Source: Bernardetia sp. ABR2-2B (GTDB taxonomy: Bacteria > Bacteroidota > Bacteroidia > Cytophagales > Bernardetiaceae). Taken from it: a stretch of 64,000 bases of DNA. Below the pieces are notes generated by a model. That model searched no databases and had not been told where the DNA came from. It was given only the letters and a program-made list of their open reading frames with translations. Shown here piece after piece: positions 1 to 64,000 of the stretch (position 1 is its first letter; every line of letters begins with the position of its first letter). The stretch lies in contig NZ_CP147020.1 of NCBI RefSeq assembly GCF_037126435.1, positions 3,142,001-3,206,000 on the forward strand, given 5' to 3'. The translations under genes and the position numbers were made by a program.

Positions 1-1106
1 GGAACAACGGATTGGTCAAAGGCATTTGTGATAGCATAATCAATGACAAACTGTTTGACTACAATACCTACACCAAAGTTGGGTTGATATGTCCAAGATT
101 TGCTACGGTCAAAATCTGTAACTTGTTGAAAATTACCAATTCCACCACGCAAATAAACTATATTTTTGTAGTCTGCCTCTACTCCAAGAGTAGGAGCAAC
201 AGAAGCAAAGTCGCCTTTGATAACTGTGTTTCTTCTACCATCAAAGGTAGTTTCTAAACCCAAGCTTCCCATAACTCCAAATTGTGTGTTTTTGCTGCGC
301 CAAGGATAAGATACTCCTAGTGTAACACGTGGAAGAGTTACTTCTAATGAGTTTGTAGGAATTTCATTTCCTGTTCTTGAAAAAGTCTCCCTGACAGCAT
401 CACTATTGAAAGAATAAGCATTGTATGTTCCTGTTATATCACGCCCCATAATTCCAATTTGCCAGTTTTTTATTTGTGTCTGCATTCCTACATCAATTCC
501 AAAGCCCCAAGAGGTAGCAAAAATACCAGCCGAACGATGCACTACTTTTGCGTTTGCTCCCAAATAAATAGGATATTTTTTTTCTGCTCTGTATTCTTTT
601 TCTTCTGTTGCTTCTCTTTCTTTTATTTTTAAGCTCATTGCACGAGCATACGAAAACATAAAAGCATACGAAGCCTCTGCAAACGAACCTACGTTATTAT
701 AATCTACGTTTCCATTTTCATCTATCAAAAAACGAGTATCAGGAATATCATCAATACCAAAACGAATAACTGAAAAAGCAATTCGATTGGTAGAATCAAT
801 AGCAGCCGAAAAACCTCCGTAATCATAATTGGCAATTCCTCCAAAATAAGAAACATGCATCAATGAGAGTTCATATTGTTCCTTAGAGCGCAAAAGACCT
901 GCTGGATTCCAGTAGGCAGCCGTTACATCATCAGTAAAAGAAACAGGTGTTCCTGCCATTGCTAATCCTCTTGCGCCTACTCCAATAGCTAAAAATTCGT
1001 TACTGTATTTGGGAGCATTTTGAGCTACTGCCGAAAAGCACAAAAAGAGCATAATCAGAGAAGAGCTAACTAGTTTTATATAAAGAGTAGAAATAGAATT
1101 ATTCAT
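1..1106 (-). CDS. PorV/PorQ-like outer-membrane beta-barrel protein (3' end outside window)
   Basis: Reading leftwards from an ATG at 1106 the frame stays open to the window edge, so about 368 residues are visible and the C-terminus is missing. The start is followed by a Sec signal peptide ending in CFSAVAQ, then the sequence GVGARGLAMAGTPVSFTDDV followed by TAAYWNPAGL. That N-terminal pattern (an all-round glycine-rich strand, then a WNPAGL-type turn) is typical of the PorV/PorQ family, FadL-like barrels of the type IX secretion system and relatives. The rest alternates polar and aromatic residues as expected for barrel strands. PorV shuttles type IX substrates to the surface; whether this copy is PorV, PorQ or a paralogue cannot be decided without the rest of the gene and its neighbours. 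Confidence 0.8.
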   Translation of the reverse strand, partial: MNNSISTLYIKLVSSSLIMLFLCFSAVAQNAPKYSNEFLAIGVGARGLAMAGTPVSFTDDVTAAYWNPAGLLRSKEQYELSLMHVSYFGGIANYDYGGFSAAIDSTNRIAFSVIRFGIDDIPDTRFLIDENGNVDYNNVGSFAEASYAFMFSYARAMSLKIKEREATEEKEYRAEKKYPIYLGANAKVVHRSAGIFATSWGFGIDVGMQTQIKNWQIGIMGRDITGTYNAYSFNSDAVRETFSRTGNEIPTNSLEVTLPRVTLGVSYPWRSKNTQFGVMGSLGLETTFDGRRNTVIKGDFASVAPTLGVEADYKNIVYLRGGIGNFQQVTDFDRSKSWTYQPNFGVGIVVKQFVIDYAITNAFDQSVV

Positions 1107-1291
1107 TAAATAAATAAGAAAAATAAGATGATAAAAACATACTTGAATAGCTTTCTAACTATCTAGTTTTTAAACAGATAAATGCCATATATACAAAGAT
1201 ACACAAATCCTTAAATTTTATTTTTAATAGAATGTAACAAATCATTTATTTAACGTTTTGATTTTCTATGTATAACTCTTCATAAGACAGC

Positions 1292-1330
1292 AAAAGGCTT
1301 TCCAATACGAATATTAGAAAGCCTTTTTTT
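1292..1330 (-). terminator. Hairpin terminator
   Basis: The arms AAAAGGCTTTC (1292-1302) and GAAAGCCTTTT (1317-1327) are perfect complements with T-rich tails on both sides. It lies 25 bp past the stop of the minus-strand gene at 1355, so it most likely ends that transcript before it reaches the barrel gene. Confidence 0.75.
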
Positions 1331-1354
1331 GTATAAAAAGATTCAAAATTAGGA

Positions 1355-1810
1355 TTAATCCCATTCTTTATCAGCAAACTCTTCTTTTGCTTTGCCTTTT
1401 TCATTAAACCATTCTGGTAGTCCGTAGGCGTATCCTTTCTTACCAGGTACGTTATAGCTCTGAATACGGTCTTTGAGTTTGTAAAGTGCAGCAGATAATG
1501 CTCTATCTACTTGGATTGCACTACGGTCTCCAATACGGTCGTCTTCGAAAGCCAAATCACGCATTTCGTATTTGAACAAAAGCTCATTTTTTTCTTGTAA
1601 TTTGTCTAGGATAAATTTCTCCCATTGGATACGTCCACGACGCATTCCTCGCTCACCAGCACTAAAACTACTACTTCTTTCTTCTCCTTTAAGACGTGCA
1701 AGAACGGCACGAATATCTTCAGCTTCTTTTGTAATTGCAGCCAGACGGCGTTCGTAACGAGCAGTAATTTCTGCAAGCTGTTGTTCACTAAAATTGACAG
1801 TCTTTGTCAT
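1355..1810 (-). CDS. Small conserved-looking protein, coiled coil plus possible winged-helix end
   Basis: I do not recognise this 151-residue protein. It has no signal peptide and no membrane segment. Residues 5-45 are charged and heptad-like (an EQQLAEITARYERR-type helix), suggesting a coiled coil that could make it a dimer. Residues 55-145 are compact, with a helix around LSAALYKLKDRIQSYN followed by a G-rich turn and GLPEWF, a layout compatible with a winged-helix wing, but this is only a resemblance. It is a lone transcription unit with its own terminator and a 677-base spacer upstream. Its GC content is slightly higher than that of neighbouring genes, as in well-expressed cytosolic proteins. 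Function unknown. Confidence 0.7.
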   Translation of the reverse strand: MTKTVNFSEQQLAEITARYERRLAAITKEAEDIRAVLARLKGEERSSSFSAGERGMRRGRIQWEKFILDKLQEKNELLFKYEMRDLAFEDDRIGDRSAIQVDRALSAALYKLKDRIQSYNVPGKKGYAYGLPEWFNEKGKAKEEFADKEWD

Positions 1811-2487
1811 AACATTAAAAAATTTGTGTGAAAATCAAGTTATTTTGGGTAAAAAGCAAAAACAAAAAATCATTCTCTTACTTAAAAAGTAATTGGGAAT
1901 ATTATGAAAGAGAATAATAGTATTCAATTTTAAATTCAAACCAAATATTTATTTTATTGCTTACGAAGGCACTTTATTATATTTATAATTTTATTTCAAC
2001 TTTTTCAACTTTTCAGGAGTTATTGAAAATATATGGGGGCTATTTTCTCTCCTATTTTTTAAAAGTTTTTTAGAAAAAATAGAAATTAATCAATCGTTAA
2101 ATCAATGTCCTTTTTTATGTTTTATATAAAAATGGTATTCAAGAATATAGTATATAAAATGACTTTGTTGTATGGCAAAAATAACAAAGTTTTTCTAATA
2201 ACAATAAATTTTGTAAAATTTTTTTAAGGTTTTTGATTTTTTTTTTATTTTCAATGAATACAATCTAGGTTTTATACTTTATTTATATGTACATTTATTT
2301 TTTTGTTTTATCTAGCCTTGTGAAGAGAAAGCAGAAAAAATGGCTTTAACTTTGATTTTTGTTTAACAAAATTAATTCTTCAAGAGTAATAAAAACTTTT
2401 TCTTATCTTTTGGCTTTATTCATAATGGGATTTCGCAATTCTATTTTTTTAACTTATTTTTCAAGACTTAATTTTTATATTTTCATT
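1811..2487. other. AT-rich spacer without recognisable gene
   Basis: This is a divergent intergenic region of 677 bases between the minus-strand gene at 1810 and the plus-strand LysM gene at 2488. It is very AT-rich, with T and A runs around 2215-2260. An in-frame ATG exists at 2359, but the added N-terminus would be non-conserved and hydrophobic, so I treat it as leader. I see no RNA gene, no inverted-repeat element and no clear TTG/TAnnTTTG promoter. Confidence 0.5.
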
Positions 2488-2979
2488 ATGGGATTATTTT
2501 CATTCATTAAAGAAGCAGGTGCAAAAGTATTTGGTAAAAAAGAGGAAAAAAGACAAGCTCCAGACCCTCAAATTGCAAAGCACATAGAAGAAGAACAAAA
2601 AGTAGAAAAATCTAAACTAGAATCTCTACGAGACCAAGTCGTAGCTCTAAATATTCCTATCGATAACTTAAATCTTGCTTTTGGTCAATCTGTAACCGTA
2701 ACTGGAAAAACACAGACGAATGCAGAGCGTGAAAAAATTATCTTAGCTATCGGAAATGTAGAAGGGGTTTCGATTGTGGAAGACAAAATTGAAGTCGTAG
2801 AGAAAGAGAAAGAAGCAGAGTTTTATACTGTCAAAAAGGGCGATAGTTTATCCAAGATTGCAGGAGAGTTTTATGATAATGTACAAGCTTATCCAATTAT
2901 TTTTGAAGCCAACAAACCAATGCTCAAAGACCCTAGTTTGATTTATCCAGGGCAAGTATTGCGTATTCCTGCTCAATAA
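2488..2979 (+). CDS. BON and LysM domain protein (Kbp/YgaU-like)
   Basis: This 163-residue cytosolic-type protein closely follows the layout of Escherichia coli Kbp (YgaU), a potassium-binding protein. It opens with MGLFSFIKEAGAKVFGKKEE, matching the Kbp N-terminus, so I start it at 2488 and not at the in-frame ATG at 2359. A BON domain follows at about residues 45-95 (a VTVTGKTQTNAEREKI core with NVEGVSIVED), then a C-terminal LysM domain at about 112-161 (FYTVKKGDSLSKIAGEFY, NKPMLKDPSLIYPGQVLRIP). No export signal is visible. Family knowledge suggests a small soluble stress-related protein; K+ binding is known for the E. coli protein and only inferred here. It is monocistronic with a strong terminator. 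Confidence 0.88.
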   Translation: MGLFSFIKEAGAKVFGKKEEKRQAPDPQIAKHIEEEQKVEKSKLESLRDQVVALNIPIDNLNLAFGQSVTVTGKTQTNAEREKIILAIGNVEGVSIVEDKIEVVEKEKEAEFYTVKKGDSLSKIAGEFYDNVQAYPIIFEANKPMLKDPSLIYPGQVLRIPAQ

Positions 2980-3002
2980 ATTCTTATTAATTCTCAATAT
3001 TG

Positions 3003-3039
3003 AAAAGACCTTTACAAATCATTTATGAAGGTCTTTTTT
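3003..3039 (+). terminator. Rho-independent terminator after the LysM gene
   Basis: AAAGACCTT (3004-3012) pairs with AAGGTCTTT (3028-3036) across a 15-base loop and runs into six T residues. It sits 24 bp after the stop codon. Confidence 0.85.
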
Positions 3040-3072
3040 GTGTTCATATAGAACTATTCTGTATCCTCGTTT

Positions 3073-3621
3073 ATGAATCCAATACAACTACTAAAAGAAG
3101 CAATAGACAAAAAAGCTCCTGCTTTATGGGACAAAGAAATGATTTTATCAAGAAATGAAATGCTTGTTCGGACAGGAAGTGTTGATAATTGGATTTATTA
3201 TGTAGAAAGTGGCGCACTAAGAATTTGTGTAGAAAGTGAAAACGAAATTCATACTACTCGCTTTGCATATCGTGGTTCATTAGTTACTGTTTTGGATTCT
3301 TTTTTTAGAAATATTCCTACTATTTACTCTATTGAAGCGATTAGAAAATCAAAAGTAGTACGTATGAAGGCAGACGATTTTAAAGACTTTCTTTTGTCAA
3401 ATACAGAATACACAAACCTTTGGCGCATCTTGTTGGAAGAACTCGTTTTACAACAACTGGAAAGAGAGGTTGATTTATTGAATAACTCTCCTGCTGAAAG
3501 ATACAAACGTGTTTATCAGCGAAGTCCACAACTTTTTCAAGAAATTCCTCATAAATATATTGCTGCTTACCTTCGAATGACTCCCGAAACATTTAGTCGT
3601 TTGCATTCAAATCATAAATAG
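3073..3621 (+). CDS. Crp/Fnr-family transcriptional regulator
   Basis: At 182 residues this is a short member of the Crp/Fnr family in the form common in Bacteroidota. Residues 20-115 form the cyclic-nucleotide-binding-type beta barrel (IYYVESGALRICVE, TTRFAYRGSLVTVLDSF), followed by the long dimer helix (LLEELVLQQLEREVDLLNNSPAERY). The C-terminal helix-turn-helix is HKYIAAYLRMTPETFSRLH at about 159-177, ending almost directly after the recognition helix. No cysteine cluster for an Fe-S centre is seen, so it is not a classic oxygen-sensing FNR; the ligand is unknown. It converges with the hydrolase gene, the stops being only 13 bp apart, with no terminator between them. Confidence 0.88.
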   Translation: MNPIQLLKEAIDKKAPALWDKEMILSRNEMLVRTGSVDNWIYYVESGALRICVESENEIHTTRFAYRGSLVTVLDSFFRNIPTIYSIEAIRKSKVVRMKADDFKDFLLSNTEYTNLWRILLEELVLQQLEREVDLLNNSPAERYKRVYQRSPQLFQEIPHKYIAAYLRMTPETFSRLHSNHK

Positions 3622-3634
3622 TTATTTTGTTAGC

Positions 3635-4525
3635 CTATTTCTTAGTTTCATCAAGCATTTTTAAAATTAAATTTCTGACTGTATCTTGATGCGTCCAAGG
3701 AATAAAATGATTGGCTTTTGGTAGCGTAATGAGTTCAAAAGAAGTATTGTTTTTTGATTGTTCTTCCAAAAAAAGAGCGTGTCCGTAGGGAACAATTTTA
3801 TCTTTTTTTCCATGCAAAACTATCAAAGGAATGTTGATTTTATTAATATTATTTTCAATTAATTTTAGGTCTTCTTGTAGGTGTAACATTTCTTTATTTG
3901 AGACTGTAAGAGCAGCAGGAAGCCACCAACGCACAAAAACAGACTTTGCAGCACCATTATACCAACGAGGAACTGTAAGTTCTGACGAAGAAAGACCAGC
4001 CAAACTTACTATACCACTCATCATAGTAGGATAATCGATAGCCATTTGAAGAACAACAGCTCCACCATAAGAATGAGCAACCAAAATAGGCTTTTGCTTA
4101 GTGGAATCTTGATATTTTTCCAAAACACCTTTATAAAAACGAGCTTGTTCTTTTAGGTTTTTTTCATAATTTCCAAAATCAGATTTTCCATATCCTGTTC
4201 TGTCTAAAGCCACAATATTTGCACGAGAAAGCAACGTAGAATCTTTGAAATAATCTAAAAAAGCACTCCAATCTCCTGGTGAGCCGTGTATAAAAAATAA
4301 AGTAGGAAGCGAATCATCCCCTATCTTAGCATAATGAATCTTACGCTCTTCGAACTCTACATAATCAAAGCTAGGCTTATATTTTTGGTCTTTAAACTCT
4401 TTTCTTACTTTTCTATCACTAATTCGGAATTGCATACAGCTAGAAATTAATTGTAAACCTATTAGTAGAAATAAAAATATATATGTTCGCTTTCTACGAA
4501 AGATAGTTTTGAAAAATGAATTCAT
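3635..4525 (-). CDS. Alpha/beta-hydrolase lipoprotein
   Basis: I start this gene at 4525 (MNSFFKTIF), giving 296 residues; the in-frame ATG at 4558 would only push the export signal inward. Positive residues, a hydrophobic stretch and the lipobox LISSC (Cys about 30) indicate a lipoprotein. The alpha/beta-hydrolase fold is clear: the oxyanion-hole region FFIHGSPGDWSAF, ALDRTGYGKSD, the nucleophile elbow AHSYGG (Ser about 152), the acid in VLHGKKDKIVP (Asp about 242) and the His in KANHFIPW (about 273). All three catalytic residues are present, so it should be active. The substrate is unknown; ester hydrolase or haloperoxidase-like labels would be guesses. It is divergent from the sensor gene starting at 4711. 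Confidence 0.85.
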   Translation of the reverse strand: MNSFFKTIFRRKRTYIFLFLLIGLQLISSCMQFRISDRKVRKEFKDQKYKPSFDYVEFEERKIHYAKIGDDSLPTLFFIHGSPGDWSAFLDYFKDSTLLSRANIVALDRTGYGKSDFGNYEKNLKEQARFYKGVLEKYQDSTKQKPILVAHSYGGAVVLQMAIDYPTMMSGIVSLAGLSSSELTVPRWYNGAAKSVFVRWWLPAALTVSNKEMLHLQEDLKLIENNINKINIPLIVLHGKKDKIVPYGHALFLEEQSKNNTSFELITLPKANHFIPWTHQDTVRNLILKMLDETKK

Positions 4526-4710
4526 AAGTAGTAGTTCAAGATAGTTGATAACAAGCAATTATTTTGAAGAAGAACACTATTACTTACAAACTGTTTTTAT
4601 TCAATCCTTTACAATTTGATAAAAAGAATTTAAAAATAACTATTTCTATTCAAAAAAATTATTCGTATTTTGTCATTCATTCAAAAAAAACAAACGTCTC
4701 AATTAGATTA

Positions 4711-6834
4711 ATGAAAAAATTTCGTCTTACTATTTGGCAACGCATCTTTGGAGGGTTTTCAATTCTTCTTCTGCTTTTTATAGCAGGAGCAGTTACGCTT
4801 ATCGTACAACTCACCAAGAACGTAGCACAAATAGACGAATATACAGAAGTAGTTCAGCCCTCTGTTGAGAATTTGAAAGAGTTTCGTAGTCTTGCCAATA
4901 CTTCGATGAGGCTTATTACAAGCTATGTTTATTTCCAGAGCGAAGAACAGAATGACGCAGCCAAAAACTCTCTTCGCAAACTTCAAAGCAAAACTTACCC
5001 TGCCATAAAAGACAAACTTATTTCACTTTCAGAAGGTTGGCAAAATGATGAAGAAACTTCCTTTGAGATTTTGAATAATACCTTTACAGCTATGGACAGT
5101 ATGCATAAAATCGAACAGCGTATTGTTTCTTCATTGAATGATAAAAATGCAACAGAAAAAAATCTTTTAGTACAAGAAACAGGCTTTCAGAACCAAATGC
5201 AAGGGCTAAATAATATCTTCGAACAGATAAAGATAGATTTAGAGATATTGATAGAAAATAAAAAAATAGCAGGACAACAAACTCAAGATGCTGTTAATAA
5301 TGCTTCGGTTACGCTTCGAAATGATGCTATTTTTGTAAGTATAATTGCTGTTATTTTAGGCTTTATATTGGCATTTTTATTAGCTCAAACGATTATTTCA
5401 CGCATCAAAGTCGTAAGAGATAGTATAAAAAAACTTAGTGAGGGAGTTTTGCCACGCTTTGAAAAATATAAAGACGACAGAGAAAATATGCAAGTAGATG
5501 AGATTGGAGAAATGGAAATTGCACTTCAAACGCTTATTCTTGGGTTAAAAGATACATCAGACTTTGCTAAAGAAATCGGACAAGGTCATTATCAATCAGA
5601 TTTTACGCCTCTTTCTGAAAGAGATATTTTGGGAAATTCACTCCTCAAAATGCGCAATAATCTACGAGAAACAGAATATAGTGCAAAAGAAAGACGCTGG
5701 AAAAATGAAGGTACAATGCTCGTCTCTGATGTTTTAAGAAATAGCAATCGTTCCTTTGAAGAAATTACAGATGAGCTTATTACAGCTTTAGTACGTTATT
5801 TGGAAGCAAATCAAGGTGGGTTTTTCTTGAAAGAAATAGAAGGAAGACACGAGCAATTACGATTAATGGCGTATTATGCGTGGGATAAAAAACGTTTTTT
5901 GAATAGCACTATTCAGCTAGGCGAAGGTCTGACAGGACAGGCTTGGCAAGAAGGACAAACAATGCACCTTACTGATGTGCCTAAAGAATATGTAACAGTT
6001 ACTTCGGGACTTGGAAAAGCAAACCCTCGTTCTATCCTAATTATTCCGATGCTTCTAAACAAAGAAGTATATGGAATGATAGAAATTGCTTCTTTCAAAG
6101 AGTTTGAGTCCCATCAAATTGAATTTTTGGAGACAATAGGAGAAACAGTCGCTGCAACGCTTTCTATTCTACAAAGTAATATTACGGGTCAGCGTTTGCT
6201 TCAAGAATCCGAACAAATGACACAGCAATTACGAGCGCAGGAAGAAGAAATGCGCCAAAATATGGAAGAACTCCAAGCTACACAAGAAGAAATGGGAAGA
6301 GTTCAGAAAGAATTACAATACAGAAATGAGCTTATTGAATCTAGTTTTTATTTGTTGGAATTAGATTATAAAAAGAATATTACAAGTATAAACAGTTTGG
6401 CTATTGATGCATTAGGATATTCAAAATCAACTCTGTTAGAGCGTTCTGCATTTGGGATTTTTGCACAAGAAGGCGAACTACAACAAGGTTTTAATACGAT
6501 GGCGCAAGGTGCGATTTGGAAAGCTGAAACAACCTTACTTAATCGAACAGGAGAAGAAATTTGGATACAAGCAATTGGAGTAGCTCTTTTCAATAATTCT
6601 GGAACTATCGAACGTTATGTACTTGTTTTGGCTGATATTTCTCAAATCAAAGCAAATGAAGCAAAAATAAAAGAACAGACAACAAAAATGGAAGAAAGTA
6701 GAAATACTGAGAAAAAGCGTTCAGAATATGCGCTACAAGCTCAAAAAAATATGCTAGAAAAATTAGTTGCGAGGCATAACGCCGAAAAAGAAGAATTACA
6801 AAAACGTATTGAAGAATTAGAAAAAAACAATTAA
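4711..6834 (+). CDS. Membrane sensor with HAMP, GAF and PAS domains, no kinase
   Basis: I choose ATG 4711 (MKKFRLTIWQRIFGGFS), which puts the first membrane helix directly after a basic start; the upstream in-frame ATG at 4564 adds a lysine-rich stretch. The 707 residues show TM1 (about 10-33), an extracytoplasmic helical bundle of the four-helix MCP-sensor kind, TM2 (about 205-230), a HAMP-like linker with a DEIGEMEIALQTL motif, a GAF domain (about 350-490, with the QLGEGLTGQAWQEGQ core), a long coiled coil rich in E and Q (about 495-545), a PAS-like domain (about 546-655, ending VLVLADISQIKANEAK) and a final coiled coil. There is no histidine-kinase, GGDEF, phosphatase or methylation/CheW hairpin. 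The output is therefore likely a partner protein. aroB starts 9 bp later and may be cotranscribed. Confidence 0.85.
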   Translation: MKKFRLTIWQRIFGGFSILLLLFIAGAVTLIVQLTKNVAQIDEYTEVVQPSVENLKEFRSLANTSMRLITSYVYFQSEEQNDAAKNSLRKLQSKTYPAIKDKLISLSEGWQNDEETSFEILNNTFTAMDSMHKIEQRIVSSLNDKNATEKNLLVQETGFQNQMQGLNNIFEQIKIDLEILIENKKIAGQQTQDAVNNASVTLRNDAIFVSIIAVILGFILAFLLAQTIISRIKVVRDSIKKLSEGVLPRFEKYKDDRENMQVDEIGEMEIALQTLILGLKDTSDFAKEIGQGHYQSDFTPLSERDILGNSLLKMRNNLRETEYSAKERRWKNEGTMLVSDVLRNSNRSFEEITDELITALVRYLEANQGGFFLKEIEGRHEQLRLMAYYAWDKKRFLNSTIQLGEGLTGQAWQEGQTMHLTDVPKEYVTVTSGLGKANPRSILIIPMLLNKEVYGMIEIASFKEFESHQIEFLETIGETVAATLSILQSNITGQRLLQESEQMTQQLRAQEEEMRQNMEELQATQEEMGRVQKELQYRNELIESSFYLLELDYKKNITSINSLAIDALGYSKSTLLERSAFGIFAQEGELQQGFNTMAQGAIWKAETTLLNRTGEEIWIQAIGVALFNNSGTIERYVLVLADISQIKANEAKIKEQTTKMEESRNTEKKRSEYALQAQKNMLEKLVARHNAEKEELQKRIEELEKNN

Positions 6835-6843
6835 GAATTAATA

Positions 6844-7992
6844 ATGCAAACTACTAGAGTAGCTGACCTACCTTCATATATAACCTTCGAATCTTTAGAA
6901 AAAATAACAGCATTACTTCAAAACCGACAAGTCGCTGTTTTGGTAGATGAAAATACAAAAAGAGATTGTTATCCTATTTTATATAAAGTCTTCGAAAATG
7001 CTAAACTACCAAAACCTTTATTGATAGAAATTCTTTCAGGAGAAAGCAATAAAACCCTAGAAACCTGCACACATATTTGGTATGAGCTTACTCAAAATCA
7101 TTTTGATAGAAATTCTATTTTAATCAATCTGGGTGGAGGTGTTATTGGAGATATGGGTGGTTTTTGTGCCTCTACGTATAAGCGTGGGATTGATTTTATT
7201 CAGATTCCGACAACACTTTTATCACAAGTAGATGCTAGTGTGGGAGGAAAGTTAGGTGTCGATTTTAATGGATTCAAAAATCATATAGGACTTTTCAAGA
7301 TTCCTTCAAAAGTATGGATTCATACACCTTTTTTGAAAACATTATCTCAAAATGAAATTCGTTCGGGTTTTGCAGAGGTTATAAAACATTCTCTTATCGC
7401 AGATAAAGAGGAGTGGGATAATCTCCTAAAAGTTGAAAAAATAGATGATAATTTTGAAAATCAAAGCTTGTTTTGGGATAAAATAGTAGCTCATTCTGTT
7501 GTTCTAAAAGCTAACGTTACAGAAGCTGACCCAACTGAAAAAGGACTTCGAAAAATTCTTAATTTTGGTCATACAATAGGACATGCCATTGAGTCTTATT
7601 TTATAGAAGAAAGTAAAAAAGAAAATAAGAAGAAAAACAACCCTACACCTGTTTTTTTACATGGAGAAGCTATTGCGCTTGGTATGATAGCAGAGAGTTA
7701 TTTTTCAGCTTATTTGTGCAAAGAAATATACCCTAGTCAAAAATTTATTTCAGAAAATGATTTTACAGTAATAAAAAAGTATATTTCATCTGTTTTTGAA
7801 GATACAATAATAGCTTTCAGAAGTGCTATCCAAGAAGAAAATAGAGTAAATGAAATAATCAAATGGGCAAAGCAAGACAAAAAAAATGCTCAAAATAGAA
7901 TACTGACCTGTGCTTTAGAAGAAATTGGAAAGGCAACATTTGATATTTCTATTTCAGAAAAACAAATTTTGGAATGCTTAAAACAGATTTAA
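6844..7992 (+). CDS. aroB: 3-dehydroquinate synthase
   Basis: This 382-residue protein converts DAHP to 3-dehydroquinate, the second step of the shikimate pathway. NAD-binding and active-site motifs are intact: NLGGGVIGDMGGFCASTYKRG, IPTTLLSQVDASVGGKLGVD, ENQ-type and EVIKHSLI segments, NFGHTIGHAIESY and FLHGEAIALGM, which carry the metal-binding Glu and His residues. Between GHTIGHAIE and HGEAIALGM there is a lysine/asparagine-rich insertion (EESKKENKKKNN), which makes it somewhat longer than the usual 350-360 residues; such loops are common in AT-rich genomes. It follows the sensor gene after 9 bp. There is no other shikimate gene nearby. Confidence 0.96.
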   Translation: MQTTRVADLPSYITFESLEKITALLQNRQVAVLVDENTKRDCYPILYKVFENAKLPKPLLIEILSGESNKTLETCTHIWYELTQNHFDRNSILINLGGGVIGDMGGFCASTYKRGIDFIQIPTTLLSQVDASVGGKLGVDFNGFKNHIGLFKIPSKVWIHTPFLKTLSQNEIRSGFAEVIKHSLIADKEEWDNLLKVEKIDDNFENQSLFWDKIVAHSVVLKANVTEADPTEKGLRKILNFGHTIGHAIESYFIEESKKENKKKNNPTPVFLHGEAIALGMIAESYFSAYLCKEIYPSQKFISENDFTVIKKYISSVFEDTIIAFRSAIQEENRVNEIIKWAKQDKKNAQNRILTCALEEIGKATFDISISEKQILECLKQI

Positions 7993-8165
7993 GAAAATGT
8001 TGGATAAAATATTGCTATAATTTCAAAGTAAAGTAATATGCAACTAATTTGATGTTGGCATTTTATATATACTTAAAAATAGTTCTCGAAACTCAATTAC
8101 GGAACAGTATAATAATAGCGATACCAATAACTACAAAACTCAACTTTTAGAGGAAATAATGATAT

Positions 8166-8332
8166 TTTTGTATAAGGTGTTCTTGTTCATTCGTTTGCTC
8201 ACAAATGAATTTGTCGCTTCCTCAGAAGCGTCATTTTGTGCTTTAATCACGCTTCTGAGGAAGCGTTTTTGTTCAGTTCTGGGGAACTAAACACACATGA
8301 ATAATTAACCGTGATAACATTTAATAAAATTA
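8166..8332. repeat. Dispersed repeat, copy 1, with a terminator hairpin
   Basis: This stretch matches 19532-19670 over most of its length with many substitutions: both contain TTTGCTCACAAA, then ATCACGCTTCT, then a CAATTAACC/TAATTAACC end followed by TAATAACnTTTAATAAAAT-like sequence. The copy at 8166 has a perfect internal hairpin, absent from the other copy. Confidence 0.65.
8215..8270 (+). terminator. 17-bp perfect stem-loop terminator
   Basis: CGCTTCCTCAGAAGCGT (8215-8231) pairs perfectly with 8249-8265 and is followed by five T residues. It lies 220 bp past aroB, so it may end aroB readthrough, but it is part of a dispersed repeat and may be there for that reason. Confidence 0.6.
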
Positions 8333-8461
8333 AATTTGTTTTTTTTATATAAAAGCAGTTGTACTTGCCTTTATAATTTGTGTTTTCAAGAAATAAATAG
8401 CTTCTTTGAACTAGATAACTGTTTTTATATCAAAATTTAGTACATTTAAAATTGTATTATT

Positions 8462-8602
8462 GAAGTTGTTTAAGAATATAGATTTTTCCTTAGAATTGGG
8501 TTTGCAAATCCAACTCTAATGGAAAAATAACCTAGCCTTTGTTGGTATTTTAGCGAAGCGACACCAACAAATACACGTATAAAACCTATTCTTAAACAAT
8601 TT
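8462..8602. repeat. Palindromic element, family A, copy 1
   Basis: Ends GAAGTTGTTTAAGAATA (8462) and TATTCTTAAACAATTTT (to about 8603) are inverted repeats. Inside are two hairpins: one centred on TTTGCAAA near 8503-8504 with arms that include one wobble, one mismatch and a bulged T, and one at 8538-8571 with arms TTGTTGGT/ACCAACAA. The copies at 13714 and 49450 share the ends and both hairpins. No reading frame is present. Confidence 0.8.
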
Positions 8603-8667
8603 TATTAATAATTAGGGGACAAAAACAAATTATAAAAACTCTGTTTGTATGAATAGTTGTATTAATA

Positions 8668-9606
8668 ATGGGAAATATCAACCAAGAATTAGAACGTTTA
8701 CAACTGATTTCAGATTTTCTGAAAGGTAAATTTTCTGCCAAACAATTAGAAAAATTTAATAAAAGGCTAGAAAATGATCCTGTTTTAAAAGAGGAGTTGT
8801 ATAAACATAAAAAGCTCGTGGAACTCTTAAAAAAGAAACAAGAGCAAAATATTGCTTCTTTATTAGACCCACAAAACGATATTGATTATATGAAAAAAGA
8901 ACGTACTTATAGAAGAAACCAGCTTCGAGAAGAACTTGAAAAAATCAAAGAACAAAAAACAGAACAACAAAAAGATTGGGAACGAAAAGTAGCGCAATCT
9001 AATCAACCTTCTATTTATAAAATGGCTGCTATATTTGCTTTAGCTATTGCTATTGGTGGAGGTGTTTTTGTCGTAGCAACGAGTCTTATTGATTCACAAA
9101 ATACAATAGCACTACAAGCAGAAATAGATGCGCCGACTCTTGTAGAGGTTGAAACAGACCCAACTGATGCCTTAAACAAAACAAACGATAACTCTCTTTT
9201 CTCCTCCAAGAATAAAGAGGTAATAGTAGAAAAATCAGTAAAAGAACAAGATATAAAGACTACTCCCAAACAGAAAAATAATAACTTAGAAAAAGAAAAT
9301 CTAATTGCTTATCAGCCGATAGCTGAATTAGAAAGTAAGCTCAAACAGAATACTCGTAGCTCAATTAATTTAAAGTCTCCCAATATTTTTGTAGAAAATT
9401 ATACAGGAAACTTGATTTTTGAATGGAATGGAATAAGTGAAGAAGAAATTTATTTGGAAGTTATTAATTCAAAAAAAGAAACAACAACTTTCGAAAATCT
9501 AGAAAGCCCTTTTGATTTAGACCAACAACTTGAAAAGGGAATTTATTATTGGGTTCTTCAAACAGATAGCGAAGTAATAAAAAGAGGAAAGTTTTTGGTT
9601 AAGTAA
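8668..9606 (+). CDS. Anti-sigma-factor-like single-pass membrane protein
   Basis: The 312-residue protein has a charged cytosolic N-terminal region (residues 1-115), opening with RLQLISDFLKGKFSAKQLEKF, which resembles the N-terminal domain of Bacteroidota anti-sigma/FecR-like proteins (short helix, then an EKF-RLENDP-type helix). Residues 70-110 look coiled-coil. One membrane helix follows (about 117-138, MAAIFALAIAIGGGVFVVAT), then a low-complexity N/K/E-rich linker and a C-terminal beta-rich domain (about 235-312) of the kind that carries Ig-like folds (FEWNGISEEEIYLEV, GIYYWVLQTD). There is no sigma-factor gene beside it, so anti-sigma function is inference only. An inserted palindromic element lies 65 bp upstream. 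Confidence 0.7.
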   Translation: MGNINQELERLQLISDFLKGKFSAKQLEKFNKRLENDPVLKEELYKHKKLVELLKKKQEQNIASLLDPQNDIDYMKKERTYRRNQLREELEKIKEQKTEQQKDWERKVAQSNQPSIYKMAAIFALAIAIGGGVFVVATSLIDSQNTIALQAEIDAPTLVEVETDPTDALNKTNDNSLFSSKNKEVIVEKSVKEQDIKTTPKQKNNNLEKENLIAYQPIAELESKLKQNTRSSINLKSPNIFVENYTGNLIFEWNGISEEEIYLEVINSKKETTTFENLESPFDLDQQLEKGIYYWVLQTDSEVIKRGKFLVK

Positions 9607-9642
9607 TCAAATTATATTGAGGTTTTTTTAGTTTGTTGAGTA

Positions 9643-10116
9643 TTAATACTTCATTATCCATTTTTTCTGTTCTTCTGTATCTGGAATATTTACTCCCCTA
9701 GCCTTACTTACTTTTTCAATAGCTTCTTGATTTGAAAGTCCTTGCTCTATCAAAATAGCAGAACACAGCATTCCTACACGTCCAATTCCTGCTCTACAAT
9801 GAACAATTATTTTTTTGTTTTTATCAAGAATACTGTTAATTTTTTTGGTCAATTCTCTAATCTGAATGGTTTGCTTTTCAGTGGGAATACTTCTATCAAT
9901 TATTGGAATTGAAATAAAATCAATCTCATATTTCTCGCAAATTGCTTTTTCATTCTGCAATCCTAAATCAAATTTTTCTTCTTTTGTGAGCAAACTAACT
10001 ACAATAGTTACTTTTAGATTAGAAAAGTTGATGATGTCCTCTTCCAAGTTTTCATCTGAATTTGGTTTTGGCATAATCGCCAACTTTTCAGTAATCCAAA
10101 ATATTCTTGTTTTCAT
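9643..10116 (-). CDS. Dual-specificity/tyrosine protein phosphatase family protein
   Basis: This 157-residue protein carries the cysteine-phosphatase signature HCRAGIGRVG (Cys107, Arg113), with a likely general acid Asp74 in PIIDRSIPT. The layout is a compact DSP-type domain without extra modules and without an export signal. It may dephosphorylate proteins, phosphoinositide-like or nucleotide substrates; sequence alone does not decide. It is transcribed away from the NuoL-like gene, and a short terminal-inverted-repeat element begins 18 bp upstream of its start codon. Confidence 0.85.
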   Translation of the reverse strand: MKTRIFWITEKLAIMPKPNSDENLEEDIINFSNLKVTIVVSLLTKEEKFDLGLQNEKAICEKYEIDFISIPIIDRSIPTEKQTIQIRELTKKINSILDKNKKIIVHCRAGIGRVGMLCSAILIEQGLSNQEAIEKVSKARGVNIPDTEEQKKWIMKY

Positions 10117-10134
10117 AATTTTAAATATAAAACC

Positions 10135-10244
10135 TTATCACGGTTTGTATTAAGGTAGTTCAGACATCTTGTCTGAATATAAAAAGTAGTATTTTATCCT
10201 ATCCAATAGTCTGGAAGACTGTTATACAAAAATAACCGTGATAA
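10135..10244. repeat. Terminal-inverted-repeat element, family E, copy 1
   Basis: The ends are TTATCACGGTTTGTAT (10135-10150) and ATACAAAAATAACCGTGATAA (10224-10244). Inside lie two small hairpins, TTCAGAC/GTCTGAA (10159-10177) and AGTCT/AGACT (10208-10220). A diverged copy in opposite orientation is at 44904-45012. Both copies lie between divergently transcribed genes. The right end is 17 bp from a TACTTTTG sequence at 10261 that fits the -7 box of the following gene. Confidence 0.8.
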
Positions 10245-10272
10245 CTTTTATAGATTTGATTACTTTTGTGAT

Positions 10273-12264
10273 ATGAATCCTATTTATTTTTTAGTCTATC
10301 TTTTCCCACTTCTTAGTTTTCTAATTACTTTTTTAAGTGCTATCTTTTTTTCAAAGGCAAAAGAAGATACAGTTTCAAAAAAAAGTATAGAATATATTGC
10401 TTTGGGTTTTTCTTTTTTTGCTCTACTTGCCACAAGTACACAACTTTTTGAAGTTTTTACTACTAATAAAATACTTTCAGATTCTTTTCTTTGGGCAAAT
10501 ACAGGAACAAGAGAAATAAAGATTTTATTGAAAATAGATTCCCTAACAGCATTTTTTCAGTTTTCTGTTAGCTTAATTGTTTTTGCTGTTCATATTTATT
10601 CTCTAGCTTATATAAAAATAAAGAAAACATTTTATTACGGAGTTTTGGGACTTTTCGTTTTTGCGATGCAATTTCTCTTAGCACAAGACAACTTAATTTT
10701 ATTCTTTGTTTTTTGGGAACTTATCGGACTAGCTTCGTTTCTTTTGATTGATTTTGATAAGACAGAAAAGTCTGCTCGTGCTTCTACAAAGGCTTTTCTT
10801 CTCAATCGTCTTGGAGATGTTGGTTTGCTTATTTCTATTGCTTTGCTTTTTGAGTTTTCACTTTCAATTTCTGAACTTAGAACAATTTTTATTTCTATCC
10901 CATATTCTACAAAAGTAATTATTTCAATAGGAATTTTATTGGCTGCCTTTGTAAAGTCTGGGCAATTTCCTTTCTCTACTTGGCTTTTTGATGCGATGGA
11001 AGCCCCTACTTCTATTTCTGCACTTCTACATGCTGCAACGATGGTAGCTGCAGGTGTTTATCTTCTGATTCGACTAGAATTTGTCTTTGAAGAAGTCAAA
11101 ATTATTTCAGAGATTTTAGTTTGGGTAGCTCTTTTTTCTGCCATTTTTTCGGCTCTAAGTGCATATTTTATCACAAATTTAAAACAACAACTAGCAGCCT
11201 CTACGGTTTCGCAGCTTGGTTTTATGACAATTGCAGTTGGTGTTGGAGCTTGGCAGGCTGCTGTTTTACATCTTTTTACACACGCTTTTTTTAAAGCAAC
11301 ACTCTTTTTAGGAGCAGGATTTCTAATTGAAAAAAATGGAACTAAGGAACTTATAAAAATGGGAAAAGATAATTATAAAAAACTTCCCTCATTCTTCATA
11401 GTTTATGGTTTTGCATTGGCAGCCTTGGTTGGTTTGCCACCCACATCAGGTTTTTTGTCTAAAGAATGGATTTTGAAAGAAGCTTTATCCAACCATTTTT
11501 TCATCGGAGTTGGACTTTTGATAGCTACTTTTCTGACAGCCTTTTATGGAGGAAGACAACTTCAATTATTATTTTTTAACGATAACGAAAATGATAAAAT
11601 CAATCAAAATTCTATTTCTAAAAATCAAAAGTTGCTTTGGTACTTGCCTTTAGTTCTCCTTTTTATGGGTAGTTTTTGGTTTGCTTTTTCATTTCAGCCT
11701 CTCAAACCAGATGAAAGTTATTGGATAGAACAACTTCCAAAATTATTTTCAAATGCACCTGAATATATCAAAGTTTGGCTTCCTATTTTGGCTGCTTTCC
11801 TAACTTTTCTAGGACTTACTTTAGGCTTTTCTAAAAAACTAAATCAAAGAATAATTGAAATAGAATTTCTACCACAAGTCAAGAATTATTTCCTTTGGCA
11901 AGATAAATTTTTCATTCTTTGTTTTTGGAAACCAATTACTCAAATAGCTTTATTAACAACTCAAAAAGAACCCCCTATCACAACTCAAAAATTTGCAGAG
12001 TTTTGGAGACATATAGCTTCAATCTGCTCTTTATTTGATAGAAAATTGGATTCTTTTATTGATAGATTTTCAAAAATAATTGTTGTTTTAGGATATTTTT
12101 TAGCTTGGGTTGATAAGTATATTATTGACTTTGCTACCCATTTTTTTGTGTTTGTTATTGATTATGCAGGAAAACAGTTGAAGAATTTGCAAAATGGAAA
12201 AGTACAGTTTTATCTTTTGATTGTGATTTCTGTTTTCATTTATTTGTTATTTTGGTTGATATAG
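10273..12264 (+). CDS. NuoL-type proton-translocating subunit (NADH:quinone oxidoreductase-like), solitary
   Basis: This 663-residue polytopic protein belongs to the NuoL/MrpA antiporter-like family. The proton-path residues are visible: FFVFWELIGLASFLLID (the TM5 glutamate), KSGQFPFSTWLFDAMEAPTS and then ISALLHAATMVAAGVY (the TM7 lysine and the quartet that follows), HAFFKATLFLGAGFLIE (the TM12 lysine). The C-terminal part holds an amphipathic region and a last membrane helix (about 640-660), like the lateral helix of NuoL. No other nuo, mrp or dabA gene is near, so the partner is unknown; it could be a dispersed complex I subunit, a Dab-like bicarbonate system B subunit, or a formate-hydrogenlyase-type relative. 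A TACTTTTG -7-like box is at 10261, right before the start codon, so the true start could be slightly later or the box not used. Confidence 0.85.
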   Translation: MNPIYFLVYLFPLLSFLITFLSAIFFSKAKEDTVSKKSIEYIALGFSFFALLATSTQLFEVFTTNKILSDSFLWANTGTREIKILLKIDSLTAFFQFSVSLIVFAVHIYSLAYIKIKKTFYYGVLGLFVFAMQFLLAQDNLILFFVFWELIGLASFLLIDFDKTEKSARASTKAFLLNRLGDVGLLISIALLFEFSLSISELRTIFISIPYSTKVIISIGILLAAFVKSGQFPFSTWLFDAMEAPTSISALLHAATMVAAGVYLLIRLEFVFEEVKIISEILVWVALFSAIFSALSAYFITNLKQQLAASTVSQLGFMTIAVGVGAWQAAVLHLFTHAFFKATLFLGAGFLIEKNGTKELIKMGKDNYKKLPSFFIVYGFALAALVGLPPTSGFLSKEWILKEALSNHFFIGVGLLIATFLTAFYGGRQLQLLFFNDNENDKINQNSISKNQKLLWYLPLVLLFMGSFWFAFSFQPLKPDESYWIEQLPKLFSNAPEYIKVWLPILAAFLTFLGLTLGFSKKLNQRIIEIEFLPQVKNYFLWQDKFFILCFWKPITQIALLTTQKEPPITTQKFAEFWRHIASICSLFDRKLDSFIDRFSKIIVVLGYFLAWVDKYIIDFATHFFVFVIDYAGKQLKNLQNGKVQFYLLIVISVFIYLLFWLI

Positions 12265-12282
12265 CATATTTGGCAGAAAATA

Positions 12283-12459
12283 AGAGCTTGTTTAAATTTT
12301 TATAGTGAAAATGAAAGACCACGAAGTAGTACCGAAGGTAAATTTCAGTCCAATCAAGGCATTTTTGAGAAGAATAGTGAACTATTTAACGATAAAATAA
12401 CGAAGAATGGGCTGAAATTACTCATTTGAAGCCGAAAGAAAAATTTTTAAACAAGCTCT
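12283..12459. repeat. MITE-like element with AGAGCTTGTTTAAA ends
   Basis: This 177 bp sequence has inverted ends AGAGCTTGTTTAAATTTTT and AAATTTTTAAACAAGCTCT. A second, inner inverted repeat pairs GTAAATTTCAGTCC with GGGCTGAAATTAC. It carries no long reading frame. The form is that of a non-autonomous transposable element mobilised by a transposase elsewhere. No second copy is in this window. Confidence 0.75.
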
Positions 12460-12630
12460 AAGACAAAATATACAATAAAAACATTGTAGCTTACTTTTTG
12501 TTCTTTTATTGAGATGATATAAAACATTCAAAAATAAATACGTTTTATTTTGTCTCTCTATAAAAGAATTATGAAATACTGAAGGAATACTTTTAATAGC
12601 ACTTCATAGTTCAATACAAAAAAACAAATT

Positions 12631-13701
12631 ATGGCTTACGTAAAATTATATAAGAAGAAATTAGAACATAACCACGCATTTTTAAACAAATTATTCAAAC
12701 AAGAAGGGGTAGAATGGGGGGTAGTAACCAAATTATTTTGTGGAACAGAAAAATACCTTCAAGAAATAGTAGATTTAGGAGTAATAGAGGTACACGATTC
12801 AAGAATTAGCAATCTCAAAAAACTAAAAGAATTGAAACCTGATATTCAGACTGTTTATATAAAACCTGCTGCAAAGAGAAGTATTCTAGATATTATTTCG
12901 TATGCTGATGTGAGTTTGAATACTGAATTTGATACAATAAAAATGCTTTCAGATGAAGCTCAAAGACAAGACAAACTTCATAAAATTATTATTATGATAG
13001 AAATGGGCGACCTTCGTGAAGGTGTAATGCCTGATGATGTCGTAGAATTTTATGCTCAGATATTTAAGCTTCCCAATATTCGTGTTATTGGTTTAGGGAC
13101 GAATTTAAACTGTCTGCATGGCGTTTTACCTTCCGAAGATAAGCTCATTCAGCTTTCACTCTACAAAAAAATTATAGAGCTTACCTTTGGTAGAGAAATT
13201 CCTTGGGTCTCGGCAGGAACGACCGTAACGATGCCTTTGCTTATAAGAAAACAGCTTCCGAAAGGAGTAAATCATTTCAGAATTGGAGAGGCACTTTACT
13301 GGGGAAATGATATTTTCACAGGTGGTTATATCGATGGAATGGAAACCGATATTTTAGAGTTTTTTGCTGAAATAGTAGAAATTACTGAAAAGCCACTTAT
13401 TCCAACAGGTGTCTTGGCAGAAAATCCAAGTGGAGAAATGTTTCAAATCAATGAAGAAGATTACGGAAAAATGTCGTATCGTTGTATTATTGATGTTGGT
13501 TTGCTTGATGTTCGTCCTGAATTTTTGATTCCAAAAGATGAAACAATTGAACTAGTGGGAGCAAGTTCGGATATGCTTGTTATCGATTTAAAAACAAATC
13601 CAAATAATTATAGAATTGGTGATGTGGTATCTTTTAAGCTCAAGTATATGGGGGCACTTTCTCTCATGAATTCAAATTATGTGGAGAAGATTGTGGAGTA
13701 G
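12631..13701 (+). CDS. Alanine/ornithine racemase-family PLP enzyme
   Basis: The 356-residue protein has the N-terminal alanine-racemase TIM barrel, of the subgroup that includes ornithine racemase. The PLP lysine lies in WGVVTKLFCG (about 34). Other barrel motifs are EVHDSRISNLKKL, IIIMIEMGDLREGV, VIGLGTNLNCLHG, VSAGTTVT and HFRIGEALYWGND, with a C-terminal beta domain (IDVGLLDVRPEFL). The substrate is not certain: ornithine, another basic amino acid or alanine are possible, and classic Alr sequences are different enough that I would not call it alr. It stands alone; its stop codon is 12 bp from the palindromic element at 13714. Confidence 0.82.
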   Translation: MAYVKLYKKKLEHNHAFLNKLFKQEGVEWGVVTKLFCGTEKYLQEIVDLGVIEVHDSRISNLKKLKELKPDIQTVYIKPAAKRSILDIISYADVSLNTEFDTIKMLSDEAQRQDKLHKIIIMIEMGDLREGVMPDDVVEFYAQIFKLPNIRVIGLGTNLNCLHGVLPSEDKLIQLSLYKKIIELTFGREIPWVSAGTTVTMPLLIRKQLPKGVNHFRIGEALYWGNDIFTGGYIDGMETDILEFFAEIVEITEKPLIPTGVLAENPSGEMFQINEEDYGKMSYRCIIDVGLLDVRPEFLIPKDETIELVGASSDMLVIDLKTNPNNYRIGDVVSFKLKYMGALSLMNSNYVEKIVE

Positions 13702-13713
13702 AAAGCAGAAATA

Positions 13714-13855
13714 GAGGTTGTTTAAGAATGGACTTTAGTAGATATATTTGTTGGTGTCGCTACGCTAAAACACCAACAAAGGCTGTGTTATTTTTCCTTA
13801 GAACTGGGTTTGCAAACCCAGTTCTAAGGAAAAATGAGTATTCTTAAACAACTTC
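13714..13855. repeat. Palindromic element, family A, copy 2 (inverted orientation)
   Basis: Ends GAGGTTGTTTAAGAAT (13714) and ATTCTTAAACAACTTC (to 13855) are inverted repeats. The hairpin TTTGTTGGTG/CACCAACAAA is at 13747-13780. A perfect 44 bp palindrome without any loop lies at 13791-13834, centred on TTTGCAAA. Relative to the copies at 8462 and 49450 the whole unit is inverted. It sits between convergent genes, before a separate terminator. Confidence 0.85.
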
Positions 13856-13874
13856 ATAAAAAGCAGAGCATAAA

Positions 13875-13918
13875 AAAAGAAATGTCTTATAAATTTTGGT
13901 TTATAAGACATTTCTTTT
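13875..13918 (-). terminator. Bidirectional terminator
   Basis: AAAAGAAATGTCTTATAAA (13875-13893) pairs perfectly with 13900-13918 across a six-base loop, with T/A runs at both sides. It lies 8 bp past the stop of the minus-strand gene and can also stop readthrough from the racemase gene. Confidence 0.85.
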
Positions 13919-13925
13919 TCAATTT

Positions 13926-15455
13926 CTACAAATTATTATCAATTATTTTTTGCCTCTCTTTCTGTTCTCTTTCTAAAGTAGATTTTTTGCGTTCTTGTAC
14001 TGCTTCTGTTACTTTATCAGTCGGACAAGGATAGTCAAACAAACATTTATCTTTGATTGCTTTTTCTACAATTTCAGGAACCATCTTTTCCCAACCTTCT
14101 TTTCCTGTTTTTATCATCTCTAATACATTATCAGAGAAAATATGAAGGTTTTCAGTATTGATATTCTGAATGGTAGCTAATTTTTGAGTTTCTAATAAAT
14201 ACTTGTATAAAAAGGTCTGCTTGGGAGAAACCTCAAAATCCTCACAACCCAGTATCTTTTCTGTACCTGGAATGCGTGATGGATAAACATACATTTTTAC
14301 ATTTGAGCCAAATAATTTTCCGAAGGCTTCCAAAATCCCACCATTCAAGTTTGTATAAAATTCGTCTTCAAAAACATCTGCAAGTGAATAAATTCCTAAA
14401 ATAATTCCAATTTTCTTTCCACGAGTAAAGAGCGATAAGTATTCTACCAAACGATAATATTCTTGATAGTTAGAAATAATTACAGTCTTTCCCATCGAAC
14501 ACAGAATATCTACTCTATCCAAAAAGTCTTCATCACTAATTGTTCCTTCTGCACGAAGGTTGGCAAGGGTAAGTTCTACCAAAACCAAAACATCTTTATT
14601 GGCTACATCAGGCTCATCTTTAAACATATCCAAACCTCTATCTAACATATCGACATTTACGTGTGTTGGTGGACGAAAACGACCACGAAGAGCCAAAATA
14701 TTTTTCTTATAAAGAGCTTCTGAAGGCTGCAAAACATTTCCATTTGAGCCAAACATTGCAGCATTACTCATTCCATTTTTTACTAACTTCAAACTCATCA
14801 AACGGTTATCTACGTCTTCAAAATCGCCACCAGTCATTCTAAACATATCAATCTCTACTCTATCTCTAGAAAGATTATCCATCAGCGATGTAAGCATCAT
14901 ATCAGGATTATGAGAATGATAAAAACAAGCATACATCAAATTCACACCAATAATACCAACTACTTGCTCTTGCAAAAACTTATGATTATCTAATAAATTG
15001 ATATGAATAATGACTTCATTTGGAGGTGTATTTGGTTTTAATTGAAAGCGAAGACCAATCCAACCATGTCCACGATTTGTTTTATTATAATTCAAAACCT
15101 CAATCGTATTTGATAAAGCAAAAAAGCAGGTATCAGGACGGTGTTCTCTCAAACGCTCTTCTACCAAGCGATACTCATGAGAAATCATTTTTATAAGTCG
15201 TGATTCACATACATAACGCCCACTTTCCTCTGCACCATAAATAGCATCACTAAATGCCATATCATAGGCTGACATTGTTTTGGCAATTGTTCCAGAAGCT
15301 GCTCCTGCTTTAAAAAACTGTGCAGCTACTTCTTGTCCTGCTCCAATTTCGGCAAAAGAGCCATAAATACTTGCGTCAAGATTAATTTTTAAGGCTTTCT
15401 GTTTGGTAGTTAATAATCTGTCTTTTACTGTTGTAGTAGAATTAGTATTACTCAT
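13926..15455 (-). CDS. Conserved-looking 509-residue protein of unknown function
   Basis: I do not recognise a defined family with confidence. The protein is soluble, with no signal peptide or membrane segment. The N-terminal half (DASIYGSFAEIGAGQEVAAQ, then FFKAGAASGTIAKTMSAYD) is glycine/alanine-rich and reads like a cofactor or nucleotide pocket. Later segments include RGHGWIGLRFQL, EVIIHINLLDN, VGIIGVNLMYACFY and ILALRGRFRPPTHVNVDMLD. The C-terminal 25 residues are highly charged (QERKKSTLEREQKERQK). I recall similar sequences being annotated as TonB-dependent receptor or nicotinate-nucleotide adenylyltransferase; neither fits, since there is no export signal or barrel and no nucleotidyltransferase HxGH motif that I can find. 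It is monocistronic, divergent from the VWA cluster side only by a terminator at 15641. Confidence 0.7.
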   Translation of the reverse strand: MSNTNSTTTVKDRLLTTKQKALKINLDASIYGSFAEIGAGQEVAAQFFKAGAASGTIAKTMSAYDMAFSDAIYGAEESGRYVCESRLIKMISHEYRLVEERLREHRPDTCFFALSNTIEVLNYNKTNRGHGWIGLRFQLKPNTPPNEVIIHINLLDNHKFLQEQVVGIIGVNLMYACFYHSHNPDMMLTSLMDNLSRDRVEIDMFRMTGGDFEDVDNRLMSLKLVKNGMSNAAMFGSNGNVLQPSEALYKKNILALRGRFRPPTHVNVDMLDRGLDMFKDEPDVANKDVLVLVELTLANLRAEGTISDEDFLDRVDILCSMGKTVIISNYQEYYRLVEYLSLFTRGKKIGIILGIYSLADVFEDEFYTNLNGGILEAFGKLFGSNVKMYVYPSRIPGTEKILGCEDFEVSPKQTFLYKYLLETQKLATIQNINTENLHIFSDNVLEMIKTGKEGWEKMVPEIVEKAIKDKCLFDYPCPTDKVTEAVQERKKSTLEREQKERQKIIDNNL

Positions 15456-15640
15456 AGCTATAAATTCTTTTTGTTAGAGGAAAGTAATTATGATGATTGA
15501 AGCAAAAATCAGACTTAAATTTATAAAAGAGAATGATAAAAGCTATTGTATTCGTGTTAGAAGTACACTATTGATTTTTTATAGAAAAAATAAAGCTACT
15601 TGTCTGAAAATCAAGATTTTTAATCGAAAAAAATAAAGCA

Positions 15641-15677
15641 AAAAAAATGATACTTTTTTTGAAAGTATCATTTTTTT
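15641..15677 (-). terminator. Terminator downstream of the VWA gene
   Basis: AAAAAAATGATACTTT and AAAGTATCATTTTTTT (15641-15677) form a perfect stem with a short T-rich loop and T-runs in both directions. It closes the flavin reductase, bshC and VWA run on the minus strand. Confidence 0.8.
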
Positions 15678-15692
15678 ACTGTTTATTAAACG

Positions 15693-15722
15693 TCAACGAG
15701 GCGTTACCATCGTTGAGGTAAC
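15693..15722. repeat. Small CAACGA hairpin unit
   Basis: TCAACGA (15693) and TCGTTGA (15710) are inverted, as are GTTACC (15703) and GGTAAC (15717). The same TCAACGA/TCGTTGA unit recurs, with variation, at 29836-29870 and 33666-33710. It lies directly after the VWA stop codon. Confidence 0.5.
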
Positions 15723-15725
15723 AAT

Positions 15726-16823
15726 CTAAAACTGCTTTCTTCTGTTTTTCTTAAAGTCTTCAAAGACGAGCTGACCTAATCCTTTCAATCCCGAATAATA
15801 AGCATTTCCACCATTTGTAGCCGTAAATTCTTTCACAAAACGCTGCAAATAAGGATCAGAAGCAATCATAAAAGTAGTAATCGGAATTTTAAGTTTTTTG
15901 CATTGTGATGCCAAATTCATAGTCTTGTTTAGGATAGTTGAATCTAATCCAAAACTATTTTTGTAATATTTCAATCCTTTTTTGATACAGGTCGGTTTTC
16001 CATCTGTTATCATAAAAATTTGTTTGTTTGGATTTTTACGACGACGCAAAAGCCCCATTGCCAGTTCCAACCCTGCAACTGTGTTTGTATGATAAGGTCC
16101 TACTTCCAAGTACGGCAAATCTTTGACTTCAATCTGCCACGCATCATTTCCAAAAACAATAATATCTAGCGTATCTTTTGGATATTTGGTTGTGATAAGT
16201 TCGGCAAGTGCCATCGCTACTTTTTTGGCTGGTGTAATTCTATCTTCTCCATACAAAATCATTGAATGAGAAATATCAATCATCAAAACCGTTGAAGTTT
16301 GTGCAAAATACTCTTTTTCTCTAATAGTGAGGTCATTTTCTGTCATTCTAAACTCTCCAATTCCTCCATTTATTTGAGCATTTCGTATAGATTCTGTATA
16401 AGAAATTTGGTCTAAGTCATCTCCAAAACGATACGGACGTTCGTCTGCCGAAACATCTCCACTATTTCCATGAAATTTTGTTCTGTGATTTCCTCCTTTT
16501 GATTTTTTGAGCTTTCCAAAGATTTCTTCCAAAGCTGATTTTCTAATTGTTTGGTCGCTTTTAGGTGTTACTTTTATTTCTCCAGTCGCTGCATTTTCTT
16601 CTAAGTAGCCTTTTTCTTTTAAGTCCTCAAAGAAATCTCCTATACCATAACCTTCTCCAGTAAGATTGTGCTGTCTGTCCAAATCAGTCAGCCAAGACAT
16701 TGCCTTTCCTACATCTCCTCCTGCCATAGATAGAAGTTGAAGAAAAATATCTAATAATTTATCAAAGCCACTATTCTTTTTTGACTTAGGTGGGATATAT
16801 TTTCCGAAGCGATAACCTTCCAT
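15726..16823 (-). CDS. VWA-domain protein (CoxE/MoxR-associated type)
   Basis: The 365-residue cytosolic protein ends in a von Willebrand factor A domain (about 165-350). The metal-ion-dependent adhesion site is intact: DISHSM (DxSxS), a threonine in GPYHTNTVAG and the aspartate in MITDGKPT. The N-terminal part (1-150) is helical and charged, with GMSWLTDLDRQH-like and NHRTKFHGNSGD segments. Such proteins usually work with a MoxR-type AAA+ ATPase to insert cofactors or remodel complexes, but no ATPase gene is in this window. It lies 97 bp downstream of bshC on the same strand, and may share its transcript. Confidence 0.85.
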   Translation of the reverse strand: MEGYRFGKYIPPKSKKNSGFDKLLDIFLQLLSMAGGDVGKAMSWLTDLDRQHNLTGEGYGIGDFFEDLKEKGYLEENAATGEIKVTPKSDQTIRKSALEEIFGKLKKSKGGNHRTKFHGNSGDVSADERPYRFGDDLDQISYTESIRNAQINGGIGEFRMTENDLTIREKEYFAQTSTVLMIDISHSMILYGEDRITPAKKVAMALAELITTKYPKDTLDIIVFGNDAWQIEVKDLPYLEVGPYHTNTVAGLELAMGLLRRRKNPNKQIFMITDGKPTCIKKGLKYYKNSFGLDSTILNKTMNLASQCKKLKIPITTFMIASDPYLQRFVKEFTATNGGNAYYSGLKGLGQLVFEDFKKNRRKQF

Positions 16824-16920
16824 AATTCTATATTTTTATTTTTAGCTGTTTTTTACTAAAACGAATTGAATATAAATTTAGTTTTGAATTGTTTACTTTA
16901 TTCAAAACTACAAACTCATT

Positions 16921-18525
16921 TTAAATAGCCTTTTCATCTTCGACAAGCACCAAAAAACGTAAATCAAAAGGGTTCAAAGTCTCTTGTACTTTCTCCAAAA
17001 AATTGTTGTCATTGATTACAAAGCTCAAAAAATTATCATAACGCTCCTGCAAACTTCCTTTCGGAAATAGATTTTCTTTTACTGATTTTATTTGATTGAT
17101 AGAGTCTGATAGTTTTCTTTCTTCTGCTTTTCGGAGTTTTTTAGAAATATGTTCTATTCGCTTTAGAGCTTTATGCTTTTCGGCAGCAATAGATTTTTGA
17201 AGAGAAATATCTGTTTTGATAGACTTTGACTCTATTTTATCAAAAACCTGTTCTATGCTTTTTCTTTCTTCCTCTAATAAAACATCATTTTCTGCATTAT
17301 TTTCAGCAAAACTAATTCTAAGGTTATCATAAGAATCAAAAATATCTTCTAAAGAAAGATTTGTCTTACTCATTTTTTGATGAATCACTTTAGGAATAAA
17401 TAAGACAAAATTACGAGGCAGGAGAATCGGAAAATCTACGTCAAAATATTCAAACATAGATTTCAGTTGTAGCCAGTAAGCAAGTTCGCCCGGTCCTCCT
17501 GTGTAAGAAAGATTGGGTAAAATAACTTCTTGATAAACGGGGCGAAGAGCGACATTTGGACTAAATTTTTCAGGGTTAGATGCTACTAAATCCATCATTT
17601 CAATTTCTGAAAAAGTAATATCTGTATTAAGGATTTCGAAACTATCGTTTGTCTCATTTTTTATAATTCGTTCTCTCAAATCATTTTCTAAATAAAAAAG
17701 ATTTATTTCTCGTGGCGTAACCTGCGTTTTATATCCTAGCTTGTCTAGTTTTTTACTACTTTCTTCAATTTTCAAATGACTTTTTTGAGTTTCTAATTCA
17801 TTTTTGATGATAGGAATAAATAACCTTTTCAAATCAGTATCATCTCCATCTAAAATTACTAAACCATCTTTTTGATAAAATGAATGAACAATATTTCTTG
17901 TTGCTTGTGTTAAATTCTGACCCTTATCTTCTGCATCTTTATAAAACTTTCCTAATTCTTTTGCTTTTTCTTCCTTAAAACCCAAGTTGTCCAAACCTTT
18001 TGTATTCATTCTTCCAACTGCTCCTGTTTGGTTAGTTTGCCACGTATATTTTTGTCCAAATAAATTAAAAGAAGCAATTTCTTCTAGGTCGTGGTCTTCT
18101 GTTGCCATCCAATAAATAGGCACAAAATCATATTTTGGGTATTTCTCTTTTAAGACTTTACAAGCATTAATTACCGTTTGGATTTTGTAGTGAAAATAAA
18201 GTGTTCCTGTATAAATATTGAGTTGATGCCCTGTCGTAACTGTAAAAGTAGTTGGTTTTTGAAGTAAATTTATTGTTTCAGTAGGTGGGTTTTCTGTGGT
18301 TTTATATTGATTATGCAATGCTTTTACTAAAACCTCTCTTTTCTCATCCGTAAATGAATTATTCTGTATTTTTAAATCAATCTGTTTTTCAAAATTTTCT
18401 ATTTGAGGAACGTTTCCATAAAACTCTTTTAGTTCTCCTGTTTGAGAAACGTAGTCTAAAAAAAGCTGTGAAAACTGATTTGTTTGAGAAAAATTTAATT
18501 GGTGTGCAGAATAATTGGAAGGCAT
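16921..18525 (-). CDS. bshC: Bacillithiol biosynthesis cysteine-adding enzyme BshC
   Basis: BshC attaches cysteine to GlcN-malate, the last step in making bacillithiol, the low-molecular-weight thiol of Firmicutes and Bacteroidota. The 534-residue protein shows the family hallmarks: VTTGHQLNIYTGTLYFHYK, the FVPIYWMATEDHDLEEI motif, SYTGGPGELAYWLQLKSMF and FPILLPRNF. A long charged coiled-coil insertion (about 385-480) separates these from the C-terminus, as usual in BshC. I start it at 18525 (MPSNYSAHQLNF); the ATG at 18570 would add a low-complexity stretch. The flavin reductase gene lies 107 bp upstream and the VWA gene 97 bp downstream. bshA and bshB are not in the window. Confidence 0.95.
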   Translation of the reverse strand: MPSNYSAHQLNFSQTNQFSQLFLDYVSQTGELKEFYGNVPQIENFEKQIDLKIQNNSFTDEKREVLVKALHNQYKTTENPPTETINLLQKPTTFTVTTGHQLNIYTGTLYFHYKIQTVINACKVLKEKYPKYDFVPIYWMATEDHDLEEIASFNLFGQKYTWQTNQTGAVGRMNTKGLDNLGFKEEKAKELGKFYKDAEDKGQNLTQATRNIVHSFYQKDGLVILDGDDTDLKRLFIPIIKNELETQKSHLKIEESSKKLDKLGYKTQVTPREINLFYLENDLRERIIKNETNDSFEILNTDITFSEIEMMDLVASNPEKFSPNVALRPVYQEVILPNLSYTGGPGELAYWLQLKSMFEYFDVDFPILLPRNFVLFIPKVIHQKMSKTNLSLEDIFDSYDNLRISFAENNAENDVLLEEERKSIEQVFDKIESKSIKTDISLQKSIAAEKHKALKRIEHISKKLRKAEERKLSDSINQIKSVKENLFPKGSLQERYDNFLSFVINDNNFLEKVQETLNPFDLRFLVLVEDEKAI

Positions 18526-18632
18526 AAGTAAAAAAGTAGTGGTAGTGTTGTGATTAAAACTTGATAACAATACCTAGTGAAGTTAGGTTTTGAGACTATA
18601 AGATAAAGAAGGTTAATTTTATAAGAGTTAAA

Positions 18633-19265
18633 TTATGGTTTTGCGTACGGAAGCCTATCTAAGTGTTTTGTAACGTGATAACTATCCAAGCACGAAGAAG
18701 TAATTGTTCCTGCTTTTTCGATGTCGATATAGCCGTCCTTTTCTATAATTTCTTCATTCAGAATTACTTCTTGTACACTTGCTATCAAAAAAATAGTATT
18801 ATTGATACTTAATTCGTGTTTTTCTTCCAATTTCAATCCCACTCTAAAATGAGATTCTTTTACATAAGGAGCAATAAAATCATTTTCAAAGTGAGGAGTT
18901 AATCCAGTTGCTTCAAATTCTGAAACTTCTTTTTCATAACGTGCAGCTGTTTGATGAGCTTGTTTATAAAATTCTTCATTGATATGATTGAAGGTAAAGT
19001 AATTCGTTTCTTCAATATTTTCTAAGGTATGACGAGGCGAAATCTCTGGACGAACAATAAAACCCATAAGTGCAGGATTTGCTCCCAAATGAAAAACTTG
19101 ACTAAAAATGGCTAGATTGGTTTGCTTTGTTTTGGAAATAGTGCCAATAAGCCCAACACTTTTAAAGCCTGAAATAGAATTGATAAAATTTGCACGAAAG
19201 CGTTTTTCCATGGCAAGAATTTCATCTTTTTTTATACGTTTGAGAAGAGAGTTTTGCGAGTTCAT
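18633..19265 (-). CDS. Flavin reductase-like domain protein
   Basis: I start at 19265 (MNSQNSLLKRI), 210 residues. The FMN-binding split-barrel pattern of the flavin-reductase family is visible: FRANFINSISGFKSVGLIGT, NLAIFSQVFHLGANPALMGFIVRP, then the segment PRHTLENIEETNYFTFNHI and, near the end, HFRVGLKLEEKHELSIN followed by FLIASVQEVIL. It likely binds FMN and reduces or uses flavins; the partner is unknown. The position directly upstream of bshC suggests, but does not prove, a link to thiol or redox balance. A CGTTATCACAGTTAA sequence 34 bp upstream resembles the ends of the repeat family that reaches 19652. Confidence 0.85.
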   Translation of the reverse strand: MNSQNSLLKRIKKDEILAMEKRFRANFINSISGFKSVGLIGTISKTKQTNLAIFSQVFHLGANPALMGFIVRPEISPRHTLENIEETNYFTFNHINEEFYKQAHQTAARYEKEVSEFEATGLTPHFENDFIAPYVKESHFRVGLKLEEKHELSINNTIFLIASVQEVILNEEIIEKDGYIDIEKAGTITSSCLDSYHVTKHLDRLPYAKP

Positions 19266-20324
19266 AACTTTTGAATAAAATAGAGAAGGAATAATAAGCG
19301 TTATCACAGTTAAGTAAATGAGTAGAATTAAATATAACTAAAAATACCGTAACTTATTAGTAAATGATTTATATGATTTTTAAGATAAAATGAAGATAAA
19401 TGCAATTTAAAATATAATTTATTGTTTTATTATATGATTTTGTATTATCCTTTAATTATCATAGTAATCATAAAAATCACTCGCTAATCAGTCATTACTT
19501 ATATTTAATTTTGTGTAGTTACTTATTTTTGTATAAGATTTGTGCATTTGTTTGCTCACAAACGAATTTGTTAATTCCTTATAAGCATTATATTGTACTT
19601 CAATCACGCTTCTTAGGAACTGAATGCACGTGAACAATTAACCCTAATAACGTTTAATAAAATAAATTAAATATTGGTTTACGAGTTAAAATTAAATAAG
19701 CTACTTTTTTTAAAAATTAAGATTTTGATATTCAGTGTATTGCATTCGTAATCCGTAATTTTTAATTAGCTTCGCTGCTTTAGCAGGTCGTAATTGTTCC
19801 TTATTAATGCTTTTACAGAAAAAAAGATTTGAAATACAATAAAAAATTCGTATTCTTCATGATAATTGAATGTTAAATCAAAAATTTTAACGAACTTTGC
19901 AGAAATTTTAGAGTAGTAAAAATTGATATTTTAGATTGAATAAAGCAAAAATAAATACTATTTCTAAGGTTTGACAACATTAAATCAATATATATTTAGA
20001 AGAATTGAGGAAGATAGGAAATTTTGAAAGTAGAATAGTAAAAAGTAAAATTTTTATACTCAAATCTAAAGTTAAATACTTTAGGGACAAGATTTAGAAA
20101 AAAAGAATTACAATAAAGAATTTTATATCAGAATTCATTGAGAAGTAAATTTTATCTATTCCACGTTTATTCTATCTTTCTACCTAGGAATAAAGTTTTA
20201 TAAAAAAACTTTTAAATTATATACGTAATTCATAATCTGTAATTACACCTTCTCTTCTAGGTACATTTTTAAAACTATTATACAAAAAGTAAAAAATAAT
20301 TTTTACTAAAAAATACACGTAATT
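19266..20324. other. Long AT-rich spacer with diverged repeats
   Basis: This 1059-base divergent spacer contains no plausible gene. It holds CGTTATCACAGTTAA (19299) and TTAACCCTAATAACG (19638-19652), which could be the inverted ends of one 354 bp element; the dispersed repeat matching 8166-8332; and, at 19731-19800, a sequence (TATTCAGTGTATTGCATTCG ... GCTTCGCTGCTTTAGCAGG) that recurs around 39180-39380. A possible promoter is TTG at 19866 with GAACTTTG at 19892, which would give a leader of about 420 bases. Confidence 0.55.
19532..19670. repeat. Dispersed repeat, copy 2 (decayed)
   Basis: It aligns with 8166-8332: shared TTTGTATAAG, TTTGCTCACAAA, CAATCACGCTTCTnAGGAA and CAATTAACC...ATAAC...TTTAATAAAAT segments. 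The perfect terminator hairpin of the 8215 copy is broken here by deletion and substitution. Confidence 0.6.
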
Positions 20325-21956
20325 ATGATGAATTGGCTACGCAAACTCATTGGTTTGGGTGGAACAGCGAAAAACCTGACTTCACTAAATGATGAGGAAT
20401 GTAAAGAAGAAATCAACTCATTTGTAGAAAAAACAAACCTCACTCTCTTTCAAGGACACGTTCAAAATCTATACAGCACACAGCGCATCAAACAGACTTC
20501 GGTTTGCCCTAGATGTGAAGCTGAAACAGAAAAAAAAGTAGCTACTTTTGTCTGTGCTACCAATACGATTCCTCAAATTATTATTTCGGCAGAGAATTAT
20601 TTCTGTACAAATTGTAGTTCTGCACTCATAGATGACAAACTCTTACAGAAAAACTGTGAAAAAGGAAAAGTTTATCGTGGAACAATTGGTTTTTATATCA
20701 GAGAAAATATCCAAACTTATCAATCTCTCAACGAACATATCATTCGTTATCATTATGACCAAAACAGTAATCCGAGTGGAATAAAGATTACAAATGAAAA
20801 AATAGCTGATTATGACCCTAAAATTCATGGCTCAAAAGGAACAAAAAGTCAGCACAAAATCCCTTCTTCTCCAGTTACCTTGATGGACAGAGTAGAGCGT
20901 AGAGATAAAAGAGAAAGTCTGAATGATTCTAAATTCTCAAACAGAAAAAATAGTAAGGACAGAAGTAGTAATCAAAACGATAGCTCTACCGAAAAGCAAA
21001 CACCAGAACAAAAGAAAAAGGCTGCTCGTTCGGAAAGAGCGAGGTTAGCTATGGAAAGAGTGGCAAAGAGAAAACAGTCTAAAAAGTCAAAATCGAAGGA
21101 AGAATTTGCTGATTCTGTAAAAGAAAACAAACAGAACTTTAAGGATAAAGTAGAACGAAAAAGTAATTTTAATCCTAAGAAAAAGCAAAAACCTGTTGTA
21201 GAAAATCCGAATGATAAAAAGGAAAAACAACAAGAAAAGCAGATAGAAGCAAAAAAAGAAGAAACAAAGAAGTCAAAAACTTCTCAACAACAAGCGCCAC
21301 CTGCTAGAGCCTCTCAACGCAAAAAACAAAATACGACCTCTGAAAATAAAGAGGAAGAGAGCAAAAAGAATGTTGTAGAAGCAAAGCAAGACGCTAAAAT
21401 AGAATCAGTTCAAGCAACTGAAAACAAAACGATTGATGCTAATGCTAGTGATAAGGAGGAAAATAATGCATCTAAGAAAAACCGTAGGTACAAACAAAAA
21501 AGGTCGACTAGAAAAACAAGAAGTAATAAGAGACCTGTTCGTAAGACGGTAGAGGCAGAGCAAAAGACACCTCAAAAGGAGGTAAAAAGTGAAGCTAAAA
21601 ATGAGCAGCAAAAACAACAGTCTAAAAATCAGAAAATTCAAGAAAAACCTGATACTAAACAAAATCAGAACAAGCAAAATGAAAGTAAAGGACAGCCCAA
21701 AAAAGAGGATATAATTGAGAAATTACATCAAAATCTACAAGAAAGTAGTAAGGCTTCTGTTGCTCCAAAAGAAGAAAAGCAACAAGAACAACAAAAGCAG
21801 CAAAAAGAAAGCTCTCGTTTGGCTAGACTAAAACAAGAAGATAAAGAGGAAAAAACATCTCGCAGAAGACCACGTACAAACGTTCGTCCTCCAATAGATT
21901 TGGATTTGAAAACTCCAAACCCTCGTCGTCGTTACAATAATACAAAGAATAAATAA
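20325..21956 (+). CDS. Zinc-ribbon-like protein with long K/E/Q-rich disordered tail
   Basis: I do not recognise this 543-residue protein. Residues 1-170 look folded: MNWLRKLIGLGGTAKN, then a four-cysteine zinc-ribbon-like pair (CPRC at about 62-65 and CTNC at about 89-92, with another Cys between them), then a region with GTIGFYIRENIQTYQSLNEHI. From about residue 180 to the end the chain is almost only K, E, Q, R, N and S, with many short basic runs such as KKKQKP and RRPRTN, so it is disordered and strongly charged. Such tails are typical of RNA- or ribosome-associated proteins in Bacteroidota, an inference only. ATG 20325 and 20328 are both possible starts. Monocistronic, with a strong terminator. 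Confidence 0.7.
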   Translation: MMNWLRKLIGLGGTAKNLTSLNDEECKEEINSFVEKTNLTLFQGHVQNLYSTQRIKQTSVCPRCEAETEKKVATFVCATNTIPQIIISAENYFCTNCSSALIDDKLLQKNCEKGKVYRGTIGFYIRENIQTYQSLNEHIIRYHYDQNSNPSGIKITNEKIADYDPKIHGSKGTKSQHKIPSSPVTLMDRVERRDKRESLNDSKFSNRKNSKDRSSNQNDSSTEKQTPEQKKKAARSERARLAMERVAKRKQSKKSKSKEEFADSVKENKQNFKDKVERKSNFNPKKKQKPVVENPNDKKEKQQEKQIEAKKEETKKSKTSQQQAPPARASQRKKQNTTSENKEEESKKNVVEAKQDAKIESVQATENKTIDANASDKEENNASKKNRRYKQKRSTRKTRSNKRPVRKTVEAEQKTPQKEVKSEAKNEQQKQQSKNQKIQEKPDTKQNQNKQNESKGQPKKEDIIEKLHQNLQESSKASVAPKEEKQQEQQKQQKESSRLARLKQEDKEEKTSRRRPRTNVRPPIDLDLKTPNPRRRYNNTKNK

Positions 21957-21980
21957 GTTATTTTTCTTTTTTAGATAATT

Positions 21981-22019
21981 AAAAAGCCTTTTCAAAATAG
22001 ATTTGAAAAGGCTTTTTTT
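21981..22019 (+). terminator. Terminator
   Basis: AAAAAGCCTTTTCAAA (21981) pairs with TTTGAAAAGGCTTTTT, followed by further T residues. It lies 24 bp past the zinc-ribbon gene and may also serve htpG on the other strand. Confidence 0.85.
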
Positions 22020-22097
22020 GATAAAATTTTAACAAAATGAATAAAACTAGGAATTTTGCAATTTCTATTTCCTAACTCCTATTATCCAATTCCCAAT

Positions 22098-23930
22098 TTA
22101 CTTCATAAAATTCAAACTACGCTCTACAAAATTAGAAAGTGCTTTTCCTTCTAAGAGATTTTGAGAAAGAAGAGACAAATCATAGGCTTGTTGAGCAATT
22201 TGTTTTTGAGCTTCTTCTTCGTTTGTATCTAAGATTTTCTGTACTAAAGAATGGTTTGCATTGACAATAACATTGTACTGGTCAGGCATATTCATTCCGT
22301 ACATTCCTCCTCCTCCAGACATTGCCATTTCTTTCATACGACGCATAAACTCTGAAAGAGTAAGCGTTACAGGCATTTCATCGGTTGGCATTGGTTGAAC
22401 TTCTACGGTGTGGTTGGCAGAAACGATTTTTTCAAAAATCTCTTTTACTTTTGTTTGGTCTGCTTCTGACAAAACAGCTTCTAAAACCTCATCTTTTGCA
22501 ATGATTTTGTCTGCCGTATCAGAGTCAATTCTACGAATAGAAACATTTTCTAATTTACCTTCAAGTCGTTGAATCAAATGTGAATCAATAATCGAATCCA
22601 TTACCAAAACATCATATCCTCGTTTTTGAGCCGAAGAAATAAATGTATGTTGTTTTTGTACATCGGCTGCGTACAACCAAACTTTCTTACCGTCTTTGTC
22701 TGTTTGATTAGCTGCAATTTTTTCGTTGTATTCGTCAAATGTAAATGTCTTTCCATCTACATTTTTTACTAGAGCAAATTTTTCAGCTTTTTCTAAGAAC
22801 TTTTCATCTGTTATCATTCCAAATTTTACAAAAAGACCTATATCGTCCCATTTGTTTGCGTAACCTTCACGGTCATTTTTGAAAAGCTCTTGTAATTTAT
22901 CAGCTACTTTTTTAGTAATATAACTACTGATACGTTTTACGTTTCCATCTGCTTGAAGGTAACTTCTAGAAACATTCAAAGGAATATCTGGAGAATCAAT
23001 TACACCATGTAGAAGTGTCAGAAACTCTGGAACGATTTCTTTTACTTCATCTGTAATAAATACTTGACGGCTATAAAGCTGAATTTTGTCTTTTGAAGCT
23101 GTAAGTTCTTGTTTTACTTTAGGGAAATACAAAATTCCTGTCAGTTCAAATGGATAATCTACGTTCAAATGAATCCAAAATAGTGGGTCTTCGCCCATTG
23201 GATACAATTTTTTGTAGAAAGTTAAATAATCTTCGTCTTTTAGTTCAGAAGGAGATTTTGTCCAAAGAGGTGCTGTATCATTTATTTGTTCGCCTTCAAA
23301 TTCAATTGGAATTGGTAAAAACTTGGCGTATTTATCCAAAATTCCTTTCAAACGGAAGTTATCCAAAAACTCTTCAGAATCTTCTGCAATGTGAAGAATA
23401 ATATCTGTTCCTCGCTCTGCTTTTGTAGTTTGCTCTAGCTCAAATGAAGTCGAACCTTCACATTCCCAATGCGCTGCTTCGTCTTCTTTAGCTGAAAAAG
23501 CACGAGAAATAATTTCTACTTTTGTAGAAACCATAAAAGCAGAATAAAAACCTAAGCCAAAATGTCCGATTATCTGCTTATTGTTTGGGGCATCTTTGTA
23601 TTTTTCTACAAATTCCGTTGCACCAGAAAAAGCAATTTGATTGATATATTTTTTGATGTCTTCGGCAGTCATACCGATTCCATTATCACTTACCGTGATT
23701 GTTTTGGCTTCTTTATCAAAAGAAACTTTTACTTTCAACTCTCCTACTTCACTCGTTGCTGTTTTATCAAAATCAGATGAAGAAGATAAGTGTTTTAGCT
23801 TTTGAGTAGCATCTACGGCATTGGCTACAAGTTCTCTTAAAAATATTTCGTGGTCAGAATAGAGAAACTTCTTGATGATTGGAAAAATATTTTCCGTATT
23901 TACTGATAAATTACCTTGTTCTACGCTCAT
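22098..23930 (-). CDS. htpG: Molecular chaperone HtpG (Hsp90)
   Basis: The 610-residue protein is a full bacterial Hsp90. The GHKL ATP-binding site is intact: FLRELVANAVDATQKL, VSDNGIGMTAEDIKKY and IGHFGLGFYSAFMVS. The middle domain has the catalytic-loop region LNVSRSYLQADGNVKRI and the phosphate-contacting arginine there; the C-terminal dimer domain ends NLLEGKALSNFVERSLNFM. A glycine-rich segment near 555-565 (SGGGGMYGMNMPDQYN) is the flexible stretch before the dimerisation helix. It acts in the cytosol on unstable clients together with DnaK. It is monocistronic; no heat-shock operator (CIRCE) is visible upstream. Confidence 0.97.
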   Translation of the reverse strand: MSVEQGNLSVNTENIFPIIKKFLYSDHEIFLRELVANAVDATQKLKHLSSSSDFDKTATSEVGELKVKVSFDKEAKTITVSDNGIGMTAEDIKKYINQIAFSGATEFVEKYKDAPNNKQIIGHFGLGFYSAFMVSTKVEIISRAFSAKEDEAAHWECEGSTSFELEQTTKAERGTDIILHIAEDSEEFLDNFRLKGILDKYAKFLPIPIEFEGEQINDTAPLWTKSPSELKDEDYLTFYKKLYPMGEDPLFWIHLNVDYPFELTGILYFPKVKQELTASKDKIQLYSRQVFITDEVKEIVPEFLTLLHGVIDSPDIPLNVSRSYLQADGNVKRISSYITKKVADKLQELFKNDREGYANKWDDIGLFVKFGMITDEKFLEKAEKFALVKNVDGKTFTFDEYNEKIAANQTDKDGKKVWLYAADVQKQHTFISSAQKRGYDVLVMDSIIDSHLIQRLEGKLENVSIRRIDSDTADKIIAKDEVLEAVLSEADQTKVKEIFEKIVSANHTVEVQPMPTDEMPVTLTLSEFMRRMKEMAMSGGGGMYGMNMPDQYNVIVNANHSLVQKILDTNEEEAQKQIAQQAYDLSLLSQNLLEGKALSNFVERSLNFMK

Positions 23931-24146
23931 AATTCTATTAAATTTTATGGTTTATTTCTAGGTCTTTAAAATGCTATATCTCTGACACTTTGGAAAGTAT
24001 CAGCTACTTTATGAGTAAGAAGTTAGCTAGTTTTATTCCAATCGAATTTTTGAGTTTTTAAATTTATAAAATCGGAAATTTTGTCAGTTTTTTAATGAGT
24101 AAATGATATTGTTAGTACATTAGAGTTTCATCCAAATCTGTTTACT

Positions 24147-24620
24147 ATGAAAAACGTTGTCAAATTACTTTTCTTTCTAACTTTTAATATCTTATTTTTT
24201 GCTTGTTCTTCTCCATCTAAAGTTGAGAAAAAAGGACTGACTTTAGAAGAATTGTTAATCAAAACGTGGGAATTACATCAAGCAGTAGGTAAAAACTCTA
24301 AGTCTGGAACTGAATCAAATGAGCTTTATCACGATAAATATATAGAATTTAAAAAGGACAAAACCTATACTACCAACGCAAAATACTTTAAGAAAGAAGA
24401 CGGAGTTTGGCAGTTTAATGAACTTAGAGATAGTATTTATTTGAATAAAGATACAGACAAACAAATTGTGTTTTCTATATTTAATATTTATGAAAAAGGA
24501 ATGTCTTTACTATCTCACGAAACAGAAAGCGAAGAGGATTGGCAAGGGCAATTTTATTCTTTACAGTTTGTAGAAGTTGGTTATTATGGAAGTACACAAA
24601 TTCCGAAAGACAAAAGGTAA
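24147..24620 (+). CDS. Small lipoprotein, lipocalin-like
   Basis: This 157-residue protein starts with a lipoprotein signal ending LFFACSS (Cys about 20). The mature part reads like the small lipocalin-like domains common in Bacteroidota lipoproteins: TWELHQAVG near the start, KYIEFKKDKTYTTN, GVWQFNELRDSIYLN and a conserved-looking IYEKGMSLLSHE strand. The function is unknown. It converges with the dsbD-like gene, sharing a bidirectional terminator. Confidence 0.7.
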   Translation: MKNVVKLLFFLTFNILFFACSSPSKVEKKGLTLEELLIKTWELHQAVGKNSKSGTESNELYHDKYIEFKKDKTYTTNAKYFKKEDGVWQFNELRDSIYLNKDTDKQIVFSIFNIYEKGMSLLSHETESEEDWQGQFYSLQFVEVGYYGSTQIPKDKR

Positions 24621-24630
24621 GTTTACAAAA

Positions 24631-24669
24631 AAAAGTGTATTCAACTCGTAAAGAACTGAATACACTTTT
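24631..24669. terminator. Bidirectional terminator between convergent genes
   Basis: AAAAGTGTATTCA (24631-24643) and TGAATACACTTTT (24657-24669) are perfect complements with a 13-base loop. It serves the lipoprotein gene (+) and the DsbD-type gene (-). Confidence 0.85.
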
Positions 24670-24693
24670 AAATTTATTGATTGAGGTTATTTT

Positions 24694-26946
24694 TTACAAA
24701 CCACTATTCAAACGCTGCTTTTGAAATTCTTTTATTCCTTTTTCCAAAAACTCTTTGAAATCTTTTGTACTAACTTTTCCAACTGGAGCAATTAAAGGCT
24801 GATGCGTATAAGGATTTATTAAAAAGTAATTAGGCTGTGCATTCTGACCAAAACGACGAATCTGAAAGTCTGCATTTCGCTTTCCAACAGTTTCTATTTC
24901 TTTATTATTTCTAGCCGAAACATACTTTTCTTCCTCTGTTAGTTCTTGGCGTTCATCTACATAAAGCGCAACTATTGTAAACTCATTTTTGAGCAATGGT
25001 AGAATCTCTGACTGATTCCAAACTGACGCTTCCATCTCTCTACAATTGACACAGCCGTGTCCTGTGAAATCAATAAAAAGTGGCTGATTTGCTTTTTTTG
25101 CAGCTTCTATGGCTTCAAAGTATTCAAAATGTCCTTCTAATCCGTGTGGCAAGTGTAAAATATCTGAATACTTTGCTTTTCCGTTTATATCTGCATTATC
25201 TTCTCCTCTGATAAGAGCAACTAAGTCAAATTCGTTTGTGCTTTGTGGAGGTAAATATCCTGAAAGTGGACTAAGTGGCGCACCAAAAAGACCGGGCATT
25301 AGGTATAAAAAGAACGCAAAAGAAGCAATTGCCATCAAAAGTCTGCCTACTCCTAATTTCTCAATAATGCTATCGTGAGGCAAACGAATCTTTCCTAAAA
25401 GATAAAGACCCAAAAAGAAAGCTGTCGACATCCAAATTACGATATAAATCGGACGGTCAAGGATTCCCCAGTGATACACTTGGTCAGCAACACTCAAAAA
25501 CTTAAAGGCTAAAGCTAGTTCTATAAAACCCAAAACTACTTTTACTGTATTGAGCCATCCACCCGATTTTGGAAGACTAGAAAGAAGCGATGGAAAAATA
25601 GCAAAAAGCGTAAAAGGAAGAGCAAAAGCCAACGAAAAAGCAAACATTCCCAAAACAGGTTTGATAACTTCACCATTAGCAGACATGACCAAAATACTTC
25701 CTGCAATCGGTCCCGTACACGAAAAAGAAACCACTACTAGTGTAAGAGCCATAAAAAATATTCCTACGTAACCTCCTTTATCGGCTTGTTTGTCAATACT
25801 ATTTACCATTTTGGAAGGAAGAACAATATCAAAAGCTCCAAAAAATGAAATTGCAAAAACAATAAAAACAGTAAAAAATAGAACATTTGGAAACCAGTGA
25901 GTAGCCAAAATATTTGCTGCATCATCTCCCATAAAACGAGATACAATAAAGCCAATTAGCGTATAAAGTCCTACAATAGAAGCTCCATAAAACATAGCAC
26001 GAGCAATTCCTTCAAAACGGTTCTTACTTCGTGTCGTAAAAAAAGATACTGTCATCGGAATCATAGGAAAAACACAAGGTGTAAGAAGTGCTACCAAACC
26101 ACTCAAAAAAGCAGCTATCATAAATCCCCACAAACTCTCACTCTCTCCACCCAAATCCGTCGTAACTTCTGGCAAATCTTTAAAAGGGTCGCCTTCTGGA
26201 ACGTAGTTTTTAGTTTTATCAAATGTTTTTATTTCTGTTTGTATAACTTCTGTATCTGAATTATTTTCAAAAAGTGAACTATCATTTCCTGCTATTTCAA
26301 TTACATTTGAATCTTCTGTATTTGTATTATTCTCTTCATTTTCATCTGTATCATTATTGGCAGTCGTTGATGTTTGATTATTATTTTCTACTTTATCGTC
26401 TTTAGTTTCGGTTTTAGTATTATCTATTTTTTCTGCTGTTTGTACTTTTATATTAAATTCAAATTCAGGTTCTTGCATAATACACTTCCCAGAAACCTCT
26501 GAACACTCTTGATAAGTAAGAGCTGCTTTTATAGTTGTAGTTGGCTTTAGAATCTTTATAGTTTGATAAAACTTTCCTTTTTTGATAAAATAAGTATATT
26601 CTCCCCCCCAAAGATCATCATATTTTTTCTTAGGACTTACAGGAATTAATTTTCCAATTGTCTCAAAAGCATCATTTTTTTCAAGTGCTACTTCGGTTAC
26701 TATTGGTCCCAAGTTTTTGTCAAAGTCAGAAGAATAGACATACCAATCTTTTTCAATATCTACTTCAAAATAAAGTTTTATTGTTTCGCCTACTTTTACA
26801 GTTGATAAATCAGAAGGCTCTGTATAAGTTTTCCATTTCGAATGCTGTTCTATTTGAGCAGAAACGTTAGAGCAGGAAGAGAAAAGAAAGACAAGAACTG
26901 TAAAAAACACAGTCAATAGAGAAGAAGAGGAAGTATATGTTTTCAT
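24694..26946 (-). CDS. DsbD-type thiol:disulfide interchange protein (CcdA plus thioredoxin)
   Basis: The 750-residue protein passes electrons from cytosolic thioredoxin across the inner membrane. Domains in order: signal peptide (to about 30, SNVSAQ), an N-terminal DsbD-alpha-like immunoglobulin domain (about 35-155) with paired cysteines in ECSEVSGKC, an acidic N/T/E/D-rich linker (about 165-250), the CcdA-like membrane core with its two cysteines in LTPCVFPMIPM and FSCTGPIAG, and a C-terminal thioredoxin domain with the CxxC in GHGCVNCREME (about 630). All cysteine pairs are present. The long low-complexity linker is the only unusual part. In Bacteroidota such proteins support periplasmic cysteine reduction and cytochrome c maturation. 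Confidence 0.93.
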   Translation of the reverse strand: MKTYTSSSSLLTVFFTVLVFLFSSCSNVSAQIEQHSKWKTYTEPSDLSTVKVGETIKLYFEVDIEKDWYVYSSDFDKNLGPIVTEVALEKNDAFETIGKLIPVSPKKKYDDLWGGEYTYFIKKGKFYQTIKILKPTTTIKAALTYQECSEVSGKCIMQEPEFEFNIKVQTAEKIDNTKTETKDDKVENNNQTSTTANNDTDENEENNTNTEDSNVIEIAGNDSSLFENNSDTEVIQTEIKTFDKTKNYVPEGDPFKDLPEVTTDLGGESESLWGFMIAAFLSGLVALLTPCVFPMIPMTVSFFTTRSKNRFEGIARAMFYGASIVGLYTLIGFIVSRFMGDDAANILATHWFPNVLFFTVFIVFAISFFGAFDIVLPSKMVNSIDKQADKGGYVGIFFMALTLVVVSFSCTGPIAGSILVMSANGEVIKPVLGMFAFSLAFALPFTLFAIFPSLLSSLPKSGGWLNTVKVVLGFIELALAFKFLSVADQVYHWGILDRPIYIVIWMSTAFFLGLYLLGKIRLPHDSIIEKLGVGRLLMAIASFAFFLYLMPGLFGAPLSPLSGYLPPQSTNEFDLVALIRGEDNADINGKAKYSDILHLPHGLEGHFEYFEAIEAAKKANQPLFIDFTGHGCVNCREMEASVWNQSEILPLLKNEFTIVALYVDERQELTEEEKYVSARNNKEIETVGKRNADFQIRRFGQNAQPNYFLINPYTHQPLIAPVGKVSTKDFKEFLEKGIKEFQKQRLNSGL

Positions 26947-27123
26947 AAAAAAATTAAAAGTCTAGTTGAGCAGAACAAATGAATATAGTATCATACGTTA
27001 ATTTGAAAATGCAATTTACGAACATAACGAGTAATAGTAGCTTTAAAGTTATGAATTTAATCTAATTTAGTTTTTTAAGCTCCTTATTATTGAATCTTAA
27101 CGTGTGATTAATCAGCTTATTAT

Positions 27124-28140
27124 TTAATTTCTATATCTATTTCTTCTTCTATCACTTGCTTTTTTAGGAAAAATAAGGATGAGTTTTTCAGGGTTGATTC
27201 TGACGTTTTCCATAAAAGGAGGAGGTGAAAAAATAGGCACTATCGTCGAATCACTCATATCACTAGTTTTGTAATCTGCCAAAATATATAGACTATCTGG
27301 AATGGGTTGCATTTCATTGGCTCTTCTAACATCATACTCTACAATTGCCAACTGACGAGCCAAATATACTGAAGAATCCTTTGGGAAATTAAGAGCTTTT
27401 ATACGGACAGGAATTGTTTTTTTGAAATATAAATCAACATCAAATTTTACTTGTACACCTTCTGGAAAGAAAATTACTTTTCTAGGTGGGGCGTAATCAA
27501 TATCTACCATTTCATCATAATTCTCATCAAGATTATTTTCATTCAAAACTATCTCAAAACTATCAGGTTCAAGGTTCACAAAAGAAGCTGCTCCACTAAT
27601 TACTAATGAGTCTGGGTCAAGAGAAATAGGAGAAACAACACGATAGCCTTTTTCTAAGGAAATTTTTGAGCTATCTACAAATAGAAAAACCTGCTTTGTT
27701 ATGGTACTATCATAATTAAGATGAATAGAGTCTTCAGCAATAAAATCGACATTGACATCACTAAGTTGTTGTACAATATCAGGCATTAGAGATTTGGCAG
27801 TAAAATATTTTACTTTCGTAGGGTCTTCTATTTCTATTTGAAGAGGAGTGATTCCAAAACCTAATGTTTTTTGAAGCAATCGCCAACCACTTCCACTTAC
27901 TTGTACGGAAATAAACTGTGGAGGCTCTTCTAAGGCAACTACATCCTGACGCTCGTAATCAATTACTAAAGGAAAATTAATAGTAGAATGATAATTATCT
28001 TTGTTGAGAGCTTGAAAACTCCATATAAAACAAGAAATAATAATACATAAAAAAAGACGAGACCAATTCCACGTACGAATAAGTAGAACAGATGTGTAAA
28101 TAGCTTTAAAAATGTCTTTTAGAGTACGACGAATTCCCAA
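27124..28140 (-). CDS. YbbR-like domain protein (CdaR-like)
   Basis: The 338-residue protein has one membrane anchor near the N-terminus (about 28-45, RLFLCIIISCFIWSFQALN), then repeated beta-strand units of the YbbR type outside the membrane: PQFISVQVSGSGWRLLQ at about 75, then VDFIAEDSIHLNYDS, and the DPDSLVISGAASFVN segment typical of a YbbR repeat start (about 190). The C-terminus is basic (KKASDRRRNRYRN). In Firmicutes the family member CdaR regulates the c-di-AMP cyclase; in Bacteroidota the role is less known, so that function is not claimed. It stands alone, divergent from folD across a 364 bp spacer. Confidence 0.83.
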   Translation of the reverse strand: MGIRRTLKDIFKAIYTSVLLIRTWNWSRLFLCIIISCFIWSFQALNKDNYHSTINFPLVIDYERQDVVALEEPPQFISVQVSGSGWRLLQKTLGFGITPLQIEIEDPTKVKYFTAKSLMPDIVQQLSDVNVDFIAEDSIHLNYDSTITKQVFLFVDSSKISLEKGYRVVSPISLDPDSLVISGAASFVNLEPDSFEIVLNENNLDENYDEMVDIDYAPPRKVIFFPEGVQVKFDVDLYFKKTIPVRIKALNFPKDSSVYLARQLAIVEYDVRRANEMQPIPDSLYILADYKTSDMSDSTIVPIFSPPPFMENVRINPEKLILIFPKKASDRRRNRYRN

Positions 28141-28433
28141 GGTTTAATTAATTTAAGAAGATATAGATAAGAAATTCAAATTTCTAAGAGTTGGTCTGGT
28201 TAAAAATATAGGAAAACTAGCAAATCAAAGGCATAAAACAAAATTTGTTTTCTCAAATTACTCTAAGCAAATAGTTTAAAATCATATACTTTTATACTTT
28301 CCAAAACGTGGTTCTGACGACAAAGTTTTGATAAATATTTACTTTTTAACACCACCACACTAAATTTAACTTTCCATCCCCTCAAAAAAAATTAAATCTA
28401 AAGTCATCACTTCTTAATTGATTTTGAATTAAT

Positions 28434-28441
28434 TACCTTTG
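28434..28441 (+). promoter_or_regulatory. Likely -7 box of the folD promoter
   Basis: TACCTTTG exactly fits the Bacteroidota TAnnTTTG consensus, about 64 bp before the folD start codon. A TTG lies only 13 bases upstream, too near for the usual spacing, so the -33 part is weak. The rest of the spacer 28141-28504 shows nothing else recognisable. Confidence 0.5.
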
Positions 28442-28504
28442 TGAGCATCAAAAAGTAAATTTCGTACTCATTTTTATCTAAGAAGGAAATCCCTACCCAA
28501 TTAT

Positions 28505-29377
28505 ATGCAATTAATAGACGGAAAAAACACAGCCGAACTTCTCAAAAAAGAATTAGCCATTGAAGTAGCCGAGCGCAAAGAAAAAGGCTTCAAAACGCCT
28601 CACCTTGCTGCTATTTTGGTAGGTGAAGATGGAGCTAGTCAGACTTATGTAGCTAATAAAGTAAAGTCGTGTGAACAAATTGGTTTTGCTTCTACATTAA
28701 AAAATCTTCCTGCTACCATTACAGAAGAGGAGTTATTAAAGGTTGTAGAAGACTTCAATCAAAATGACGACATTGATGGTTTTATTGTTCAACTTCCTTT
28801 ACCAAATCATATTGATGCTGATAAAATTACCTTAGCTATTTCTCCTAAAAAAGATGTTGATGGTTTTCATCCTTCCAATATTGGTAAAATGGTTTTGGGT
28901 TTGCCATGTTATTTACCTGCAACACCTTTCGGAATTGTAAAACTTTTAGAACAATATAATATAGAAACTTCAGGAAAACATGCTGTTGTGATTGGTAGAA
29001 GTAATATTGTAGGTTCGCCAATGAGCATTCTGTTGGCTCGTAATGAAAAAGTAGGAAACTGTACTGTTACGCTGACACATAGCAGAACCAAAAATTTGAA
29101 GGAAATTGCACTACAAGCAGATATTATCATTGCAGCTATTGGAAAGCCAGAATTTGTAACGGCTGATATGGTCAAAGAAGGAGCAATCGTTATTGATGTG
29201 GGAACAACACGAGTTCCAGATGCAAGTAAAAAGTCTGGCTTTGCACTAAAAGGAGATGTAAAGTTTGATGAGGTAGCCCCTAAATGTTCGTTTATTACGC
29301 CTGTCCCTGGAGGAGTAGGACCAATGACAGTAACAGCACTTTTATTTAATACGCTTCAAGCAGCGAAAACAAAGTAA
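28505..29377 (+). CDS. folD: Bifunctional methylenetetrahydrofolate dehydrogenase/cyclohydrolase
   Basis: FolD interconverts 5,10-methylene-, methenyl- and 10-formyl-tetrahydrofolate, feeding purine and formyl-methionine synthesis. The 290-residue length is normal. Motifs: [20 protein letters not shown] with the catalytic lysine of the YVxxK signature, [19 protein letters not shown], the NADP-binding [12 protein letters not shown] and the C-terminal [11 protein letters not shown]. All catalytic residues are there. It is followed after 129 bp, including a short tandem repeat, by the DUF3098 gene. Confidence 0.97.
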
Positions 29378-29420
29378 GAATTTAGAAATTAGACTTCAGA
29401 ATTGAATGAAATTTCTTGTA

Positions 29421-29496
29421 TTTGCATTAATTCTAATTTCTAAAATCTCAATTCTAAATTTGCATTAATTCTAATTTCTAAAATTTCAATTCTAAA
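29421..29496. repeat. Two-copy 38-bp tandem repeat
   Basis: Positions 29421-29458 and 29459-29496 are identical apart from one C/T change; each starts TTTGCATTAATTCTAATTTC. A partial third unit may precede them (29383-29420, GAATTTAGAAATTAGACTTC). It ends 10 bp before the next start codon. Confidence 0.85.
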
Positions 29497-29506
29497 TTTA
29501 TATATA

Positions 29507-29776
29507 ATGGAATACCAAAAACCTGACCCTAACAAAAAGCCTGTTCAAAAGACAGAGAAGGTAGAAATCGTACAAAATCCTGCCTTTGCCTTCGAAAAAA
29601 TCAATTATATAATGATGATTGTTGGTGTACTCATCATTACACTTGGTTTTACAATCATGGCAATGGAAGATGCTCAACATGGTTTTGGCTTCTTGGGGCT
29701 TACATTAGGACCTATTGTTACTTTTGCTGGTTTTATGTTTGAAATCTTTGCTATTCTTTATAAAAAGAAAAAGTAA
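29507..29776 (+). CDS. DUF3098 membrane protein
   Basis: The 89-residue protein has a polar N-terminus with a FAFEKINYI motif, followed by two membrane helices (about 32-50 and 63-82) and a short lysine tail. That is the layout of the DUF3098 family, found in Bacteroidota, often near ftsX and undecaprenyl pyrophosphate phosphatase genes, which are not present here. The function is unknown. Confidence 0.85.
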   Translation: MEYQKPDPNKKPVQKTEKVEIVQNPAFAFEKINYIMMIVGVLIITLGFTIMAMEDAQHGFGFLGLTLGPIVTFAGFMFEIFAILYKKKK

Positions 29777-29788
29777 ATATATCTTATT

Positions 29789-29870
29789 GTTTGTTGGTGT
29801 CGCTGTGTTAAAACACCAACAAGGATTTTTAATCCTCAACGACGGTTTTATCCTCGTTGACGGTTGAAGA
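29789..29870. repeat. Hairpin units shared with family A and the CAACGA unit
   Basis: TTGTTGGTGT/ACACCAACAA (29791-29822) is the same hairpin as in the family A elements, in the orientation of the copy at 13747. It is followed by CCTCAACGACGG (29834) and CCTCGTTGACGG (29852), whose TCAACGA/TCGTTGA cores are inverted. The terminal GAAGTTGTTTAAGAAT ends are absent, so this is a partial or separate unit. Confidence 0.6.
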
Positions 29871-29906
29871 ATAGAGGATAAAATTTCAATAAAAACAGGT
29901 TGTTAT

Positions 29907-30992
29907 ATGAGGTTTTATGATATTTCAATTCAAGTTTTAGCTTTACTTTTCTGTTTTTCTTGTCAAAATTTGGATACAGAAACCTCTGATAATACAGAAA
30001 CAAAACCTATAAAATTACTTTTTGGTGGAGATATTTTGCTAGACAGAGGAGTGCGAATAGAAATAGAAAAAAAGGGAGTTGTTTCGCTCTTCGATAGTTT
30101 AAAGCCTATTTTTGATGAGTATAAATCTGAAAATGATTTTATTTTGGCTAATTTAGAGTGTCCACTTACTGATGAAAGTTCGCCTATTCCGAAGCGATTT
30201 AGTTTTCGTGTACCAAGTTCTTTTGCAGATTCTCTCAAAAAAGTAGGTCTTACACACTTATTTTTAGCTAATAATCACACTAACGACCACCACCGAAAAG
30301 GACTTTCAAACACATTTAATTCTCTCAAAAAAGCTGGAATTATAGGAATTGGATATGGAGAAACACATTCAGAAAGTTGTGAGCCTGTTTTTATAAACAA
30401 AGAAAACAATAGAATCGCTATTTTTTCAGTAGTTAGAGTTCCCTTAGAAAATTGGTTTCGAATGGAAGATAAGCCTTCTGTTTGTCAATCATCAACAAAA
30501 GAATTAGTTCAAAAAGTAAAAGAGTTAAAAGAAAAAGAACCTCAAACCATTATTATTATTTCACTGCATTGGGGAACAGAATATAAGTTTCTACCTAAAG
30601 CAGAACAACGAAAAGAAGCACATTTACTTACTTTAGCAGGTGCAGATGCCATTATCGGGCATCATCCACACGTAACACAAAGCATAGAATTTGTAAATGA
30701 AAAACCAGTTTTTTATAGTTTAGGAAATTTTGTTTTTGACCAAAAAGGAGAATTTAGAGATAAATGTATTTTAGCAGAATTTGAAATTCAAAGTGAAAAA
30801 ATAAGTCGTATTGTAATTTATCCCTTACAAATCAGAAATTCTGTTCCTCAATTTTTTTCAGATTCAGAAAAAGATTCGTTAGAAAAATCTATCTTTGAAA
30901 ATCAATTACAAAATCTCTCCAAAAGTGTTCACTTTGAATACACAAACAAAGATTCTTCATATCTTCGCAGTCTTTTGATTAAAAAAAAATAG
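29907..30992 (+). CDS. CapA-family lipoprotein (metallophosphatase fold)
   Basis: The 361-residue protein begins with a lipoprotein signal (LLFCFSC, Cys about 21). It has the CapA/PgsA domain: FGGDILLDRGV, LANLECPLTDE, LANNHTNDHHRKG, ISLHWGTEYKF, IIGHHPHVTQSIE and YSLGNFVFDQ. These Asp, Asn and His residues form the di-metal site of the calcineurin-like fold. CapA of Bacillus takes part in making poly-gamma-glutamate, but no capB or capC genes are near, and most bacterial homologues have unknown substrates. The TPR gene follows and may be cotranscribed (58 bp). Confidence 0.85.
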   Translation: MRFYDISIQVLALLFCFSCQNLDTETSDNTETKPIKLLFGGDILLDRGVRIEIEKKGVVSLFDSLKPIFDEYKSENDFILANLECPLTDESSPIPKRFSFRVPSSFADSLKKVGLTHLFLANNHTNDHHRKGLSNTFNSLKKAGIIGIGYGETHSESCEPVFINKENNRIAIFSVVRVPLENWFRMEDKPSVCQSSTKELVQKVKELKEKEPQTIIIISLHWGTEYKFLPKAEQRKEAHLLTLAGADAIIGHHPHVTQSIEFVNEKPVFYSLGNFVFDQKGEFRDKCILAEFEIQSEKISRIVIYPLQIRNSVPQFFSDSEKDSLEKSIFENQLQNLSKSVHFEYTNKDSSYLRSLLIKKK

Positions 30993-31050
30993 ATTTTTGG
31001 TATCTTACACACTACCATTTACTTTATCTCACTTCATAAATAGTATCATA

Positions 31051-31818
31051 ATGAGAATTTTATTCGCTTTACTATTGGTTTTCTCTTTTCAAAATTGTTT
31101 TGCTCAACTCAAATCCTCTGAACAAGCTAAACAAATACAAAGGCAAGTAGATAGTTTGGTAAAAATCAAAGAATATGATAAAATAATAACCCTCTATGAA
31201 AGTCTCTTAACAAAAGTAGATATTATAGATGCAGGTATCTATTATGAAATTGCTCTCATTTATCATACTAAAAATGATTTTGATAAAACGCTAACTAATT
31301 TAGATAAATCATTAAGCTTGGCAAAGAACACCATACGTAAAAAATTATTATCTGATATTCACTTTCTTTATGCTCGTACATATTCAAAGCAAGGGAATAA
31401 TAAAAAAGCTGTAAAAGAGCTGAAAAAAAGTCTAAAGTATAATGATAAGTTCCTTGAAGCTCAAGCTACACTTACTTATGAATATTTAAAGGTAGGGAAA
31501 TATAAAAAAGCAATTAAAGAAGCTGAAAAAACGATTCAACTAGATACTAAAGAACCTTATGCCTACAATAATGCAGGACTAGCTTTGATTAAACTGAAAA
31601 AATATGAAGAAGGCAAAAAAATGATTCTAACTTCTTTGGAGTTAGACGGAACTAATCCCTATGCTTACAAACATTTGGCTTATTATTATTTAGCTATGAA
31701 TGACATAGAAAAAGCCTGTGAAGCATTACAAGAAGCTGAAAAATTGGGTTACAAAGAATTTGGAAATGAAGCTGATCAAAATGAAGTAGAAGAACTTATC
31801 AAAAAACATTGTAAATAG
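31051..31818 (+). CDS. Exported TPR protein
   Basis: I start at 31051 (MRILFALLLVFSFQNCFAQ), where a Sec signal begins directly; the ATG at 30997 would bury it. The remaining 235 residues hold about five to six tetratricopeptide repeats, for example AIKEAEKTIQLDTKEPYAYN followed by NAGLALIKLKKYEEGKKMI and YKHLAYYYLAMNDIEKACEA. It likely scaffolds protein contacts in the periplasm or at the outer membrane. Partners are unknown; the flanking genes encode a CapA-like lipoprotein and a large barrel. Confidence 0.8.
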   Translation: MRILFALLLVFSFQNCFAQLKSSEQAKQIQRQVDSLVKIKEYDKIITLYESLLTKVDIIDAGIYYEIALIYHTKNDFDKTLTNLDKSLSLAKNTIRKKLLSDIHFLYARTYSKQGNNKKAVKELKKSLKYNDKFLEAQATLTYEYLKVGKYKKAIKEAEKTIQLDTKEPYAYNNAGLALIKLKKYEEGKKMILTSLELDGTNPYAYKHLAYYYLAMNDIEKACEALQEAEKLGYKEFGNEADQNEVEELIKKHCK

Positions 31819-31846
31819 AATTTTTATAAAAAAAATAATTAATCTA

Positions 31847-33607
31847 ATGAAGATTTACGTTCCCTCCTCTCTTATTATACTATTGAGTTTTTTATTTACT
31901 TCTCAATCTACTTTTGCCCAAACAAACACCTCTAGTTTTGTTCCCTACCAAAGTAATTACTATCATCTCTTGAAACGTTATGAGATAAAACGAGGTAAAT
32001 TCTTCAAACCTTTTCATAGCTCTACACTTCCACTTTCTCGCTCTAATATTGCACTCTTTGCCGATTCTTTGTTAGTGGATAGTACAAAGAATTATTCTCA
32101 ATCTGATAAATTCAATATCAATTATTTATTGACTGACAATTATGAATTTACTAAAAAAGATAGTGTAAAACAGAAAGGAATCCTAAAGTATTTTTATAAA
32201 CGAAAACCTGATTTTCTTTCTTTTCTGAATGATAATTACGATATGAAACTAGAAAAAGGAGCATTAGATTTTGTTATTCGTGCCAATCCAATTTTGCATC
32301 TAGGAGTAGGGCAGGATAATACCAGAGATGAAATGCTTACTTTGAATACTAGAGGTGCAGAAATTCATGGGGTGGCAGCTCGTCGTATTGGCTTCTATGC
32401 TTCCGTAACCGAAACACAGGCTATTTTTCCTCGTTATGTTCAGAATGTAATTGATTCACTTAGTCCTGACCGTTCTTTAGAAAATTTTGTAGTTCCAAAT
32501 GAAGCTTTTGCAAAGCCGTTTGGAGAGAATGGTGTAGATTTTTTGAGGGCAACAGGTTATATTACCTTTAATGTTGCAAAAGTAGTAGATGTTCAGTTCG
32601 GACAAGGTAAAAATTTTATTGGAAACGGTTATCGTTCACTTGTCTTATCAGATTTTGCAGCTCCTCACTTGTTCTTGAAGCTTCAAACTAAGTTTTGGAA
32701 AATCAATTATACTAACCTTTACACGCAAATGGTGGCTGACGTACAACGTGCAAATTCATTATATCCCAAAAAGTATGTTATCTATCATCATTTGAGTATT
32801 GATTTTTCTGAAAAATTTAATCTAGGAGTTTTTGAAAGTGTGGCGTATGGACGAAAAGACCAAGGGCAAAATGATACTTTTGATTTATCTTATCTCAATC
32901 CTTTTATTTTTTATCGTGCCGTTGAGCAAGGAATTGGAAGTATTGATAATGCACTTTTGGGTGCTGATTTCAAATGGCTTGCCTTAGATGACTTTCAACT
33001 TTACGGACAGTTTGTGCTTGACGAGCTAAAGGTAGGAGAGCTGATAGATAATAATGGTTGGTGGGGAAATAAATATGGTATTCAGTTGGGTTTGAATTAT
33101 ATTGATGTAGCAAATATCAAAAACTTGGACTTGCAATTAGAGACAAATATTGTCCGTCCTTATACTTATACACACTCTTCTGATGAGCAGCTTTCTAATT
33201 TTGTGCATTACAGACAACCACTTGCACACCCTTTGGGAGCTAATTTTATAGAATTTTTGGGAGTTTTGCGTTATCAACCTATTCCAAGACTGAATATTAC
33301 AGGGAAATTTATTTATGCAGATATAGGAGAAGATTCAAATGGCAGCAACTGGGGAAGCAACCTTCTTATTTCGAATGTAGATGTAGATGATACCAACGAA
33401 TATGGAAATGAAATTGGACAAGGCGTAGAGACAAGTATTCTTTTTGGGCGTTTGACAGCAACCTATCAGCTTTATCATAATCTCTTTTTAGATGCTGATG
33501 TAATACAGAGAAATAAAACTTCGGCAATTGTAGCTAGAGATTTGAGTTCGACAGTTTTTTCAGTAGGATTACGCCTAAATATTGGACAGCGTTTGTATGA
33601 ATTTTGA
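31847..33607 (+). CDS. Large outer-membrane beta-barrel protein (Wzi-like pattern)
   Basis: The 586-residue protein has a signal peptide ending TFAQ and then a chain of alternating amphipathic strands. Segments such as VVDVQFGQGKNFIGNGYRSL, VLSDFAAPHLFLKLQTKFWK and INYTNLYTQMV recall the core of Wzi capsule-assembly barrels and of related Bacteroidota proteins, in which a GNGYRSL-type motif precedes LLLSD. The C-terminal strand ends FSVGLRLNIGQRLYEF, with the terminal phenylalanine typical of a barrel recognised by BamA. Function in surface polysaccharide attachment is possible but inferred. It follows the TPR gene after 28 bp, so the two probably share a transcript. Confidence 0.72.
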   Translation: MKIYVPSSLIILLSFLFTSQSTFAQTNTSSFVPYQSNYYHLLKRYEIKRGKFFKPFHSSTLPLSRSNIALFADSLLVDSTKNYSQSDKFNINYLLTDNYEFTKKDSVKQKGILKYFYKRKPDFLSFLNDNYDMKLEKGALDFVIRANPILHLGVGQDNTRDEMLTLNTRGAEIHGVAARRIGFYASVTETQAIFPRYVQNVIDSLSPDRSLENFVVPNEAFAKPFGENGVDFLRATGYITFNVAKVVDVQFGQGKNFIGNGYRSLVLSDFAAPHLFLKLQTKFWKINYTNLYTQMVADVQRANSLYPKKYVIYHHLSIDFSEKFNLGVFESVAYGRKDQGQNDTFDLSYLNPFIFYRAVEQGIGSIDNALLGADFKWLALDDFQLYGQFVLDELKVGELIDNNGWWGNKYGIQLGLNYIDVANIKNLDLQLETNIVRPYTYTHSSDEQLSNFVHYRQPLAHPLGANFIEFLGVLRYQPIPRLNITGKFIYADIGEDSNGSNWGSNLLISNVDVDDTNEYGNEIGQGVETSILFGRLTATYQLYHNLFLDADVIQRNKTSAIVARDLSSTVFSVGLRLNIGQRLYEF

Positions 33608-33743
33608 TTTTGATTATAGAAGTTGTTTTAAGAATAGATTTTTGACTTATCAAAGAGAAATTTTCTCCTCGTCGACGGCTGTATTTTGAACCTCAACGAC
33701 GGTTGTTTTTTCTTTAGGTGTTCCGTAGGAACTACATATTGTT

Positions 33744-33927
33744 AACGTGAACTCGGTATTATATCTGCTGATTGTCAAATAGTTACCCTGTTCTTTTTAA
33801 TCTTCGGTGCTGCCCTTTTGGGCTGACCTTGATTAAAAGTAAGTCAGTCTCGTTAGAGCAGACCGAAAGTAGCTTTCTTAGTAGATAGAGAGATATTTCA
33901 GACTGTTTCTAATACCGAGTTCACGTT
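33744..33927. repeat. 184-bp MITE-like element with 18-bp perfect ends
   Basis: AACGTGAACTCGGTATTA (33744-33761) and its exact inverse (33910-33927) bound a 184 bp sequence. Its interior contains GTCAGTCTCGTTAGAGCAG followed by ACCG (about 33844), which closely matches, inverted, the interior of the elements at 39218 and 51245. Confidence 0.8.
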
Positions 33928-33958
33928 ATTCTTAAGAAATAGAAATTAAATAAATTCT

Positions 33959-34286
33959 GATGTTACGCAATAATGAAGTTTTTGCATAAAGAGACGAAAC
34001 CCACGATTTTAATCGTGGGAAAACAGCATGTTTTATCTTTCCTAACTACACAATATTGATTGGTAACTTATCAAATGATGTTACGCAAAACGTCTGAATA
34101 CGATGCTATTGTACTGGCTTTATTCACTCCATAGGAGTTTCATATTGGTAGAAAATAGAGTTTTGTTTTTCATTATACTCCGTAGGAGTTACATAGTAGT
34201 AGCATCTTGTTTGATTTGTACATAAAATGCTATGAAGTTCCTACGGAACAGAATTTACCAGCTTAATAGCATTATTGCGTAACATC
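33959..34286. repeat. Element bounded by GATGTTACGCAATAATG
   Basis: GATGTTACGCAATAATG (33959-33975) and its inverse (34270-34286) are perfect 17-bp ends. A third, direct copy, GATGTTACGCAAAA, starts at 34077, which suggests either a nested insertion or a composite of two ends. The hairpin CCCACGATT/AATCGTGGG lies near 34002-34020. Confidence 0.7.
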
Positions 34287-34357
34287 ACTAAGTTGATACT
34301 TTCAATTTGATAATTAGTTATTTCCGTAATCTGTAATTGTTCCTAAGCAACTTCTAT

Positions 34358-35224
34358 TTATTTATCAACCACTTTTTTATAAAACGGAACAAAAAAGCCG
34401 ATTTGAATAATAAAATCTCTCGTTTGTATGGTTCGTTCTGGGTTTGATAAGTATCTATTAAGTCTGTAATCGAAAGTATTGATATTATTCAGTCCATATC
34501 TATAACGTAGAGATGTTTGGATACTTACATTCTTAAAATTAAAGGAAGGAACAATACCTACCAGTAATCCATAATTAAGCTCCTCAAACTGATTATCCGA
34601 ATCTACATCATAAAAAGAACCCAGTTGTATATTAGGAGCAATTACTTTTCCGAACGAACTATGAAGGTAAGCAACCGAACCTCCAGCTTCTAAAGAAACA
34701 GAAAACCAATCCTTAATAGGATAAGAATAAACTCCTAATAAATTAAAATCATAACTAGAGATAGAATAATCTACTGTGCCTTCTGTAAGTGCAACTTGAT
34801 AAAGTGTGTTATTACTTCTATAATTTCCAATATTGATTTCTGGTTGGATACTGAAATGCGAACTAATTCTATGATTAGTGAAAAAAGTAATGGCAGAACC
34901 AACACCTGTTTCGTTTTGATCGTTTTCTTGAGCATTTGCTATACTAAACTTTCCGATACTGATTCCTCCACGCAATCCAAAGCTAAAACTTCTGCGTTTT
35001 CCTTGAGGTAATGAGGCAGAATCTAAATAAAAAGAAGCTTTTGAGGTATCTGTTTTTGAAGAGTCACTCATAATAGTGCCTTGAGATTGAGCAAAAACAG
35101 ATGAACTGAAAAATAAATTACCTAAAAGGCTAAATAATAATAAAAAATATAAATTAAAATTATTTTCATATAACTTATTGATAAACAATGTATTAGTCTT
35201 GTTTTTTGAGGTTTTGTACGACAT
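34358..35224 (-). CDS. PorT-like outer-membrane beta-barrel protein
   Basis: I start at 35224 (MSYKTSKNKTN), 288 residues; a hydrophobic signal (about 22-45, ending SSVFAQ) follows a long basic start, so the true start could be later. The mature part has the glycine-rich first strand FGLRGGISIGKFSIANA, then alternating strands (ISSHFSIQPEINIGNYRS, LRYRYGLNNINTFDYR) and ends DFIIQIGFFVPFYKK. That is the layout of the small outer-membrane barrel family that includes PorT. The function is unknown. Its stop codon sits 2 bp from the end of the composite repeat. Confidence 0.75.
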   Translation of the reverse strand: MSYKTSKNKTNTLFINKLYENNFNLYFLLLFSLLGNLFFSSSVFAQSQGTIMSDSSKTDTSKASFYLDSASLPQGKRRSFSFGLRGGISIGKFSIANAQENDQNETGVGSAITFFTNHRISSHFSIQPEINIGNYRSNNTLYQVALTEGTVDYSISSYDFNLLGVYSYPIKDWFSVSLEAGGSVAYLHSSFGKVIAPNIQLGSFYDVDSDNQFEELNYGLLVGIVPSFNFKNVSIQTSLRYRYGLNNINTFDYRLNRYLSNPERTIQTRDFIIQIGFFVPFYKKVVDK

Positions 35225-35460
35225 AAAATTTACTATTTCTGAAAAAATTAAAAGAATTTTGAATTTTTTTTTAACCAAATGCAACCTTTTTTAGTAGTTG
35301 TTGGGTCTTATAAGCATAACAGAAAGTTCGCTTGTCTGCAAAGCTACTATATTAGTAAGTATTAGTGAATAAAGATTTCAAAACTTCTCAAAGAATAATT
35401 ATTAAAACTGAAAATACTCAAAGTATTTGAAAAAAGTTAGAATAATTTTTGAAAAACGTT

Positions 35461-35491
35461 TTGTAAGTCTCAAAACTAATAATTACCTTTG
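35461..35491 (+). promoter_or_regulatory. Consensus Bacteroidota promoter of the surface lipoprotein gene
   Basis: TTG at 35461-35463 and TACCTTTG at 35484-35491 are separated by exactly 20 bases, a full match to the TTG-N(17-23)-TAnnTTTG consensus. The likely start point is near 35498, giving a leader of about 60 bases before ATG 35560. Confidence 0.75.
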
Positions 35492-35559
35492 CATTCACAA
35501 GTGTAAACTACTAAGTGCGCAAAAAATTGATATTCAATTACACTAAACTCTATTGTTCC

Positions 35560-38500
35560 ATGAACAAAAATCTTTTTATTTATTCATTCAAGTACCTTGC
35601 TGTTTTATTAGCATTGGTTACTTTTTCATCTTGTGAACGTGATGAGTTCACAGAAGACGATGCTTTTGCTTTAGAGCAAGCTCGCCTTGAAGCTCAAAAC
35701 ACTCGTAATCAAACAAACCTTAATGACGATGTAGATCGTTTGGAAAGAACGCTTGAAATTCGTCAGAGAATTGAAGCTCTTACTCGTGCTAACGCAGGTG
35801 GTAGAGTTCTTTATTCTGTTGTTGTAGTTCCAGGTAGTGATGCTGCTTTCTCTAGTGGACGTTTCGAAGAAATTGAAGGTCTTGACGGCGCTGTCGTTAC
35901 TGTATCTCAATTCAACTCTGGCAACGTTACTGGACAAGACGGTATTACTCAAGAAGTTACTACTAACGCTGCAGGTGTTGCTTCATTTGAGCTTTATAGT
36001 GGTGAAGTTACTGTAAGTATTACTTCTCCTAATCACACTACTGTAAACTATACAGCTAACCTTACTCCAGACGGTGGCGTTGCTAACGGCGCAAACGTTG
36101 CTGTAAGTAATGTTATTCCTGTATTTGAAGATCCTAATAATCCTGTTGATGCAGCTAACTTTGCTACAATCAAAGGATTTGCTTTTGCTGAAACAGATCT
36201 TGCTACTAACGCTGATGGTACTCGTAACAACTACGAAGAACCAGCTCCAGATGGCGTTAAAGTACGTGCTTTCATTGACGTGAATACTGCTTTTATGGCA
36301 AAATACGTTAATCCAATGAACGGTACTGACGAAGGTACAAACATCAACGGAAACACAACTAAGTCAGGTCTAGTTAGACGTATCGCTTATGAAGATGCTG
36401 TTTCTACTACAGATGAAACTACTCTTACTGATTTGACTGATGATAGTGGCGTTGGCGTTACTAGTGGAGCTACTCAAGGTGGTTTCTACGAAATCTCTAT
36501 GGCTGGTACTGCATCAGGTCTTCCAATTATGATGAAGTTTGATGACTTCGCTGCTAACCGTAGATATGTATTTGGTGATGAAATATCAAATAATACTGGT
36601 GGTGCTGACGGTGATTTTGGAGTAGGAACTAAGCGTTTCCTTTATACTCAAAACACTGAATTAGTAAACGGTATGGCAATGGCTAATCCAACTCCATTCC
36701 TTACAGGTGCTACTGATTTAGCTGCTAATTTCACTACTATTAATTTTGACTTCGCTACTACAGACGCTACTGCTACTGCTACTATTGCAGGTGGTGATAA
36801 AGTTGATAATATTTCTGTCAGTAATGGTGGTTATTACTACTTAGCTCCAGATGTAGAAATCTCTGGAAATGCTACTGGTACTGCTGTATTAGGTGATCTT
36901 CCTGCTGCTACACCAGGTGAGCCAGCTACACTTACTGCTGCTAGAGCTAGAGGTCTAAAACGAGTTGTTTCTGTTTCATTTACAGCTGGTTCAGGTTATA
37001 CTTCTGCTCCATCTGTTACATTTACTCGTAAATCATATACTGGTACTAATGCTGACGGTCCTATTCCTAATGGTACGGGTTCTGTGCAAGCTCCTAGTTC
37101 TGAAATTACCTATATCCAAATTGGTAATGGTGGATTCGGAATGTCTCCTGGTGTAGCAGCTGGTACTGCTGTAACTGGAGAAGGCGTTTATACAGGTACT
37201 GCTCCTGGTGTTGTTTTTGATAACAATATCCCTCCTGCTGGTGGTACTCTTGCAACTGCAACTGCTGTTGTTGATGAGACTGTTGGTACTGTAACTGAAG
37301 TTCAAATTACTAACGGTGGTGACGGATATGACAACGATGTTAATGTAACTTTCAACTATGGTAGTGATGCTGCTGTTACTGCTACAGGTACTACTCCTGC
37401 CTTGTTCAGAGAAGATGGAACTGGAGCATTAGAATGGAATACTGCTGGTGGTGGTAGAACTCTTAATTTTGTTAATCCTGTTGGTAGTACAACGATAGGA
37501 GCTAATACTGATTTAGAAGTTCAGTATGCACCAGGTTCTAACTATACATTTGTTCCTTCTGTAACTGTAACTGCAATAGCTCCTGCTGTTGTTGGTGCTA
37601 GTCAGCCTACATTAGCTGCAACAGTAGTTGATGGACAAGTTACTGCTTTGGAAATAAGTGGTGGTAATGGATATACTGCAGGTGAATATACTGGTACTAT
37701 TAACATTAGTGCAAACCCTGATGGTGTACTTGTTACTGCTGATGCCTTTACAGAAGGTGGAAGTATTGACTCATATATCCTTACTAACTATGGTACTGTA
37801 AGTTATAAAGAAACAGTAGATAATACTGCTGGAGCTTCTTTTGATTACTTGACTACTAGTGATGGTATGATGAACACAATCGGTGATATAGAGGACAAAG
37901 ATGGGAACGCTGTTACTACTACTACTGCTCAAAGAGCTGCAAGTGACTTTATCGTAGTATTTGATGATCCTGCAACAGGTAGTAGCAACGCTTGGGGATT
38001 CCCAATTTTTGATAACGAAGGAAATACTCTTGTAGGTGTTCTTATCAAAAATAAAGGTGTAGGTTATACAGGTGCAAGAACTACAGTTCCTTTCTGGGTT
38101 GTTCCTGCAGATCTTGCTGATAGTGATAGAGGTGTTTTGGCTAACTACAAAGGTACTGGTGCAGCTAATGCTACTGCTTCTGCTTCTCTTAACGCAACTA
38201 ACTTGACTATCACTTTTGATACTCCAGGTAGTGGTTATGCGGTTCGTCCTGAGTTCAGACTTTCTGGTGGAAACCTTTCTGCTGAAGATTTAGCTGGTAT
38301 CAATACAGCAATTAATGGTGCTATCCGTAACTCTCTTAACTTCAATGAAGCTGGTGAGATTACTAATGGTTCATTATCTTATACTGGTACGTTACCAGCA
38401 TTTGGTGATTTAGCTACTAACCCAATAAACGTTGCTATTAGTGTAGCTCGTTTAGAAAATGAGTTTAACGCTGAAGTAAATGCTCCAATGCTTATGGCAA

Positions 38501-38970
38501 ACGGTATGGTTACTGGTACAGGTGTATTGGCAAGAAGTTCTAACGGAACTAGCTATACAGGTCTTGAGTATTACTTAGGTGGTAATGAGACAACTGCTTT
38601 AGCTGTATTTGATGATATTGCTTTACGTACTCCTGTTTCAGGAACGTATATTACTGCTCCTGCTTTCACTGCAAACTTTGGTAACAACAATGGTGGCGCA
38701 GGTGTTCTTACAGGAACAGCAGGTAATGCTACTTTGAATCCAGCTGCACGTATTGACGGATTAGCTCCAACTAGCTTAGGAACAGTTCCTGCTGGTGCAG
38801 AAGTTAATGGTGTTGCAGTTTCTTCATTCTTCTATCAGTTGAATGATGTATCTTATGATGCAAATGGTGAGCGTTTCGAAACTATCGGAGGAAGCAGTAT
38901 GTTTGACGTTTATTCTGGTATGACTTATATCCGTGACGTAAACTATGGTACTGGTATCGAATTAGAATAA
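35560..38970 (+). CDS. Large repetitive surface lipoprotein with G-x-G-Y repeats
   Basis: I choose ATG 35560 (MNKNLFIYSFKYLAVLL), 1136 residues; the start at 35515 would precede it by 15. The lipobox is LVTFSSC, and the mature end CERDEFTEDDA is acidic like the surface-export signals of Bacteroidota lipoproteins. An Ig/transthyretin-like domain (about 80-170, GAVVTVSQF, TNAAGVASFELYSGEVTV) comes first. From about 415 to 900 at least seven repeats appear, each with an N/G-G-x-G-Y turn followed by a P-x-V-x-F-type strand: SNGGYYYLAPDVEI (418), TAGSGYTSAPSVTF (473), TNGGDGYDNDVNVTF (580), APGSNYTFVPSVTV (657), SGGNGYTAGEY (697), KNKGVGYTG (827), TPGSGYAVRPEF (884). No type IX C-terminal domain is seen. 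Codon use is strongly biased to GCT, ACT and GGT, unlike its neighbours, as in highly expressed genes. Confidence 0.8.
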   Translation: MNKNLFIYSFKYLAVLLALVTFSSCERDEFTEDDAFALEQARLEAQNTRNQTNLNDDVDRLERTLEIRQRIEALTRANAGGRVLYSVVVVPGSDAAFSSGRFEEIEGLDGAVVTVSQFNSGNVTGQDGITQEVTTNAAGVASFELYSGEVTVSITSPNHTTVNYTANLTPDGGVANGANVAVSNVIPVFEDPNNPVDAANFATIKGFAFAETDLATNADGTRNNYEEPAPDGVKVRAFIDVNTAFMAKYVNPMNGTDEGTNINGNTTKSGLVRRIAYEDAVSTTDETTLTDLTDDSGVGVTSGATQGGFYEISMAGTASGLPIMMKFDDFAANRRYVFGDEISNNTGGADGDFGVGTKRFLYTQNTELVNGMAMANPTPFLTGATDLAANFTTINFDFATTDATATATIAGGDKVDNISVSNGGYYYLAPDVEISGNATGTAVLGDLPAATPGEPATLTAARARGLKRVVSVSFTAGSGYTSAPSVTFTRKSYTGTNADGPIPNGTGSVQAPSSEITYIQIGNGGFGMSPGVAAGTAVTGEGVYTGTAPGVVFDNNIPPAGGTLATATAVVDETVGTVTEVQITNGGDGYDNDVNVTFNYGSDAAVTATGTTPALFREDGTGALEWNTAGGGRTLNFVNPVGSTTIGANTDLEVQYAPGSNYTFVPSVTVTAIAPAVVGASQPTLAATVVDGQVTALEISGGNGYTAGEYTGTINISANPDGVLVTADAFTEGGSIDSYILTNYGTVSYKETVDNTAGASFDYLTTSDGMMNTIGDIEDKDGNAVTTTTAQRAASDFIVVFDDPATGSSNAWGFPIFDNEGNTLVGVLIKNKGVGYTGARTTVPFWVVPADLADSDRGVLANYKGTGAANATASASLNATNLTITFDTPGSGYAVRPEFRLSGGNLSAEDLAGINTAINGAIRNSLNFNEAGEITNGSLSYTGTLPAFGDLATNPINVAISVARLENEFNAEVNAPMLMANGMVTGTGVLARSSNGTSYTGLEYYLGGNETTALAVFDDIALRTPVSGTYITAPAFTANFGNNNGGAGVLTGTAGNATLNPAARIDGLAPTSLGTVPAGAEVNGVAVSSFFYQLNDVSYDANGERFETIGGSSMFDVYSGMTYIRDVNYGTGIELE

Positions 38971-39023
38971 TTTTAGTCTAATGACTTTAATGATTCATAT
39001 TTGAATCCTTTATATATATAAAA

Positions 39024-39058
39024 AGAAGGCTAAGGGCAACCTTAGCCTTTCTTTTTTG
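39024..39058 (+). terminator. Strong terminator after the surface lipoprotein gene
   Basis: AGAAGGCTAAGG and CCTTAGCCTTTCT flank a four-base GCAA loop and run into six T residues. Confidence 0.9.
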
Positions 39059-39217
39059 TCATTTTTTTATAAAAATATAGATAGAAATAATTACGAATTT
39101 AATTCACTGGCTTTAAGTTAGTTATTGATTCTATAATAAGAATTAAATAAATTACTGATTTCACAATAATAAGTCATTGATATTCAATGTGTCATATTCG
39201 TGATTGGCTTCGCTGTT

Positions 39218-39347
39218 ATACTACTAGACATTTTACTAAATAGGTCAGACCGTCTATTAAAAACTAAACCTATTGACTACAAACGATCTGCTCTACGAGG
39301 CTGACCTATATGAAAATAGAGAATCAATAGTTTTTGTCTAGCAGTAT
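39218..39347. repeat. Terminal-inverted-repeat element, family G, copy 1
   Basis: The ends ATACTACTAGACA (39218) and TGTCTAGCAGTAT (to 39347) are inverted. Inner arms TAGGTCAG/CTGACCTA and ACCGT/ACGAT make the whole 130 bp foldable into one long hairpin. It is inserted in a sequence related to 19731-19800: GGCTTCGCTGTT lies left and CTTTGTCAGGTCGTAATT right. Copy 2 is at 51245. Confidence 0.85.
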
Positions 39348-39405
39348 GCTTTACTGCTTTGTCAGGTCGTAATTAATTCCTAATCAAATCATTAAAAAAA
39401 ATTTT

Positions 39406-39894
39406 ATGCGTTATTTATATGCTGTGCTATTTGTAGTTTTTTTAACTACTTTTTATTCTTGTACGAGTTCGACAGAGACTAAAGAAACCAAAACAGAAGA
39501 AACTGAAAATGTAGCTAGTGTCAATTGGAATGATACTACTGCTATGGGGAAAGTAATTAATAGACTTTATGAAGATTCTTTGCTTACAGAAGGCAACATA
39601 GCTATGAAAATCAAAGACCCTTTTATGCGTGGAGCTATTCCTTATCGCTTTGTACAGATACAAAAGATATTGCGCCCAAGGTTTAAGAAGGTTTCTTCTA
39701 CTGTTGGTTATATGCCTGTTTTGATGACTACTTCAAAAGATAGTGTAATTGTAGATTTTCAGATGACATGGAAAGATGGGAAGTTTGTGGTTACTGATAG
39801 ATTCTTACAAAAAGTAGGAACTCAACCTCGTTATGAATGGGTAGAAAATGATGAGTATTGGGTAAGAAGAGATATTATAGAAGTTGAGAAATAA
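39406..39894 (+). CDS. Small lipoprotein of unknown function
   Basis: The 162-residue protein has a lipoprotein signal (LTTFYSCTSS, Cys about 20), then an acidic/threonine-rich tether (TETKETKTEETEN) and a compact domain of about 120 residues with VINRLYEDSLLTEGNIAM, FRQ-free strands, DSVIVDFQMTWKDGKFVV and a YEWVENDEYWVRRD end. I recognise no family. It is preceded by a family G element (58 bp upstream) and ends in a terminator. Confidence 0.7.
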   Translation: MRYLYAVLFVVFLTTFYSCTSSTETKETKTEETENVASVNWNDTTAMGKVINRLYEDSLLTEGNIAMKIKDPFMRGAIPYRFVQIQKILRPRFKKVSSTVGYMPVLMTTSKDSVIVDFQMTWKDGKFVVTDRFLQKVGTQPRYEWVENDEYWVRRDIIEVEK

Positions 39895-39915
39895 TTTTCA
39901 GAATAAGATTTAGCT

Positions 39916-39954
39916 TAAAAAGCCTTTTGATTGAAGAATTAAAAGGCTTTTTTT
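39916..39954 (+). terminator. Terminator
   Basis: AAAAAGCCTTTTGATT pairs with AATTAAAAGGCTTTTTTT (39916-39954), 21 bp past the lipoprotein stop. Confidence 0.85.
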
Positions 39955-40026
39955 GTTTTGATACTCATTATACAAAACCATTTTATATAAAATTCCGTTT
40001 ATCAAACCAATAGAAATTGTATTTTT

Positions 40027-40081
40027 GACACTAACCTAGTCTGTACACAAAATTTACCGTTGCTAGTGTCCTCACGAGCGA
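40027..40081. repeat. Inverted-repeat unit whose core recurs inside a coding region
   Basis: GACACTA (40027) and TAGTGTC (40064) form a hairpin. The segment 40056-40081 (ACCGTTGCTAGTGTCC and on to CACGAGCGA) recurs inverted at 51685-51710 with 24 of 26 bases identical. It lies 15 bp upstream of the nadE start codon. Confidence 0.7.
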
Positions 40082-40096
40082 ACTACAAACGAAACT

Positions 40097-42115
40097 ATGA
40101 AATTATTAAAAGTAGCCTGTGCTGTTCTGAATCAAACACCAATGCACTGGGAGCGCAACAAAAGAAATATTCTAAAAGCCATTCAAGAAGCAAAGGAAAA
40201 AGATGTAAGTGTACTCTGTTTGCCCGAACTCTGTATTTCTGGATATGGCTGTGAAGATATGTTTTATTCTCCAAATGTTTTGGAACAATCTATACGTATA
40301 TTGTATGAGGTTTTGCCACATACGAAAGGAATCATTACTTGTTTGGGGCTTCCAATCATGTATCAAAACCGAACTTTTAATGCTTGTGCGCTTTTGGTAG
40401 ATGGAAAAATAGCTGGTTTTGTAGCCAAACGTTTTTTGGCTGGTAATGGCATTCATTATGAACCTCGTTGGTTTACACCTTGGATAGCTGAAAAGCATAT
40501 CAATTTATCTATTCAAAATCCAGAAACCAAAGAAACTGAAAGTTATCTTTTTGGAGATATTTATTTTGATATTGGAGGAATAAAAATTGGTTTTGAGATT
40601 TGTGAAGATGCGTGGGTAGCTCATCGCCCAGGACGTACTTTGTCCAACTATGGTATAGATGTTATCATGAATCCATCAGCTTCTCATTTTGCTTTCAATA
40701 AGATAAATGTTCGTAAACGTTTTGTTTTAGAGGGGTCACGTGCTTTTGGTGTGGCATATTTGTATGCTAATCTTTTGGGTAATGAAGCAGGAAGAGCTAT
40801 TTATGATGGAGGAACAATCATTGCATCAGCAGGAGAGATAGCAAATATTGGTCAGCGTTTGAGTTTTCATGATTTCCTTGTTACTAGTGCTGTTATTGAT
40901 ATAAATGCTAACCGAATTGCACAATCACAAGCAAGTATGAATTTTGATTTGCCTTCTACGCAAGAAAATAAAGTTACGATTCCATATAGTTTTCCGAATA
41001 TAGAACCAGAGCCTTACGACCCAAGCGAATCTAAATGGGAGTATAGTGATTCTATTCAAGAAGAAGAATTTACACGAGCTTTAGCCTTAGGACTTTTTGA
41101 TTATCTTCGAAAAAGCCGTTCGAATGGTTTTGTTGTTTCACTTTCTGGTGGTGCAGATTCGGCAGCTGTTGCTTGTTGTGTATATTTGTTGATAAAATTG
41201 GGGGTTGAAAATATTGGTTTAGAAGAGTTTAAGAAAAAACTCTATTATATTTCGGCTATTCAAGATTTGAGTACAGTTGATGAAATTGCCAAAAAACTAT
41301 TGCTTACAGCCTACCAACCTACTGAAAACAGTTCAGACACTACCGAAAACGCAGCCGATAAATTAGCAAAGGCTCTACATGGAACTCATTATACATTCAA
41401 TATTAATGAAGTTGTGAAAGAATACCACAAAATTATTGAGCAAGGTTTGGATAGAAAACTTACTTGGCAAACTGATGATATTGCATTACAAAATATTCAA
41501 GCTCGGGTTCGTGCGCCTTCTGTTTGGATGATTGCCAATATTTATAATGCGCTGTTGCTTTCTACAAGTAATCGTTCGGAAGCTGCCGTAGGTTATGCAA
41601 CAATGGACGGAGACACAAGTGGTGGACTTAGTCCAATTGCAGGAATAGATAAATTCTTTTTGAGAAACTGGCTAAAATGGCTAGAAACAAAAGGTGTCTT
41701 GACTTGGATTAATGATTCTGAATCTTCGTATTTCAAAATCCCAGCTCTACAATCAGTTAATATACAACAACCGACTGCCGAACTTCGCCCTTCTGAAAAC
41801 AAACAAACAGATGAAGATGATTTGATGCCGTATGACTTACTAGATACGATTGAAGAAGCTGCTATCAGAGATAAAAAATCTCCTGCTGATTGCTTGAAAC
41901 TTCTGAAACTAACTTTCAAACAATATAATGAAAAGCAACTCAAAGAATGGACAATCAAATTTTTTAGCCTTTGGAGCAGAAACCAATGGAAGCGAGAACG
42001 CTATGCACCTTCTTTCCATTTAGATGATAAAAACCTTGATCCAAAAACGTGGTGTCGTTTTCCTATTTTATCTAGTGGTTTTGAATATGAATTGGAGCAA
42101 CTTGCAACTCAGTAA
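40097..42115 (+). CDS. nadE: Glutamine-dependent NAD+ synthetase
   Basis: The 672-residue enzyme makes NAD+ from deamido-NAD+ using ammonia released from glutamine. The N-terminal nitrilase-type amidase domain (1-290) has its triad in LCLPELCISGYG (Glu), VAKRFLAGNGIHYEPRWF (Lys) and GFEICEDAW (Cys). The C-terminal synthetase domain has the PP-loop VVSLSGGADSAAVACCV and the NRSEAAVGYATMDGDTSGGLSPIAG block. The length is typical of the fused, tunnelled form. It stands alone between two terminators. Confidence 0.96.
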   Translation: MKLLKVACAVLNQTPMHWERNKRNILKAIQEAKEKDVSVLCLPELCISGYGCEDMFYSPNVLEQSIRILYEVLPHTKGIITCLGLPIMYQNRTFNACALLVDGKIAGFVAKRFLAGNGIHYEPRWFTPWIAEKHINLSIQNPETKETESYLFGDIYFDIGGIKIGFEICEDAWVAHRPGRTLSNYGIDVIMNPSASHFAFNKINVRKRFVLEGSRAFGVAYLYANLLGNEAGRAIYDGGTIIASAGEIANIGQRLSFHDFLVTSAVIDINANRIAQSQASMNFDLPSTQENKVTIPYSFPNIEPEPYDPSESKWEYSDSIQEEEFTRALALGLFDYLRKSRSNGFVVSLSGGADSAAVACCVYLLIKLGVENIGLEEFKKKLYYISAIQDLSTVDEIAKKLLLTAYQPTENSSDTTENAADKLAKALHGTHYTFNINEVVKEYHKIIEQGLDRKLTWQTDDIALQNIQARVRAPSVWMIANIYNALLLSTSNRSEAAVGYATMDGDTSGGLSPIAGIDKFFLRNWLKWLETKGVLTWINDSESSYFKIPALQSVNIQQPTAELRPSENKQTDEDDLMPYDLLDTIEEAAIRDKKSPADCLKLLKLTFKQYNEKQLKEWTIKFFSLWSRNQWKRERYAPSFHLDDKNLDPKTWCRFPILSSGFEYELEQLATQ

Positions 42116-42131
42116 TGAATGAACAAAAACC

Positions 42132-42166
42132 TACCCTAAGGGTCTTCAAAGACACTTAGGGTTTTA
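42132..42166. terminator. Terminator between nadE and the DUF3592 gene
   Basis: ACCCTAAG-GTCT and AGAC-CTTAGGGT form an imperfect stem with a short loop and TTTT tail. The two genes converge, so it probably works both ways. Confidence 0.8.
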
Positions 42167-42169
42167 AAA

Positions 42170-42904
42170 TTATTCTTGTATATTTTCTGATTCTTCCGTT
42201 GTCTCTTCTACTTCTAGTTTTTCTTCATTTAAAAAAGAAATATCAATCCAATAATTTTCTGGGTTTTCTAAATCAATATAAATGGGTAAGGTTTCTCTTT
42301 CTTCTAAAAGTTCAGTAGGGTCGGTAGCTAGAGGTTCACTCTTGAAAAGTAATACCCCTGAATCTTCATCTCTTTTCCATTCACAGAGAATAATAAACGC
42401 AGGTTTATCTTGTAGCATAATTTGAGGGTCTTGAACGACTGCTTGAACGATTCCTTCCAAAACACTTCCATTTTCTAAAAGCCAATTTCGACGGTTTGCT
42501 CGTAGCCAAATCATAAGCCCCCAAACAAGACCACCTCCCACAAATGCAATTCCTGTAATAGACAAAAAACTCATCCAAAACCACTCATAACGCACAATAT
42601 GGGCATCATCTGGGTTAATAATATCGTAATAAATTTCTACTACTTCTCCAAGGTTATAACTTGAAAAACGAGAAGCTTCATGTTTTGCATGAACCATTAC
42701 CTTTTGGCTGTCTAAGGCATAAAAACCAATAACAGGGTATGTTTTTTCTTCTGGAAGAGGTTTTATTTCGACTACTCTACCCAACGTACGCTCATATTTT
42801 GTCTGACGAATTTGTTCTTTGTTCCAGCTCTGAATAGCCAAAACAAGAAAAACCAAACCTGTCAGGATAAGTGATAAAGCGAGATAGAATGCCGTCCTTT
42901 TCAT
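42170..42904 (-). CDS. DUF3592 membrane protein
   Basis: The 244-residue protein has two membrane helices (about 6-24 and 110-133) that frame a DUF3592 domain: RTLGRVVEIKPLPEEKTYPVIGFY and SYNLGEVVEIYYDIINPDDAHI at about 40-100. This family of small beta-domain membrane proteins has no known function. The C-terminal part (150-244) is a second beta domain on the other side of helix 2 and ends with an acidic tail (EVEETTEESENIQE). It is monocistronic. Confidence 0.82.
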   Translation of the reverse strand: MKRTAFYLALSLILTGLVFLVLAIQSWNKEQIRQTKYERTLGRVVEIKPLPEEKTYPVIGFYALDSQKVMVHAKHEASRFSSYNLGEVVEIYYDIINPDDAHIVRYEWFWMSFLSITGIAFVGGGLVWGLMIWLRANRRNWLLENGSVLEGIVQAVVQDPQIMLQDKPAFIILCEWKRDEDSGVLLFKSEPLATDPTELLEERETLPIYIDLENPENYWIDISFLNEEKLEVEETTEESENIQE

Positions 42905-43018
42905 TTTTGTTTTTTTTAACTACACGAACTCTAAAATTATTTCTTATTTTGATAATCTATGCAAAATACATAAATTTTGTTCACTTTTTTAGCATTTTAT
43001 TTCGATTTTTACACAACA

Positions 43019-43051
43019 AAAAACCTAATTCCGTTTTAGAATTAGGTTTTA
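43019..43051 (-). terminator. Terminator after the small secreted protein gene
   Basis: AAAAACCTAATTC (43019-43031) and GAATTAGGTTTTA (43039-43051) are nearly perfect complements with a seven-base loop, 22 bp past the minus-strand stop. Confidence 0.85.
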
Positions 43052-43072
43052 TTTGTTCTATTTTTTGAAAAA

Positions 43073-43528
43073 TTATTTGGTAATCTTAAATGCTAAAAAC
43101 GCCATACCACAAGATGTTTTGGAGTTTTTGGGAAGAAAATTGAGATAATAAGGAGCTGTTCTGTTACATTGAAAGGTAATAGAAGTATAAAATTTCTTCG
43201 AACTTGCATCATAATTAGAAGCTATAACTTTTCCTGAAAGTTCTTTAAAATTAGCAATAATATTATTTGCACCACCTTCACTACTCAATACGACAAGTGT
43301 ATAGGTATTTCCTTTAGTCATAATGACGGTGTAATTTCTAAAGTTATTACATCCCCTACAAGTACGCTGAACACGATAGCTTTTTGAAAGACGGTAACCA
43401 TTTTTAGATATTTTTTTCATTACTTTTACTTGAGCCATCGAATCTATATTACATTGAGCATAGGCTTCGGAAGAGCTACCAAAAGCCATAAAGGCAAATA
43501 AACTGCACAGAAAAAGGAGAATCTTCAT
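43073..43528 (-). CDS. Small secreted protein of unknown function
   Basis: The 151-residue protein has a Sec signal ending SSEAYAQC and a small beta-rich mature part. It contains a CRGC pair (TCRGCNNFRNYTVIMTKG) and two further cysteines (FQCNRTAPYYLNF, SKTSCGMAFLAFKI). The pattern NTYTLVVLSSEGG and the KSTIT-type strands suggest an immunoglobulin-like or jelly-roll domain, likely stabilised by disulfides. I recognise no family. It is a lone gene with a terminator. Confidence 0.7.
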   Translation of the reverse strand: MKILLFLCSLFAFMAFGSSSEAYAQCNIDSMAQVKVMKKISKNGYRLSKSYRVQRTCRGCNNFRNYTVIMTKGNTYTLVVLSSEGGANNIIANFKELSGKVIASNYDASSKKFYTSITFQCNRTAPYYLNFLPKNSKTSCGMAFLAFKITK

Positions 43529-43792
43529 AATTATTTTTTTTATAGGACTAGAATAAAATTAGAGACATAGCTTTTAGCAAAACAATAAGAAAAGGCACAT
43601 AAAAGCCAAAACTCTGTTTTCACTAAAATTTATGAGAAAATATAACTTATTGTAATTCAATTTACTAGCCAAAATACGAAAACGATTTTATTTTGAAGTA
43701 ATTTTTAGCAAAATCTGAATATCTTTATAACAATTATCTGAATAATTTTGATAATTGAAGGTTAAAGATAAGAAAAAAGAAACTTCAACTTT

Positions 43793-44881
43793 TTATTTTA
43801 ATTCTTCTATATAACTTTTAAGCCCTTTACTTATTTCTGTTTTTGTAATTCCATTTTCATCAAAAATCAAAAATACTTCTGTATTTTCTAATTTTTCTAT
43901 CATCTCTAAAGCTTTATCCTTTCCCAAAACCATACAGGCTGTTCCAAGAGCATCAGCAGTAACGGCATCATCAGCCAAAACTGTTGCGCTCAATAGATTA
44001 TGAGAAACAGGATAACCCGTTTTTGGATTAATAGTATGAGGGTATTTTTTACCATCTCTGATATAAAATTTACGATAATTTCCTGAAGTTACAAGAGATT
44101 TATTATTCAAAGTAACTATTGCTTGTAGTTGTCTTTTAGGGTTTGGATTTTCTTTTCCTTCTTCAATTGGTTTATCAATTCCTATTTTCCAACCCTCTCC
44201 ACTCGTACCTTTTCCATTTGCTCTGACTTCTCCACCAATCTCTACCATATAATTTTTAATATTTTTTTTCTCCAAAAAAAGAGCAATTACATCAACTCCA
44301 TATCCTTGTGCAATTGCATTAAAGTTGAGTTGAATATGTTTTTTAGTCTTTCTCAATGATTTAGTATCAAAATCAATATATTTATTGAAACCTACAAATT
44401 CTAGTAGAGAATCAATTTTTTCAGAAGGGATTTTTTTAGGCTCTTCTATTTCTCCAAATCCCCAAACACGAATTATAGGTGCAAGAGTAGGGTCAAAAGC
44501 TCCATCACTAATTTCGAAAATTTCTTTACTACGTTTCAGAACAGGATAGAAAAAATCATTTTGAAAAACTATCGCACTATCAACGTTTTCCATTGTATTA
44601 AAAATAGAAATTTCAGAAGATGGAATATAAGTAGAAAGACTTTGATTGAATGCTTTCAATACCGAATCAATCATATTTTGATAATTATTTCCTTTTGCAG
44701 CCAAGTATTTTATAGTATAGGTCGTTCCCATTGTTTCTCCATACGCTTGATATAATTTTTCATCTTCGCTTTCCAAAATACTGCCTGTATTTTCTCCACT
44801 ACGATATTTATAAATCAAGAACATCAATAGAATAAGTACACCACCATAAATTGCGTTTCGATAATAATATTTTCTTTCCAT
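43793..44881 (-). CDS. apbE: FAD:protein FMN transferase
   Basis: ApbE attaches FMN to threonine residues of proteins such as the NqrB and NqrC subunits, outside the inner membrane. The 362-residue protein has an N-terminal anchor (about 9-26, with no lipobox cysteine), then AYGETMGTTYTIKY, DGAFDPTLAPIIRVWGFG, NFNAIAQGYGVDVIALFLE, GGEVRANGKG, the HTINPKTGYPV flavin-binding motif and the Mg-binding ADDAVTADALGTACMVLG. All family motifs are intact. No Nqr or Rnf genes are nearby. It is divergent from the ABC transporter gene, and a family E element begins about 22 bp upstream of its start codon. Confidence 0.95.
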   Translation of the reverse strand: MERKYYYRNAIYGGVLILLMFLIYKYRSGENTGSILESEDEKLYQAYGETMGTTYTIKYLAAKGNNYQNMIDSVLKAFNQSLSTYIPSSEISIFNTMENVDSAIVFQNDFFYPVLKRSKEIFEISDGAFDPTLAPIIRVWGFGEIEEPKKIPSEKIDSLLEFVGFNKYIDFDTKSLRKTKKHIQLNFNAIAQGYGVDVIALFLEKKNIKNYMVEIGGEVRANGKGTSGEGWKIGIDKPIEEGKENPNPKRQLQAIVTLNNKSLVTSGNYRKFYIRDGKKYPHTINPKTGYPVSHNLLSATVLADDAVTADALGTACMVLGKDKALEMIEKLENTEVFLIFDENGITKTEISKGLKSYIEELK

Positions 44882-44903
44882 TTTAGTTTTTAGAGTTAAG
44901 GGT

Positions 44904-45012
44904 TGTTATGGTTATTTTTGTATGTCAGTCTTCCAGACTGACCATTAGGAATAAAAGCTATTTTTATGTTCAGGTAGGATGTCTAAACTACACGAGACAA
45001 ACCATAATAACA
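44904..45012. repeat. Terminal-inverted-repeat element, family E, copy 2
   Basis: GTTATGGTTATTTTTGTAT on the left and ACAAACCATAATAAC on the right match the right and left ends of the element at 10135-10244, so this copy is inverted. The internal CAGTCTTCCAGACTG hairpin and TTCAGG...GTCTAAACTAC segment also match. It fills the divergent spacer between apbE and the ABC transporter. Confidence 0.8.
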
Positions 45013-45251
45013 ATTATTGTATTTTATAGAATTGGTTAGCAAAAATACAAACTATTCGTTTAGAAGTTTTGTCTGTATTTTTATAAAATAGATTTGGATT
45101 ACTATATCTGTTAAAAAAACCTATTGCTATTCTCATTCGTTGTAGCAAAGTCTTGTTTTAATCAAAGAGTTTTAGATTGAGTTTTGATTAACTTGCAACA
45201 TATTTCAACTGTTTTAAAACTTTCTTTTGTATTACCTTCTGTATTATATAA

Positions 45252-47096
45252 ATGGCAAATTTAGAAAAATCAACTCCCAAAGGAGAAATATTTGACTGGA
45301 AAATACTCAAACGCATCTTTGTTTTTGTAAAGCCCTATCAAGGACGTTTTTATTTTATTATTTTTCTGACAGTTTTGTTAGGAGTTCTTGCCCCTGTTCG
45401 CCCTTATCTTATCAAACTTACTGTTGATGATTATATTCTTCAAAGTGATTGGGAAGGTCTAAATTTGATGCTTATTTTACTTCTAGTTTCTGCTATCGTA
45501 CAGGTTGGGGTTGAGTTTGTGCATAGCTATCTTTCGGGTTGGTTAGGGCAAAATGTAGTTCGTGATATTCGTATGCAAGTTTATAATCATTTGATGGGAA
45601 TGAAATTGTCTTTCTATGACAAAACACCCATTGGAAGGCTCGTAACTCGCAATATTTCAGACATAGAAACGCTTTCAAATATTTTTACACAAGGAATTGC
45701 AAATATTTTAGGAGATATTTTACAACTGACTTTTATCTTGGCTGCAATGCTTTATTTGGATTGGAAACTTACTTTGGTTACCCTTACCGTTTTGCCTTTT
45801 TTGCTTGTTGGAACGTATATTTTCAAAGAAAAAGTAAAAGATTCCTTTAATGATGTCCGTACTGCCGTCTCAAATCTAAATTCATTTGTGCAAGAACATG
45901 TAACAGGAATGGCAATTGTTCAGATTTTTAATAGTGAAAAACGAGAACACAAAAAATTTGAAGCCATTAATAAAGAACACCGAAGAGCAAATGTAAAGAC
46001 CGTTTTGTACTATTCATTGTATTTTCCTCTTGCCGAAATTGTGGGTGCAGCAGGAACAGGTTTAGTGGTTTGGTATGGTGCATCTAGTGTTTTGGGAGAG
46101 CGAATAGAATTAGGAACTCTGATTGCTTTCATTTTATTTTTAGCTATGTTTTTCCGTCCTATTCGTATGATTGCTGACCGTTTTAATACGCTTCAATTAG
46201 GAATTGTGAGTTCGGACAGGATTTTGAAACTCTTAGATGATGACAGCACAATTCAACACAACGGAACTTATTTTGCCAAAAATCTAAAGGGAGATATTCG
46301 TTTCGAAGAAGTTTGGTTTGCCTATAATATGGATTCTTCGAAAGGAAAGTATAATGAAAATGGAGAGTTAAATATAAAAGACAATGAAGATAAAATAAAA
46401 CCAGAATGGGTTTTGAAAGATATTACTTTTGAAGTAAAACAAGGACAAACAATTGCGATGGTAGGTGCAACAGGCGCAGGAAAATCATCTATCATCAATC
46501 TTTTGAATAAATTTTATGAAATCCAAAAAGGAGAAATTTTTATTGATGATAGAAATTTAGAAGATTATAACCTCAATTCTTTACGCCAACATATTGGGGT
46601 TGTTTTGCAAGACGTTTTCCTTTTTTCAGGAACGATTATAGATAATATTACGCTGCGAAATCCTGCTATTCCTTTAGAAAAAGTAAAAGAGGCTGCCGAG
46701 CTTGTAGGAGCAAGAGAGTTTATCGAAAAACTTCCAAACGGTTTTTATTATGATGTGCAAGAAAGAGGAGCAACACTTTCTGTCGGACAAAGACAGCTCA
46801 TTTCTTTTGTTCGTGCGATGGTTTATGACCCTCAAATACTGATTCTTGATGAAGCCACTTCTTCGGTAGATTCTGAAACAGAAGAATTAATACAAAATGC
46901 CATTGATAAAATGATGGAAGGAAGAACAGCTATCGTTATTGCCCATCGTTTGGCTACTATTCAAAAGGCTGATAAAATTATGGTTTTGGATAAAGGAGAA
47001 ATAAAAGAAAGTGGTTCGCATGAAGAGCTTCTAAAACTAGGAGGATATTATAATACACTTTATGAAATGCAGTTTTTGCAGACTGAAAAAGGGTAG
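45252..47096 (+). CDS. ABC exporter half-transporter (MsbA-like, fused membrane and ATPase domains)
   Basis: The 614-residue protein has six membrane helices in residues 25-310 and an ATPase domain (about 350-605). Motifs: Walker A VGATGAGKSSIINLL (from about 404), Q-loop VVLQDVFLFSGTI, signature LSVGQRQLISF, Walker B ILILDEATSSVD with the catalytic Glu, and H-loop IAHRLAT. The linker between membrane and ATPase domains has an insertion of about 20 polar residues (SSKGKYNENGELNIKDNEDK). Substrates are likely lipids or hydrophobic molecules by family, but nothing here identifies one. It would work as a homodimer or with a partner encoded elsewhere. Confidence 0.92.
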   Translation: MANLEKSTPKGEIFDWKILKRIFVFVKPYQGRFYFIIFLTVLLGVLAPVRPYLIKLTVDDYILQSDWEGLNLMLILLLVSAIVQVGVEFVHSYLSGWLGQNVVRDIRMQVYNHLMGMKLSFYDKTPIGRLVTRNISDIETLSNIFTQGIANILGDILQLTFILAAMLYLDWKLTLVTLTVLPFLLVGTYIFKEKVKDSFNDVRTAVSNLNSFVQEHVTGMAIVQIFNSEKREHKKFEAINKEHRRANVKTVLYYSLYFPLAEIVGAAGTGLVVWYGASSVLGERIELGTLIAFILFLAMFFRPIRMIADRFNTLQLGIVSSDRILKLLDDDSTIQHNGTYFAKNLKGDIRFEEVWFAYNMDSSKGKYNENGELNIKDNEDKIKPEWVLKDITFEVKQGQTIAMVGATGAGKSSIINLLNKFYEIQKGEIFIDDRNLEDYNLNSLRQHIGVVLQDVFLFSGTIIDNITLRNPAIPLEKVKEAAELVGAREFIEKLPNGFYYDVQERGATLSVGQRQLISFVRAMVYDPQILILDEATSSVDSETEELIQNAIDKMMEGRTAIVIAHRLATIQKADKIMVLDKGEIKESGSHEELLKLGGYYNTLYEMQFLQTEKG

Positions 47097-47130
47097 AGGC
47101 TTATTAGAATTTTTCTGCTTTAGAAATAAA

Positions 47131-47168
47131 AAATCTCCGTTCATTCCTACAAGATTGAACGGAGATTT
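47131..47168. terminator. Bidirectional terminator between ABC and hflX genes
   Basis: AAATCTCCGTTCA (47131-47143) and TGAACGGAGATTT (47156-47168) are perfect complements; T runs follow on the plus strand. The genes converge. Confidence 0.9.
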
Positions 47169-47174
47169 ACTTTT

Positions 47175-48434
47175 TTACTCTTCTTCCTCTTTCTTATCAT
47201 TCTCTTCTATTATCCCATAATCCTCATTATTAAAATCTTTTGCTTCAGCATAATAATTTGGACGAACATAATTTGGATAAATCTGAAAATGACGAGCTGC
47301 AATAAGTTCAATTAGCTTGTCCTTTAGTTCTTCAATATTCTCGTTATTTGCTGCTGAAACAAAAACGGTATTCTTTTTATCACTTCCCAAATAAGAATCT
47401 TTTAGTTCTTCTAAGGTTGGAGGACAGACTAAATAGTTTTGTCCTACACTGACATCGTGCGTATAAGCATCAATTTTATTGAACACTAAAAGGGTCGGTT
47501 TGTCCGATGCTCCTAATTCTTTGAGAGTTTCTTGTACTACTCTGATATGCTCTTCGAAAGCTGGATGCGAAATATCAACTACGTGAATCAAAACATCAGC
47601 TTCTACAATTTCTTTCAACGTAGATTTGAAACTTTCGATAAGCATTGTAGGTAGTTTACGAATAAAACCAACTGTATCAGAAAGCAAAAATGGAATGCCT
47701 TGCCAAAAGACTTTACGTACCGTAGAATCAACGGTAGCAAAGAGCTTATTTTCTGCAAAGACATCAGAACCACTAAGAATTTGCATCAAAGTAGATTTAC
47801 CAACATTGGTATAACCAACCAAAGAAACACGAACTACTTTATGACGCTGTTTGCGACGAGTCTCGTCTTGTTTTTCAATTTTCTTTAATCGCTCTTTCAA
47901 AAGCGTAATTCTATCTCTGACAATACGACGGTCAGTTTCGATTTCCTTTTCACCTGCACCACGCTGACCTACACCACCACGCTGACGAGAAAGGTGAGTC
48001 CACATATTGGTAAGGCGTGGTAAAAGATATTGATAACGAGCCAGTTCTACTTGTGTACTTGCTTGTGAAGTTTGCGCTCTGTGCTTAAAGATTTCCAAAA
48101 TAAGAGTGCTTCTATCAAAAACTTGTTTGTTCTCAAATTCTTTACCTATATTTCTGACATGGCGAGGCGAAAGCTCATCATCAAAAATAACGGTATCAAT
48201 CTCTTTTGAAGCCATATATTCTTGAATTTCTTCAATCTTTCCTTTTCTTACAAAGGTCGTCGTATCAGGAGTATCTAATCGCTGTGTAAAACGATGGACA
48301 CACTGAATGCCAAGGGTTTCTGCCAAGAACTCTAACTCATCTAAATATTCTTGTGATTTTTGTAAAGTTTGTGTTTGATTTACAATTCCTACCAAAACAG
48401 CTGTTTCGGGTTTTATAGTTTCGGTTTCTAACAT
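47175..48434 (-). CDS. hflX: GTPase HflX
   Basis: HflX is a ribosome-binding GTPase that rescues stalled ribosomes after heat or antibiotic stress. The 419-residue protein has the N-terminal HflX domain (FVRKGKIEEIQEYM, VIFDDELSPRHVRNI), the loop LSRQRGGVGQRGAGEKEIETD, and a G domain with G1 VGYTNVGKSTLM, G3 LSDTVGFIRKLPTML and G4 FNKID. A short acidic tail (EENDKKEEEE) ends the protein. It is monocistronic, 243 bp from the next gene. Confidence 0.95.
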   Translation of the reverse strand: MLETETIKPETAVLVGIVNQTQTLQKSQEYLDELEFLAETLGIQCVHRFTQRLDTPDTTTFVRKGKIEEIQEYMASKEIDTVIFDDELSPRHVRNIGKEFENKQVFDRSTLILEIFKHRAQTSQASTQVELARYQYLLPRLTNMWTHLSRQRGGVGQRGAGEKEIETDRRIVRDRITLLKERLKKIEKQDETRRKQRHKVVRVSLVGYTNVGKSTLMQILSGSDVFAENKLFATVDSTVRKVFWQGIPFLLSDTVGFIRKLPTMLIESFKSTLKEIVEADVLIHVVDISHPAFEEHIRVVQETLKELGASDKPTLLVFNKIDAYTHDVSVGQNYLVCPPTLEELKDSYLGSDKKNTVFVSAANNENIEELKDKLIELIAARHFQIYPNYVRPNYYAEAKDFNNEDYGIIEENDKKEEEE

Positions 48435-48677
48435 ATATTTTTTTTATGTAAGGATATATCTATCTTGATGTTTATTGAATAATTAAACTTCGAAATTTTG
48501 AATTTTGTTTGTTTTTAAATTTATGAATCTTTCAGTCAAACAGAACACTCAATTTATAAAATTCGTTCAGTGTATTTTTTATCTTATTGTAGAGAAAAGA
48601 TATGTCCTTTCCTGAACAGTAGGTAATTTTATAAACAGTTTATATTTGGCTATTTCTACGAATGAAAATCACTAATT

Positions 48678-49448
48678 TTAACTTTTATCACGAAAAGGTG
48701 TATAAAAAAGCTCCCAAGTATTGAGTTCTACTGCACAAAGATTTCCTACTGCTCCCTTGTATTTTTGATATTTCCCCAAACTGACATAGACACAGCCATT
48801 ATCAATTGGAACAATAGCCGTTTTATTTTCCTTTGCTAGTTTTAGATTTTCTCTTATTTCTTCTAAGTTATGAACGACATGTCCGTGTACGACAGGTTTT
48901 TGATTTGTCTTGTATAAATTTCCTTTAAACTTTCTTACCCAAAGCATTGCATATGCATTTGTAAAAAGATTTTCTCCATTAAGAGGTTCATAATTTACAT
49001 CAAAACCTGCGTGTACTAAAAGACAGTTTTCTAATTCTATGTAAAAAAGCATTTCATTAAAAAACTGGGCATATTTATCTTTGATTTTTTTGTCTTTATT
49101 GATTAGTTCTTCTAAATGATTGTGAGAGAGCGTTTTTTTAGAAATTTGTTGAAGATTGTCCTCATAAAAATCAAAAAGCATTTGTTCGTGATTTCCTAAA
49201 AGTACAAGAATTTGAAAACCCTCCTTTTGCTTTTCGATAATATAATCTAAAAGTAAAATTGAATTTTTACCTCTATCAATCAAATCTCCTAAAATAAAAA
49301 GTTGGTCATCTTTTGTGAGTTTTAGAATTTCTTCTATCAAATAAATAAACGTTTTGCCACAGCCATGAATATCGCTTATGGCAAAACGTCTGCCCGTATT
49401 TTTAGTAATTTCTTTAGTGAGTAATTTTGGAAATACTTTTTTTGTCAT
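48678..49448 (-). CDS. PPP-type serine/threonine phosphatase family protein
   Basis: The 256-residue protein has the metal-site motifs of the PPP/calcineurin fold in order: SDIHGCGKTF, LGDLIDRGKNS, LLGNHEQML, LVHAGFDV and VVHGHVV. This resembles the lambda-phage-type and ApaH-like bacterial phosphatases, so it may act on proteins or on diadenosine polyphosphates. It has no export signal. Its start codon is only one base from the end of a family A palindromic element, which therefore makes up its upstream region and must carry or abut its 5' leader. Confidence 0.88.
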   Translation of the reverse strand: MTKKVFPKLLTKEITKNTGRRFAISDIHGCGKTFIYLIEEILKLTKDDQLFILGDLIDRGKNSILLLDYIIEKQKEGFQILVLLGNHEQMLFDFYEDNLQQISKKTLSHNHLEELINKDKKIKDKYAQFFNEMLFYIELENCLLVHAGFDVNYEPLNGENLFTNAYAMLWVRKFKGNLYKTNQKPVVHGHVVHNLEEIRENLKLAKENKTAIVPIDNGCVYVSLGKYQKYKGAVGNLCAVELNTWELFYTPFRDKS

Positions 49449-49449
49449 T

Positions 49450-49627
49450 GAAGTTATTTAAGAATAGAAAAAATATTTTCTGTTTGGGATCAGAATAAAG
49501 AGTTTTATTTTTTCCATAAAGTAGGGTTTGCAAACCCTACTTTATGGAAAAAACTACTGCCTTTGTTGGTGTTTTAGCGTAGCGACACCAACAAAAATAG
49601 CCATAAAATATATTCTTAAACAACTTC
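49450..49627. repeat. Palindromic element, family A, copy 3
   Basis: The ends are GAAGTTATTTAAGAATA (49450) and TATTCTTAAACAACTTC (to 49627). A perfect 46 bp palindrome with no loop lies at 49508-49553, centred on TTTGCAAA; the hairpin TTTGTTGGTG/CACCAACAAA is at 49562-49595. The right end overlaps the last codons of the upstream gene, and the left end abuts the start codon of the phosphatase gene. Confidence 0.85.
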
Positions 49628-50944
49628 ATTATTATTCTCATCATCAAAAAGAGAAATATGTTCATTCAAAGACATTGCCTTTTGTAAGTCATCAGTAGAA
49701 TCTACTTGATAAGATAAATCTTCTAATTCATCTAACAGGTGCAAATCTATATCTTCATCAGTCTGAATAGGATTTGTTTTTTGTTCTATGTCTTGATTTG
49801 TGTTTTCTTCTTGTAAGTCATTCAGACGGTGCATAATTCCCTGCAACTGCAAACGACGCTCTTTCTGAAATTTGATATTTCTCAAACGTTTATTGATTTT
49901 TTTGAAACTATTAGTACGCATTTGAGCCACTCTGATATTTTTTACTGCTGTTTCGATAAGTTGCAAACCCATTTCTATATTTTCTTCATCCAATTCTTTA
50001 TAAAAATCATCTTCCAAAATATAAGAAGTCAGATTATTTGCATTCTTAAATTCATAAATAATAATTGCATTCGGCATTTTGGCAATATCAAAAGCACTTC
50101 TGACATGATAAATTGACTTATAGATTTCCTCCAAGCTTTCCTCTAGCTTTTCAGTAAGCATTATTCCATTTTCTAACAGAGAGTTGTTTTTGGCAATCAA
50201 ATCATCCAATCTAGCAATACTTTCATCGTAAGGCTTTTTGTTTTCCTGTTGTCTTGAAGTAGTTGCCTTTGCCATACTCACTTCTTGAAATGAAATAGGA
50301 GCAATTTTTTTGTCTTTGTCTTTTGTTGTGATGTGCTTATTATAGATTTTTGAATAAGTATCTTCCAAAACGCCCAAAAATTCTTCAAAATCGCCTTCTA
50401 AAAAGAAACGATACTCAATCTCAATTCGATTTCCTCGTGCATCTGTAATTACGCATTTTGTTTCTGGGTGAAAATCTTGTGTACGTGTATTAGGACGCTC
50501 AAAAAGAATTGTAGCCACTTCGCCTCGCCTTCTCCTATATCTACGGTGTTTTTGTCTTTCTATGAGTTCAATTTTTTTAATATCTTTCAAATCTACTCGT
50601 ATAGAATCATTATTTGCACCTCTCTGGACTTCTAAATATTTATTAGTGAGCCGAATGGCTTTTATCTGTTTTGTCCAATACTCTTTTACTAGTGGAATTA
50701 GAATCGAAACAGCCACAAAACACAATAAAATCTTAAAAAAAAGAGGCATCCAAATCATACTGTAAGCAAAAGTAAGCCCCATGACGAGTTTTCCTATAAA
50801 AATATTACTCATCGGACGCATCGTATTCAACTCATATACAGATTCTTTGGAATAGGTAGAAGTGTAAGGCGAATTATAACTTGGAACATAAGGCTTACTC
50901 TCGTTTCTATGAGAGGAGTTAAAATCATTTATAAAATCTTTCAT
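49616..50944 (-). CDS. Membrane protein with PH-like domain and helical C-terminus
   Basis: I do not recognise this 442-residue protein. After a disordered Ser/Tyr-rich start come two adjacent membrane helices (about 47-86, IGKLVMGLTFAYSMIWMPLF, KILLCFVAVSILIPLVKEY), then a bacterial PH-like domain (about 92-185: IKAIRLTNKYLEVQRG, DLKDIKKIELIERQ, FEEFLGVLEDTYSKIY). Residues 240-385 are helical with coiled-coil character (DESIARLDDLIAKNNSLLEN), and the acidic tail ends DENNNEVV. The last four residues and the stop codon (GAA GTT GTT TAA) are exactly the end of the adjacent family A element, so the C-terminus may have been reset by its insertion. Confidence 0.7.
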   Translation of the reverse strand: MKDFINDFNSSHRNESKPYVPSYNSPYTSTYSKESVYELNTMRPMSNIFIGKLVMGLTFAYSMIWMPLFFKILLCFVAVSILIPLVKEYWTKQIKAIRLTNKYLEVQRGANNDSIRVDLKDIKKIELIERQKHRRYRRRRGEVATILFERPNTRTQDFHPETKCVITDARGNRIEIEYRFFLEGDFEEFLGVLEDTYSKIYNKHITTKDKDKKIAPISFQEVSMAKATTSRQQENKKPYDESIARLDDLIAKNNSLLENGIMLTEKLEESLEEIYKSIYHVRSAFDIAKMPNAIIIYEFKNANNLTSYILEDDFYKELDEENIEMGLQLIETAVKNIRVAQMRTNSFKKINKRLRNIKFQKERRLQLQGIMHRLNDLQEENTNQDIEQKTNPIQTDEDIDLHLLDELEDLSYQVDSTDDLQKAMSLNEHISLFDDENNNEVV

Positions 50945-51426
50945 ACTATAATTTTTTATGACTTAGGTTTTGCGAATTAAGTTTTATCTAAAAAATGACC
51001 TAAGATATTTAAAGGAAAAGGACTTATTTCATTGCTCTTGTTTTCTGATAGTTGTATTTTGTTTCTAAGAAGAATACTATTTAAACCAATTTTATTTCAC
51101 TACTTAATATAGCGATTTATTTTCAAAAATGAATAATATACACTTGTTTTTTATAAAAATAAATGAGCAAAGTTACTATTAATCAGTACGCTAGAAAGAG
51201 AGTATAAGTTACTTAAAATCTGTTGTAGATTATTAAATTTCTCCATACTACTAGACATTTTACTAAATAGGTCAGTCCTAAAGGACAGACCGTCTATTAA
51301 AAACTAAGTATACTTGACTACAAACGGTCTGCTCTACGAGGCTGACCTATACAAAAATAAAGAATCAATAGTTTGTGTCTAGTTGTATAAAATTTTTCAT
51401 AAGTCAATCTATAAGTACAATTATTT
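50945..51426. other. Spacer holding a family G element
   Basis: Between the membrane-protein gene start (50944) and the GT-C-type gene end (51427) lie 482 bases. Apart from the element at 51245-51388 it is plain AT-rich sequence; I see no gene, RNA or clear terminator. Confidence 0.5.
51245..51388. repeat. Terminal-inverted-repeat element, family G, copy 2
   Basis: Ends ATACTACTAGACA (51245) and TGTCTAGTTGTAT (to 51388). It matches copy 1 at 39218 nearly base for base but holds 13 extra bases (TCCTAAAGGACAG after GTCAG), which form the hairpin GTCCT/AGGAC between short CAG direct repeats. Confidence 0.85.
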
Positions 51427-52644
51427 TTAGTTCCAAAAAATAATATTTTTAAGCGTTCGCAGGAAAGGATAAATAAGCCATAGAAAAGCAATTCCATATT
51501 TCAGATAATCCTTGAGTTTAATTTTATCCAAAACGAAGGCTATCAAAATACACAAAAAAGGGTAAATAATTGCCAAAAAACGCTCTGCATCTATTTTCAT
51601 TCCTGCTCTGCTCAGAAGCATTCCAATTAAGTAAAAGAAAGTTATCCAAAAAATAAACAGAACAAACTTTGTATTTTTGAGTGGTCGCTCGTGGGGACAC
51701 AAGCAACGGTTTGTTTTAGAAAAATAACTTATCATTGCTCGTGTTGCCAAGAGTGATAGTATGAACACAAAAAAAAGTAATAAAAAAAACCGAATTTCTA
51801 AAGGAATAGAAGGAGGAAACAACCAACGACTCAGAATATCGCCATAGTTAAGACATTCTTCTGAAAAGGTTCGTAAGGCAAGGTTATAAATTGTATTAAA
51901 GTTTCCTTGTGTTTTGATTTTGGCGTGAAGCCACCAAAGAAAAATGGGAAAAATAGAGGAGAATGAGAAATAAATTAGAGACTTAAAATATATATTTTTC
52001 CATAAAAAAGGATTTACAAGATTTACTTTGTTTTTAATCAGAACTGGAAAAATATAAAGTAAAATAATTCCACTATTTATTCCAATCACAAAATAAAGTC
52101 CTGCATTTCGCATAGCACAAAAAAGAAAGCCAAAGAGACAAAATAAGAGTAGCTTCTGATTTGTATTTGCTTCTTTAAAATAATAAAAAATCCAAACACA
52201 GCCCATCAAAAACAGCAAAAAAGGAGGTTCTGACCAAACAAAATGATGGATAAGGTAAAGAGGTGTTGCAGAAGCGAAAGCTAAAATAACCCACCATTTT
52301 ATAATTGTTTTTTGAAATAACTTTTGAGTTAAATCAAAATAAAAAACATAAGTACCTAGAATGCAGAGTAGATTTAGAAAAACAGAATCTTTAAAAAGAA
52401 GAAGTAGAAAAGGAAAGCCTAATGCCCAAGCAATATAAGGTTGAGCATCTTTTTGAATAAAATCATAATTTAGAATTAAATTTTCGGCTGTTTTGAGATA
52501 ATGAAACGAGTCGTGCGTTTTAGCTACTCCTTCTCCTTTATAGGTACTCCAAATTTGAAAAAGAAGTACAATCAAAAATCCGATTAGAAAACGAATTTTT
52601 GAATTAGAAGCCAAATCTTTGAAAGAAGAGAAATTAAGAAACAT
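51427..52644 (-). CDS. Polytopic membrane protein, GT-C glycosyltransferase-like
   Basis: The 405-residue protein has about nine to ten membrane helices. After the first helix comes an acidic-histidine loop (VAKTHDSFHYLKTAENLI), resembling the catalytic first loop of GT-C enzymes that use lipid-linked sugars; further features are WSEPPFLLFLMGCVWIFY and RAGMKIDAERFLAIIYPFL. The family call is inferred from this layout. A loop at about 312-322 (NRCLCPHER) is encoded by a 26 bp sequence that also occurs, inverted, in the spacer before nadE at 40056, so part of the gene is repeat-derived. No partner genes for glycan synthesis adjoin it. Confidence 0.7.
   Translation of the reverse strand: MFLNFSSFKDLASNSKIRFLIGFLIVLLFQIWSTYKGEGVAKTHDSFHYLKTAENLILNYDFIQKDAQPYIAWALGFPFLLLLFKDSVFLNLLCILGTYVFYFDLTQKLFQKTIIKWWVILAFASATPLYLIHHFVWSEPPFLLFLMGCVWIFYYFKEANTNQKLLLFCLFGFLFCAMRNAGLYFVIGINSGIILLYIFPVLIKNKVNLVNPFLWKNIYFKSLIYFSFSSIFPIFLWWLHAKIKTQGNFNTIYNLALRTFSEECLNYGDILSRWLFPPSIPLEIRFFLLLFFVFILSLLATRAMISYFSKTNRCLCPHERPLKNTKFVLFIFWITFFYLIGMLLSRAGMKIDAERFLAIIYPFLCILIAFVLDKIKLKDYLKYGIAFLWLIYPFLRTLKNIIFWN
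51685..51710. repeat. Repeat core inside the membrane-protein coding region
   Basis: This 26 bp segment is the inverse of 40056-40081 with two mismatches. It is translated in frame as about nine residues of a loop between membrane helices. Confidence 0.7.
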
Positions 52645-52823
52645 AAATTATAGAAATAGAAAAGAGTAAAATAAACTTATCAAATCTTATTGAAGCAATA
52701 AAAAAACAATGCTATAAAATACGTTCCTTTTTTGTAAATTGCCTATAAATATAACTACTACAAAAAAATAAGTAAAGACAGGAGTCAATACAAATAGAGT
52801 ACAAATTACTCTTTCTATATATT

Positions 52824-54077
52824 ATGCCAGGAAAAACTACCGAAACATTAAACGAATTAGAACTCAAAAAAATTGAGTTAGATTCACTTATCGATATTAT
52901 AAAATCTATCAACGGAAATATTGCCGAGCAGGATTTGTACCGTACTTTTATGTTTACGTTGCGCTCTTATCCACATATCTCAAAAATGACCTTGTATGTC
53001 TTAGATGAAGATACAGAAGTAGATGCTAGTAGAAATAAGTGGTTTAATAAAGAAAGTTTTGGTACGTTAGCCAATTATAGAGATGTGCTTTTGCCTAATG
53101 AAATTTTAGAGATTCATAAAGTTTCTCCGACTACTCATTTTAATCATCTGAAACCCTTCAACGAATTTTGTTTCATCATACCAATCCATCATAAAGATGA
53201 AGTTTTGGCATATCTTTTTTTAGGTAGAGCCTATGATAATTTATTAGAAGAAGATTTAGATTTGCCTTTTATTCAAGCACTTAGTGATATTATAATTGTT
53301 GCTGTGGAGAATAAAAAAATGGCAAGAAAGCAGAAAATACAAGAAGCGTTTAATCGTCAGTTAGAAATTGCGAGTGAAGTACAAGCATTACTTTTGCCAA
53401 AGCATTTGCCAAATGAAGACAACTTTAGTGTAGTGGCAAGTTATTATCCTCATCATAATGTAGGAGGAGATTATTACGATTATATTCAAATTAATGAAAA
53501 TGAGTTTCTGCTTTGTGTAGCTGATGTTTCAGGAAAAGGGTTTCCTGCTGCTATCTTGATGTCAAACTTTCAAGCTGCTCTGCGTACGATGGCACGTCAG
53601 ACCATCGATTTAAAGAAAATTGTAGAAGAACTCAATCACTTAATTCTTCAAAATTCGGGTGGAGGGCATTTTATTACAGCCTTCTTTTTCTTATATAATA
53701 AAGAAGAAAAAACAGCAGTTTATATCAATGCAGGACATAATGCACCTATTTTGATGCTTGATGCTCATCATACTCAACACTTAGAAGAAGGCACAACTAT
53801 TTTAGGAACTTTTGATACGCTTCCTTTTCTTACAGTTGCAACTATAAATGATTTAAACGACTTCTTGATTTTTTGTTACACAGATGGTTTTACCGAAACG
53901 GCAGCCGAAGATGGAGAAGAATTTGGAGAAGAAAAACTATTAGAAGGAGTAAAAGAAAATTTTGACCATTCGCATCAAGAACTTCACGAGCGTTTGTTTG
54001 ATAAGCTACATCTTTTTAAAGGAAGTACACCTTATCCAGATGATATTACGTTGCTTTCTTGTAGAGTGAAAAAATAG
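52824..54077 (+). CDS. GAF-SpoIIE (PP2C-type) serine phosphatase
   Basis: The 417-residue protein is soluble: a short coiled-coil start, a GAF-like domain (about 25-165) and a SpoIIE/PP2C domain (about 190-415). The linker has the coiled-coil QLEIASEVQALLLPKHLP that commonly precedes SpoIIE domains. Metal-binding aspartates are in VGGDYYDYIQI, LLCVADVSGKG and YPDDITLLSC, with NAGHNAPILML and FCYTDGFTETA between. Such enzymes dephosphorylate anti-anti-sigma factors in partner-switching systems; none is nearby. The next gene is a TPR protein in the same direction. Confidence 0.9.
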   Translation: MPGKTTETLNELELKKIELDSLIDIIKSINGNIAEQDLYRTFMFTLRSYPHISKMTLYVLDEDTEVDASRNKWFNKESFGTLANYRDVLLPNEILEIHKVSPTTHFNHLKPFNEFCFIIPIHHKDEVLAYLFLGRAYDNLLEEDLDLPFIQALSDIIIVAVENKKMARKQKIQEAFNRQLEIASEVQALLLPKHLPNEDNFSVVASYYPHHNVGGDYYDYIQINENEFLLCVADVSGKGFPAAILMSNFQAALRTMARQTIDLKKIVEELNHLILQNSGGGHFITAFFFLYNKEEKTAVYINAGHNAPILMLDAHHTQHLEEGTTILGTFDTLPFLTVATINDLNDFLIFCYTDGFTETAAEDGEEFGEEKLLEGVKENFDHSHQELHERLFDKLHLFKGSTPYPDDITLLSCRVKK

Positions 54078-54185
54078 TGTTGATAGTTTAGAACATTTTA
54101 ATGAATGTATTTTACGAAATAATATTCTGCTTTTGTCAGACTTATTCTAATCAAAGGTAATTTTATGTGCTTAAAGCTAATACTT

Positions 54186-55571
54186 ATGAAAAAACATATT
54201 TTAACCTTCTTAATCTTATTACTTGCTACTTATTCTTACAGCCAAAATCTTATAATAGATAGCCTTTCAACAGAACTAAAAAAGGCAAATACAGAGGAAG
54301 TAAAAGTTGATTTACTAAATAAAATTGGATGGGAATACTTTTTTGTCGATACAGAGAAGTATGGACAGTATGCTCATAAAGCCTATCAAAAATCAATAGA
54401 GATAAGTTATACTGAAGGAAGAATAATTTCACTTTCACACTTGAGTTGGTTTTATCAACAACGAAAACAGATTGATAAAGCTTTTGATTATGGTATTCAA
54501 TCCGTAAAATTATTAGATTCTGCCAATATAACTAACTTACAAACTCGTGCTTGGGTCTATCTTGTTATAGGAGCAATATACGATATACAAGGTCAGTATG
54601 ATGTTGCTTTTCCTTACTATGAAAAGTCTTTAAAATTATATAAAGAAGATAACGATTTGTTAAGAGCCTCGTGGGTCTTAGGAAATCTAGGAGCAGCTTA
54701 TAGTGATAAAGAAGATTATGAAACTTCTATGTACTACAATCATCAATCACTATATACATATGAAAAACTAAAGGATTACAGTAGTATGGCGTTATCTTAC
54801 AATAACATGGGAAGCATTCATATCATTTTAGAAAACTATGATTCTGCTGAATGGTATTTACAAAAGGGTAGGAAAGTTACGACTCTTGTAGAGGAAGATA
54901 ACATAGAAAATAGTATTATTTTAAGTCAAATTGAGTTACACTTATTGCGAAACGAAAATAATCAAGCAAAGGGTTTACTTGACCAAATAGCTTATTCCTT
55001 AGAAAGAAATTATGATATAAGTATTGCATTGGTATATAGCAAACTAGCAACTCAATATTACGAAGCGACTCAAGAGTATCAAAAAGCCTTATTTTACGAA
55101 CGCCAACAGCAAATATATACAGATTCTATAAATGATTTGGAAAGCCAGACAAATGCTGCTCGTTTACAAGGAAATTTTGAAATCGAGCGAAAAATAGCAC
55201 AAGAACAAGAGGAAGAAGAAAAACAAAAACAGCTTCTAAAAGAGAAAATAGAAAGACAAAATATGCTTATCTATACAGGGATAACAATTATTCTTGTTGT
55301 GATTTTAGGTTTTTTATATCTTCTCAAAACTTTTAATGCTTCTGAAAGAGTACTCAAGGCTGGTTTGTTTTTTGTTCTTTTGCTTCTTTTTGAGTTTGTC
55401 CTCCTTTTATTAGAACCTAAAATAGAAACATTATCAGCAGGTAATATACTAATAAAACTTATAGCAAACTTAATTATTGCTCTTCCAATTGTGCCTTTAC
55501 ATAGTTGGCTAGAAAAGAAAATGATGTTCATTTTTATTGGAAAAAATAAACTAGAGGATAAAACAAAGTAA
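54186..55571 (+). CDS. Exported TPR protein with C-terminal membrane bundle
   Basis: I start at 54186 (MKKHILTFLILLLATYSYSQ), giving a Sec signal at the very N-terminus; the ATG at 54165 is 7 codons earlier. The 461 residues include about six TPRs (AYQKSIEISYTEGRIISLS, AWVYLVIGAIYDIQGQYDVA, WVLGNLGAAYSDKEDYETSM), a coiled coil (EIERKIAQEQEEEEKQKQLL), then three membrane helices (about 360-440). This is the front half of a common Bacteroidota TPR histidine kinase or LuxR-type regulator, but the kinase or DNA-binding part is missing; the C-terminus ends normally in KLEDKTK. Function unknown. Confidence 0.78.
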   Translation: MKKHILTFLILLLATYSYSQNLIIDSLSTELKKANTEEVKVDLLNKIGWEYFFVDTEKYGQYAHKAYQKSIEISYTEGRIISLSHLSWFYQQRKQIDKAFDYGIQSVKLLDSANITNLQTRAWVYLVIGAIYDIQGQYDVAFPYYEKSLKLYKEDNDLLRASWVLGNLGAAYSDKEDYETSMYYNHQSLYTYEKLKDYSSMALSYNNMGSIHIILENYDSAEWYLQKGRKVTTLVEEDNIENSIILSQIELHLLRNENNQAKGLLDQIAYSLERNYDISIALVYSKLATQYYEATQEYQKALFYERQQQIYTDSINDLESQTNAARLQGNFEIERKIAQEQEEEEKQKQLLKEKIERQNMLIYTGITIILVVILGFLYLLKTFNASERVLKAGLFFVLLLLFEFVLLLLEPKIETLSAGNILIKLIANLIIALPIVPLHSWLEKKMMFIFIGKNKLEDKTK

Positions 55572-55747
55572 CCTTGGCTCTGTAAATAATTTAGCGATAT
55601 GGTTTTCCAAAAGCACAATGATGCCAAAATTAATTATCGTACTACTCCTCTAAATTATTTTATCAAAATTGTAATAAAAAAATACTTTTGACTACTTATT
55701 TAGTACAAAATCAATCAAACAATTTTTACTAAAACATATTCAAATTT

Positions 55748-57694
55748 ATGAGTGAGCCAACTGACCCATTATATCCAAATAATTCGGAAAATACGGATAA
55801 CAAAACAGACGCTAGAGCGCAAGAACGAATTAACCAACAAAGAAATGCACAAAATAGAAGAGTAGAGGCAGCAAAACAAAATCGCCCTTCTATTGGTCAG
55901 CAAATACTAGGATTTATAAAAGTTGCCTTTGCTTGTGCTTTTGGCATCGGAATCTTTTTCTTAGTAATGGGATTTATGTTTTTGATTGTTGGACTAACTA
56001 GCAGTAATGAAATTAAAATCAATGAAAATAGCGTTTTAAAAATTTCGTTGAGCCAAGCAATTGCAGAATATAGCAAAGATGACCCTTTTGCTGATTTGAT
56101 GGCAGAATTACAAGGAAGTTCCACACCACTAAGTCTAGTAAATATAAAAGCAGCTCTCAAAAAAGCCAAAACAGATGATAATATCAAAGGAGTTTATTTA
56201 GAAATAACAGACGTTCCTGTTGGTTTTGCTATGTTGGAAGAGATTCATGCAGCTCTTGAAGATTTCAAAACATCAAATAAATTTATTTATGCTTACAGTA
56301 AATACTATGGCGAAAAAGGATATTATTTAGCTTCAACAGCTGATGAGGTTTATCTTTATCCCCAAGGAGCTTTAGAAATGAATGGATTTTTCTCTCAAAT
56401 TCCATTCTTCAAAAAAATGCTTGAAAAATTGGATATCGAACCAAGAATCTATAAAGTAGGAACATTTAAGTCTGCTGTTGAACCATTTATTTTGGAAGAA
56501 ATGAGTGAGGCAAATCGTGAACAAACAAGTGTTTATCTAAATTCTTTGTATGATACATATTTGAGTAATGTAGCTGCTACAAATACAAAAAGTGGACGTA
56601 CAATGTCAGCAGAAGATTTAAGAGAAATTAGTGACAAAATGCTTATCAGAGAAGCTGGAGATGCTGTTACTTACAAGCTAGTAAATGATACACTTTATTA
56701 TGACCAAGTAGAAAGTAAACTCAAAGTAGCTTTAGGAATAGAAGAAAGTGAAGACGAGAATACTAAAAAGACAATTTCTTTTGTCTCACTTCCTAAATAT
56801 ATCAAAACGATAAGTAAAGAAAGTAAAGGCGATTCGGACAAGCGTATTGCTGTTATTGTAGGTGAAGGAAATATTGTTGATGGAGAAGGAGCGCAAGGAC
56901 AAATTGGAGGAGATGCTTTAGCTGCTGCAATTAGAAAGGCTCGTAAAGATAAAAAAGTAAAAGCTGTTGTTTTACGTATTAATTCTGGAGGAGGAAGTGC
57001 ATTAGCTTCTGATATTATGTGGCGTGAAGTAATGCTTACTAAAAAAGAAAAACCTATTATTGCTTCTATGTCTGATGTAGCTGCATCAGGTGGATATTAT
57101 ATGGCAATGGCGTGTGATACAATCGTGGCGCATCCAAATACAATTACAGGTTCGATAGGAATTTTTGGAATGCTTTTCGGAATAGACCAGTTTGCAGAAA
57201 ACAAAATAGGAATTACCTTTGATGGCGTAAAGACAGCAGAGTTTGCAGATTTGGGACTTCCTACTCGTCAGCCTTCAGCAACAGAAGATTCTATTATTCA
57301 AATGTCTGTCAATCGTGGGTATATAGATTTTACTACAAAAGCTGCACAAGGACGAAAAATGCCAGTAGAAAAGCTAAGAGAATATGCAGAAGGACGTGTC
57401 TGGACAGGAATTGATGCAAAAGAGCGTGGACTAGTTGATGTTTTGGGAGATTTAGATGATGCCATAAAAATTGCTGCAACAAGTGCAGATTTGGGAGAAG
57501 ATTATCAAGTGCGTTATTATCCAGAACCAGAATCTTTTATTGACCAGTTTATAAATCAAGGAAGTCAAGCTAAACAAAGAGCTATAAAAGAAGAAATGGG
57601 AGAATTCTACAAATTCTATCAGTATTATAACGAATTAAAATTGATGCAAGGAACACAAGCTCGTTTGATTTTAGATGCCCAAAATATTGAGTAA
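55748..57694 (+). CDS. sppA: Signal peptide peptidase SppA, 67-kDa type
   Basis: SppA degrades leftover signal peptides in the membrane. The 648-residue length marks the double-domain form. A polar N-terminus with a K/R/N/Q-rich stretch precedes a single membrane helix (about 57-82). The catalytic lysine is Lys241 in KVGTFKSAVEPF in the first half, and the nucleophile Ser447 is in DVAASGGYYMAMA in the second; both are present. Family motifs also include RINSGGGSALASDIMWRE and the TGSIGIFGM block. A TACTTTTG -7-like box lies at 55683, 58 bp after which the start codon follows. Confidence 0.95.
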   Translation: MSEPTDPLYPNNSENTDNKTDARAQERINQQRNAQNRRVEAAKQNRPSIGQQILGFIKVAFACAFGIGIFFLVMGFMFLIVGLTSSNEIKINENSVLKISLSQAIAEYSKDDPFADLMAELQGSSTPLSLVNIKAALKKAKTDDNIKGVYLEITDVPVGFAMLEEIHAALEDFKTSNKFIYAYSKYYGEKGYYLASTADEVYLYPQGALEMNGFFSQIPFFKKMLEKLDIEPRIYKVGTFKSAVEPFILEEMSEANREQTSVYLNSLYDTYLSNVAATNTKSGRTMSAEDLREISDKMLIREAGDAVTYKLVNDTLYYDQVESKLKVALGIEESEDENTKKTISFVSLPKYIKTISKESKGDSDKRIAVIVGEGNIVDGEGAQGQIGGDALAAAIRKARKDKKVKAVVLRINSGGGSALASDIMWREVMLTKKEKPIIASMSDVAASGGYYMAMACDTIVAHPNTITGSIGIFGMLFGIDQFAENKIGITFDGVKTAEFADLGLPTRQPSATEDSIIQMSVNRGYIDFTTKAAQGRKMPVEKLREYAEGRVWTGIDAKERGLVDVLGDLDDAIKIAATSADLGEDYQVRYYPEPESFIDQFINQGSQAKQRAIKEEMGEFYKFYQYYNELKLMQGTQARLILDAQNIE

Positions 57695-57710
57695 ATCAAG
57701 TTTTATACAA

Positions 57711-57768
57711 CAGACTTCCTAGTCTGTTCGAAAATGGAAATACGACTTTATTCAAGCTAGGAAGTCTG
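57711..57768. repeat. Inverted repeat CAGACTTCCTAG
   Basis: CAGACTTCCTAG (57711-57722) and CTAGGAAGTCTG (57757-57768) are perfect inverted repeats; the left arm also self-pairs (CAGACT/AGTCTG). It resembles the inner hairpins of the family E elements and lies just after sppA. Confidence 0.6.
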
Positions 57769-57803
57769 AAATACATCTATTCTACAACTTGTTGTTGTGT
57801 CAC

Positions 57804-57843
57804 AAAAAATCCAATTCAAATACATGTTTGAATTGGATTTTTT
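57804..57843. terminator. Bidirectional terminator after sppA
   Basis: AAAAAATCCAATTCAAA and TTTGAATTGGATTTTTT (57804-57843) are perfect complements with a six-base loop. sppA and the following minus-strand gene converge here. Confidence 0.9.
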
Positions 57844-57851
57844 GTTTGTCG

Positions 57852-58637
57852 TTATTTGATATTCAAAACCTTCAAGCTATAAGGTAATTGTTCTAAGAAC
57901 TCACTCCAATAGGGTATTTCATCTTGATGTAAAAGAGCATAGTAACTTGATTTTTGATTGTCTTTTGAAATGATTTCTAGAGAAAGAGAATAGTTAAGAA
58001 TATCGCCTACATTATTTGCACGAATATACCTAAAAGAATAGTTCAATTGTTCTATTTGTTCGAAGGTAATAGTTCTCTCCAATGCTTTCTTTTTTATAGT
58101 AATTGCTTGTTTTTTTGCATTTAAAGCTAAATGAGATGCTTTTCTGGAACTTACTTTTCTTTTAAATAGTGAATTAGATTTTTTTGTGTGCATAATTGCT
58201 GCAATAATTCCCCCAATACAAAAAGCACTCAATAGACCAACGATAGGAGTGGTATGATAGCCCACAAAAACAGCTATAAAAAATAAGATAATAGCACTTA
58301 GCATAAAAGCAGAAACCAATAAAAGATTTTCAAACATAGTCTTGATAGTGTCATCTCTTTCGTGATTTCCTCTTTTAAACAAAAAAGGTAAATATTCTAA
58401 TGGTTTGGCTTCTAAAAATAAACTCTTAGGTTTTGGAATATCAGTAAGCGTTTCAGCTTGATTACAATGTATCTCTCCTAGATATTCCCAGCTTTCAATA
58501 AAAAAAGCTGATTTACAGGCAGAGCAAATAACAATTGTATGTCCTTCTTCAATTTGTTCGCCTGTGATTGGGTCTATTCTTCCTTGTTCTAAAAACTCTG
58601 AATGTAATTCTTTTTCTAAAAGATGTGGGTAGTTCAT
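57852..58637 (-). CDS. RING/U-box-like N-terminus with membrane helices (paralogue 1)
   Basis: This 261-residue protein and the next gene form a tandem pair. The N-terminal 75 residues contain IDPITGEQIEEGHTIVICSA, CKSAFFIESWEYLGEIHCNQ. The spacing C-x2-C, then W and H-C, is that of prokaryotic RING-finger proteins (VVxCxxCxxxYHxxCW), but the first cysteine pair of a RING is replaced by DPITGE, as in U-boxes. Two membrane helices follow (about 105-155), then a PH-like beta domain (about 170-255: LALNAKKQAITIKKKA, FEQIEQLNYSFRYI, IPYWSEFLEQLPYSLKVLNI). Function unknown. The N-terminus is nearly identical to that of the neighbour, the rest diverged. Confidence 0.72.
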   Translation of the reverse strand: MNYPHLLEKELHSEFLEQGRIDPITGEQIEEGHTIVICSACKSAFFIESWEYLGEIHCNQAETLTDIPKPKSLFLEAKPLEYLPFLFKRGNHERDDTIKTMFENLLLVSAFMLSAIILFFIAVFVGYHTTPIVGLLSAFCIGGIIAAIMHTKKSNSLFKRKVSSRKASHLALNAKKQAITIKKKALERTITFEQIEQLNYSFRYIRANNVGDILNYSLSLEIISKDNQKSSYYALLHQDEIPYWSEFLEQLPYSLKVLNIK

Positions 58638-58665
58638 TTTTTTGATTTAGTGATTAAATTGTTCT

Positions 58666-59439
58666 TTATTTTGTAATCTGTAATACTTTCAAATTGTAAG
58701 GTAGCTCTTCCAAAAAGTTACTCCATTTTATTATCTCATCGTTATTGATACTTGTATGGTATTTTATTGTGTTTTCTCTCATAGAAATAGAAGTAATTTC
58801 TAGAGTAAGAATATAATTAGGTTGCATATATACCAAAGAGTATTCTATTTGCCTAACTTTTTTGAAAGGTAAAGATTGCTGTTTTTTGTTTCTCTTTATT
58901 TTTAGAGACTGGTTTTTTGAGTCTATTGCTATATAAGTATCTTTTTTAGGATTAGAGGAGATTCCATGCTTTGCTTCTTCTTGTTTTTCATCCATTTTGA
59001 TTGCAATCAAAATTACTAATCCGAAACAAACAAGCCCAGCTAATATTACAGAGATAAAATATCCAATCAATACCGTAAAAATTCCTAATCCTAATAATGA
59101 GGAGGAAGTATATACTAATAATTTCAACATCTCTAAAGTTCCTGCTGAACCATCTTTGGCAAAATAAACTCCTTTTCTAAACAAAAAAGGTAAATATTCT
59201 AATGGCTTGGATTCTAAAAAGAGGTTTTTAGGCTTAGGAATATCAGTAAGTGTGTCGGTTTGGTTGCAATGCTCTTCTCCCAAATATTCCCAGCTTTCAA
59301 TAAAAAAAGCAGACTTGCAGGCTGCACAAATAACAATTGTATGTCCTTCTTCTATTAACTCTCCTGTGATGGGGTCTATTCTTCCTTGTTCTAAAAACTC
59401 TGAATGTAATTCTTTTTCTAAACGATGTGTATTTGTCAT
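58666..59439 (-). CDS. RING/U-box-like N-terminus with membrane helices (paralogue 2)
   Basis: At 257 residues it is the upstream member of the tandem pair; its stop is 28 bp from the start of paralogue 1, so they form one operon. The N-terminal segment IDPITGELIEEGHTIVICAA and CKSAFFIESWEYLGEEHCNQ differs from the neighbour at only a few sites, and the adjacent coding DNA (59180-59427 versus 58384-58625) is likewise close. The two membrane helices (about 105-155) and the C-terminal PH-like domain (VRQIEYSLVYMQPNYILTLE, IIKWSNFLEELPYNLKVLQI) keep the layout but little sequence. A recent gene-conversion event or strong selection on the N-terminus could explain this. Confidence 0.72.
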   Translation of the reverse strand: MTNTHRLEKELHSEFLEQGRIDPITGELIEEGHTIVICAACKSAFFIESWEYLGEEHCNQTDTLTDIPKPKNLFLESKPLEYLPFLFRKGVYFAKDGSAGTLEMLKLLVYTSSSLLGLGIFTVLIGYFISVILAGLVCFGLVILIAIKMDEKQEEAKHGISSNPKKDTYIAIDSKNQSLKIKRNKKQQSLPFKKVRQIEYSLVYMQPNYILTLEITSISMRENTIKYHTSINNDEIIKWSNFLEELPYNLKVLQITK

Positions 59440-59625
59440 ATAGAGGGTATATACGAGAAAATTAAAGTTGAAGTTTAGATTTTTTATGAAATTATTTTCT
59501 ATTAGTAAATCTCAATTGCCTATCAAAGAAAAATCAACTACATCTTTTTACGGCTATTAATTTCAATAATTATATATTACTTTTGACAAAACTATAAGTT
59601 ATCTAGCTTCAAAATTTATCATAAA

Positions 59626-60465
59626 ATGACACGTTGGGAAAAAATACGAATTATAATTTCAAGAGGTTGGTCGCTATCAGGCAAATACCGTTTGGCTCGT
59701 TATATGTCAAAGCAAAACAAGAAAAATGCCCTTTCTTTTGAAGGAATTTCGTGGATGCAAAATGAAAATATCCTACTTCATATTGATACAAAAAGCTATG
59801 TAGAATGGTCTGTTTTTTCGATGGCAGAATACGAAACTGAACTTGCTCGTCTTATCCAAAGCCAAGTAAAAGAAGGAAATATATGTTTGGATATTGGTGC
59901 AAATATCGGAATTCAGAGTTTGAGAATGGCGCAAAAAACGACACAGAGAGGAAAAGTAATTGCCTTCGAACCTGTAACTCATTTGAGAGAACGTTTAGAA
60001 AAAAACATAACTTTAAATAGAGCTACTCAAATAGAAGTTTTGCCTTATGCACTTTCTGATTTTTCAGGAACTTCTACAATGAACATTAATAAAGAAGACG
60101 AAAATCAAGGTACGGCATCACTTTCTGAAAATGGAAATACTGAAATACAGGTCAGAAAAGGAGATGATTTGTTAGAAGAAAGGAAGATTGAAAGACTTGA
60201 TTTTATAAAAATAGATGTAGAAGGGTTTGAATATCAAGTTTTGATAGGTTTGAAGGAAAGCATAAAGCGTTTTCGTCCTTCTATCGTCTTTGAATATGAT
60301 GGACATTATGCTAAAGAAAGAGGAGGAAAAAGTTATCTTGATTTTTATCAATTCTTTGAGGAATTAAATTATACTCTCTTTGGAGTAAATGAAATTGGAG
60401 GCGAAAAACTTAATAAAGACAGCCAAAATATAGAAGCGAACGTGTTAGCCATTCCGAATAAATAA
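59626..60465 (+). CDS. FkbM-family methyltransferase
   Basis: The 279-residue protein has the SAM-binding Rossmann motifs of the FkbM family: VCLDIGAN-type ICLDIGANIGIQSLRMA, VIAFEPVTHLRERLEKN, and the family motif LDFIKIDVEGFEYQVLIG. Members add methyl groups to sugars, polyketides or other small molecules; the substrate cannot be told. A TACTTTTG -7-like box is at 59578, without a clear TTG at the right distance. It converges with the XRE gene, the stop codons being two bases apart, with no terminator. Confidence 0.9.
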   Translation: MTRWEKIRIIISRGWSLSGKYRLARYMSKQNKKNALSFEGISWMQNENILLHIDTKSYVEWSVFSMAEYETELARLIQSQVKEGNICLDIGANIGIQSLRMAQKTTQRGKVIAFEPVTHLRERLEKNITLNRATQIEVLPYALSDFSGTSTMNINKEDENQGTASLSENGNTEIQVRKGDDLLEERKIERLDFIKIDVEGFEYQVLIGLKESIKRFRPSIVFEYDGHYAKERGGKSYLDFYQFFEELNYTLFGVNEIGGEKLNKDSQNIEANVLAIPNK

Positions 60466-60467
60466 AC

Positions 60468-61271
60468 TTACTCTTCTTCATTTTTTCTTTCTTCCAAAAT
60501 TTCTAAAGCACTTTGTAATTTTTGCATTGTTTGGCGAAGCTCATTTACTTGTGTCGGAACTTGTGGAAAATCCAAACTAATATAGGCAGCAAAACGCCAA
60601 ATTTCCTCAATATCTTCTACCAAAACAGAATATGACGAAAACTGTCCGTTTGTATCTTCCAAAAGAAGTGTGTCGTTTTGTGAAATCTGATTTTTTATTT
60701 TACGAAAAATAATACCAGTATTTTCAGAAACAATAATACAAGGTTCATTATCTTTTAGCTTGTTCCAATCAGCCACAAAAGCACCTACTACAATACTATT
60801 TGTTGGCGCAGCTAAAAGCGAATCCGAAATCTCAAAAGCTCTATATGTCTGATTGAGTGGCAAGGCAGGTAACTGGCACTTTGGCAAACCAGCTACAAAA
60901 TCAATATCTGAATATCCTTTTATATAATCTTCTTCTGAGTCCAAACGAACAAGCTCAATATATTCATTTTCGTTTCGGTCTTGTGTAATACTCAAAACAC
61001 GCAATCTTTCAGCTGCTGCGTATTTTTTCAACTCTGGTAATTCAGGTGTTTCTTTAATCTCCACTTCTAAAGATAAATCAGTATTAATAAACTGCTCTAA
61101 AGTAATACTAAAAAAATTAGCAATTTCTAATAAAGACTCCAATTTTGGTGTCGCTCTTTCCTCTTCGTATGAGCCAATCTTCTTCAAAGACACCCCTAGG
61201 TGGTTTGCTAGAGCTTCTTGTGTCAAATTATTTACACGACGAAGGTGTCGCAAGTTAGAAGAGAAGAACAT
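60468..61271 (-). CDS. XRE-family regulator with S24-like C-terminal domain
   Basis: The 267-residue protein begins with a Cro/C1 helix-turn-helix (about 6-60: LRHLRRVNNLTQEALANHLG, VSLKKIGSYEEERATPKLES). The C-terminal part (about 85-235) resembles the LexA/CI S24 domain used for dimerisation (YRAFEISDSLLAAPTNSIVVGAF, then EPCIIVSENTGIIFRKI), though I do not see a certain Ser/Lys pair. A final coiled coil (QTMQKLQSALEILEERKN) ends it. It is divergent from the promoter at 61330, which is flanked by two direct repeats TTAGCAAAAAG, possible operators. Confidence 0.82.
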   Translation of the reverse strand: MFFSSNLRHLRRVNNLTQEALANHLGVSLKKIGSYEEERATPKLESLLEIANFFSITLEQFINTDLSLEVEIKETPELPELKKYAAAERLRVLSITQDRNENEYIELVRLDSEEDYIKGYSDIDFVAGLPKCQLPALPLNQTYRAFEISDSLLAAPTNSIVVGAFVADWNKLKDNEPCIIVSENTGIIFRKIKNQISQNDTLLLEDTNGQFSSYSVLVEDIEEIWRFAAYISLDFPQVPTQVNELRQTMQKLQSALEILEERKNEEE

Positions 61272-61317
61272 AATCTATATGAGGAGTAAAAAAATAAATG
61301 AGTTTTTGATAAAATTT

Positions 61318-61380
61318 TTAGCAAAAAGTTTGGTGTTTATCGAATCAACTCTTATATTTGCTTATAATATTAGCAAAAAG
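61318..61380. promoter_or_regulatory. Two direct TTAGCAAAAAG repeats around a promoter
   Basis: TTAGCAAAAAG occurs at 61318-61328 and 61370-61380, with the TTG/TATATTTG promoter between them. Copies in the same direction flanking a promoter suggest operator sites, with the adjacent XRE regulator as the obvious candidate. This is inference from position. Confidence 0.45.
61330..61360 (+). promoter_or_regulatory. Consensus Bacteroidota promoter with long downstream leader
   Basis: TTG at 61330-61332 and TATATTTG at 61353-61360 with a spacer of 20 bases match the consensus exactly. The next plus-strand gene starts at 61737, so the transcript would have a leader of about 370 bases. The stretch 61381-61736 holds no clear gene. 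Confidence 0.65.
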
Positions 61381-61736
61381 AGTAAAAGAAACTCCAAGTT
61401 AGCATAGAGAAAAATCAAAAAAATAGCTTTTTCTCCTTCTTTCGCTAAAGATTCAGCAAGTTAGAAATTATTCTTGTCAATCTGTTATCTTTTTTGGAAT
61501 TATTTATCAAAAAGAAGAGTTTTATCTTAAAATTGCTAATAAAATTAGTTTTTGTTTGCTTTTTTTAATCACATTGCAAAAATTATCAAAAAAATATGGA
61601 TTACAATCATAATTTTTAATTCGTAATTCATAATTGTTTTTGAATATTCTATCAAACAAATAATTCTGTTTTTATTGACCTATTTCTACTTATTACCTCG
61701 GATAAATCTTAACGACTTATTCAACAAACAAATACC

Positions 61737-62807
61737 ATGATGAAGCAACTAATAATACTTGACGACGCATTTCAAACACTAAACGAAGGAAAGAAACTTC
61801 TTTCACAGCCTGTCTATTTTGAAATTCCATACTGGAAAAAAACAGTAGATTTCAAAATAGAAATTACAGACCGTTGGCTGATGGTAATCATTGCAATTTT
61901 AGTAATGATTATCGGACTTCAATGGTGGATTCCACAAAACAGCAACACGACACAAATTGATAATATGCTTGTTCAGATGCCAAATAAAAGTAGTGTAATT
62001 CCTACTTCTATGCCAGCAGCAGAGCCAATCAATGATGTTCTTTCGTATATAATGACGCATTTGGAAGACAGCAAAACCGAAACTCCACAAACGAATCAAG
62101 AGCAGAGAGATAAATTTTTGGTGCAGAAACAGCTTCTGATTACTAAATACATGATAGAAAACAAGGCTTCTCGTTTGGACAAACTACCTGATGATGCACT
62201 CTTGAATTTGAATAAGGAAATTACACAGCTTTTTATTGAACTTGTTCTGAACAATGTAAATGCACAAAAACACGTCTATAAATACTTTACAGACAATACA
62301 GATTTGAATAAAATAGAAACATCGCTTATGGAACAAACAAAATTTCACGTTCCTGCATCGATAAAACTAGCTCAATCTGCATTAGAAACGGCTTATGGAC
62401 AGCGAATTGTAGATAATAATTACTTCGGAATAAAGGATAAAAATCAAAAAAGCAGTCTAACAACCACAACAGAATATTATACAGCTTTGGAGAAACAAGC
62501 TAATAAAAGTATAATTGTGAGTTCTAAACGAGTAGTAAAAAACGGCAAAACGCTCTATAAATGTATCGTAAAAGATCACTTTGCAGAGTATAATTCGCCT
62601 TGGCATTCGTTTCGTTCGCATTCTGTTTTTCTTAGCACCAATAAACGTTATTCTCCTTTATTTACGAAAGGAAAAAATTATGAAGATTGGGCAGACAAAA
62701 TTGGTTCTACAAAATATGGAGGCGTAGGATATGCAACTTCTCCAATTTATGGTGAGATTTTGAAGAAAATTATCAAACGTTACCACTTAGATTTATTAGA
62801 TTTTTAA
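61737..62807 (+). CDS. Membrane-anchored glucosaminidase (GH73/FlgJ type)
   Basis: The 356-residue protein has an N-terminal cytosolic stretch, one membrane helix (about 50-66, WLMVIIAILVMIIGLQWWI), a spacer of about 120 residues and a C-terminal GH73 glucosaminidase domain (about 195-345). The catalytic glutamate lies in IKLAQSALETAYGQ; NNYFGIK and the SPWHSFRSHSVFLS region follow in the family order. It should cut the glycan strands of peptidoglycan outside the inner membrane. A tandem ATG (ATGATG) starts it. No flagellar genes are present, in line with gliding Bacteroidota. Confidence 0.88.
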   Translation: MMKQLIILDDAFQTLNEGKKLLSQPVYFEIPYWKKTVDFKIEITDRWLMVIIAILVMIIGLQWWIPQNSNTTQIDNMLVQMPNKSSVIPTSMPAAEPINDVLSYIMTHLEDSKTETPQTNQEQRDKFLVQKQLLITKYMIENKASRLDKLPDDALLNLNKEITQLFIELVLNNVNAQKHVYKYFTDNTDLNKIETSLMEQTKFHVPASIKLAQSALETAYGQRIVDNNYFGIKDKNQKSSLTTTTEYYTALEKQANKSIIVSSKRVVKNGKTLYKCIVKDHFAEYNSPWHSFRSHSVFLSTNKRYSPLFTKGKNYEDWADKIGSTKYGGVGYATSPIYGEILKKIIKRYHLDLLDF

Positions 62808-62825
62808 ACAAACAATAATAATCTT

Positions 62826-62869
62826 AAAAAGTCTAATCCAAACTTTGATGTTTGAATTAGCTTTTTTTT
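62826..62869 (+). terminator. Terminator after the glucosaminidase gene
   Basis: AAAGTCTAATCCAAAC and GTTTGAATTAGCTTT form a stem with two mismatches and an eight-T tail. Confidence 0.75.
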
Positions 62870-62888
62870 GCCTCATTCTCTTTTTCCA

Positions 62889-62952
62889 GCATTTTTCCTA
62901 ACATCAGGAAAATAGCCTAAAATGCCTTTAAAGAAGTTTTTTCTGTATAAAT
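62889..62952. repeat. Direct repeat, copy 1
   Basis: GCATTTTTCCTAAC, AGGAAAATAGCCTAAAA, then CTTTAAAG: this 60-odd bp unit recurs at 63176-63240 in the same direction with few changes. Each copy follows directly after a terminator T-run. The TTTTCCT/AGGAAAA arms form a small hairpin. Confidence 0.75.
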
Positions 62953-62978
62953 TAAGAAATATGATATACCCTTTTACT

Positions 62979-63027
62979 GGCGCAAGATTCTATCTTGTGC
63001 CTACCTATTCTGTCAGCATATGCTGAC
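62979..63027. other. Two short perfect hairpins in a gene-free stretch
   Basis: GGCGCAAGAT/ATCTTGTGCC (62979-63001) and the 16 bp palindrome GTCAGCATATGCTGAC (63012-63027) lie in the 432-base spacer between the glucosaminidase and the GyrI-like gene. The rest of the spacer holds two terminators and the direct repeat. Confidence 0.6.
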
Positions 63028-63141
63028 GAAAAAGAGCGTCCAAGCAATACACTTGAACGAGATATTTTTAAGGAAAAATAGCTTTTATTTTGGTATAATC
63101 ATCACTTTTGAGAGATAAGTAACAGTTAAAAAACAAATTAG

Positions 63142-63175
63142 AAAACCTACTCTAAAAACAGAGTAGGTTTTTTTT
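63142..63175. terminator. Terminator near the end of the GyrI-like gene
   Basis: AAAACCTACTC and GAGTAGGTTTT are perfect complements with an eight-base loop, followed by T residues on both strands. It can serve the minus-strand gene ending at 63240. Confidence 0.8.
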
Positions 63176-63240
63176 GCATTTTTCCTAACGACAGGAAAAT
63201 AGCCTAAAAGAGCTTTAAAGCCACTTTTTTATGTAGAAAT
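63176..63240. repeat. Direct repeat, copy 2
   Basis: It matches 62889-62952 (GCATTTTTCCTAAC then AGGAAAATAGCCTAAAA, CTTTAAAG). Its right end touches the stop codon of the GyrI-like gene. Confidence 0.75.
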
Positions 63241-63701
63241 CAATTTTCCACAGCAATAAAAATATCTACTTCAGCATCTTTGGGATTCATTGTTTTTTCT
63301 CCATAGATTTCAAAGTCACTTGTAAATTTTCTGTTCAAGTCCTTATTCCAAATCTCTAACCACTTGTTATAAACAATTCCTTCTTGAAGGTTTCCTTTAG
63401 CCGTAAATTTTTCATACTCTGTTTTTTCAATTGTTTTTCCAATCATTCCAGTCGGTATTTGCTCTAAACTTTTGACTTTACAGCCCAAAATGGTTGTATA
63501 AGGTTTTGTATGGTCAGATTCATATTCAGTATAAATACAATACACTTCATTTGAAATTTTATTAGGAATTTTTTCTGTAGTAGATTCTGACATAAATTTT
63601 TCCCAAAGTGCAGGAATATCTTTTGCTGCTTGTTCATTTTCATTGGTCGTACGAACAGAAATGCCAATGATATTCAATGCTTCTATTTTTTGTGTATTCA
63701 T
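63240..63701 (-). CDS. GyrI-like/AraC effector-binding domain protein
   Basis: The 153-residue protein is a single GyrI-like (effector-binding) domain: it opens IEALNIIGISVRTTNENEQ, has IPALWEKFMSE, YCIYTEYESDHTKPYTTIL and the family end TSDFEIYGEKTMNPKDAEVD and IFIAVE. Such domains bind small hydrophobic or cationic ligands, alone or fused to AraC/MerR regulators. The gene directly upstream encodes a WYL-type regulator, a frequent partner, and the two are probably cotranscribed (66 bp apart). Confidence 0.88.
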   Translation of the reverse strand: MNTQKIEALNIIGISVRTTNENEQAAKDIPALWEKFMSESTTEKIPNKISNEVYCIYTEYESDHTKPYTTILGCKVKSLEQIPTGMIGKTIEKTEYEKFTAKGNLQEGIVYNKWLEIWNKDLNRKFTSDFEIYGEKTMNPKDAEVDIFIAVEN

Positions 63702-63766
63702 TTTGCTTAAATTAAAAGGTAAATAATTTTGATTGAATACAAATTTAGTAGGAGCAAGTGACAGCC

Positions 63767-64000
63767 TTATGTCAAGGGTTTATCAGAGTTTACCAAAGAT
63801 TCTAAATATTTTCTTTTACATTCTTCAAAATATTCTTGAAGTGTCATGTTATGAGACTCAAAGCTTTGATTTAGAACTTCTAACTTTTGAATTTTATCTA
63901 ATCTGAAAGCTCTAAATTCATTTCTTAATCTACAAAAAGCAATCAATAACCAATTTTCTTGGGTGCTGTATAAGGCAAAAGGTTCTATTTTGCGTTGTGT
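63767..64000 (-). CDS. WYL-domain transcriptional regulator, C-terminal part (start outside window)
   Basis: Reading leftwards from the window edge, 77 codons run to a TAA at 63767-63769. The visible part has the WYL-domain end: KIEPFALYSTQENWLLIAF, CRLRNEFRAFRLDKIQKLEV. This matches YafY/YobV-type helix-turn-helix WYL regulators of Bacteroidota, in which the strand with W-L-L-x-A and the FR-DRI motif are hallmarks. The N-terminal DNA-binding domain lies outside. It is followed by the GyrI-like gene on the same strand. Confidence 0.8.
   Translation of the reverse strand, partial: TQRKIEPFALYSTQENWLLIAFCRLRNEFRAFRLDKIQKLEVLNQSFESHNMTLQEYFEECKRKYLESLVNSDKPLT

Follow-up and report, generated by a model that had tools for sequence, protein, structure and literature searches.

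Three sites in the window analyzed here (64,000 bp, G000:C1:3142001-3206000 of a 5.38-Mb genome) are almost certainly copies of one non-autonomous MITE linked to the IS5 family. On balance we favor a composite reading, in which this IS5-type MITE carries a REP-like hairpin (H1) together with a loopless palindrome (H2) that would occasionally be made symmetrical again by template switching and would then spread. The data support the view that the symmetry of H2 is kept in many copies while its sequence drifts.

Anatomy and distribution of the element

The MITE is about 141 bp long and is bounded by 16-bp terminal inverted repeats (TIRs; GAAGTTGTTTAAGAAT, with 0-3 substitutions at the ends of the three window copies) and by 3-bp target site duplications (TSDs). 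The first TIR is followed by a spacer of about 17 bp, H1, H2 and the second TIR. H1 reads TTGTTGGTGTCGCT(A/T)CGCTAAAACACCAACAA, then NGGC, and H2, 44-46 bp long, is composed of TTTTTCC, a variable arm, TTTGCAAA, the complementary arm and GGAAAAA. The copies in the window occur in both orientations, each between 3-bp target repeats:

8462..8603, minus strand: MITE copy 1; plus-strand order TIR-H2-H1-TIR; TSD ATT/ATT
8483..8527, no strand: H2 in copy 1, decayed; three asymmetric positions, including a 1-base bulge
8539..8570, minus strand: H1 in copy 1; a single arm base altered
13714..13855, plus strand: MITE copy 2; TIR-H1-H2-TIR; TSD ATA/ATA; syntenic site in G002 without element
13748..13779, plus strand: H1 hairpin in copy 2, TTGTTGGTGTCGCTACGCTAAAACACCAACAA, then AGGC
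13790..13835, no strand: H2 in copy 2, perfect palindrome; 46 bp including flanking A/T
29791..29822, plus strand: lone H1 outside the MITE, with no adjoining TIR or H2
49450..49627, minus strand: MITE copy 3, long form of 178 bp; TSD ATT/ATT
49508..49553, no strand: H2 in copy 3, perfect palindrome of another sequence, arms ..CATAAAGTAGGG..
49563..49594, minus strand: H1 in copy 3

Three intergenic copies with common inverted ends had been proposed in the initial annotation, and this is confirmed, their limits now being set by the target duplications. The hairpin it described as constant (H1) is indeed found in all three, one arm base differing in the 8462 copy, and the loopless palindrome (H2) is, as it had read, perfect in the 13714 and 49450 copies and imperfect in the 8462 copy. 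Copy 3 contains about 36 bp of additional sequence between H2 and one end. The perfect-arm H1 pattern matched three times in the window (13748, 49563 and the lone 29791) versus 0 in 100 shuffles, and H1 of the 8462 copy is one base short of it. The lone H1 has a variant loop and is followed by short CGACGG repeats. Folded as single-stranded DNA, the 13714 copy reached -39.9 kcal/mol (z -11.1).

To describe the family we used a covariance model (R1) built from 27 of 32 copies, L003, L018, L021, L028 and L030 being excluded by hand. With 150 of 8382 candidates scored, at least 149 own-genome matches reached E <= 0.01, of which at least 52 exceeded 100 bits. The family suspected from three copies is a mobile one with many more members. 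Many of the weaker matches were the same palindrome on the opposite strand, or short derivatives. Matches at E <= 1e-6 were found in all seven genomes of the genus (150 candidates scored per genome), the best one in G003 being weak (1.7e-9). The perfect-arm H1 pattern occurred 82 times in the own genome and 8 to 75 times in each of the other six members of the genus; a search of 52 further genomes, of which 4 belong to the same family and 48 to the order, gave 0 matches. Among the matches listed, the H1 pattern also extended to assemblies from other Bacteroidota and to a few from unrelated organisms, and short TIR pairs (<260 bp) were confined to the three same-genus assemblies. Element-carrying contigs include Bernardetia sp. 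MAG-102 and Flexibacter sp. CG_4_10_14_3. None of the open-licence titles and abstract openings listed describes this element or any MITE in Bernardetia; Flexibacter litoralis is merely named for A/T triplex motifs in the passages concerned of one paper (PMC4666352).

The comparisons below draw on 118 sequence-distinct copies with both ends, of which 64 come from the own genome, 19 from G001, 15 from G002, 14 from G004 and 3 each from G005 and G006. Copies lacking a recognized TIR at both ends were left out, and L285, L287 and L295 have no recognized H1. The counts refer to distinct sequences, de-duplication having removed identical copies at different sites (e.g. L003, L018, L272).

Mobility and the IS5-family link

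Exact 3-bp TSDs flank 71 of the 118 sequence-distinct copies and 27 of the 32 copies of the first extraction. In G002, the genes flanking the 13714 copy are kept in synteny (left gene, 95% protein identity; right gene, 91.6% DNA identity) with no element between them; the remaining four relatives that have the left gene are uninformative because the right gene is not kept there. None of 30 long-flank copies has an open reading frame (ORF) of 100 codons across the element, and in 2 of the 30 a predicted ORF extends 20-50 bases into its edge.

A full-length relative with a transposase, which the earlier reading had suggested looking for, was found in sister species as an IS5-family insertion sequence (IS) with the same TIR. 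In G003, one PF01609 match flanked by the TIR of the MITE corresponds to a 931-bp IS, whose 274-aa transposase matches NF033580 (IS5 family, E 3e-40) as well as PF13340 and PF01609; this copy has no matching TSD. Relatives that are 76-78% identical occupy 11 sites in G001 (931-947 bp end to end), with a 3-bp TSD at 10 of them and the transposase frame split in two at 6. The TIR of the IS in G001 and G003 is the 16-bp TIR of the MITE with 1-2 changes, and a 948-bp relative in G006 has the ends GAAGCTGTTTAAACTTTT. The own genome gave 0 matches to the IS5-family transposase at E <= 1e-5, and its MITEs therefore lack a detected partner at present; none of the 7 own-genome PF01609 loci examined (out of 20) carries the TIR of the MITE. 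A TIR-pair search in the first loci yielded no convincing long element, and a PF13586 search gave no lead either.

An IS5-family DDE transposase would move the MITE in trans. A single-strand (Y1) transposase as mover of the whole element is ruled out by the 3-bp TSDs and the IS5-family partner. The single-strand transposase originally suggested thus holds in one respect, as Y1 (REP-associated) enzymes are tied to H1, and fails in the other, as the ends and TSDs imply an IS5-family DDE enzyme. Like other IS5-derived MITEs, the element is short, non-coding, intergenic and multicopy, with TIR and TSD as in the autonomous IS5-family element; unlike them, its interior is not a recognizable IS remnant and consists of two hairpin modules also found in other elements.

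The window contains other repeats as well. A different 175-bp element at 12284-12458, with TIR GAGCTTGTTTAAATTTTT and, by eye, a TAA/TAA TSD, is probably a MITE belonging to a related family of IS5 type. At 33743-33928 lies an element of 186 bp whose 19-bp ends are perfect (TAACGTGAACTCGGTATTA); 18 bases of these ends also start a stretch common to DDE_Tnp_1 IS copies in G002 (L304 from 1444). Degenerate copies of its TIR enclose about 736 bp (33619-34354), a nest of repeats that includes the 33743 element together with several CTCCGTAGGAG-type hairpins.

Hairpin modules inside and outside the MITE

H1 is very probably a REP-type hairpin of a Y1/HUH REP-associated transposase. Y1_Tnp (PF01797) is present in 7 of 7 genus genomes, and H1 brackets Y1/HUH genes in three of them (G000:C1:2231750-2232349, G006:C10 and G003:C28; L383, L384 and L379), two of these three loci having been chosen because H1 positions adjoined them. 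Out of 30 Y1 loci examined, a convincing H1 was found at one (L379), and it was absent from the other 29 and from six further Y1 stretches. The G000 locus has six H1-like hairpins of alternating orientation. The three H1-flanked proteins score 74.6-76.6 bits (E 7e-21 to 2e-21) against NF047646 REP_Tyr_transpos, whose cut-off is 80, and 22.0-22.8 against Pfam Y1_Tnp, whose cut-off is 23. Their genes encode 179-199 aa with NHIH and WQ motifs. A Bacteroidetes-type subclass 2.6 is described in the relevant passages of PMC6006769 as having a mean of 179 aa, NH[LIV]H and WQ motifs, and flanking atypical secondary structures that are repeated in the genome. The H1-flanked genes would fit this subclass, judging by motifs read by eye without a tree.

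H1 is not restricted to the MITE and also stands alone; among the first 50 own-genome positions listed, 29 lie inside model matches (>=71 bits) and 21 outside. A compensated change is seen in part of the G000 H1s, which read TTGTCGGTG/CACCGACAA. As with the REPs of TnpAREP/RAYT systems (subclass 2.6 in the account given by PMC6006769), H1 brackets Y1 genes and recurs through the genome. In contrast to these REPs, its foot lacks the canonical GT[AG]G, being mostly GCCN in MITE and stand-alone copies, and the hairpin is carried inside an IS5-type MITE. A REP inside a MITE has a precedent in QMITE2 of Coxiella burnetii, a MITE containing a GTAG-type repetitive extragenic palindrome (PMC10969869); QMITE2 differs in its ends and its host, and the passages that treat it (PMC10969869) mention no co-varying palindrome. 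Five other Y1 genes (L356, L358, L359, L362, L363) have C-terminal HHRKRTF-like motifs, perhaps of subclass 1.2 as outlined in PMC6006769, and by eye appear to have short repeated palindromes of their own on their flanks; subclass 1.2 is said there to lack typical terminal structures (PMC6006769).

Of the 87 near-matches to H2 arms in the own genome, 85 fall inside MITE model matches, and the remaining two lie in a decayed MITE (L397) and in a palindromic repeat of another kind (L398). In G005, H2 is also part of a second MITE-like repeat family of about 161 bp with inverted ends ATGAGTGACATTT (L374, L408, L422, L424, L414 and L087), and there are 38 other matches to the stretch adjoining H2 in this family. 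Six of its H2 members are readable and two are perfect, in two sequences (L374, CATAAAGTAGGG; L408, CATAACGTAGGG). One further member (L428) has lost H2, and elsewhere L034 and L137 have the ends ATGAGTGACATTT with other hairpins. Among the matches listed in the G004 assembly, H1 lies by eye in a third repeat with ends GTGGTGTTGTAAAAAGTATGAT (L031, L049, L107 and further CAKZOK contigs). With hairpin modules common to several repeat families, MITE interiors in this genus look like assemblies of such modules. An H2-like palindrome without MITE ends (TTTTTCATAGAATTGGGTTTATCAATCCAATTCTATGAAAAA; L393/L400, G004:C90) was observed directly downstream from the orthologue of the 13714 copy's neighboring gene.

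Symmetry of H2 and its possible origins

The initial annotation had pointed to five arm differences between the copies at 13791 and 49508, every one compensated (arms TTTTTCCTTAGAACTGGGTTTG and TTTTTCCATAAAGTAGGGTTTG), and these are real. Removing from the 118 copies 12 with a tail too short for H2 and 5 with no H2 match left 101. An H2 match was defined by a loose pattern, and the 9 worst copies (>6 asymmetric positions, e.g. L207, L209), a few of which may not be H2 at all, were dropped for the change counts, wobble counts, shuffles and divergence ratios, leaving 92. H2 is perfect in 16 of the 101 sequence-distinct copies, in 10 different sequences, and the remainder have 1 to 13 asymmetric positions. 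In L293 one arm has an extra G and the other an extra C, so that the palindrome stays perfect. Two compensated changes fall on one branch in L257/L258 and L261, and transversions without a G.U intermediate, for example T-A to A-T, are among the double changes. When the 3' arms of 63 gap-free copies were re-dealt, perfect H2 numbered 16 versus a mean of 2.2 (maximum 7), and non-consensus perfect variants 8 versus 1.1 (maximum 5). The controls lay within their shuffles: H1 gave 0 non-consensus perfect variants in 88 copies (52 perfect versus a mean of 46.8) and the TIRs 2 in 86 copies (26 versus 21.6); all these shuffles ignore relatedness among copies. The ratio of asymmetry to twice the divergence in the 92 copies was 0.55 for H2 (0.48-0.62, an optimistic interval since the copies are related), 0.81 for the TIRs and 0.83 for H1. 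The arm covariation test that had been recommended on aligned copies thus came out in favor of H2, and H1 and the TIRs of the same copies do not match it.

Reconstructed changes gave a weaker contrast. On the tree, H2 had about 159 single pair-breaking, 18 paired and 15 restoring changes, versus 129 single and 8 paired for the TIRs and 54 and 1 for H1, and by this measure H2 and the TIRs are much alike. The excess of coincident changes over a crude expectation was only modest in H2 (21.5 vs 13.4), the corresponding figures being 12.7 vs 8.4 for the TIRs and 2.0 vs 2.7 for H1. Because parsimony is weak and the TIR control is above expectation too, the case for co-variation rests on the perfect variants, the shuffles and the divergence ratio. 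Arms of the same copy were only slightly better matched than arms of the nearest relative (1.63 vs 1.85 mismatches; better in 31 copies, worse in 29 and equal in 32), and the symmetry of H2 is therefore largely inherited within subfamilies.

Resident copies decay. H2 asymmetry rises with divergence (rho 0.38, p 2e-4, relatedness ignored), and its slope on H1 divergence is 0.40 (0.19-0.75), overlapping that of the TIRs at 0.73 (0.33-1.38). Asymmetric H2 pairs are mostly transitions (174/234), and in the 92 copies G.T (79) and A.C (95) are balanced. G002 and G006 have three common sites: L262/L272 are identical and perfect, and L267/L274 and L269/L275 present one-sided decay with no compensated difference. 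Such one-sided decay and these same-site pairs indicate that resident copies are not efficiently repaired. The L017 and L009 groups each have a common asymmetric H2 and have still spread, most copies with clean duplications, and four copies without H2 (L190, L192, L200, L270) keep clean target duplications, from which it follows that the IS5-type jump needs no symmetry. The junction of L190, TTATTTTTAAACAAC, recurs in the duplication-free G001 copies L252, L253 and L255, the outcome to be expected from replication slippage across a palindrome. Of the earlier claim that symmetry is selected or actively regenerated while sequence drifts, the keeping of symmetry is supported for many copies; the claim fails for resident copies, whose arms decay independently, and for spread, which proceeds without symmetry. 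Independent decay in relatives, named beforehand together with a lack of further copies as evidence against maintained symmetry, is seen at two of the G002/G006 sites, in a family that is far from limited to three copies. L262 (G002:C5, 20,323 bp) and L272 (G006:C30, 20,388 bp) have 150 bp of identical flank on each side, and their contigs, of plasmid-like size in two species, are a possible route of horizontal spread.

Correction of one arm from the other, also raised in the initial annotation, is the reading of the perfect variants that we favor; template switching is, in our judgment, about evenly balanced as the main source of H2 symmetry. A point mutation would make one arm differ from the other, and the polymerase would occasionally switch template inside the hairpin and copy one arm onto the other, so that the new arm sequence would be fixed symmetrically, as a unit, in one step; the re-symmetrized copies would be dispersed by transposition and would then decay again. 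The transversion pairs agree with such switching because a one-step change needs no wobble intermediate. Template switching has been argued to create compensated RNA stems in the passages concerned of PMC8794818, and quasipalindrome correction as outlined there predicts simultaneous multi-base compensated arm changes without wobble intermediates (PMC8794818). Unlike known cases in RNA genes and reporter quasipalindromes, the object here is a multicopy transposon module. No direct template-switch event was observed among the H2 copies compared, and none of the open-licence titles and abstract openings listed describes template switching in MITEs.

The main rival, which we consider unlikely, is that H2 is the recognition hairpin of an HUH/Y1 transposase that reads structure over sequence, with selection for its own mobility keeping the arms complementary. 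H1, its neighbor in the element, is such a hairpin, and H2 is also present in the second G005 repeat family, with six copies read and two perfect in two sequences. A broken Y1 gene in G005 (L374) lies between an H2 at 1320-1363 and a shortened one near 2088; a third H2 at this locus (1945-1988) is inside a second-family repeat that landed alongside, and the locus is an ambiguous support because one of its H2s belongs to that family. The H2s of L374 were accordingly demoted as a REP pair around the Y1 gene. Further against recognition by an HUH enzyme, H2 was found at just 1 of 30 Y1 loci examined, nearly all H2-arm near-matches of the own genome (85/87) are within MITE copies, and the four H2-less copies have clean TSDs, though these may be post-insertion deletions. 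It is improbable that the compensation is only apparent, produced by exchange of whole H2 blocks between copies and founder effects with no symmetry-restoring force. An identical H2 (CATAAAGTAGGG) in two repeat families and several species, one copy with identical flanks on 20-kb contigs of two species, and an A/T variant at pair 8 that recurs on separate branches speak for such exchange; it moves existing palindromes, however, and does not account for the origin of ten distinct perfect sequences, among them one that gained a base symmetrically in both arms. Least probable is the structured RNA of the initial annotation, in which the MITE would be transcribed and a functional RNA hairpin would keep H2 symmetrical: the strong fold and the co-variation of H2 agree with it, and it is disfavored, as is a small RNA, by the balanced G.T and A.C pairs (no strand's wobble is preferentially tolerated, and a strand-specific RNA is therefore not indicated), by mixed gene orientation (in 17 tandem contexts among 30 copies, the element is co-directional with the genes in 8 and opposed to them in 9) and by 0 Rfam matches at the gathering score within the window, while the order of T-run, stem and A-run read from the sequence is the reverse of an intrinsic terminator and rules one out.

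A broader proposal, which we put forward tentatively and regard as rather doubtful, is that H2 is a mobile, sequence-free palindrome module in which symmetry alone is inherited (apart from near-fixed TTTTTCC/GGAAAAA ends and the TTTGCAAA core), which hitch-hikes in different MITE families and is kept by a putative hairpin-reading HUH enzyme or by template switching. If true, selfish DNA would carry its own form of error correction. The element links two transposition systems, a DDE-type MITE with the hairpin of a single-strand transposase. Whether palindromes persist through selection on the hairpin or through replication rewriting an arm has mostly been addressed with RNA genes, in which effects of function are difficult to tell from those of mutation; the multicopy, non-coding H2, with copies of varied age, the TIRs and H1 as controls and a second host family, offers a clean natural test.
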